Assembly (NCBI GenBank): GCA_947506155.1 | Contig: CANNNV010000007.1 | Span: 1 to 39,611, forward strand | Reading direction: 5' to 3' | From: Methylococcaceae bacterium | GTDB taxonomy: Bacteria > Pseudomonadota > Gammaproteobacteria > Methylococcales > Methylomonadaceae | Length of the DNA stretch: 39,611 nt | Part shown: positions 1-39,611 of the stretch, in pieces | Numbering within the stretch: the first letter of the stretch is position 1 | How the letters are laid out: every line of letters starts with the position of its first letter | Program-made: the position numbers and the translations under genes | Notes under the pieces: model-generated | The model's input: only the letters and a program-made list of their open reading frames with translations | Databases searched by the model: none | Told to the model about the DNA's origin: nothing

Positions 1-57
1 CGTGATCCGATCCTTTTAGAGCAGCGAACTAAGGAAGCATTCGCTGGTAAGTCTTAA
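1..57 (+). CDS. possible 3' end of a CDS truncated by the window (…RDPILLEQRTKEAFAGKS*)
   Basis: Frame 1 is open from base 1 to TAA at 55-57; the tail is too short to identify a family. Confidence 0.3.
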   Translation, partial: RDPILLEQRTKEAFAGKS

Positions 58-113
58 CGACCCATTGTAATCGTAGCACTGTGTTAGCGCTTAGTCTGGT
101 CAACCTAGCTTTT

Positions 114-147
114 ACAAGCTCCGTCCTTCAGGGCGGGGTGATTGACT
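114..147 (+). repeat. IS200/IS605-like right-end hairpin relic (…acaagctCCGTCCttcaGGGCGGggtgattgac)
   Basis: CCGTCC-TTCA-GGGCGG hairpin followed by GGTGATTGAC resembles the conserved right ends of IS605/IS1341-type elements; no transposase ORF nearby. Confidence 0.45.
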
Positions 148-431
148 ACTACTCCAACTTCAAAATAAACACGAGCATATTAGAGTCTTAAATTAGTTAA
201 GCAGGTAGTGCGTGCATTGTACGCCGATAGGAAGTGATGTAGCTAATTGTGTAAGTTACATGCTAGCGATCTCATCGGGGCTTTGCAACTGAATTCACTC
301 CCTTCAGATTGTGGATAATACGATGTCTGGTTTTTCTGCCTTCGCTGGGCAGGGTAGTTGCGTTTTTGATTTAGAATGAGTTCACGTCTTTTAGGGCGCA
401 GAGTTTAAAGGTCGGTTGTTTTTTTTGCCCT

Positions 432-462
432 GATTCCCACGCGCTGCGTGAGCACGCATGGA
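432..462. repeat. REP-like palindrome (gattCCCACGCgctGCGTGagcacgcatgg)
   Basis: Imperfect palindrome resembling the TTCCCACGC-n-GCGTGGGAACGCATGG type of dispersed intergenic repeat. Confidence 0.4.
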
Positions 463-683
463 GCAAAAATAAGTTTTTTCGAGCCTAAGCGAGAACAAAT
501 ATTTCCAACATACCACATGATATTGCCAAAAACACCATCACGCACTACGCTTTATCGGTTTTTTTTCGAGCTGCTCTGGCTGTTTTTATAATAATATGCG
601 GTGTAAATCACGTGGTAAATGGTTACCAGCACCTAAAAATATAAGAATAAGATATTGAAAAATATATCGAAAAAACTAATTCA

Positions 684-809
684 ATATACGCAGGGCATTG
701 TATTAGGTTTTCTTTGCTTGGTAAGGGGTTTTCCGGGCGTTGTATTAAGATTTTCTTGTCTGGCAACAAGATTTTTTTGTTTGGTAACCAATTTTCTGGG
801 TGCGGTAAT
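684..809. repeat. degenerate 21-bp tandem repeat, about 5-6 copies
   Basis: Units read by eye: aggttttctttgcttggtaag (705-725), gggttttccgggcgttgtatt (726-746), aagattttcttgtctggcaac (747-767), aagatttttttgtttggtaac (768-788), caattttctgggtgcggtaat (789-809). Confidence 0.75.
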
Positions 810-913
810 ACCAACTTAATAGTAATTATCCGAAAAATTCACTCAAAATACCTTATTCCATTCCATAAACAACATCGACCAAAGCCAAATCGGGCTCGCG
901 GTGTTATTAAAAT

Positions 914-1747
914 CTATATACCAAAAAAAACATAAGCTGTGATTACTGCAACACCGATCACAACCAGTTTTATTTTATTAAATAACGTCTGTTCCTGCCA
1001 ATAATAAAGCAGACTTGCCTGCATCCGTGACCAATAGGTTAGCTGCTTTTTTTTACAGCGCAGACAAAAAGACGGTACTACCCGCCACAAACGATAAAGC
1101 CCGTAGATGAACACTGGCAATATAATATAAAAGACAATAACTTGGGTTTGATGCAAGTCGGTCTCAAAAAGATGCTCGATAAGATGATCAAGATTGGATT
1201 CGATAAACTCAAAGGCCAGATGGGTGAGTTCAAGACCTAGTTCAAGCAGAAAATGCAGTACTTCGATCAATAAACCAAATATTGTGGCTGGTGCAGCGAT
1301 AACGCTCAGAATGGCGGCTAAGATAAAGCCATGAACCCAACGTTGCTGCAATCGTTTTTTATCGACATATTTGGCCAGCAAATCCCGATATTGATCTTTC
1401 ATATCGATGAAATGAGCACCAACAAAATAAGGACGCAGATTATCTGCTGTGCTTTTTTTACAATAAACGACTTTGGCGTAAGTCATAATATTCTTGACGC
1501 CAGACGCCAGTACTATCTTCATGACCAGATAATCGCCTTTCTTAAGCGTATTTTCACATGTAAAGGCTATCCCGGTTACACTGAGGTTTACATTTTCAGG
1601 ATCAATAGACGATGAAGTAGCCTCAAAAACAGGGTAGGGTTCGATCACGGTCTGTTCATCTATTTTCTTATAAAACAGATTAGCTTCTTCATAAATTCGA
1701 AAAAAATCTCTTCGATTTTTGTTTTCCGTCATGTTGACCTTATCCAT
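914..1747 (-). CDS. PilZ-domain protein with C-terminal transmembrane region
   Basis: N-terminal NRRDFFR (RxxxR-type) and NLSVTG ((D/N)xSxxG-type) c-di-GMP binding motifs; C-terminal half has several hydrophobic helices. Confidence 0.75.
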   Translation of the reverse strand: MDKVNMTENKNRRDFFRIYEEANLFYKKIDEQTVIEPYPVFEATSSSIDPENVNLSVTGIAFTCENTLKKGDYLVMKIVLASGVKNIMTYAKVVYCKKSTADNLRPYFVGAHFIDMKDQYRDLLAKYVDKKRLQQRWVHGFILAAILSVIAAPATIFGLLIEVLHFLLELGLELTHLAFEFIESNLDHLIEHLFETDLHQTQVIVFYIILPVFIYGLYRLWRVVPSFCLRCKKKQLTYWSRMQASLLYYWQEQTLFNKIKLVVIGVAVITAYVFFGI

Positions 1748-1832
1748 AATCTACAACCTTTTATCGCCAGGATCTGATTATCGCATTTTTCAAGTACTAT
1801 ACACGAGGTGATTTATCGATCCAAGGGTCCCG

Positions 1833-4800
1833 TCAAGCGCCGACCCAGACCCGCGCATTTCTAAACAAACGCATCCAGGCGCCATATTCTTCCCAGTCAT
1901 CTGGATGCCATGAATTTTGCACCGCTCTAAAACAGCGTTCGGGATGTGGCATCATAATAGTAAACCGTCCGTCCGTATTGGTCAGTCCGGTAATGCCGAA
2001 CGGAGAACCATTGGGGTTGGCCGGAAATTCCGTGGTTAATTCGCCATAGTTATCGACATAGCACAACGCAACTGCGCCGGCTTCCAGCGCCACCGCAGGA
2101 TCCATTGCAAATTCCGCGCGGCCTTCGCCATGAGCAATGGCAACCGGCATTCTGGAGCCTTCCATACCAGCGAACAGTATCGATGGCGATTTTTGCACTT
2201 CAACTAGGGCCACCCGTGCCTCAAATTGTTCCGAGGTATTGCGTAAGAAGCGCGGCCAATGTTCTGCGCCAGGGATGATGTCTTTTAAGCCGGACATCAT
2301 CTGACACCCGTTGCAAACACCCAAACCAAAAGTGTCAAGTCGCTGGAAAAAAGCGGCAAATTCATCTCGGCAGCGCGGATTAAATAGAATTGATTTTGCC
2401 CAGCCACCGCCTGCGCCCAGCACGTCGCCATAGGAAAAACCGCCGCAGGCCACTAAACCGGTAAAATCGGCTAGGCTGACTCTGCCGTGAATAATATCGC
2501 TCATGTGTACATCGATGCTGGTAAATCCGGCGCGATCAAACGCAGCTGCCATTTCCACATGACCGTTAACGCCCTGTTCACGCAGTATCGCAACTCGAGG
2601 TCGTATTGAATTTTTAAAGGGCGCGGTCACATCGTCATTAACCGCAAAGGTTAATTCGACATGCAGGCCTGGATCGTCATCATCGGTAATCTGGTCAAAC
2701 TGTTGCAACGCACATTCCGGGTTATCCCTTAAAGCCTGCATTTTATAGCTCAGCTCCGACCAAGTGCTTTGCATGTGAGCTCTATCCATCGAATAAACAA
2801 CGTCGCCACCATGACGGATAGTCAGTCGTTGTTCATCGATCACCTTACCGATCACATAGGTACAATCAATCAATCCCGATTCCCTTAACAAGCCCACAAC
2901 GTCCTTGCAGTCGCTCTGACGCACTTGAAATACCGCGCCCAATTCTTCATTAAACAAGGCGGCCAGCACATCGTCGCCTAGGCTATCCAGGGTCAAGGTC
3001 ACGCCCAGTCGACTTGCAAACATCATTTCCGCAACGGTTGCCAGTAAACCACCGTCGGAACGGTCATGATAACTGAGTAGTTTATCCTGAGTATTCAGGG
3101 TTTGTATCGCATCGAAAAAGGCTTTTAATAACTCCGCCTGATCCAGATCGGGACAGTCATCGCCCAACTGGTTATAAACCTGTGCCAGCACCGAACCGCC
3201 CAGCCGGTTTTTGCCGGCGCCCAGATCCAGTAGAATCAAAGTGCTGTCTTCATCTTGTATATTGCACAGTTGCGGAGTCAGGGTTTTGTTAATATCCACC
3301 ACCGGGGCAAATGCGGTAATTACCAGCGACAACGGCGAGGTCATGGTTTTTCCATCCCACACCGTTTTCATAGATAAGGAATCCTTGCCCACCGGTATCG
3401 CGATACCCAAGGCCGGGCATAATTCCATACCCACCGCTCTGACGGTATCGAATAACGCCGCATCTTCGCCTGGCGATCCGGCTGCCGCCATCCAGTTGGC
3501 CGACAATTTGATTTTTTTCAACGAGGCTATGCTGGCGGCGGCAATATTGGTGATAGCTTCGCCTATTGCCATCCGCCCCGAGGCTGGCGCGTCTATCACC
3601 GCAATCGGTGAACGCTCGCCAAGCGCCATCGCTTCACCGGCCTGCGCATAAAAGCCGACAGCGGTTACTGCAACATCGGCCACCGGTATTTGCCAGGGGC
3701 CGACCATTTGATCACGCGCAACCAGTCCGGTTACCGAACGGTCGCCGATATGAATCAAAAAGCTTTTATCGGCAACAGCCGGAAAAGCCAAAACCCGTTC
3801 GACCGCATCGTTCAGCGTGATGCCGCTAACATCCAGCGGAGTTATCTTAGGTTGAACATGCTCGACCTTGCGGTGCAGTTTGGGCGACTTTCCGAACAAA
3901 ACCGACATCGGAATATCAACCGGCTGATCGCCCAATAACTCATCCGTCAGCGACAAATGCTGCTCATCAGTCGCCGCGCCGATGACCGCAAACAAACAAT
4001 GTTCGCGTACACAAAAAGCGCTAAATAATTCCAGTGCATCGGGTTTGATCGCGACCACATAGCGTTCCTGGGCTTCATTGCACCAGATTTGCATCGGCGA
4101 CATGCCATTATCGGCATTATGCACTTTGCGCAACTCAAAGCGACCACCGCGCTCACAGTCATGGATAATTTCAGGCACCGCGTTGGATAAACCACCTGCA
4201 CCGATATCATGTATCGAGACTATCGGGGTATCGTGTCCCAGCGCATTGCAATGATTGATAACTTCCTGACAACGGCGTTCCATTTCCGGGTTTTCGCGTT
4301 GCACCGAGGCAAAATCCAGATCTTCCGAACCTTCGCCTGAGGCTTGCGAGGAAGCCGCGCTGCCGCCCAAACCGATCAACATGGCAGGGCCGCCGAGAAT
4401 AATGATCAAGGAACCTGCCGGAATCGGCTGTTTGTTGACCAGCATAGGCCGGATGTTGCCAAGTCCGCCAGCAATCATGATCGGTTTATGATAACCGCGA
4501 AATTCGTGGTCGCTGCCCGGCACAGCCTGCTCAAAGCTGCGAAAATAGCCGGTCAGATTAGGCCGGCCAAATTCATTATTAAATGCCGCACCGCCTAGTG
4601 GGCCTTCCAGCATGATGGTTAAGGCCGAGGCGATGCGTTCCGGCTTACCGTTATCGGCTTCCCAGGGTTGGCGAAAACCGGGGACTTTCAAATGTGACAC
4701 CGAAAATCCGGTTAAACCGGCTTTCGGCGCCGAGCCTCGGCCAGTTGCGCCTTCGTCACGAATTTCACCGCCGGAGCCGGTAGCAGCCCCCGGATAAGGC

Positions 4801-5693
4801 GAAATCGCAGTCGGATGATTATGGGTTTCGACTTTCATCAGCAAATGCGCGTCTTCCTCGACATAGGCGTATTCGCCTGTCTTAGGATTACGGATAAAAA
4901 CCTGCGCGCTGGAACCGGTCATCACCGACGCGTTATCGCTATAAGCCGACAAAATATCTGCCGGACTTTTTTGTGCGGTATTGCGGATCATGCCGAACAG
5001 AGTTTGCCCCTGCTCTACCCCGTCTATGGTCCAGTCGGCATTAAAAATCTTGTGCCGGCAATGCTCGGAATTGGCCTGCGCAAACATCATCAATTCAACA
5101 TCGGTCGGATTTCTGCCTAAAGCTTGAAAGCTGTCGGTCAGATAATCGATTTCATCGTTAGATAATACCAGCCCCAGTTCACTATTGGCTGTAGCCAGCG
5201 CGTCACGGCCCTGCCCGATAATATCTACGCTCAACAACCTTTGTGGCTGATGCTGAACAAACAATTCGGGTTCTGTTTCGCCCTGAACAACGGTTTGAGT
5301 CATACGGTCATGCAATAACGCAGTGACTTCTGGCGACAAGGACTCCGAACATTCTAGCGTGTATTCGATACCCCGCTCAATACGGTTAATTTCGGCCAAA
5401 CCGCAACGCTGGGCAATCTCAGTTGCCTTGCTGGACCAGGGTGAAATCGTGCCTGAACGTGGCAATACTTGCAAACGCTGGCCGACATTTTCAACATTGG
5501 CTGGCGCATGACCGTAAGCGAGTAACTGTTGTAAAATTTCAGTTTGATTGTCATTCAGGTCATGCTGAATATCCACGAAATGAATAAATCGTGCTGACAC
5601 GGACTTGATGGAGGGGTCTACCGCCTGGAGTTCGACCAGTAATTTGTTAATCCGAAAGTCGGATAGCGCGGATGTTCCAAAAATTTTTAGCAT
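1833..5693 (-). CDS. purL: phosphoribosylformylglycinamidine synthase
   Basis: 1286 aa; long-form PurL with [29 protein letters not shown] and C-terminal glutaminase motif [10 protein letters not shown]. Confidence 0.97.
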
Positions 5694-5705
5694 GGATAAA
5701 GAAGG

Positions 5706-5768
5706 TAAAAGGTATAAGGGCGAAAGGCGAAAGCGAAACGACTTTTTAGCCTTTCGCGTTTCGCCTGA
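5706..5768. repeat. intergenic palindromic element built on GGCGAAA units
   Basis: gGGCGAAAGGCGAAAGC (5719-5734) pairs with GCCTTTCGCGTTTCGCC (5749-5765); related element at 10438-10499. Confidence 0.65.
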
Positions 5769-5772
5769 TAAA

Positions 5773-6420
5773 TCACTTAGCTAAATCAGCTTTGATAGTG
5801 TCGTGCAATAACGTCAACAACTTTAAAGAGGCGCTATCGGTTACCGGTTTTTGATCTTTGTCTAGGATTATCAGATCGGTTTGCTGATTATTATCCAGTA
5901 ATTTAAGCACATATTCTTGCTCGGTAACTTTAAAACCACTCAGAGCAAAGTCAATCTCATCCCAAATAGAATCATCCTCCATGTCCTTTTTATTCGGATC
6001 GTACTGGACATGAAACAGCCCCGCTTCCTGACTACGATTGGTCACTTCAAGCGATTTTCGGCTTAAAGCCTTTCCAATTAAACGCCAGGCGGTTGCTGAT
6101 GAAGCACCGATACGCAACCGCTTTGTGTCCTGATCAGCATCGACCAGTTCCAGTTGCACAGCTTTACGGTCTATAGCCGGGACTGTTTCAATGACTGGCG
6201 CGGTGCGCTCGGGCTTAGCTGTTTCAATAACCGGTGCGATGCGCGGTTTTACAACACCATCCCCGGCAAGATCGGGCGGCAAAATCAGCGGGGGAATCTC
6301 AGTGGTAAACTGATAATCTCTTTCCTTATCCGGAAACCAGGTTTTGATCGTACTGCAGGCGGCTAGATTCAGGAACACAACCGTAGCGACAACAAAATAG
6401 CATGTAGATTTAATTTTCAT
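5773..6420 (-). CDS. bamC: outer membrane assembly lipoprotein BamC (NlpB/DapX family)
   Basis: Lipobox-like LAAC, DKERDYQ…[10 protein letters not shown]-terminus, immediately downstream of dapA. Confidence 0.85.
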
Positions 6421-7295
6421 ACAATAACCTCAGCCTGACGCATGGCCTCGCGAACGGCGTTAACACAATCTTCGGTCAACCAGGTTAAGGGTAAACGTAT
6501 GCCCTTACCCATCAAGCCCATTTCGGCAACCGCCCATTTAACCGGGATCGGATTAGACTGAATAAACAGACTCTGGTGCAAACCACTGAGTTTTTTGTCT
6601 AAGGCTAAGGCGGTTTCGCTGTCGCCTGCTAGCGCAGCCATAATCATTTGATGCACCAGTTTAGGTGCTACATTACCGGTTACGGTAATGCTGCCGTTGC
6701 CGCCTTGCAGGCAAAACTCACGACTGGTCGCATCGTCACCGGTATAGATCGCAAAATCAGCGCCGGTTAAATCGCGGATTTGTTTAATGCGGCACAGCTC
6801 AGCGGTCGCTTCTTTAACACCGACGATATTGTTAATATGGGATAGTCGGCCCACGGTTTCCGGCAACATGTCGCACGCCGTGCGTCCCGGCACATTATAT
6901 AAAATTTGGGGAATATCGACAGCGGCAGCTATCGCTTGATAATGTAGAAACAAGCCTTGCTGCGTTGGTTTGTTGTAATAGGGCGTAACAATTAGACAGG
7001 CATCGGCACCGGCGGCCTTGGCCAGACGGGTCAGCGTAATCGCCTCGGTAGTCGAGTTTGCACCGGTTCCGGCAATCACCGGTATTCTGCCGCCGACATA
7101 ATCAACAACCGTCTGGATCACCGCGCAATGTTCATGCTCATCCAGTGTCGCCGACTCTCCTGTCGTGCCGACCGCGACCAGTGCATCTGTCCCTGCTGCA
7201 ATATGAAATTCGACCAGCTTTTTCAAGCTTTCGTTATCCACCTCGCCGCGTTCATCCATCGGTGTTACTAACGCTACGATACTACCTTGAATCAT
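6417..7295 (-). CDS. dapA: 4-hydroxy-tetrahydrodipicolinate synthase
   Basis: MIQGSIVALVTPM, GTTGESATL, YNVPGRTACDM motifs; overlaps bamC by 4 bp. Confidence 0.97.
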   Translation of the reverse strand: MIQGSIVALVTPMDERGEVDNESLKKLVEFHIAAGTDALVAVGTTGESATLDEHEHCAVIQTVVDYVGGRIPVIAGTGANSTTEAITLTRLAKAAGADACLIVTPYYNKPTQQGLFLHYQAIAAAVDIPQILYNVPGRTACDMLPETVGRLSHINNIVGVKEATAELCRIKQIRDLTGADFAIYTGDDATSREFCLQGGNGSITVTGNVAPKLVHQMIMAALAGDSETALALDKKLSGLHQSLFIQSNPIPVKWAVAEMGLMGKGIRLPLTWLTEDCVNAVREAMRQAEVIV

Positions 7296-7443
7296 GAAAA
7301 CTCTCGACCAGAATTAATGCGGTTACAAAACTGCGGGCATTATAACAAGCAAATAACTTTGTAGGGGTGGATTTAAATGAATAGACGCGCGGCAGGATGA
7401 TATCTGCCTGTCGTTTTTTGAGGATGAAATAAATCGAGCGATT

Positions 7444-7500
7444 GTAGGGCGAATAAATTCGCCCCCATTACATCAAAGACAAAACATCTTTGATGTAATG
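7444..7500. repeat. REP-like hairpin GTAGGGCGAATAAATTCGCCCC plus perfect 14-bp stem palindrome
   Basis: CATTACATCAAAGA (7466-7479), 7-nt loop, TCTTTGATGTAATG (7487-7500). Confidence 0.75.
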
Positions 7501-7547
7501 CCGCGTTTCAGGGTATTCGATATTGATTTATCACAGAGTAGCGTAAA

Positions 7548-7900
7548 ACCCCGTCGTTCAGGACGGAGATGTAAGCGGCTCAATTCTACTTGCATCATAA
7601 TACACGGCTTGTTAAAATTATTCGCAGTTGCTATCAGAGGACGCTTTAGGCTCGCTCTACGACGGCAATTTAGTTTTTAAAATAAAGACTTCAAGATCAC
7701 TTTCAGCAAAAACCAAGCGATAGGTGGAAGTCTGACTACTCAATTAAATATAATAAAATAACCGTCGGATAGACGGGGCTAGTCTGTGAAGTGAACGGTG
7801 CAGTAATGTCGTCAGCAGCAGAAACCAGTGAGCAGTAGCGATACATACTCACTCCTAGTAAAATAGGAATCCCCTTCCTTTAGGTGGGGGAGGATGTCAA
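7548..7900 (+). mobile_element. degenerate IS200/IS605-like relic (possible tnpB tail plus right end / omegaRNA-like 3' hairpin)
   Basis: CCGTC-GTTCAG-GACGG hairpin near 7550; TnpB-tail-like reading TGLVCEVNGAVMSSAAETSEQ* near 7775-7840; RE-like hairpin CCCCttcctttaggtGGGG followed by AGGATGTCAA at 7871-7900; no intact tnpA or tnpB. Confidence 0.5.
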
Positions 7901-8169
7901 TTTATTTCAAAAGAGGTTAGTGATTCTTCATGTTGAAGTTCGGTAATTTCAACATGATCAACTCGGGCGGTTATCGGGCCTTTGTGGCACCATCGGATGA
8001 ATTTTTCGATCGTTAGGTTTTCAGCCTCGGCGATAATTTCAACCCGGCCATCCGGGAGATTTCTGGCACTACCTTTTATCGCAAAATGTTTGGCCTTGTT
8101 TTGGGTGAAAAGGCGAAAATAAACACCTTGAACTCGACCAGAAACCAGGATTTTAACTTTACGTATCAC
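7897..8169 (-). CDS. yccX: acylphosphatase
   Basis: VKILVSGRVQGVYFRLFTQNKA and GSARNLPDGRVEIIAEAE are acylphosphatase signatures. Confidence 0.92.
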   Translation of the reverse strand: MIRKVKILVSGRVQGVYFRLFTQNKAKHFAIKGSARNLPDGRVEIIAEAENLTIEKFIRWCHKGPITARVDHVEITELQHEESLTSFEIN

Positions 8170-10433
8170 TCTTTAATTCTCCAACAGTAATGAATTTTGG
8201 GGTTGCGGGCAAAATCTTCCGGAATAGTTGCAGGGCTAATGTCTTCTACTATGTACTCTGATAAAGCTTGTTTGTCGATTTTAAAGCGTCTGAAATTAGT
8301 TGAAAAATACAGTATGCCGCCAGGGGACAGCAAAGAAATTGCATTATTAATCAGCTGGACATGGTCAACTTGTATATCGAACACTTCATCCATTCGTTTC
8401 GAGTTGGAAAACGTCGGCGGATCCAGAAAAATCAAATCATAGTGCCGGTTAGCCAGTTCGGCTTCGCTGCTTAGCCATTCCAGACAATCGGTTTGAATGA
8501 ATTCATGTTCACCCTGATTGGGATTTAGCGCCATGTTCTTTTTTGCCCAATTGATGTAGGTATTGGACATATCAACAGTCGTCGTTGATTTAGCGCCCCC
8601 CATCGCTGCATGCACTGTGGCACTGCCGGTATAGGCAAACAGGTTTAAAAAACTTTTACCCTTAGCCTGCTGCTGAATCATTAGGCGTATAGGCCGGTGA
8701 TCAAGGAACAAGCCGGTATCCAGATAATCTTCGAAATTGACCAGCAGTTTACAGCCGCCTTCTTCAATAACATGAAAGCGCCCCCGATCATCGTGTTTTT
8801 CGTACTGATCAGTGCTTTTTTGCTTGCGGCGTATTTTCAGCAAAACGTGCTCGGGCGTAACGCCCAGTATTCTGGGTATTTCGGCCAATAATCCGGCTAG
8901 TCGCTGATCGGCTTTGTGTTGATCAATGCTCTTGGGTGGTTCGTATTCCTGTACATTGACCCAGGTTTGATCGCCCTGATAAATATCAATGGCGACAGCG
9001 TATTCAGGCAAATCGGCATCGTAGACCCGGTAGCAGGTAATCTGCTTTTGCTTGGCCCAGCTGGACAGTTTTTTCAGATTCTTTTTGAGCCGGTTAGCGA
9101 ACATTTCACTGCCCGTGTTTACAGTCTTGTGGTCAGCGACAGCCTCACTGGTGACGGACTCATTCGGCGCTTTGCTGTCGGTGTGATCTGGTTGAATCTG
9201 GACTTTGCTTAGTTCGGTCACTTGAGCAATCCGCTCTTCCTGGGTTTTGGCTTTGGGAATGAAGAAATTATTTTCTTCAATATCCAGGCGTAATAATTTG
9301 CATTCCAGCGCGCCGTTAAACAGGGTAATCGGCTTTTGTGAGCGTAGTCCCAGGCGAAAGCCCAGTTCCGGATTACTGATGATCATCGCAGCTTTCCAGC
9401 CGACAAAATGGGCTTTCAGCGTAGCGCCGAATTTTTTATATAACTCGGCAGTTTCCTGCTCGTCGCCCAAGCGTTCGCCATAAGGCGGATTACAGATTAA
9501 TAATCCGGGCTTCCAGCTTTCCGCAGGCTCGGCATCTTCAATGTCGCGGCGTTCGATATGGATTTTATGTTGCAGTCCGGCATTGACGACATGCGCTAAT
9601 GCGGTGTTCACGGTCTGGCGATTTTGATCAAAACCAACAATAACCGGCAGTTTTTCTAGGCCGATTTTTTTGCGTTGTTCGGCTTCAGCTTTTAGTTTAT
9701 TCCAGCATTGCGCATCGTGTTTCTTCCAGCCGCTAAAGCCGAAATAGTCGCGCAATAAACCGGGCGCATAATCAGCGGCGATCATCGCGCCTTCCACCAG
9801 CAATGTTCCTGAGCCGCACATCGGATCGATTAAGGAGCCCTGTTGTTTGGCGATTTCGAGCCAACCGCTACGCAGTAACATCGCAGCGGCTAGGTTTTCT
9901 TTCATCGGCGCCTTGATATTGACATCCCGATAACCACGTCTATGCAGGCTTTCGCCGGAAAGATCTAGGCTGAGTTGAGCCGATTCACCATTCAGATAAA
10001 CATTGATGCGGATATTAGGCTGTTCGGTGTTGATGCTGGGCCGAACTTGAAACCTTGACCGCATTTGATCGACGATCGCATCCTTGACTTTTAACGCGCC
10101 AAAGTGCGTATTGTTAATCGCCTCTGAATTTTTTGCGCTGAATGAGACGGCAAAACTGTCTTGAGGGTTGATATGCTCAAACCAATCGATTTTTTGTACG
10201 TTATTATAAAGATCTTCCTGGCTTTTTACCTCGAAAGAGCTCAGCACCAGCAAAATCCGATTGGCGGTTCTTGACCACAAACAAGCACGGTACGCGGTTT
10301 CCAGGTCGCCCTGAAAAGCGACTCCAGCCAAGGTGGCCTTAATTTGGGTTATGCCGAGTGCGCGGAGTTCATCGGTAAGGATGGTTTCCATCGCTTTGGG
10401 GGTGGTAGCAAATAATTGATAAGTCAAAGTCAA
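8166..10433 (-). CDS. rlmL: bifunctional 23S rRNA (guanine-N2/N7) methyltransferase RlmKL
   Basis: 755 aa; THUMP plus two methyltransferase domains (DPMCGSGTLLVEGAM, CNPPYGERLGD; FLNLFAYTGSATVHAAMGGA, LIFLDPPTFSNSKRM). Confidence 0.95.
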   Translation of the reverse strand: MTLTYQLFATTPKAMETILTDELRALGITQIKATLAGVAFQGDLETAYRACLWSRTANRILLVLSSFEVKSQEDLYNNVQKIDWFEHINPQDSFAVSFSAKNSEAINNTHFGALKVKDAIVDQMRSRFQVRPSINTEQPNIRINVYLNGESAQLSLDLSGESLHRRGYRDVNIKAPMKENLAAAMLLRSGWLEIAKQQGSLIDPMCGSGTLLVEGAMIAADYAPGLLRDYFGFSGWKKHDAQCWNKLKAEAEQRKKIGLEKLPVIVGFDQNRQTVNTALAHVVNAGLQHKIHIERRDIEDAEPAESWKPGLLICNPPYGERLGDEQETAELYKKFGATLKAHFVGWKAAMIISNPELGFRLGLRSQKPITLFNGALECKLLRLDIEENNFFIPKAKTQEERIAQVTELSKVQIQPDHTDSKAPNESVTSEAVADHKTVNTGSEMFANRLKKNLKKLSSWAKQKQITCYRVYDADLPEYAVAIDIYQGDQTWVNVQEYEPPKSIDQHKADQRLAGLLAEIPRILGVTPEHVLLKIRRKQKSTDQYEKHDDRGRFHVIEEGGCKLLVNFEDYLDTGLFLDHRPIRLMIQQQAKGKSFLNLFAYTGSATVHAAMGGAKSTTTVDMSNTYINWAKKNMALNPNQGEHEFIQTDCLEWLSSEAELANRHYDLIFLDPPTFSNSKRMDEVFDIQVDHVQLINNAISLLSPGGILYFSTNFRRFKIDKQALSEYIVEDISPATIPEDFARNPKIHYCWRIKE

Positions 10434-10437
10434 AGAT

Positions 10438-10499
10438 AAAAGGCTAGAGGCGAAAGGCGAAGGGCGAAAGAATCAGGCTTTTTGCCCTTCGCCTGTTTT
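10438..10499. repeat. intergenic palindromic element built on GGCGAAA units
   Basis: GGCGAAGGGC (10456-10465) pairs with GCCCTTCGCC (10484-10493); related to the 5706-5768 element. Confidence 0.65.
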
Positions 10500-10500
10500 T

Positions 10501-10983
10501 TTACTGAATCTTGATTAGCTCAACATCAAAAATCAATGCAGCGTTCGGGCCTATGTCACGGCCTGCGCCTTGTTCGCCATAAGCGAGTTCTGATGGAATG
10601 TAAAAGCGATATTTTGCGCCTTCGGTCATTAATTGTACGCCTTCGGTCCAGCCGGCGATGACCCGATTTAGCGGAAAACTAGCCGGTGCGCCACGGCTGT
10701 AGGAGCTGTCAAACTCTTTGCCATCAAGTGTTGTACCTTTGTAATGAACCGTAACGTTAGCGCTAGCCGTTGGTGAAACTGTGCCGGTTCCAGCGGTCAA
10801 TACTTCGTATTGCAGGCCGGTTGCAGTGCTTACGATATTGGGTTTTTTAGCATTGTCTGCCAAAAAAGCAATCCCTGCCGCTTTAGTTTCAGCAGGGGTG
10901 GTGGCATTTGCCATTGAAAACATAGTAAATCCTATAAAAAGAATGGTGACGATTAAAAGAACTTGAGCTTGAATTTTTCTCAC
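10501..10983 (-). CDS. FKBP-type peptidyl-prolyl cis-trans isomerase, exported
   Basis: Signal peptide; VTVHYKGTTLDGKEFDSSYSRGAPASFPLNRVIAGWTEG…PSELAYGEQGAGRDIGPNAALIFDVELI. Confidence 0.93.
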   Translation of the reverse strand: MRKIQAQVLLIVTILFIGFTMFSMANATTPAETKAAGIAFLADNAKKPNIVSTATGLQYEVLTAGTGTVSPTASANVTVHYKGTTLDGKEFDSSYSRGAPASFPLNRVIAGWTEGVQLMTEGAKYRFYIPSELAYGEQGAGRDIGPNAALIFDVELIKIQ

Positions 10984-11097
10984 GACTTATCCTAAGGTTA
11001 TTAACGCAAAGCTGGTAGTTTATCCGACATTCAGTACCCCTGCTACTCGGAATTAGCATCGAGTGAAACATAAGGCTTAAACCGTTGCTAAGGGGAG

Positions 11098-11517
11098 CTA
11101 TTCTCTTCTGCGATAATCTTGATTCATTTCATTTCCCAGAAAAGAACCGGCTGCCGCACCAATTCCGGTAGTAACAGGGTTTCCATTACCCATCTCATAA
11201 CCCAAAACCCCACCTACAACGCCTCCAGCTAAGCCCTGGTGGGAACGTGGATCTCTTGAATATTCAGGCTGTTGGTAATAATTAACCTGGGGCTGAGGAT
11301 AATAATTAATTTGCGGGGCAGGGTAATAGTAAACCCGTGGCTGTTGCTGTGGATAATAGTGATCGTGATGACGATGACGATGACGATGTCTTTCGCCTTC
11401 ATTATAGCGTCCCCAACCATCATTATAGCGTCCCCAGTCATCGTCATGAGCGTAAGCTGCGGGTGCTACCATAATTATTACGATAGTTAAGTGAATTAAA
11501 AAAAATATTTTTTTCAT
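11098..11517 (-). CDS. exported His/Tyr-rich protein with glycine-zipper (2TM-type) domain
   Basis: Signal peptide, HRHRHRHHDHYY and YYYPAPQINYYPQPQVNYY tracts, C-terminal GLAGGVVGGVLGYEMG…GIGAAAGSFLGNEM. Confidence 0.75.
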   Translation of the reverse strand: MKKIFFLIHLTIVIIMVAPAAYAHDDDWGRYNDGWGRYNEGERHRHRHRHHDHYYPQQQPRVYYYPAPQINYYPQPQVNYYQQPEYSRDPRSHQGLAGGVVGGVLGYEMGNGNPVTTGIGAAAGSFLGNEMNQDYRRRE

Positions 11518-11838
11518 AATTAGGAGTTCTCTTTAAGTTATTCAGATGAGTGTTGCGTGAAAGCGTGGTTTTTTATGTAATTAAATTGCTGTCGTACAAT
11601 AATTGATTATATTTTTCATGGTGTTAAAAAATCGAATTGGCCATCACCAGTGATAAACTTTAGGTTCATATTATTCGCTTTACGCTTAACGTATGCAAGC
11701 GTTTGATGAGTAGCGCTGAAGACTATATTTAAAGCTTAATGCTGACGGTTGTGCTGAGTAATTAATTGCCGGGAAATTTTGCTGCGTCGCTTATAATAAG
11801 TCATTTAATTCATATTTACTTCTTAATGGCATCTTGAA

Positions 11839-14643
11839 ATGGAACAGTTTATCCCCGGCCAACGCTGGATTAGTAACACCGAGTCAGAGCTTGGTTTGGG
11901 CCTTATTCTTGAAGCCGCGCACAAGCGGGTTACGGTGCTTTTTTTAGCCTGTGACGAACGACGGATGTATGCGCAAGATAACGCACCGTTAACGCGGGTA
12001 CGCTTTTCAAAAGGCGATATTATAGAGACGATAGACGAAGACAAAGTGACCGTCAGTAGTTTAATTGAACAGGAGGGCTTAATCACTTACTTGGGTAAAG
12101 ACCAGGATGGACAAGATATTCAACTGGAGGAGGTAGAACTAAATCATCATATTCAATTTAACAAACCCCAGGATCGGCTATTTATCGGGCAAGTCGACCC
12201 TGCTGCCTGGTTTTTGCTGCGTTATGAAACTTGGCGCAGATTGCAACAACACCAGCAATCGCCGGTTAAAGGCTTGCTCGGTGGCCGCGCTTCGCTAATT
12301 CCTCATCAGTTGTTTATTGCCCATGAAGCAGCTAATCGCTCTGCACCCAGAATCATGCTTGCCGATGAAGTGGGGCTGGGCAAGACCATCGAAGCCGGTT
12401 TGATTTTGCACCACCGGCTGATTAATGGTTTGAGCAATCGGGTGCTAATTATCGTACCTGAAACGCTATTGCATCAATGGCTGGTGGAAATGCTCCGGCG
12501 CTTTAACCTGCGCTTTAGTATTTTTGATGAGGCACGTTGCCTTGATACTTATGCTGAAGACGATATGCTCGCTGAAACAGTCCCGGACGATGCTGATAAT
12601 CCGTTCTTAACCGAACAACTAATTTTATGTAGTCAGGGCTTTTTTTCTAATTACCCGCGCCGCCAGCAACAAGCTATAGCAGCCGGCTGGGATATGGTAA
12701 TAGTCGATGAGGCGCATCATCTGGCATGGAGTGAATTAGCACCGAGTGCCGATTATCTGTTTATTGAACAACTGGGATCAATTTCCCCCAGCCTTATTTT
12801 GTTGACCGCAACACCTGAGCAACTGGGCAAGGAAAGTCATTTTGCACGGTTAAGATTGCTGGACCCCGACCGATTTTACAGTTTTTCAGCATTTGTCGAA
12901 GAAGAACGCTTGTTTGAGCCGGTGGCGGATGCGGCAAAATTATTGCTGGATCAGGGCAGCCTGGATGAACATGCCCAGCAACATTTAACCGCGTTGCTTA
13001 AGGATGATAATGTCGATGGCTTGCTGAAAAACCTTAATGATCCGGAGCAATCGATGGTGGCGCGTGATGCCTTGATCAAGGTGTTGCTGGATCATCATGG
13101 TACAGGGCGGATTTTATTTCGTAATTCCCGGCAAACTGTACAAGGCTTTCCCGAGCGGGAACGTTATGGTTATGCGTTAACTGGGAACGCAAATACTGAG
13201 GATTTGCAACAAGACCCGCGTTACCTGTGGTTGGTGAACAAGGTCAAGGAATTGGGTGATCAAAAAGCCCTGGTGATCTGTAAATACGCGCAAACTGCCA
13301 TTGATCTGGAGCAAACCTTAAAAAACCGTGCCGGCATTGCCGCCGCAGTATTTCATGAAGGCATGAGTATTATCGAGCGTGATCGAGCGGCGGCTTATTT
13401 TGCCGATCCTGAGAGCGCGGCGCGGCTATTGATTTGTTCTGAAATTGGCAGTGAAGGCCGAAATTTTCAGTTCGTACATCATCTGATATTGATGGATTTG
13501 CCGACTAATCCCGATTTATTACAGCAACGTATCGGCCGTCTTGATCGCATTGGTCAAAAACATATTATCCAGATTCATGTGCCGTATCTGGAACAGACTG
13601 AGTGTGCGCTGTTGTACCGTTGGTATGATCAAGGTCTAAATGCGTTTGCCTGTAATAGTTCCTCTGCCCAGCGAGTTGCAGATTTATTGCGTGAGGAGTT
13701 GACCGCTGTTTTACATGGTGAGGCTGATATTGACGCACTGATTACTAAAACAAAAAATCTAAGTGTTGAACTTGAAGCACAGATGCATAACGGTCGCGAT
13801 CAATTACTGGAACTCAATTCCTGCCGCAAAGAACTGGCCGAGGAACTGATTTTTCAGCTAAACACTTATGAAAAAGAAGGCGTGCTTTGGCCGTATATGG
13901 AAGACGTTTTTGAATGTTACGGTGTAGAAACAGAATTTCATTCGCCCGAATGTTTTATTATTCGTCCTAGCGATCACTTGCGTGTCGCGCATTTTCCCGG
14001 TTTAACCGAAGATGGCATGACTATCACGGTTAACCGGCAGTTGGCGCTGGCGCGTGAAGATATACAGTTTATGAGTTGGGAACATCCTTTAGTCACTGCG
14101 GCCATGGATATGGTGCTGTCCAGTGAAACCGGCAATGCGGCAATCAGCGTGATTAAACATGAAGAGCTTAAAGCCGGGCAGTTTATGCTGGAGTGTTTGT
14201 TTATAGTCGAATGTAGCGCTCCGGCTGAGTTACAAATCGGCCGATTTTTGCCGCATACGCCGATTCGGGTATTGATCAATCAACATCAAAAAGATTTGAC
14301 TGAAGAAATTGAGCACCGCGATTTGATTGAGCCTGGCATTAAGTTTGATAAACACAAAATCATTGCTTTTTTACAGAATCAAAGACCGCTACTTCTTAAC
14401 CTGTTGAATGTGGCCGAGCAAAAGGCTAAAGCCGATATGCAGCAGTTAGTTGATACCGCAACTACCGCTATGCTGGAATCGCTAAGCAATGAGATCAAGC
14501 GTCTGGTCAGGCTGAAAAAAGTCAATCCGACTATTCGAAGCGAAGAAATTGAGCAGTTAAAAGATATGACCATGCTGGCGCATGAAAATATTCAGGCGGC
14601 CCAGTTAAGACTAGATGCAGTAAGGTTTGTGATTACCAGTTGA
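11839..14643 (+). CDS. rapA: RNA polymerase-associated helicase RapA/HepA (SWI2/SNF2)
   Basis: 934 aa; GQRWISNTESELGLG N-terminus, LADEVGLGKTIEAGLI Walker A, DEAH box, LPTNPDLLQQRIGRLDRIGQ. Confidence 0.95.
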   Translation: MEQFIPGQRWISNTESELGLGLILEAAHKRVTVLFLACDERRMYAQDNAPLTRVRFSKGDIIETIDEDKVTVSSLIEQEGLITYLGKDQDGQDIQLEEVELNHHIQFNKPQDRLFIGQVDPAAWFLLRYETWRRLQQHQQSPVKGLLGGRASLIPHQLFIAHEAANRSAPRIMLADEVGLGKTIEAGLILHHRLINGLSNRVLIIVPETLLHQWLVEMLRRFNLRFSIFDEARCLDTYAEDDMLAETVPDDADNPFLTEQLILCSQGFFSNYPRRQQQAIAAGWDMVIVDEAHHLAWSELAPSADYLFIEQLGSISPSLILLTATPEQLGKESHFARLRLLDPDRFYSFSAFVEEERLFEPVADAAKLLLDQGSLDEHAQQHLTALLKDDNVDGLLKNLNDPEQSMVARDALIKVLLDHHGTGRILFRNSRQTVQGFPERERYGYALTGNANTEDLQQDPRYLWLVNKVKELGDQKALVICKYAQTAIDLEQTLKNRAGIAAAVFHEGMSIIERDRAAAYFADPESAARLLICSEIGSEGRNFQFVHHLILMDLPTNPDLLQQRIGRLDRIGQKHIIQIHVPYLEQTECALLYRWYDQGLNAFACNSSSAQRVADLLREELTAVLHGEADIDALITKTKNLSVELEAQMHNGRDQLLELNSCRKELAEELIFQLNTYEKEGVLWPYMEDVFECYGVETEFHSPECFIIRPSDHLRVAHFPGLTEDGMTITVNRQLALAREDIQFMSWEHPLVTAAMDMVLSSETGNAAISVIKHEELKAGQFMLECLFIVECSAPAELQIGRFLPHTPIRVLINQHQKDLTEEIEHRDLIEPGIKFDKHKIIAFLQNQRPLLLNLLNVAEQKAKADMQQLVDTATTAMLESLSNEIKRLVRLKKVNPTIRSEEIEQLKDMTMLAHENIQAAQLRLDAVRFVITS

Positions 14644-14667
14644 TTAAAATTTGCCGCGCAAGACACT

Positions 14668-14720
14668 GTAGGGGCGACTTTAGTCGCCTTTTGTACACGA
14701 GGCGACTAAAGTCGCCTCCA
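14668..14720. repeat. nested palindromic REP-type element
   Basis: GGCGACTTTAGTCGCC (14673-14688) and GGCGACTAAAGTCGCC (14701-14716), bounded by TGTAGG / CTCCACA. Confidence 0.8.
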
Positions 14721-14721
14721 C

Positions 14722-15573
14722 ATGGGAACGATGTGTAATAACATGATAAATATTGGTAAAGTAAATAAGTTGACTGTCGTTAAACAGCAGGGTCCGGAGG
14801 TCTACCTCGATGACGGAACGTCAGGGAAAGTACGACTGGCCGATAGACGGCTGCCAACGCATATCCAGCTCGGCGATAGTCTGGATGTCTTCGTTTATGT
14901 CGATGCGGAAGGCCATTTGGCGGCTACCAGCAAAAAGCCGCTGGCCGAAGTAGGGGATATAGCGTGGATGAAAGTGGTGTCGCTCAACTATGTGGGCGCA
15001 TTTTTGGAGTGGGGACTGCCCAAAGATTTACTGGTGCCTTTTGGTGAACAATACCATGAGATGGAAGTAGGGCGGTCTTATCTGGTCAAGGTGTTTCTTG
15101 ATGATCAGAATCGCATAGCGGCAACCACCAAGATTGATAAAATGCTCAGCGATGAAGCGGATGATTTTGAAGTTGGTCAAAAAGTATCGCTGATTATTGC
15201 CGATGCCTCTGATTTGGGGATTAAAGCGATCATCAACAACAGCCACTGGGGTATGTTGTATCAAAACGAGTTGTTCAGTCCGGTCAGAAAAGGCCAAAAA
15301 CTGGATGGTTATATCAAGCAGATTCGTGAAGATCATAAAATAGATCTCAGTTTGCATCAGCCTGGCTACGGCAAAGTGCTATCGTTGACCGATACCATTA
15401 TCGCCAAGCTGAAAGCCAATGACGGTGTATTGATGCTGGGCGATAAAAGCCCACCGGAAGCGATTTATGCCACTTTTGGAGTCAGTAAAAAAGTATTTAA
15501 ACAGGCTATAGGCGCACTGTACAAACAACAATTAATCACGATTGAAAAAGCGGAAATCAGGCTGATTAATTGA
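14722..15573 (+). CDS. CvfB/YitL-like S1-domain RNA-binding protein
   Basis: Repeated S1-like OB segments (NKLTVVKQQGPEVYLDDG…; VGAFLEWGLPKDLLVPFGEQ) and C-terminal winged-helix-like SPPEAIYATFGVSKKVFKQAIGALYK; start could be the internal Met at 14743. Confidence 0.85.
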   Translation: MGTMCNNMINIGKVNKLTVVKQQGPEVYLDDGTSGKVRLADRRLPTHIQLGDSLDVFVYVDAEGHLAATSKKPLAEVGDIAWMKVVSLNYVGAFLEWGLPKDLLVPFGEQYHEMEVGRSYLVKVFLDDQNRIAATTKIDKMLSDEADDFEVGQKVSLIIADASDLGIKAIINNSHWGMLYQNELFSPVRKGQKLDGYIKQIREDHKIDLSLHQPGYGKVLSLTDTIIAKLKANDGVLMLGDKSPPEAIYATFGVSKKVFKQAIGALYKQQLITIEKAEIRLIN

Positions 15574-16023
15574 TAGTCGGTTACGTTAATTTTAAATTAT
15601 GAGATTAGGTTGATTTTAATCCTGCGTGAACGGTTAGAAAAATAGAGAGTCCTTCGTTTTTAAAAAAATATTATCGCTGCTCTAAAGTTCCTTATGTTAT
15701 ATGCCGTAAGAGTTACCGAGCATCCGTGACAAATTTTGCATAAGCAATTTGTAAAAACCATAATATTATTATTGACTTAAGGGGGATAATTTCATGATAT
15801 TTAATGATGAAAATCACTTTTAATTTAAAGTTAGTAAAAAACAATTAGGAGTTGTGTGATTTGGATCAACGCGCTAGTTCTTTCGTCGATCTAAAAAAAC
15901 CGAATCTTTCCCGCACAGCGAATAAAAGTAGATATGCCAGTTTCACGCATTTCTACGATAAGCATAGGGGTTGTTAACTCTTTTAAACATACTGAAGTCT
16001 CAACAAAATTAAGGAATTTAATC

Positions 16024-16728
16024 ATGACTAGCTTTAAAAACTCATTGTTTGCCTCCTCACTGCTGATTATTAGCTTAATAGCGGATGTGGAAGCAGCAGG
16101 ACCCTCGATAAAAGTTGCTATCAGCTTTCCGACTGGCAGTGCTGGATTGAGCAATCCAAAGACATTGCCTAGCTCTACTAAAATATCACCTTGCATAAAC
16201 AGCACACAAAACGATGCGGCAATATTTACGGTAACCTATAACGCAACAAATCTAAAATCGACTCCGACAGCTCCACTTAGTCCTTTAGATCTTTATGTGT
16301 TTTTTTATAATCCCGAATTCATTAGTGGGACAGATAGCTTTTATTCGATTAGCAAGGCGGGGATGGGAGTAGGTATTAAAGTAACGCCTTACGCAGATGC
16401 AACTGCTATTCAAGCCGCTTATACGGCTAGTCCTTCTACTTTAGATCCTTATCTAGCTGGGGCGGTTAATTTTAATACCACTGTAGCTACTGAGATTTTA
16501 TTTGGTTCGGCTATTCGAATTGATCCAACAGTAGTAGGAAGCTTATTAAATACAGGTACATGGCAGTTAATCGGTATTTTGGCCGATCCCACTACTTTTC
16601 ATTTTCAAAATCCCTCTACATGGGTAGCTTGGGATGTTGCTGTACTGATGTTTGGTATGCCGTGGCAAGGAATAGATGGTTCTACAGCTACCCCCGCCTT
16701 CACCGGCAACTTAGAAACCTGCTTATAA
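16024..16728 (+). CDS. secreted protein of unknown function, paralog A
   Basis: MTSFKNSLFASSLLIISLIADVEAA signal peptide; start chosen at 16024 (not 15934) because this ATG and its leader are conserved in the second copy. Confidence 0.75.
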   Translation: MTSFKNSLFASSLLIISLIADVEAAGPSIKVAISFPTGSAGLSNPKTLPSSTKISPCINSTQNDAAIFTVTYNATNLKSTPTAPLSPLDLYVFFYNPEFISGTDSFYSISKAGMGVGIKVTPYADATAIQAAYTASPSTLDPYLAGAVNFNTTVATEILFGSAIRIDPTVVGSLLNTGTWQLIGILADPTTFHFQNPSTWVAWDVAVLMFGMPWQGIDGSTATPAFTGNLETCL

Positions 16729-16732
16729 GCTA

Positions 16733-16766
16733 ACTGCTCCCGAGGAACACATTCCTCGGGAGCAGT
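16733..16766 (+). terminator. Rho-independent-type terminator hairpin
   Basis: ACTGCTCCCGAGGAacacatTCCTCGGGAGCAGT followed by TTC. Confidence 0.8.
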
Positions 16767-16860
16767 TTTCACTTGATTGATTTTTTTGAGTTTATAAGCA
16801 TACGGGCAAGTTAACTCTTTTAAACATACTGAAGTCTCAGCAAAATTAAGGAATTTAATC

Positions 16861-17532
16861 ATGACTAGCTTTAAAAACTCATTGTTCGCCTCCTCACTGC
16901 TGATTATTAGCTTAATAGCCGATGTGGAAGCTGCGACAACAGCCGGAGCCCCGATAAAAGTTGCTATCAGCTTTCCGCCCGGCAGTGCTGGATTGGGCGT
17001 TGCAAAAACATTGCCTAGCTCTACTAAATTCTCACCTTGTGTAGATCGCACAAAAGTAGATAATGCAACATTTTCGATAACCTATGACGCAACAAATGCA
17101 AAGTCGGATACGGCTACGCCTTTCAATGTTTATGTATTTTTTTATAATTCCGAGGGAGTTAATGTCGCTGCGGATAAATTTTATTCGATTAGTAATGCGG
17201 GGATGGGAAGAGGTATTTCCGCAACGCCGTATGCAAATGCAGATGCTATTCAAAGCGATGTAGTAGCTACAACTTTCGTTCCTTATTTAGATCGAAGCGA
17301 TAATATTAATATTGGTTCAGTTACCGAAACTCTATTTGGTGTGGCTCTTCGACTTGACTCATTAGTAGTAGGCGCTAGCTTAAACACCGGTACATGGCAG
17401 TTAATCGGTATTTTGGCCGACCCCGATACGGTTGACTTTACAAAGCCCTCTACATGGGCAGCTTGGGATGTTGCTGTACTGACGTCTGGTATGCCGTGGC
17501 AAGGTACAGCAGCCTTAGCAACCTGTCAATAA
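16861..17532 (+). CDS. secreted protein of unknown function, paralog B
   Basis: Identical signal peptide to paralog A; shared IKVAISFP.GSAGL, TLPSSTK.SPC, FYSIS.AGMG, NTGTWQLIGILADP, STW.AWDVAVL..GMPWQG. Confidence 0.8.
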   Translation: MTSFKNSLFASSLLIISLIADVEAATTAGAPIKVAISFPPGSAGLGVAKTLPSSTKFSPCVDRTKVDNATFSITYDATNAKSDTATPFNVYVFFYNSEGVNVAADKFYSISNAGMGRGISATPYANADAIQSDVVATTFVPYLDRSDNINIGSVTETLFGVALRLDSLVVGASLNTGTWQLIGILADPDTVDFTKPSTWAAWDVAVLTSGMPWQGTAALATCQ

Positions 17533-17536
17533 GCTA

Positions 17537-17570
17537 ACTGCTCCCGAGGAACACATTCCTCGGGAGCAGT
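17537..17570 (+). terminator. Rho-independent-type terminator hairpin, identical to 16733-16766
   Basis: ACTGCTCCCGAGGAacacatTCCTCGGGAGCAGT followed by TTC. Confidence 0.8.
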
Positions 17571-17640
17571 TTTCACTTGATTGATTTTTTTGAGTTTATA
17601 AATGTTTTTTCGATAGCCTAGCCACGAAATCAAAAACAGC

Positions 17641-18807
17641 ATGGCTAAATTAACAACTCATTATGATAATTTAAATGTGTCGCGCAATGCGCCGGCCAGT
17701 GTTATTAAGGCTGCCTATAAAGCGCTTAGTCAATATTATCATCCTGATAAATATATCGGTGAGCATGAAGAAGCACTGCGGATTATGAAAGCGATTAATA
17801 GCGCTTATGCAGTTTTATCGGATGCTACTAAAAAGGCTATGCATGACCAATGGATAGACACGCAGGAAAGAGAGCACGCAGCTTATGAAACGCAACGGAT
17901 AATAACCATTATTAGCAAAGCTTATGCTGATCCACCAGCCATTGTTCAAAAAAATATTCCCGAGCATTTTAGCTTTAGTCATACGTTTTGGAAAATTATC
18001 CACTCGATGGTTAATACGCTTCGTTGCTTAAGAACTAAGCCACAACGTTCATCTGCCATCAACAACAAACGCGTTATCAAAATCCGGGTCGTTAAAAAAA
18101 TACTGGGCTTAATGGCTTTGATTGGCATGATATGGCTAGCGGTTACTTTTTACCTACCGAAGTCAAAAACAACAGTGACGACGGTTAATCAAAATGTTGT
18201 GAGCGTATTAAAAAAAGCTAAATACTGGGTCGATCAGGGTCAAGTTATCAAAGCGTTGCCTTTGTATTTGCAGTTGGCAATGCAGGGTAATGCGGATGCG
18301 CAGTTTTATACAGGCTTGCTGTACATCAATGGGCACGGTATTGCCAAGGATGAACACCAGGCTGTTAATTGGTTGGGCAAGGCGGCCAAGCAGGGGCATA
18401 AAGAAGCCCAATCAAAATTAGGTTTTATGTACGCAACTGGGAAAGGCGTGGTGAAAAATGATAGCCTGGCTGTTTACTGGTGCTACAAAGCCGCTGAACA
18501 CGGTGATGTTTTTGCGCAATATAATCTAGGCTTGATTTACGAAAAAGGCCAGGGTGTCGCGCAAGATAACAGCCTCGCTTTTTCTTGGTACAGCAAGGCT
18601 GCTGCACAAGGCGATGCCCAAGCTCAATATAATTTAGGTGTTATGTACGAAAAAGGTGTGGGCGTGGCAAAAGATAGCAAGCAGGCAGCTACTTTTTACC
18701 GAGAGGCTGCCAAACAAGGTCTGGCAGCGGCGGTTACTGCTTTAAAAAAATCGAGAGTAGAGAAGCTAAAAAGTGATGATGTGCCCGATAGTGAAGTTAT
18801 TCAATAG
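17641..18807 (+). CDS. J-domain protein with TM helix and Sel1-like repeats
   Basis: N-terminal THYDNLNVSRNAPASVIKAAYKALSQYYHPDKY (HPD motif); hydrophobic ILGLMALIGMIWLAVTFYL; C-terminal repeats such as AQYNLGLIYEKGQGVAQDNSLAFSWYSKAAAQG. Confidence 0.9.
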   Translation: MAKLTTHYDNLNVSRNAPASVIKAAYKALSQYYHPDKYIGEHEEALRIMKAINSAYAVLSDATKKAMHDQWIDTQEREHAAYETQRIITIISKAYADPPAIVQKNIPEHFSFSHTFWKIIHSMVNTLRCLRTKPQRSSAINNKRVIKIRVVKKILGLMALIGMIWLAVTFYLPKSKTTVTTVNQNVVSVLKKAKYWVDQGQVIKALPLYLQLAMQGNADAQFYTGLLYINGHGIAKDEHQAVNWLGKAAKQGHKEAQSKLGFMYATGKGVVKNDSLAVYWCYKAAEHGDVFAQYNLGLIYEKGQGVAQDNSLAFSWYSKAAAQGDAQAQYNLGVMYEKGVGVAKDSKQAATFYREAAKQGLAAAVTALKKSRVEKLKSDDVPDSEVIQ

Positions 18808-18942
18808 ATCTATTTCTAATAATCGTTGTTTCTGTCGCTGACCTGAGCGGCTTTTAAATTCATACTGCATTAATCTAACGATGTCTCCCGGTCGTTTTTC
18901 AGTTATAATCCCCCACTTTTTGTTGCCCAAGAGCATTAACCC

Positions 18943-19857
18943 GTGTCCAGTATAAACAACGACTTATCGACTTTCCAGGGACTGATCCTGGCCTTACAGG
19001 AATACTGGTCAGCACAGGGCTGTATTTTATTGCAGCCGCTGGATCAGGAAGTAGGGGCGGGGACTTTTCATCCAGCCACTTTTTTGCGCGCGATTGGTCC
19101 CGAGCCGTGGAATGCAGCCTATGTCCAGCCTTCGCGCCGGCCGACTGACGGCCGCTTTGGCGAAAATCCGAACCGGCTCCAGCATTATTATCAGTTTCAA
19201 GTGGTGTTAAAGCCCTCGCCGGACAATATTCAGGAGCTGTATCTGGGTTCGTTGCGCCATTTGGGTCTGGATTTGCTCGAACACGATGTGCGCTTTGTCG
19301 AAGACAATTGGGAATCGCCGACACTCGGTGCCTGGGGTCTGGGCTGGGAAGTCTGGCTGAACGGCATGGAAGTAACCCAGTTCACTTATTTTCAGCAAGT
19401 CGGTGGTCTTGAATGTCGTCCTGTTACCGGTGAGATTACTTACGGTCTGGAGCGGATCGCGATGTATTTGCAGGGCGTTAAAAGTGTTTATGATCTGGTC
19501 TGGACCCAAGGGCCGCACGGCACTGTCACATACGGCGACGTGTTTCATCAGAATGAAGTGGAAATGTCTGCTTACAATTTTGAACATGCTAATGTCGAGT
19601 TCATGTTCCAGTGTTTTGACACTTACGAGCAGGAATGCACCAAGCTGATCGCGCTGAATTTGCCGTTGCCCGCCTATGAAATGGTGCTAAAAGCCTCGCA
19701 TGCCTTTAACCTGCTGGATGCGCGTCATGCCATTTCGGTTACCGAGCGCCAACGCTATCTTTTAAGAGTCAGAAACATGGCCAAATCTGTGGCTGAAATC
19801 TATTACCAACGCCGTGAAGCGCTGGGATTTCCGATGTTAACCGGGCAGGGAGCATAA
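18943..19857 (+). CDS. glyQ: glycyl-tRNA synthetase alpha subunit (GTG start)
   Basis: [46 protein letters not shown]. Confidence 0.98.
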
Positions 19858-19858
19858 C

Positions 19859-21922
19859 ATGAGCAAACATTTACTGTTCGAACTGGGTTCGGAAGAGCTG
19901 CCGCCCAAGACTTTGCTGAAATTGAGCAATGCCTTGCTCAACAATATTGTCCAGGGCTTAAATGCCGCCGAGTTATCGTTTACTGCCAGCAAGGCTTATG
20001 CAACGCCGAGACGATTGGCGGTGCTGATTGAAAATCTGGCCATCAAGCAGCCCGATAAAACCGTGGAAAAACGCGGCCCTGCGCTGCAGGCGGCTTTTGC
20101 CCCTGACGGATCGCCCAGTAAAGCGGCCTTGGGTTTTGCGCTCAGTTGCAATACTGACTTCGACAATCTGGAGCGCTTAAAAACCGACAAGGGTGAGTGG
20201 CTCAGCTATACCCAGGCAGTTCAAGGTCTAGCGACCGAGAACCTGATCCCGGATATCATCCGGTCAAGCATTGCCAATTTGCCGATAGCCAAGCGGATGC
20301 GCTGGGGCAGCTTCACCACTGAGTTTGTCAGGCCGGTACATTGGGCGGTTTTGCTTTATGGTGCTAAGGTCATTGAAACCGAAATTCTTGGACTGAAAAC
20401 CGGGGCAATCACCCAGGGCCACCGTTTTCATGCGCCACAAAAAATAACCCTGAGCCAGCCTGAAGACTATGTTGAGGTGTTGTATCAACAGGGCAGGGTG
20501 ATTGCCGATCTTGAACAGCGCAAAATATTAATCCGCGATGCGGCAGAAAAAGCCGCCGCCGCAGTTAATGGTTACGCCTACATAGAAGAAGAGTTGCTGG
20601 AGGAGATTGCCGCGTTAAACGAATGGCCAGTGCCGATTACCGGAACCTTCGATCCACGCTTTTTGGCGCTGCCGCCGGAAGTGTTGATCACCACTATGCA
20701 AACCAACCAGAAATATTTTCCGGTGAAAAATGCGGAGGGAGGTTTACTGGCTTACTTTATTACCTTCAGCAATATCGAAAGCACCAACCCGACTTCGATA
20801 CAACAAGGCAATGAACGCGTGGTGACGCCGCGTCTGTCAGACGCTGAATTTTTCTGGAATCAGGATAGAAAGAAAACGCTGGAAGACCGGGTTGAAAGCC
20901 TGTCCAGTGTGGTTTTTCAGGAAAGTCTGGGGTCGGTTTTTGCCAAAACCAAACGAGTGCAACAGCTGGCAAAATTTATTGCCGGACATTTACATGAAAA
21001 TGTCGAACTGGCGGAACGCGCTGCCTTACTGGCCAAAGCCGATCTGATGACCGAAATGGTCGGTGAATTTGGTAACCTGCAAGGTCTGATGGGGCGTTAC
21101 TATGCCTTGGCCGATAATGAGCCAGAAGCAGTTGCGCTGGCGTTGGAAGAACAGTATTTCCCGAAACAATCCGGCAGTCCGACTGCGGGCAGTGCCACCG
21201 GACAGATTGTTGCGATTGCAGAAAAAATAGACACCTTGGTCGGTATTTTTGCAGTCGGCTTGATCCCTACCGGCGACAAGGACCCTTATGCCTTGCGCCG
21301 CGCGGCTTTAGGTATTCTTAGAACTCTTATCGAGAATAAACTCGACATCAATATCGTCGAATTGACCGAGTTTGCCAGCGCCCAGATTAAAACTACTATC
21401 GAGCAAAGCGTAACTGCTGACAAGGTTATTGAGTTCATTTTCGACCGGTTAAAAGGCTATTGTCTGGATCAAGGCTATAGCGCCGATGAGTTTGATGCGG
21501 TCATTGCCGTTGCTCCTGCCGAACCGCTGGATTTTATGCAGCGTTTGCAGGCGGTTAAAGCATTCCGGCAGTTACCTGAAGCGGAAAGTCTGGCCGCAGC
21601 GAACAAGCGCATCCGCAATATTCTGAAAAAATCCGAGTCCCAACCGGCAGCTGTGGTGGGTAATTTAGTTGAACTTCAGGAAAAACAGTTATTGCAAGCC
21701 GCGTTGCAAGCCGCCGATGACATCAAGCCATTGCTGGCGCTGCGCGATTATCAGGCGACGCTGAATCGTCTGGCCGGCTTGCGCAATGATGTTGATACCT
21801 TTTTTGATCAGGTCATGGTGATGACCGATGACCTTGAGTTGCGTGCCAACCGCTTGGCCTTGCTGAACTTGTTGTCCGAGCAGTTTTTGACCTGTGCCGA
21901 TATTTCCCGGCTGCAATCGTAA
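19859..21922 (+). CDS. glyS: glycyl-tRNA synthetase beta subunit
   Basis: LLFELGSEELPPK, 687 aa, directly after glyQ. Confidence 0.98.
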   Translation: MSKHLLFELGSEELPPKTLLKLSNALLNNIVQGLNAAELSFTASKAYATPRRLAVLIENLAIKQPDKTVEKRGPALQAAFAPDGSPSKAALGFALSCNTDFDNLERLKTDKGEWLSYTQAVQGLATENLIPDIIRSSIANLPIAKRMRWGSFTTEFVRPVHWAVLLYGAKVIETEILGLKTGAITQGHRFHAPQKITLSQPEDYVEVLYQQGRVIADLEQRKILIRDAAEKAAAAVNGYAYIEEELLEEIAALNEWPVPITGTFDPRFLALPPEVLITTMQTNQKYFPVKNAEGGLLAYFITFSNIESTNPTSIQQGNERVVTPRLSDAEFFWNQDRKKTLEDRVESLSSVVFQESLGSVFAKTKRVQQLAKFIAGHLHENVELAERAALLAKADLMTEMVGEFGNLQGLMGRYYALADNEPEAVALALEEQYFPKQSGSPTAGSATGQIVAIAEKIDTLVGIFAVGLIPTGDKDPYALRRAALGILRTLIENKLDINIVELTEFASAQIKTTIEQSVTADKVIEFIFDRLKGYCLDQGYSADEFDAVIAVAPAEPLDFMQRLQAVKAFRQLPEAESLAAANKRIRNILKKSESQPAAVVGNLVELQEKQLLQAALQAADDIKPLLALRDYQATLNRLAGLRNDVDTFFDQVMVMTDDLELRANRLALLNLLSEQFLTCADISRLQS

Positions 21923-21926
21923 AACT

Positions 21927-22478
21927 ATGCCTGAAAGCCGCTATGTGCTGTTGGATCGTGATGGCGTAATTAATCATGACTCGGAAGACTTTATAAAATC
22001 TCCTGAGCAATGGCTGCCGATTCCCGGTAGCCTTGAGGCCATAGCCCTGTTTGTTGAGCAGGGTTACACGGTTGTGGTTGTTACCAATCAATCGGGACTG
22101 GCTCGAGGTTTGTTCGATCTTGCGATGCTGGAAAAAATCCATCAAAAAATGTGCTTGATGGTCGAACAAAAAGGCGGGAAAATCGACGCGATCTATTTTT
22201 GTCCGCATGGCCCTGACGACAATTGCAACTGCCGCAAGCCCAAGCCGGGATTGCTGCTGGCTTTTGCTTATGACAAGAATATCAGCCTGAGCGGCATTCC
22301 GGTGATCGGTGATTCACTGCGGGACTTACAAGCAGCAGAGGCTGTTAATGCAAGTCCGATACTGGTCAAGACCGGCAAAGGCCAACAAACCCTAGATAAT
22401 AATCCCGAGCTTAACTTTCCTGTTTTTGAAAATTTATATGACGCAGCAAAATACCTCACTTCAAGATCCCCGGCCTAA
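21927..22478 (+). CDS. gmhB: D-glycero-beta-D-manno-heptose 1,7-bisphosphate 7-phosphatase
   Basis: VLLDRDGVINHDS HAD motif, TNQSGLARG, CPHGPDDNCNCRKPKPGLL zinc-binding loop; internal Met at 21927 preferred over 21894. Confidence 0.92.
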   Translation: MPESRYVLLDRDGVINHDSEDFIKSPEQWLPIPGSLEAIALFVEQGYTVVVVTNQSGLARGLFDLAMLEKIHQKMCLMVEQKGGKIDAIYFCPHGPDDNCNCRKPKPGLLLAFAYDKNISLSGIPVIGDSLRDLQAAEAVNASPILVKTGKGQQTLDNNPELNFPVFENLYDAAKYLTSRSPA

Positions 22479-23184
22479 AAATTATATAGGCTCGGCCCTG
22501 CTGTTTTTCGGCATTTTTTTTACCGCGACCATCGTCGGCATTTTACTTATTCTGGGCATGCTGACGACGTTCAAGATACGCTGGAAAATTGGCCATGTCT
22601 GGTGCGCGGTGATTCGTTGGATGACCAAAGCGTTTTGCGGATTGACTTACGAAGTCGAAGGACTGGAACATATCAACCCGCAGCAAGCGGCGATTATCTT
22701 CAGCAATCACCAGTCGGCTTGGGAAACGCTGGCGTTGCGCTATATTCTGCCGCCGCATTCGGTAGTCATCAAGCGCGAGCTGTTGTGGTTGCCGATTTGG
22801 GGCTGGTCACTGCTAACCTTGAAATCCATCGTGATTAACCGGAAAAATCAACGCGCGGCGTTACGGGCTTTACTTGAACAAGGTACGAGGTATTTGAATG
22901 AAGGCTTATGGGTGCTGATTTTTCCGGAAGGCACGCGTGCCGGCGCCAGAGAAGTATTGAAATTTAATATTGGCGGTGCGATGCTGGCGCAAAAATCAGG
23001 GTTTCCAGTTATTCCGGTCGTCCATAATGCCGGTGATTTTTGGCCGCGTTACAGTTTTTTAAAATATCCCGGCGTGATTAAGCTGAAAATTGGTCCGGTC
23101 ATAGAAACCAAGGGCCGCAAAGCCGGCGACATCAATGCCGAAGCCGAAGCCTGGATAACACAGGCGATGAAGGAGATGGATTGA
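22438..23184 (+). CDS. plsC: 1-acyl-sn-glycerol-3-phosphate acyltransferase
   Basis: NHQSAWETLA (HX4D-like block), FPEGTRAGAREV; overlaps the gmhB 3' end. Confidence 0.88.
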   Translation: MTQQNTSLQDPRPKNYIGSALLFFGIFFTATIVGILLILGMLTTFKIRWKIGHVWCAVIRWMTKAFCGLTYEVEGLEHINPQQAAIIFSNHQSAWETLALRYILPPHSVVIKRELLWLPIWGWSLLTLKSIVINRKNQRAALRALLEQGTRYLNEGLWVLIFPEGTRAGAREVLKFNIGGAMLAQKSGFPVIPVVHNAGDFWPRYSFLKYPGVIKLKIGPVIETKGRKAGDINAEAEAWITQAMKEMD

Positions 23185-23235
23185 AATTCACGTATAATTC
23201 CATACCCTGTATTTTCACTAAATAACGGTACATTC

Positions 23236-23643
23236 ATGAAAAAAATATTACTCATTTCCATCGCTGCCTTATTGCTGCCAGGTTGCGCAGATAAGAACCA
23301 GTATGAACAGGCTATCTTGGAGCAACTGCAGCTGGATAAGGATATCAAGGATTATAAAGCCTCGCCCGAACGCATGGCTAAATGCGTAGTGGATTCGACC
23401 TCGAACCACATGCCCGGTGTTTTTGGTTTGGATCCCACGCGCTTGACGGCTTACCGTAACTATACAAAAATGCTGACGCTGTCCTCTTCTAAAGATCCCA
23501 AAAAGACGCTGGAAGAATTGCGCACTGATTTTGGTTCACCTAAAGAGCTTGCAGAAGCTCATACCAACTATACCGAGAGCCTGATGGAATGTATGTCTGC
23601 ATCGATTGCAGAATCAGAAGATGAGGCCAAAGCGGAAAAATAA
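23236..23643 (+). CDS. small putative lipoprotein of unknown function
   Basis: MKKILLISIAALLLPGC lipobox; no recognised domain. Confidence 0.65.
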   Translation: MKKILLISIAALLLPGCADKNQYEQAILEQLQLDKDIKDYKASPERMAKCVVDSTSNHMPGVFGLDPTRLTAYRNYTKMLTLSSSKDPKKTLEELRTDFGSPKELAEAHTNYTESLMECMSASIAESEDEAKAEK

Positions 23644-23662
23644 CGTTGTCCCTAGTCCAGCC

Positions 23663-23703
23663 GCGTAGGTCGGGTTAGCGCAGCATAACCCGACCTGCTA
23701 CGT
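23663..23703. repeat. palindromic intergenic repeat between convergent genes
   Basis: GTAGGTCGGGTTAgcgcagcaTAACCCGACCTgCTAC; a common dispersed repeat type, may act as a bidirectional terminator. Confidence 0.75.
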
Positions 23704-23714
23704 CGCTTTTTACA

Positions 23715-24200
23715 TTACTCCGCGCCGCAACAGCGCTTGAACTTTTTGCCGCTGCCGCAGGAACACGGGGCATTCTTGCCCAGATTGGTTTGTAGACCTG
23801 TTTTGCGGATCGATTTAACCGGGCCGTCCAGATAAAACCAGCTGCCCGAGCGTTTGATAAACTGACTGATTTCAGTCATGACGTGCGCCTCGCCATCCTG
23901 CAAATAATGCGCCTTGAACTCCACCACGCCTTTAACATCCTTACTTCCGCCTTTTTTGGTCGAGATTATTTCCAGTCGTTGCCAATCAACCTGTTCCTTG
24001 GAAAAATCGATCAATTCAGGTCGTGCCGTGACGTCCCAGGTTTCCTGTAAATAAGCCGCATTGCCCAGCGCAAACGAGGTAAAGCGCGAACGCATCAAGG
24101 CTACGGCTGTTTCCGGCTTTTTTTCACCGGAATGAAAAAGACCGCAGCATTCCGCATAAGCTAGCCCCAAATCGCAAAGACAAACCACCGGTGTATTCAA
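23715..24200 (-). CDS. ychJ: YchJ-family SEC-C motif protein
   Basis: N-terminal CLCDLGLAYAECCG and C-terminal APCSCGSGKKFKRCCG metal-binding motifs. Confidence 0.88.
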   Translation of the reverse strand: MNTPVVCLCDLGLAYAECCGLFHSGEKKPETAVALMRSRFTSFALGNAAYLQETWDVTARPELIDFSKEQVDWQRLEIISTKKGGSKDVKGVVEFKAHYLQDGEAHVMTEISQFIKRSGSWFYLDGPVKSIRKTGLQTNLGKNAPCSCGSGKKFKRCCGAE

Positions 24201-24211
24201 AGCGAGTATCC

Positions 24212-25468
24212 TTAAATGCTATTGGCTCTGGGCCTGCTTCTGCCCTGCGTACTGCTGGGCTTGCGAGGGCTTGAATTTCTAACCGGACGCGGGCCGCGTG
24301 GTTCTTCTGGCGGCATTGGTGGCGCTACCAGCGAGGCTTCAAAGCCGGGTATCTGTTCGCGTTTAATTTCCTTGCCGATCAGTTTTTCTACCGAACGCAA
24401 GAAGCTGTACTCATCATGAGATACCAGTGATACGGCTTGACCTTCTTCGCCGGCACGTCCAGTACGGCCAATTCTATGTACATAATCTTCCGGCGCTTTA
24501 GGCAATTCAAAATTGACTACATGCGGCAACAGGTTGATATCGATGCCACGCGCAGCCACATCGGTCGCTACCAGCACTCTGATTTCACCGGCTTTAAAGC
24601 CTGAAAGAGCGCTGGTTCTGGCGCCCTGGCTTTTGTTGCCGTGGATCGCGGCGGCCTTGATATTGACCTTGTTAAGTTTTTCGGTCAGGCGATTCGCGCC
24701 GTGTTTAGTGGTGGTAAACACCAGAACCTGTTGCCAGTCCTGTTCCTTGATCAGGTGACAAAGCAGTTCGGTTTTATTGGCTTTATTGACCAGATAAGCG
24801 ACTTGCTGAATCAGTTCGGCGGCGGTGTTGCGCGCAGCGACTTCGATTTTTATCGGATTAACCAGCAGGCCGGTGGTGAGTTTGCGTATGTCTTCGGAAA
24901 AGGTCGCAGAAAACAGCAAGTTTTGACGTTTTTTCGGCAAAAAGCCGATGATTTTACGAATGTCCCGGATAAAGCCCATGTCCAGCATGCGGTCGGCTTC
25001 GTCTAGTATGAGTGTTTCTACTTGATCGAGTTTTACCGCATTTTGGTTGACCAGATCCAGTAAGCGTCCAGGCGTGGCGACCAATATGTCGACGCCGCCT
25101 CTTAAGCGCATCATCTGCGGGTTGATTTTTACCCCGCCAAAAACCACTTCGGATTTTAAGCGTGGGTGTAAATGAGCGCCATATTTGTTTACCGATTCGC
25201 CGATTTGTGCGGCAAGTTCCCGTGTCGGCGTCAGTATCAAGACCCTAACTGGCCTGTTATTGCCATACGCTTTTTGTGATAAACGGTGCAGGATAGGCAG
25301 GGTAAATCCTGCTGTTTTACCGGTTCCTGTTTGTGCGGCGGCGAGTACATCACGGCCACCTAAAACGGCTGGAATGGCTTGTGACTGTATGGGGGACGGC
25401 GTGGTATAGCCGGCATCCGCAATGGCGCGCAGCAAAGGATCAGATAAACCGAGGGTGGTAAATGGCAT
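24212..25468 (-). CDS. rhlE: DEAD-box ATP-dependent RNA helicase, RhlE type
   Basis: [69 protein letters not shown]; basic C-terminal tail. Confidence 0.93.
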
Positions 25469-25757
25469 ATTTTTAGAGTCTCAATAAAAGGTTGCTGTTG
25501 ACTAATGTCTTACAGCGTTGTTTAAAGGGTGTAGGTTGGAATTCTCTCCGAGCTAAAGGAAGAGAATTGGAAACAGTTCAGCACAGGCTAACTTTAGTTT
25601 TAATCGAGTGCCAACTAAAATTTTATATTTTTTAAATGTTGCTGCCGCTGAAATATTTTACATTGTCTGCGTTACAACTTGATTATTTCACCACTAAAAA
25701 TGGTGTAATCAGATCCGCCAGGTAAACTGGGGCTTAAGGGGAATTTAGATGCTTGTT

Positions 25758-25792
25758 AAAATAACCGATTATTTTTAATAAAAGGTTATTTT
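25758..25792 (-). terminator. possible weak terminator hairpin downstream of tRNA-Ser
   Basis: AAAATAACC (25758-25766) pairs with GGTTATTTT (25784-25792). Confidence 0.4.
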
Positions 25793-25799
25793 ACATATA

Positions 25800-25889
25800 T
25801 GGCGGAGAAGCAGGGATTCGAACCCTGGGAGGGTATCACCCCTCAACGGTTTTCAAGACCGCCGCTTTCGGCCGCTCAGCCACCTCTCC
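25800..25889 (-). tRNA. tRNA-Ser(UGA)
   Basis: Reverse complement GGAGAGGTGGCTGAGCGGCCGAAAGCGGCGGTCTTGAAAACCG…GGTTCGAATCCCTGCTTCTCCGCCA; class II variable arm, anticodon TGA, encoded CCA. Confidence 0.97.
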
Positions 25890-26066
25890 ATACCCGGCGT
25901 ATTATATAGAATCTGATATTTATTGCAACAGTAATTTTTTGTTTAAAGCCGATAGCCGTTTTCTGGATTAATTACAGCGCCAATAAGTGCCTAAAACCTA
26001 ACACTTATGCGAAATCTAAGCTGATGTTAAATTAGTGACGAAAATAATAAGAAAATGGTAATAACC

Positions 26067-26114
26067 CTAAAAGTTGGAAAATCATGTCGGGTCGAGTAAC
26101 ATAGCAACTTTTAG
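26067..26114. promoter_or_regulatory. perfect 10-bp inverted repeat, possible operator or RNA hairpin
   Basis: CTAAAAGTTG (26067-26076) and CAACTTTTAG (26105-26114) upstream of the 26212 ORF. Confidence 0.4.
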
Positions 26115-26211
26115 TGCTTTTCTGTTTTAAGATTATGGTTACGATAACAGAAAATACATTTAGCAGTTTAAGCAATATGCTTGAAAAAACGGCTTACACA
26201 CTCGATAATTT

Positions 26212-26724
26212 ATGAAATTATTAGCTCAATACTTGTTGCTTTGTTGGTTTAAAAATAATCCTATTAATTTAATTCCTTCCAGATCATTTATGTGGAAGAC
26301 GGTAGTTTTTTATCTTATCTCAGGAATTATTGTTGAAGGTCTAATCGCAGATCCTGCCGATGGTACGCTCGAAGTATCGTTACGGACAATCATGGCCTTT
26401 ACGTCCATCGCTGTTTTTTTACTGATCAACAAAAAAATTCAGGCTTTTAATCAATTATTTACGGCTATTTTTGTTTGTGAAAATTTTATTATGACACTAG
26501 CGATTGCCGCCGAAGCACTGGATTTTTGGATGGTGATGAACAAAGAAATATACCGTGAAGAAATATCAATTGGTTTGGCTGTATTCTTGGTTGGCTGGTA
26601 TTTAGCAATAGTGAGTTACATTTTCCGCCAATTTTTTTCCTATAAAATGAGCATTAGTGTTATTTTTGCGTTTAGCTATTTTGTTTTAACCTACGGCATC
26701 CCAATGTTAGTTATGGACATTTAA
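26212..26724 (+). CDS. multi-pass integral membrane protein of unknown function
   Basis: 170 aa with about 5 hydrophobic helices; no family recognised. Confidence 0.65.
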   Translation: MKLLAQYLLLCWFKNNPINLIPSRSFMWKTVVFYLISGIIVEGLIADPADGTLEVSLRTIMAFTSIAVFLLINKKIQAFNQLFTAIFVCENFIMTLAIAAEALDFWMVMNKEIYREEISIGLAVFLVGWYLAIVSYIFRQFFSYKMSISVIFAFSYFVLTYGIPMLVMDI

Positions 26725-26770
26725 TCCAAAATAAATTGTCGGTTATTTCTGTAATTTTAAAACCATATTG

Positions 26771-27436
26771 TTAATGCTGTTCGTAAGCTAAGGGGTCAAT
26801 GACGCTATTTTTGGCAAAGGCTTCGAGACGCTCAATGCATGAACCGCATTTACCGCAAGATTTCTCACGACCATTGTAACAAGTCCACGATTGGCTATAA
26901 TCCAGCCCCATTTTCAAGCCATCTGCTAAAATTTGGCTCTTATCCTGATTTAAATAAGGAGTGGTAATTTTTACCGCTTGATAATTGGCGATCTTTGCGA
27001 CTTCATTCATTTTTTCTACAAATTCGGGGCGACAATCAGGATATATGGCATGGTCACCTGCGTGGGCGCCAAAGTAGACCGTATCAGCACCCTTCGACAC
27101 AGCATAAGCAATCGCCAGCGACAACATAATCATATTACGATTAGGTACCACAGTTGCCTGCATGCTTTGCTCAGCGTAATGACCTTCCGGCACATCGATG
27201 TCAGAGGTTAGTGATGAGCCTTGTAGTAAAGGGATAATCGTCGAAATATCGACTAATTGATGATCTAGCTTTAATGTTTCACAAACTGCCCGAGCCGATT
27301 CAATTTCTTTGACATGGCGCTGGCCGTAATTAAAGGTCAACGGAAATACCTCCAGACCTTCTTGCAAAGCTTTGTGCAGTACGGTGAATGAATCCATGCC
27401 GCCCGAATAGATGACAATAACTTTATTTTTTTTCAT
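26771..27436 (-). CDS. queC: 7-cyano-7-deazaguanine synthase
   Basis: [20 protein letters not shown]-loop, TFNYGQRH, C-terminal [25 protein letters not shown]; start at the internal Met at 27436. Confidence 0.96.
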
Positions 27437-27725
27437 ACGAGTTTTTTTCTTTAAGCCAAGACTTTTTGCTGTAGTAAACGGCAAGAAAAGCAATGGTGAA
27501 ATCAATTATTGCCTGACCCAACATGCCGATGATGGTTTGTAGGGACGAGTATTTTTCCATATAAATATACAGACTGATATTGGCAAAACCAAAAGCAATC
27601 CATGCTATCGCACTGATGCCGTCAGCTGATTGCTCGCGTAATATTTTTATTAACTGTAGCAAGCCGGCCAAGGGAAAGATGACGGCAGGAATCCAGCCCG
27701 ATATTTGCAGCAATGAAAAGCTCAT
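27423..27725 (-). CDS. small SemiSWEET/PQ-loop-like membrane protein
   Basis: 100 aa, 3 predicted [41 protein letters not shown] resembles a PQ-loop repeat; overlaps the queC start. Confidence 0.65.
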
Positions 27726-27904
27726 ACTTATCTATGTTTGACTATTTAAAATGGGCATTCTACATAGCTTCGCAGATTTATTGTGATTATTTTTTGTTAA
27801 CTGGCTGCAAAATTATTGAATGTAACAATTTTGGCGCGCGTTGAAAAATGATCTTGGTTTTGAGCCTTATGCCAATAGCTGTTGGGTTTTATTTTTAAAC
27901 ATCG

Positions 27905-28135
27905 CTATTTCTTTTTAAAATAAAAGATCTGTTTATGGGATTCTTTTATCAATTGAATGATCTGATGCCCGGTCTGATTAGAATAAACGCCAAAATCCAG
28001 ATGCGCGGCAGGATCGGTTGCAATTACTTTAACGATATCGCCGCTGGCTATGGCCATCATGGCTTTTTTCAGGCGCAACAAGGGTAATGGGCAATTCAAG
28101 CCGCTGGCATCTACTTCGAGATTAAATTCGATCAT
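27905..28135 (-). CDS. tusA: TusA-family sulfurtransferase
   Basis: VDASGLNCPLPLLRLKKAMMAIASGDIVKVIATDPAAHLDF (CPxP motif). Confidence 0.9.
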   Translation of the reverse strand: MIEFNLEVDASGLNCPLPLLRLKKAMMAIASGDIVKVIATDPAAHLDFGVYSNQTGHQIIQLIKESHKQIFYFKKK

Positions 28136-28213
28136 GGTTTATAAACTTTCTCAACTCGGTTGGGGGCGCTTATAATACCACCCTCTTTTAAATCCAAGCA
28201 TCATCGAAACTCA

Positions 28214-29605
28214 ATGGATTATTTTCCTGTATTTTTAAAGCTCAAAGACCAGGCTTGTTTGGTTGTCGGTGCCGGTGAAATCGCCGCACGAAAAATTGAA
28301 TTATTGGCACGAGCCGGCGCCAGCATTACGGTGATCGCTAGAACCATAAGCCCGATCGTATTGAACCTACAAACAACACATCAATTGACGCTGCTGCAAA
28401 AATCTTTTTGCGCGGAAGATCTGACCGAATTTAGGCTAGTGGTCTCGGCAACCGATAATACCGAAACCAATCGCCTGGTTGCCAAAACCGCAGAACAGAA
28501 AAATATTCCGGTCAATGTGGTTGATAACCCGGAACTTTGCAGCTTCATTTTTCCGGCTATTATCGACCGTTCGCCGATTATTGCGGCCGTATCCTCCGGA
28601 GGTTCTGCACCGGTGCTGGCGCGATTGCTCAGAGCTAAAATAGAAACCGTGATTCCTCCAGCTTACGGTCAACTGGCCAGTCTGGCTGATTCGTTCAGGG
28701 ATAAGGTCAAACAACATATTAAAAAACCTGCTCAACGCAGGATTTTTTGGGAAAGCATTTTACAAGGCTCGGTTGCTGAACTGGTATTTTCGGGCAAGAT
28801 GCAGCAAGCCAAACAGCAATTAGAACAAACCTTGTTGGAGCAAAAACCGGATGCCAATCTTGGCGAAGTCTATCTGATTGGCGCAGGCCCAGGCGCACCT
28901 GATCTGTTAACGTTTCGCGCACTGCGCTTGATGCAACAGGCCGACGTGATTGTTTATGACCGCCTGGTCTCGCCGGAAATTCTCGATTTGGCGCGACGGG
29001 ATGCGGAAAAAATATATGTCGGCAAACAACGCCAGGATCATGCTTTGCCGCAGGAGTCGATCAATATCCTGCTCGCTGACTTGGCTAAAGCAGGAAAGCG
29101 GGTGGTGCGCCTGAAAGGCGGCGATCCTTTCATCTTTGGTCGCGGCGGCGAAGAAATTGAAACCCTGATGCAGCAAGGCATTAATTTTCAAGTTGTTCCC
29201 GGTATTACCGCCGCTTCCGGCTGCGCAACCTATGCAGGCATTCCGCTAACTCATCGCGATCATGCGCAGTCCTGCACCTTTGTGACCGGCCACCTGAAAG
29301 ATAATTCCATCAATTTAAACTGGAAGCAACTTGCCGCGCCCAATCAAACCATCGTGATTTATATGGGACTGGTTGGTCTGAAAAAAATCTGCCAGTCTCT
29401 GATTGAACACGGCAGTCCCAAAGACTTGCCTATTGCTCTGATACAACAAGGCACTACAATCAATCAACGCGTACTTACCGGCACACTAGCGACCTTGCCA
29501 GATCAGGTTGCCAGCCAGGACATCAAGCCGCCCACGCTGATTATTATCGGCACGGTAGTAACGCTGCATGACAAATTGAGCTGGTTTAAAAGTCGCCAAG
29601 CTTAG
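28214..29605 (+). CDS. cysG: siroheme synthase (trifunctional CysG)
   Basis: MDYFPVFLKLKDQACLVVGAGEIAARKIELL plus GEVYLIGAGPGAPDLLTFRALRLMQQADVIVYDRLVSPEIL uroporphyrinogen methyltransferase domain; Met at 28214 preferred over 28160. Confidence 0.96.
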   Translation: MDYFPVFLKLKDQACLVVGAGEIAARKIELLARAGASITVIARTISPIVLNLQTTHQLTLLQKSFCAEDLTEFRLVVSATDNTETNRLVAKTAEQKNIPVNVVDNPELCSFIFPAIIDRSPIIAAVSSGGSAPVLARLLRAKIETVIPPAYGQLASLADSFRDKVKQHIKKPAQRRIFWESILQGSVAELVFSGKMQQAKQQLEQTLLEQKPDANLGEVYLIGAGPGAPDLLTFRALRLMQQADVIVYDRLVSPEILDLARRDAEKIYVGKQRQDHALPQESINILLADLAKAGKRVVRLKGGDPFIFGRGGEEIETLMQQGINFQVVPGITAASGCATYAGIPLTHRDHAQSCTFVTGHLKDNSINLNWKQLAAPNQTIVIYMGLVGLKKICQSLIEHGSPKDLPIALIQQGTTINQRVLTGTLATLPDQVASQDIKPPTLIIIGTVVTLHDKLSWFKSRQA

Positions 29606-29758
29606 ATCAAGGCCTGTGTATTGCTGATTACGGTGAAAAATAAATAAAATAATTGAATTTTGCCGTCAAATTCCCTATGCTCTCACGGCTTAGCTTTTAA
29701 CCGAACTGTTTTGTGTTTAAATGAAACAGTTTTTTACCACCACGAGGAGAAGTCAACA

Positions 29759-30097
29759 ATGAAAAAAACATTAGCTACATTAGCAGGTATTGCTTTAATT
29801 ACTTTAAGCGGCTCAGTATTTGCCGACGAAGCCAGTGATGTCGGTAAGAAAATTTACGAACGCGCTTTTGGTCGCGGTTGCGGAACTTGCCATGACATCG
29901 CGTCAAATCCACAATTAACGGCTTTAATCAAAGCCGGCTCACTGGACAGAGCAAAATTTGAAAATGTTCTTAAAGAAGGCAAAGGCGGCATGCCGAAAGC
30001 CATCGCTGAAATCATGAAAAACCCAGCGGTTGTAAAAGCTGGATACGGCGAAGATCAAGCAGTTGATGCGTTGTATAAATTTCTGGGCGGCAACTAA
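29759..30097 (+). CDS. periplasmic monoheme c-type cytochrome
   Basis: Signal peptide MKKTLATLAGIALITLSGSVFA, single CGTCH heme motif, candidate axial Met in GGMPKAI; start taken at 29759. Confidence 0.88.
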   Translation: MKKTLATLAGIALITLSGSVFADEASDVGKKIYERAFGRGCGTCHDIASNPQLTALIKAGSLDRAKFENVLKEGKGGMPKAIAEIMKNPAVVKAGYGEDQAVDALYKFLGGN

Positions 30098-30120
30098 AGC
30101 CGGATAAGGCAACACAAAAA

Positions 30121-30154
30121 AGCCGCCCCAATCATAGACTGGGGCGGCTTTTTT
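30121..30154 (+). terminator. Rho-independent terminator
   Basis: AGCCGCCCCAatcatagacTGGGGCGGCTTTTTT. Confidence 0.9.
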
Positions 30155-30165
30155 GCATCTAAAAA

Positions 30166-30753
30166 CTAATCCTTACCCAAATAAGTTTTTTTGCTTTCTG
30201 TGTAAGGCAAGCGGTTACGATTTTTAATCCAGATGCCGGCAACGGCGGCCAGCATCAAGCCGCAAGAGGCTAAACTCATATAAATTAAACCTTTTAAATG
30301 AGACATTTCTTGCATTAATTGCTCATTGGAAATAACTGGCTTGTCTTTGCTAGGCTCTGAATAGGAGCGAAGAACCTTAAGATCGGTTTTTAATTCTTCT
30401 ATCATGCCTATAGAACTGGAAACAGAACCGACTCTAATACCTTCTTCCAGCGCGTTTAATTTACTTTCAATGGAACCACTGACTAGGCCGACTAACTGCC
30501 CTTTCAGTGCATTAACTTCTGCCGATAGCACAGGATTTTTCTCAGCGGCATAGGTTGCGGTCTGATAACGATTGATAAAGCTGTCTGTCGGAATTAATAA
30601 AAAGCCCGCTATGACAACGACAACCATCAGAGAACAAACGACAATCAGTAGCCATCGGTTAACTTTCATTAAGCTCTGGTGTGTGGGCGCACTTTGCAAA
30701 AGCTTGCCCGGAAATATTTCCACCACTGAAGATGCCTTGTCTCTATCGCTCAT
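30166..30753 (-). CDS. membrane protein of unknown function with two TM helices and a central periplasmic/coiled segment
   Basis: TM-like WLLIVVCSLMVVVVIAGFLLI and GLIYMSLASCGLMLAAVAGIWI. Confidence 0.7.
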   Translation of the reverse strand: MSDRDKASSVVEIFPGKLLQSAPTHQSLMKVNRWLLIVVCSLMVVVVIAGFLLIPTDSFINRYQTATYAAEKNPVLSAEVNALKGQLVGLVSGSIESKLNALEEGIRVGSVSSSIGMIEELKTDLKVLRSYSEPSKDKPVISNEQLMQEMSHLKGLIYMSLASCGLMLAAVAGIWIKNRNRLPYTESKKTYLGKD

Positions 30754-30820
30754 GTGTACGTCTCCTCAAACCAGGCGCCCATTAAAACCGCCCTACTGCC
30801 ATGTTATTATTTTTATATCG

Positions 30821-30848
30821 CTGTAGGAGCAAATTTATGGCCCTACAG
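30821..30848. repeat. REP-like short hairpin
   Basis: CTGTAGG…CCTACAG with TGTAGGaGC similarity to the TGTAGGGGCGA-type repeats in this window. Confidence 0.45.
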
Positions 30849-31025
30849 GCCTCTTATGTACGTTACAAGTAATGCCACGTAGTCTTCAATTATACAAGTT
30901 TAATGCGGAAAATCTTGTAGTTTATTGAGGGCGACCTTATCAAGGCGACCCAGCGGATCGCCCCACAAAGTCGAAGGCGCTGTGGCCGGTTGCGTTGAAA
31001 CCGGTTGAACTGAAATCGCGTCGCC

Positions 31026-32240
31026 CTACATAACGCGCTTGGCAGCGGCTATCCGCATTCTTAACGCATTCAGTTTGATGAAGCCTTCGGCATCTTTTTG
31101 ATTGTAGGCGCCACCGTCTTCTTCAAAAGTCGCAATACTTTCATCGAACAAGCTGTCAGTTTTGGACGCCCGGCCTACGACTACGACATTGCCTTTGTAA
31201 AGTTTAAGTCTGACTTTGCCGTTAACATTGGCCTGAGAGGCATCGATCATGGTTTGCATCATGACTCGCTCAGGACTCCACCAGTAACCGTTATAAATCA
31301 AAGACGCATAACGCGGCATCAATTCATCTTTTAAATGCGCTACTTCTCGATCCAGGGTTAAGGATTCAATGGCCCTATGTCCTTTCAACATAACGGTACC
31401 GGCCGGGGTTTCATAACAGCCGCGTGATTTCATGCCGACATAGCGATTTTCGACGATGTCCAAACGGCCTATGCCGTTAGCGCCAGCAATTTTATTTAGC
31501 TGCTCCAGAACCGTCGCAGGCGAGCAAGCTACGTCATCAATCGCAACAATATCACCTTTAGCATAGGTCAGCTCCAGGTAAACCGGCTGATCGGGCGCAG
31601 CTTCGGGAGCAACCGTCCAGCGCCACATGTCTTCTTCAGGCTCGGCCCAGGGGTCTTCAAGTATCCTACCTTCATAAGAAATATGCAGCAAATTGGCATC
31701 CATCGAATAAGGCGAGGTTTTGCCTTTTTTCATTTCCACCGGAATATTGTGCTTTTCGGCATAATCTAGCAAAGTTTGCCGGGACGTTAAATCCCATTCT
31801 CGCCAAGGCGCAATAACATGAATATCCGGACGCAAGGCATAAGCGCCCAGTTCAAAGCGCACCTGGTCATTGCCTTTGCCGGTTGCGCCATGAGAAATCG
31901 CATTTGCGCCGGTTTCATTGGCAATTTCAATCAAGCGCTTGGCGATTAAAGGACGCGCTATCGAGGTGCCCAGCAAATATTCACCTTCATAAACGGTATT
32001 GGCGCGAAACATTGGAAACACGTAATCACGCGCAAACTCTTCCCGCAAATCTTCGATATAAATATCTTTAATGCCCATAGCCTGAGCTTTGGCGCGTGCC
32101 GGCTCGACTTCTTCGCCTTGTCCTAAATCAGCGGTAAAGGTAACGACTTCACAGTCATAAACATCCTGCAACCACTTGAGAATAACGGAAGTATCCAAAC
32201 CTCCAGAATACGCCAATACTACTTTATTAATTTCCGACAT
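31026..32240 (-). CDS. argG: argininosuccinate synthase
   Basis: [57 protein letters not shown]. Confidence 0.98.
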
Positions 32241-32371
32241 AACGCCTATACCCTGAGTTAAAAATGTTGCAAATTATACCGGAAAACAACTATTTCAACA
32301 GCAAAGCTATTTTTCAGTAATTCCGGGTAGGGTATAGCTAGGTAGCACGAAAATATTTTTATACTAAAGGC

Positions 32372-32399
32372 TAAAGTTTTTTACAATCTGCACCGTTAG
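32372..32399 (+). promoter_or_regulatory. possible sigma28-type flagellar promoter
   Basis: TAAA-N16-ACCGTTAG resembles the enterobacterial consensus TAAA-N15-GCCGATAA, one base longer and with mismatches. Confidence 0.3.
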
Positions 32400-32537
32400 G
32401 TGAATAGGAGCGAAAAATAATAAACTTCAAATTATATGAGTGATGTCGAACGTATTTTAAGTTACTGATCGAATTAGCTTTTAACAAACCGCCTTCGGGT
32501 AAAAACGTTATTTAATTTAATTAAAAGGAATACTACC

Positions 32538-33665
32538 ATGTCAGGCCTAACTTCATTGTCGTCTACATTAACCGGTGCAGTCAACGACACTCAATCAAAA
32601 ATCAATACTACCCAAACTCAGTTGGCAACCAATAAAAAAACATTGGATCCAGCTCAGCAAGGTGTAGTTACCCGGTTAACCGCTCAGGTATCTGGTTTTG
32701 CGGCGGCAAAGAGTAACATTACCCAAGCTCAAAGTGTTATTAACGTTGCGCAAACCGGATTAACGTCTATTTCTGAGATGCTAACCACCATGCAGACTAT
32801 GGCAACTAAAGCCAGTACTGCCGGGGTAACTGCGTCAGATGCGGCCAGTTATCAAGCTACTTTTTCCAGTCTGGCCTCGCAAATTCAGAGTATTGCCGCC
32901 AGCGCCTCGGTGAATGGCGCGAATTTGTTATCCGGTGCCACGCCTCTTTCTGTTCAAACCGGCTTAGATTCGGACCCAGCTTCTAAAACGACAGTAAATT
33001 CTTTGAATGTAAGTGCTTTATTAGTGACAAATACAGTGGGTACCATTGTGGGTGACTCTGCCGCTAATACTGCTCTTTCTGCTACGGCTGCTACCGATGC
33101 CACTGCGGCGGCGGCAGCTGTTACTGCGGGTGTCACAGATGGAGGTACAGCCCCCCAAGCAGCGTTAATTGCATCTACGGCAGTTGCTCTTGCTAGGGCC
33201 GATGCTATTAGTATTGCTGGTGGTGGTGTCGCACAAGCTGCTGGTGAAGCTGAGTTTGATGCAGCGGCTGCCGCTATCACGGCCTATTCTGGTGCAACAC
33301 CAGCGACTGCTGCCGCTATTGCATCTACTGCGGTTACTGCAGACCTTTCTGCTGCGGCAGCTCCTATTGACATAACCACTGCCGCCGGCGCCCAAAGAGC
33401 TTTGGATCAGTTAACCTCAGATCTTGCAACGGTGTCTGCAGGTCAATCAACGCTTTCTGCTAGTAACGTCGGTTTGACCTCTCAATCAGCAATGGCTGAC
33501 AATCTGGGGGTGAATTTACAAAACACTATAGATTCTATCCAAAAACCGGATCAGGCGGCTTTACAAATTCAGCTGACGCAATTGAATAATCAGGCAACCG
33601 TTGACTTTTATTTGATTAGCCAAATGAATACTGCTTCGCAAGCTGTGTTGTCACTGTTTAGATAA
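32538..33665 (+). CDS. atypical flagellin (D1-type termini, Ala/Thr-rich central region)
   Basis: N-terminal QSVINVAQTGLTSISEMLTTMQTMATKAS and SVNGANLLSG; C-terminal LQIQLTQLNNQATVDFYLISQMNTASQAVLSLFR. Confidence 0.8.
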   Translation: MSGLTSLSSTLTGAVNDTQSKINTTQTQLATNKKTLDPAQQGVVTRLTAQVSGFAAAKSNITQAQSVINVAQTGLTSISEMLTTMQTMATKASTAGVTASDAASYQATFSSLASQIQSIAASASVNGANLLSGATPLSVQTGLDSDPASKTTVNSLNVSALLVTNTVGTIVGDSAANTALSATAATDATAAAAAVTAGVTDGGTAPQAALIASTAVALARADAISIAGGGVAQAAGEAEFDAAAAAITAYSGATPATAAAIASTAVTADLSAAAAPIDITTAAGAQRALDQLTSDLATVSAGQSTLSASNVGLTSQSAMADNLGVNLQNTIDSIQKPDQAALQIQLTQLNNQATVDFYLISQMNTASQAVLSLFR

Positions 33666-33942
33666 GCTATCACGTTTGGGCGACTTGAGGTTGTTGTATA
33701 GAGCGTAATTTACTAACATAAGCTACCTATTGTTGATAAAACTAAAGACTTACAAAGTGGTTTGACAAACAGAATATTTCACTTAAAATTGTAAACGCTT
33801 AACTACTTGTACCTTTTGGCGAGAACCAAGCCCTGGTAGTTAACAAAGCGGAACCTGTTTATTGCAGGTTCCCTTGGTAGATACACCCCACGTTTTTAAC
33901 GTGGCAGTTAACGAAAGTTAAGAAAAAAGTATCGGAGGTTTT

Positions 33943-34332
33943 ATGTATGATAAAAATCCATTAAATGCGTATAGGGATATGAATAGCCAGTATCTTACTG
34001 ATACTGATTTTGAAAAAAAATGGTATGAATCCGTGATTATGCGGCTGCAACTGATTCAAAATGCGCAATTTAATCCAGTAGAAGTGCATATCAAGCTGAT
34101 TGAAGTTGCCGATGGCTTGAGCTGGATACAGGAAAATTTAAACGAAAGATTGAGCCCAGAGCATAAGGCTATCTTAAAAAAAATTTACAGTAATAATATC
34201 TACATTATCAATGGCGCGATTGCGACCAAAAATATGAGCTATCTCGATATTGTAATTGACTCGTTAAAAACAGTGATGGAGCCTTATTACAAAAAAGAAC
34301 GTTCTGCTATGGAAAATACACAGCCCGCCTAA
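33943..34332 (+). CDS. FliS-like flagellin chaperone (divergent)
   Basis: 129 aa helical protein downstream of flagellin; NPLNAYRDMNSQYL N-terminus and general FliS-like pattern; good RBS (CGGAGG). Confidence 0.55.
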   Translation: MYDKNPLNAYRDMNSQYLTDTDFEKKWYESVIMRLQLIQNAQFNPVEVHIKLIEVADGLSWIQENLNERLSPEHKAILKKIYSNNIYIINGAIATKNMSYLDIVIDSLKTVMEPYYKKERSAMENTQPA

Positions 34333-34341
34333 AGCGAGGCA

Positions 34342-34365
34342 CCCCGTCCGTAACGTTGGACGGGG
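34342..34365. terminator. hairpin between convergent genes, probable terminator
   Basis: CCCCGTCCgtaacgttGGACGGGG. Confidence 0.65.
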
Positions 34366-34375
34366 CCTACGGCAA

Positions 34376-34693
34376 TCACGACAGGTTTTTCTTCGCTGAA
34401 AAAACCTGTCCAGTGATGGCTTCGATGGCGGCAATCAGCGTGCTTAATTTCCCCATCTCCTCTAATTTCTTCAATTCCAGCTCCAGCTCTAATGCCGTCA
34501 ACTTGGCTTTTGATGAAAAAACTTGCCCAGTGATATCTTCTATTGCTGTAACCAGGCTGTCTAGTTTTTCCAAATCATCTAGTTTCTTTAAATCCAGCTC
34601 CAATTCCAGTGCTGCTAGCTCATCTAATGCACTGGATTCTAAAACCAACTCCTCAAACGCCTTAAACTCTAAATCAACCTGATTGGTATTCAA
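34376..34693 (-). CDS. small acidic helical protein of two 39-aa repeats, unknown function (TTG start)
   Basis: AALELELDLKKLDDLEKLDSLVTAIEDITGQVFSSKAKL / TALELELELKKLEEMGKLSTLIAAIEAITGQVFSAKKNL; AAAGGAG SD upstream of the TTG. Confidence 0.7.
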   Translation of the reverse strand: MNTNQVDLEFKAFEELVLESSALDELAALELELDLKKLDDLEKLDSLVTAIEDITGQVFSSKAKLTALELELELKKLEEMGKLSTLIAAIEAITGQVFSAKKNLS

Positions 34694-34738
34694 TGTCTTC
34701 TCCTTTAAAATGTTGCATTAAGTTTTGTAACCGGCGTA

Positions 34739-35521
34739 CTACGGAACGACTCGTGTGATTTGCCGTAACATCTGCATGCTTTCGTTGAGCATATTGAGCA
34801 TAGGCGTAGTCAAATAGGGCAAGATGAAGTAAATCATGCTGTAGCCGACTACTAAGGTCAGCGGAAAGCCTATACCAAATAGATTCAGTTGTGGCGCGGC
34901 GCGGGTTAACACTCCTAGCGCCATGTTAGTGATCAATAAAGCCGTGACCACAGGCATGGACAGTTGCAGGCCTATGCTGAATATCCGCGCCCCCCAATAA
35001 GCCAGTTGTTGGAACCCTGGCGCTCCCATCGTGCCCCGGCCAATGGGCAAGCTGGTAAAGCTTCCCACCAAACTATCAATCAACAGTAAATGAAGGTCAC
35101 ACGCCAGAAACATCTGTAACAGCAGCAGCGACAAAAATTGGCTGATAGAGGATGAGCGTCCCTTGGATTGTGGATCAAAAAAAGTGGCGAAACCCAAGCC
35201 CATACTCATGCTCATCATTTCGCCGGCCAGTTCTACACCGGTGAAAATAATGCGTAAAACAAATCCAATAGAGACACCAATGATGAATTGCTGAATCAAA
35301 ATCAGTATGCCGGCGTAGGACATTGGATCTTGTTCAGCAAAAGGCGGAAGACTCGGAGCAATCAGTAGCGTAATGGCAAAACCGAGTGCCACCCGGATTC
35401 GGATAGGAATGCTGTTATTGCTTAAAAACGGAGCGCTGCTAAATACCCCCAGTATGCGGGTCATAGGCCAATAAAAACCACTGACGCCGTTGTATAACTG
35501 GGTGGTGGTGATTTCAATCAT
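34739..35521 (-). CDS. fliR: flagellar export apparatus protein FliR
   Basis: 260 aa multi-TM protein; FliR position after fliPQ. Confidence 0.95.
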   Translation of the reverse strand: MIEITTTQLYNGVSGFYWPMTRILGVFSSAPFLSNNSIPIRIRVALGFAITLLIAPSLPPFAEQDPMSYAGILILIQQFIIGVSIGFVLRIIFTGVELAGEMMSMSMGLGFATFFDPQSKGRSSSISQFLSLLLLQMFLACDLHLLLIDSLVGSFTSLPIGRGTMGAPGFQQLAYWGARIFSIGLQLSMPVVTALLITNMALGVLTRAAPQLNLFGIGFPLTLVVGYSMIYFILPYLTTPMLNMLNESMQMLRQITRVVP

Positions 35522-35526
35522 CAGAA

Positions 35527-35796
35527 TTATCCAACCAAATTGGGAATATTGGTCAGCATGGTGCGCAAGTAGTCCGTGAGAATTGATAATATCCAGGGAC
35601 CTGCGACGATCAGAACAACAAAGATACCCAGCAGTTTGGGAATAAATGAAAGCGTTGCTTCGTTGATCTGTGTGGCGGCTTGAAAAATACTGATAATCAA
35701 GCCGATAACCAACGCTGTCAATAACAGCGGTGCCGACACCAGTAAGGTAACTTCAATCGCGTGGCGTCCCATGGACATGACGAGTTCGGGAGTCAT
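35527..35796 (-). CDS. fliQ: flagellar export apparatus protein FliQ
   Basis: 89 aa; TPELVMSMGRHAIEVTLLVSAPLL…ISIFQAATQINEATLSFIPKL. Confidence 0.97.
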   Translation of the reverse strand: MTPELVMSMGRHAIEVTLLVSAPLLLTALVIGLIISIFQAATQINEATLSFIPKLLGIFVVLIVAGPWILSILTDYLRTMLTNIPNLVG

Positions 35797-35805
35797 AATA
35801 GGTGC

Positions 35806-36546
35806 TTAGGCAAAGCTTTGCCCCAGAGAGCCCAGTAATAATTGCCAGCCATCGACTAATACAAATAGCATAATCTTAAGCGGCAAAGACACGATGGACG
35901 GCGATACCATCATCATTCCCATTGCCATCAGGACGCTGGCTACCACCATGTCTACGATCAAAAAAGGAATAAATACGGCAAAGCCGATTTGAAAAGCCGT
36001 TTTGAGTTCGCTAGTGGCAAAGGCTGGCACCAGGATTGAAAAGGGAACGTCTTCCGCGCTTTGTAACGGGGCTGTATTAGCTAGTTTTACATATAAGGCC
36101 AAATCAGCTTTACGTGTTTGCCTAAGCATAAAAGCTTTCAACGGTGTGCCGCCGATTTCCAATGCCTGGACTACAGTGATTTTGTTTTCTGACAAAGGCT
36201 GGTAAGCCTCAGTATAAATTTTGTCGATGATAGGACTCATAACAAAAAGCGTCAAAAATAGCGCCAAACCGATCATGACCTGATTCGGCGGCGTACCTTG
36301 CGTGCCCAGCGCCATGCGTAGCAGCGATAGCACAATAATGATACGAGTAAAGCTGGTCATCATTAGCACCACTGCCGGCAAAAAAGACAGCGAGGTTAAC
36401 AGCAGTAACAGTTCCAATTCCAGGCTGTAGGCTTGGCCGCCGCCGGCAAGAGGTGAAGCATTAACGATAGGCAACGCTGCATCAGCAACCATCGGCAGCA
36501 GCAAGACTGCGCAGCAGGCCAGCAGGCGAATTTGGCTAACTCTCAT
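35806..36546 (-). CDS. fliP: flagellar export apparatus protein FliP
   Basis: [41 protein letters not shown]-terminal [15 protein letters not shown]. Confidence 0.98.
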
Positions 36547-36850
36547 TGCGCATGACCTTGTATTTTTCTAGCCAGGATTGAGCAAGTTGCGGCTCGACAA
36601 CAGGCGGTGAAGGCAAGTGCAGCAAGGTGTTGACTTGCCCAGGAGCAACGCCCAAAACCAACCACTGCCCGTCTACCTCCAGCACCACTACACGTTCGCG
36701 TTGGCCTACAGCAATTGAAGCCTGAAGCGTCAGCAAGGACTTGCTACCTAGGCGTGGTTTGCTCAACTTTTGCAACAACCAGGCGGCACTGGCGAGCAAC
36801 GCCAATACCAGAGCCAACGGTAGCAAGGCATGTAAGTAATCCTGTATCAT
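36536..36850 (-). CDS. fliO: flagellar biosynthetic protein FliO
   Basis: N-terminal TM followed by [33 protein letters not shown]; between fliN and fliP. Confidence 0.9.
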
Positions 36851-37248
36851 CGGTTCAATTTATTGATGCGTTCAGCGGGACTGGTGATGTCAGCTAAACG
36901 TATGCCATATTTATCATTGACCACGACCACCTCGCCATGCGCAATAAGACAGCCATTGATCAGAACATCCAGTGATTCACCGGCCAAACCTTCGAGTTCA
37001 ATGACTGAACCTTGCGTCAGTTGCAGTAAATTTTTAATCACGATCTTAGTGCGACCTAACTCAACCGTGAGCTGTACCGGAATATTTAAAATAGAGCTAA
37101 TGTCAGGGTGTGAGGCGCTCTGGATAGGGTTATTTTCCAAACTCTTAAATATGTCGGGATCCGCTTTTTCAAAGCTCTGAGAAAAGTCGCCTTCTGCCTG
37201 CTCGGAAAGGGCAGCACTCCAGTCATCTTCCATATTTTGTTCAGCCAT
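36847..37248 (-). CDS. fliN: flagellar motor switch protein FliN
   Basis: ILNIPVQLTVELGRTKIVIKNLLQLTQGSVIELEGLAGESLDVLINGCLIAHGEVVVVNDKYGIRLADI; likely start MAEQNMEDDW at 37248. Confidence 0.97.
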   Translation of the reverse strand: MAEQNMEDDWSAALSEQAEGDFSQSFEKADPDIFKSLENNPIQSASHPDISSILNIPVQLTVELGRTKIVIKNLLQLTQGSVIELEGLAGESLDVLINGCLIAHGEVVVVNDKYGIRLADITSPAERINKLNR

Positions 37249-38236
37249 GTGATACTCCTTGGACAAATGGGTCCAGATCTTTAATTAATTTTTCGACACG
37301 CAACGCATATTGACCATTGAGCTTGCCATAGCTGCAAGCCATAATGGGTACGTTATCGGCCTTTAGTTCGATAATTTCCGGCATAGTTATTGGGATGATA
37401 TCCCCGACTTTCATGTTTAAAACGTTGAGTAAAGAAAAAGGGATGGTGCATAAATCAGCAACAATCTCGACTTCGGCGGTTTGAATTTTCTGCCCGAGTA
37501 GAGCAGTCCATCGATTGTCATGCAACGTATCACTGTGCATACTGTAGCGCAAAAGATCGCCGATCGGTTCCAGCATGCTGTAGGGCATACAAATGTGCAT
37601 CTCACCATCAGCGCCACCCAAATCAATGCGAAAAGTTGTTACCACCACAATTTCATTGGGGGTGGCGATATTAGCAAATTGTGGATTCATTTCACTACGA
37701 ATGAATTCTAGCTCGACCGCATAAATCATCTCCCAGGACTTGGCAAGGTTTTCAGAAATAATAGCCAGTACACGTTGGATAATGCGCTGCTCGGTTTGGG
37801 AAAAGTCACGCCCTTCAATACGAGTCTGAATAGTGCCATTACCACCAAAAAAATAATCGACGAATAGGAATACCAAATAAGGGTCCATGACCACCAGTGC
37901 GGTTCCTAGCAGTGGCTTGATGCGTACTAGGTTCAAATTGGTAGGTACCACCAGATGGCGCAGGAACTCACTGTATTTACTGGTGCGTATTGGGCCTACT
38001 GACACGTCAGCAGTCCGGCGCAAAAAGCCGTACAAAGAGGTGCGAAGTAATCGGGCAAAACGCTCATTAATCAATTCCAGCGATGGCATACGGCCGCGTA
38101 CGATACGCTCCTGCGTAGCCATGTTGTAAACGCGTGCAGCGGAGGAATCGATCACCTCAACTGGATCATCCAGTTCGCCAGTTACACCTTGAAGTAGCGT
38201 GTCAATTTCATCCTGGGAAAGGAATTTTTCGTCCAT
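37241..38236 (-). CDS. fliM: flagellar motor switch protein FliM
   Basis: FLSQDEIDTLLQGV N-terminus, ERIVRGRMPSLELINERFARLLRTSL. Confidence 0.98.
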   Translation of the reverse strand: MDEKFLSQDEIDTLLQGVTGELDDPVEVIDSSAARVYNMATQERIVRGRMPSLELINERFARLLRTSLYGFLRRTADVSVGPIRTSKYSEFLRHLVVPTNLNLVRIKPLLGTALVVMDPYLVFLFVDYFFGGNGTIQTRIEGRDFSQTEQRIIQRVLAIISENLAKSWEMIYAVELEFIRSEMNPQFANIATPNEIVVVTTFRIDLGGADGEMHICMPYSMLEPIGDLLRYSMHSDTLHDNRWTALLGQKIQTAEVEIVADLCTIPFSLLNVLNMKVGDIIPITMPEIIELKADNVPIMACSYGKLNGQYALRVEKLIKDLDPFVQGVSHG

Positions 38237-38238
38237 GA

Positions 38239-38736
38239 TTATTGGATAATAAATGAGGTAATTAACACATTCACCAACTTGATTGCTGGCAGTCCTTTTT
38301 CAAAGGGTTGCTGCAGCAGCGCGGTAATTTCTTTAGTGAGATCAGTCTTTCCTTCTAGGCTGGACAGCGTGGTGGCAGACTTGTTGGATAGCATCATTAA
38401 TAGTCGGCTGCGCACTTGCGGTAGGTAAAGGGTTAGTCTTTCTAAATCTTCTTGATCGGCAAATTGCAGATGAAACGTAGCTTGCAAAAATTGTCCATCA
38501 GGAGGCAAGTTAACGGTAAAAGGTGCTAGTTCGATAAATATGGGCTGTCCAGGAGCATGTGTAGCTTCAGCTTCTTCGTGCGTAGCCTCGGTTTCTTTTG
38601 GCGTTTTGTTCTGGTGTAGAAAATACCAAATCCCTCCACCATTGCCGGCTAGCAGAATGACAGCTAATGTTATCCATAGCCATTTTTTGGATTTCTTACC
38701 AACGTTATCGGTTTGTGGTGGTGATTGGTCGGTCAT
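38239..38736 (-). CDS. fliL: flagellar basal body-associated protein FliL
   Basis: TM followed by FIELAPFTVNLPPDGQFLQATFHLQF; next to fliM. Confidence 0.93.
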   Translation of the reverse strand: MTDQSPPQTDNVGKKSKKWLWITLAVILLAGNGGGIWYFLHQNKTPKETEATHEEAEATHAPGQPIFIELAPFTVNLPPDGQFLQATFHLQFADQEDLERLTLYLPQVRSRLLMMLSNKSATTLSSLEGKTDLTKEITALLQQPFEKGLPAIKLVNVLITSFIIQ

Positions 38737-38784
38737 AACTATTAAATGATGAGTTGAAAAAGGTAGTTGTAAAATAATTGGTTG

Positions 38785-39611
38785 TTATACGGCAATATTG
38801 ATTAAGCCATTGCCACTTGTAGTACGCAGAGAGTCAACTGAAACTGAAGCCTGGACGGATTCATTATCAACGATACCTTGGTTAGAGCGAGGCGGTTGCC
38901 GTGGGTCGGGATTTTGATTATGTGAACTAACGTCAGAATGTTCTAGTTGTATGCCTGCTTCTGCGAATAGATTGTCCAGCATGGGTAGAGCATTTTGTAA
39001 AGCGTCACGAACTTCTGCTTGTGCTGAGATGAATTGCACAGTGGCCTGTTGATTGTTGATATGCACTGTTACTTGCACCGGTCCCAAATTAGGCGGATTT
39101 AAAGTGAGACTGGCGCTTTGCAGTTTATTTTGGCTCATCCAGACTATCCGTTGACTGATGGCTTGGTTCCAGTTTGGATTGTGTACTGAGGGGCTGATGT
39201 TATATGTGCTTACTGTCGGTGCCGTGACGCTCGATTCTGTTTTGGTTGCGGGTGATGCTTGTATATTCAATATATTAGCAAGTTCATCGGGACGATCAGC
39301 TAGTACAGGGATTTTTGTTTCCATCAGGCTTGTAGTCGTTAAACTGGATGCTGAGTTTGGTGTTACTTGTTCTATTTCCTGGATATCAAGGCTTGCTGTT
39401 TCTGGAGCAATTTTCAATTCCTGCGTGACTCCAGATTTGACAGTCTTTATTGGACTCAGTTGCGCTGAAACCGCAGGCGCTGAAACCGCAGGCGCTGAAA
39501 CCGCAGGCGCTGAAACCGCAGGCGCTGAAACCGCAGGCGCTGAAACCGCAGGCGCTGAAACCGCAGGCGCTGAAACCGAAGGCGCTGAAACCGCAGGCGC
39601 TGAAACCGCAG
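38785..39611 (-). CDS. fliK: flagellar hook-length control protein FliK, N-terminus beyond window
   Basis: C-terminal Flg_hook-like [58 protein letters not shown]; frame stays open through the APAVS repeats to the window edge. Confidence 0.85.
39462..39611. repeat. 15-bp tandem repeat, 10 complete copies visible, truncated by window
   Basis: GCGCTGAAACCGCAG x10 (39462-39611), one copy with GAAG (unit 39567-39581); encodes (APAVS)n on the minus strand. Confidence 0.95.

Follow-up and report, generated by a model that had tools for sequence, protein, structure and literature searches.

Two adjacent genes for secreted proteins, A and B, lie head to tail in the window, the whole 39,611-nt stretch of DNA that was analysed, corresponding to contig C7 of a draft assembly (2.86 Mb in 226 contigs) from the genus to which Candidatus Methylobacter oryzae KRF1 also belongs. 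The genes, their flanks and the two neighbours that border them are as follows.

14722..15573, + strand: upstream neighbour, presumably encoding a CvfB-like S1-type RNA-binding protein; left border of a variable slot
15958..16793, + strand: duplicated unit 1, starting at the ATAA that is common to the junction and the end of unit 2; defined from repeat families D1-D5
15973..16023, + strand: leader of copy A, 51 nt, aligned with that of copy B
16024..16728, + strand: gene A, secreted protein of 234 residues; signal peptide at about residues 1-24; Cys57 and Cys233
16726..16797, + strand: 3' flank of copy A, with a perfect, terminator-like 16-bp hairpin at 16732-16767
16794..17597, + strand: duplicated unit 2, defined from repeat families and junction sequences
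16810..16860, + strand: leader of copy B, aligned with that of copy A
16861..17532, + strand: gene B, secreted protein of 223 residues
17530..17601, + strand: 3' flank of copy B, 72 nt; hairpin at 17536-17571
17641..18807, + strand: downstream neighbour, which we take to encode a protein with a DnaJ domain and SEL1-like repeats; right border of the slot

The two units form a clean tandem duplication. The sequence-only reading of this locus, which described a duplication with conserved ends and a diverged middle, is upheld by the two consecutive open reading frames, the repeat borders and the alignments of flanks and proteins. Comparison of the junction sequences places ATAA at every unit border, the trace expected of duplication through a short match, and the copies may well have arisen in this way in this lineage. 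A third copy was not found in the draft genome, and a scan of the window against Rfam returned a tRNA and nothing else. The tandem could in principle have been created during metagenome assembly by the fusion of two strain alleles, since the genome is a draft and the identical flanks exceed many assembly k-mers. The sequence at 16794-16809, where the hairpin flank of one unit meets the leader of the next, is nevertheless unlike either outer border, which means that a hairpin-to-leader junction must exist in at least one real genome; moreover, a second, older tandem pair is known from a single-contig genome (see below). We regard an artefact as very unlikely.

The slot between the two neighbours (15574-17640; loci L033-L054) varies across Methylobacter, being empty, filled by one or two copies of the gene, or occupied by other genes with no DnaJ-SEL1 gene found downstream. 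Two copies are present in the window and one in Ca. Methylobacter oryzae KRF1, while most other Methylobacter with a readable slot have no copy, only a short spacer with the DnaJ-SEL1 gene directly next to it; in several relatives no DnaJ-SEL1 gene was found downstream of the CvfB-like gene. Judged by CvfB identity, the window and M. oryzae do not come out as nearest relatives, and repeated loss and transfer into the same slot are therefore both possible. The pS between the window gene and that of M. oryzae is 0.56, lower than the values of 0.64-0.71 for the neighbouring genes, which gives a hint, and only a hint, of horizontal transfer between the two Methylobacter lineages. No shared operon partner is evident, the neighbours differing among the loci outside the Methylobacter slot. 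Elsewhere in the window, a gene for a small secreted protein with a glycine-rich C-terminal part lies at 11098-11517, and at a similar position M. oryzae carries a tandem pair of such genes (L007:802-1664), possibly a further duplication close to this locus. At the contig end, positions 39462-39611 hold ten copies of a 15-nt tandem repeat (98% matches), translated as an AVSAP-type repeat within an apparent flagellar hook-length control protein.

The proteins belong to no family that we could find in the databases, in keeping with the earlier failure to recognise one: no score exceeded the curated cut-offs of Pfam and NCBIfam, there was no significant match among PDB sequences, and PHROGs and PADLOC gave nothing significant. 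Profile searches, in which A and B match their relatives over most of their length, showed the family to be present in 3 Methylobacter genomes out of 23, in a handful from other members of this bacterial family, in one more gammaproteobacterial genome and in one uncultured Chromatiaceae genome; the rest of the class and phylum, sampled by several hundred genomes, yielded almost no relatives. None was found in plasmids or, in one scan, in viral contigs, and with PHROGs and PADLOC also blank a phage or plasmid origin is unsupported. Nine sequences share twelve invariant residues (Pro36, Pro56, Cys57, Asp64, Asn96, Asp167, Gly178, Trp180, Pro197, Trp200, Trp203 and Asp204), and their common signature comprises a Pro-Cys pair near the start, an Asn after a DLYxFF strand, GxW and PxxWxxWD. 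The C-terminal cysteine is present in eight of the nine; the ninth stops early. A relative that adjoins an flgE-like gene (L012/L019, genome G224) carries an early stop inside the conserved C-terminal motif and is possibly a broken copy. The second tandem pair comes from the genome of a different genus within this bacterial family (G139:C1:182249-184041). Its members are 50% identical and much older than A and B, with synonymous sites near saturation.

Structure prediction, proposed earlier as a check, gave a beta-strand model of moderate quality and no significant fold match. AlphaFold2 with five sequences produced a weak model of B (pLDDT 54); the shortest relative, modelled as its mature part, gave a chiefly beta-stranded structure with a pLDDT of 70 and a pTM of 0.71. 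When both models were compared with the PDB, the best E values were 0.03 and 0.07, neither of them significant, and the weak matches were mostly Ig-like sandwiches, so that membership of the Ig-like adhesin or binding domains did not emerge from the fold search. With the strands assigned from the moderate-confidence model of this homologue, differences between A and B are rarer within predicted strands (16 of 65 positions) than outside them (59 of 129; p = 0.005), and none of the 19 indel columns lies within a strand. We predict, with moderate confidence, that the product is an exported beta-sandwich with two conserved cysteines. It is probably disulfide-bonded, and the role that suits it best, as an inference, is binding or adhesion after secretion, through a domain with variable, tolerant loops.

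Over their whole length A and B are 66% identical. As had been described, the mature regions have diverged while keeping the islands singled out earlier and both cysteines (Cys57 and Cys233), and the signal peptide is identical at the protein level over 24 residues. Its DNA, however, carries four synonymous differences in 17.7 synonymous sites. By the Nei-Gojobori method dS is 0.32 overall and 0.27 in the signal peptide, where there is no amino-acid change; in the mature part dS is 0.32 and dN 0.28. Since the dS of the signal peptide resembles that found elsewhere, constraint on the amino-acid sequence suffices to explain its identity. Recent conversion of this segment can be dismissed, and the suggestion that the signal peptide was among the homogenised parts fails with it. 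Compared with a dS of 0.32 between A and B, that between A and the M. oryzae gene is 1.03, so the duplication took place after the split from M. oryzae.

Codon models, custom-written and approximate, were fitted to four sequences. For the mature part, a two-ratio model assigned an omega of 0.785 to the A and B branches after duplication and 0.208 to the remainder (p = 5.3e-6). The ratios of the two copies are equal (p = 0.87), and the changes are split nearly evenly between them (22 and 27). Omega on these branches does not differ from 1 (p = 0.27), and a branch-site test for omega above 1 was not significant (p = 0.11); the pair does not, on these tests, join the duplicated genes with omega significantly above 1. 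In the signal peptide omega is about 0. Following dN/dS along the two copies, and setting the flanks against synonymous sites, shows signal peptide, mature part and non-coding flanks each evolving differently rather than uniformly. Of the selection on the mature region that had been proposed, the unusual rate (0.79 against 0.21) stands and an omega exceeding 1 does not. After duplication the mature region has undergone relaxed or diversifying evolution, and because omega does not exceed 1, simple relaxation explains the coding pattern with no diversifying role. The plainest form of this explanation is that partly redundant copies drift free of any selection for diversity, their flanks being conserved as functional expression signals. 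The codon tests agree with such drift, yet both frames are intact, the islands, cysteines and signal peptide have been kept, and the copies have changed equally. Taken with the evidence from the flanks given below, we consider it a real possibility, though one that falls short of likely.

Silent differences in codons for identical amino acids are spread evenly across the coding region (p = 0.43 and 0.72). There is accordingly no sign of conversion tracts within it, and conversion patches inside the genes are unsupported. Conserved ends around a variable core are what a dedicated system of antigenic variation, working by gene conversion or with cassettes, would display, but the genome holds two copies only and no silent cassettes, conversion tracts are lacking, and the silent sites of the signal peptide show no homogenisation. 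We consider such a system highly improbable; neither silent donors nor mosaic tracts were found, and no sign emerged of a dedicated system for the recombination-driven diversification envisaged earlier.

The non-coding flanks behave quite differently. The near-identity of the leaders reported earlier is confirmed, with one difference in 51 nt, and the 3' flanks are identical over all 72 nt, giving a total of 1 in 123. At the synonymous rate about 13 differences would be expected in the leader and 19 in the 3' flank (P about 4e-6 and 4e-10, respectively). Divergence drops sharply at the stop codon, and the first 15 nt of the unit, just outside the leader at its 5' end, are diverged. The hairpin has a folding energy of -30 kcal/mol (z = -7.5). 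Its identity in the two copies holds as claimed; its designation as a terminator needs qualifying, since it was not picked up by a simple intrinsic-terminator scan despite its terminator-like form. It occurs at just two sites in the whole genome, which rules out a dispersed repeat element, and the exact stem pattern was found in none of 22 other Methylobacter genomes.

The leader of M. oryzae is partly similar, with pieces kept (AGGA..TTAATCATGACTA), which favours drift between conserved expression signals; against this, the 3' flank of M. oryzae is unrelated and has no hairpin, and 38 of the identical 3' flank bases fall outside the hairpin core. Synonymous sites have diverged significantly more than the flanks, and M. 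oryzae does not share the 3' flank, so that either recent conversion or a lineage-specific constraint must be invoked. Both recent conversion or recombination and a constraint gained in this lineage fit the flank identity: that the boundary falls at the stop codon speaks rather for constraint, and that the 3' bases beyond the stem are identical speaks rather for recombination. The proposal of homogenised flanks and gene conversion therefore survives for the non-coding parts, where constraint serves as well, and not for the signal peptide or the coding region.

The same contrast, of almost unchanged flanks with a coding dS of about 0.3, would also arise if old alleles from different strains had been joined recently by recombination in shared flanks, the coding part having been kept diverse and the flanks appearing young through free recombination in the population. 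The even silent divergence of the coding part and its abrupt end at the stop codon suit this explanation. The diverged outermost 15 nt of the unit do not, and A and B are equally distant from the M. oryzae gene, as ordinary duplication also gives. We think a recent joining of alleles rather unlikely.

Overall, we favour, as the probable explanation, tandem duplication of an orphan exported gene whose copies have evolved near-neutrally in the mature part while their flanks were kept. A gene for an exported beta-sandwich protein would have occupied the variable slot between the CvfB-like and DnaJ-SEL1 genes and been duplicated there. Amino-acid replacements would then have built up in A and B at similar rates close to neutral (omega about 0.8), most of the change falling in indels or outside the predicted strands. 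The codon analysis, with strands taken from the model, shows that purifying selection held the strands, the structural islands and the Sec signal peptide. Leader and hairpin flank may have been kept near-identical by sporadic short exchanges, by conversion or recombination, whether between the copies or with other strains; alternatively, both copies may require the same lineage-specific expression signals. That the proteins act outside the inner membrane as binding or adhesion domains, with loops contacting a changing partner and the copies splitting or broadening specificity, is possible but doubtful. It would be a bolder and improbable step to see here a methanotroph locus for surface-exposed binding proteins, where recombination homogenises the flanks while the divergent coding alleles between them are maintained in their diversity, a bacterial parallel, on a small scale, to diversifying families of secreted proteins.

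The locus offers a pair that is clean and can be dated, and whose export signal, structural core, loops and non-coding flanks differ from one another in evolutionary rate. It also marks out, in methanotrophs, a rare secreted family, so far uncharacterised, that has undergone tandem duplication at least twice. Should strain data show that coding diversity is maintained, one would have to suspect that methane-oxidising bacteria take part in some surface interaction as yet unknown.

Among the closest counterparts is the orthologue in KRF1 (NZ_RYFG02000121.1, L004/L007), which sits in the same slot with about 58-61% protein identity and shares the signal peptide, both cysteines and the islands of A and B; unlike the window pair, it is single-copy, with a different 3' flank that lacks this hairpin. 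The G139 pair likewise consists of two adjacent copies of the same family by profile, but it is older, with dissimilar signal peptides and other neighbours. Ig-like beta-sandwich domains of bacterial adhesins and polysaccharide-binding modules resemble the model in overall beta-sandwich character, whereas they have no significant structural or sequence match to the A/B family. In the toxin families of snake venoms and cone snails, duplication is followed by fast evolution of the mature region between a conserved signal peptide and conserved untranslated regions; these are eukaryotic multigene families with omega above 1, and the likeness to A and B is one of analogy only, implying neither homology nor a toxin role. 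We conclude that the pair is a well-resolved and fairly ordinary case of duplicate-gene divergence in a new and rare secreted family.
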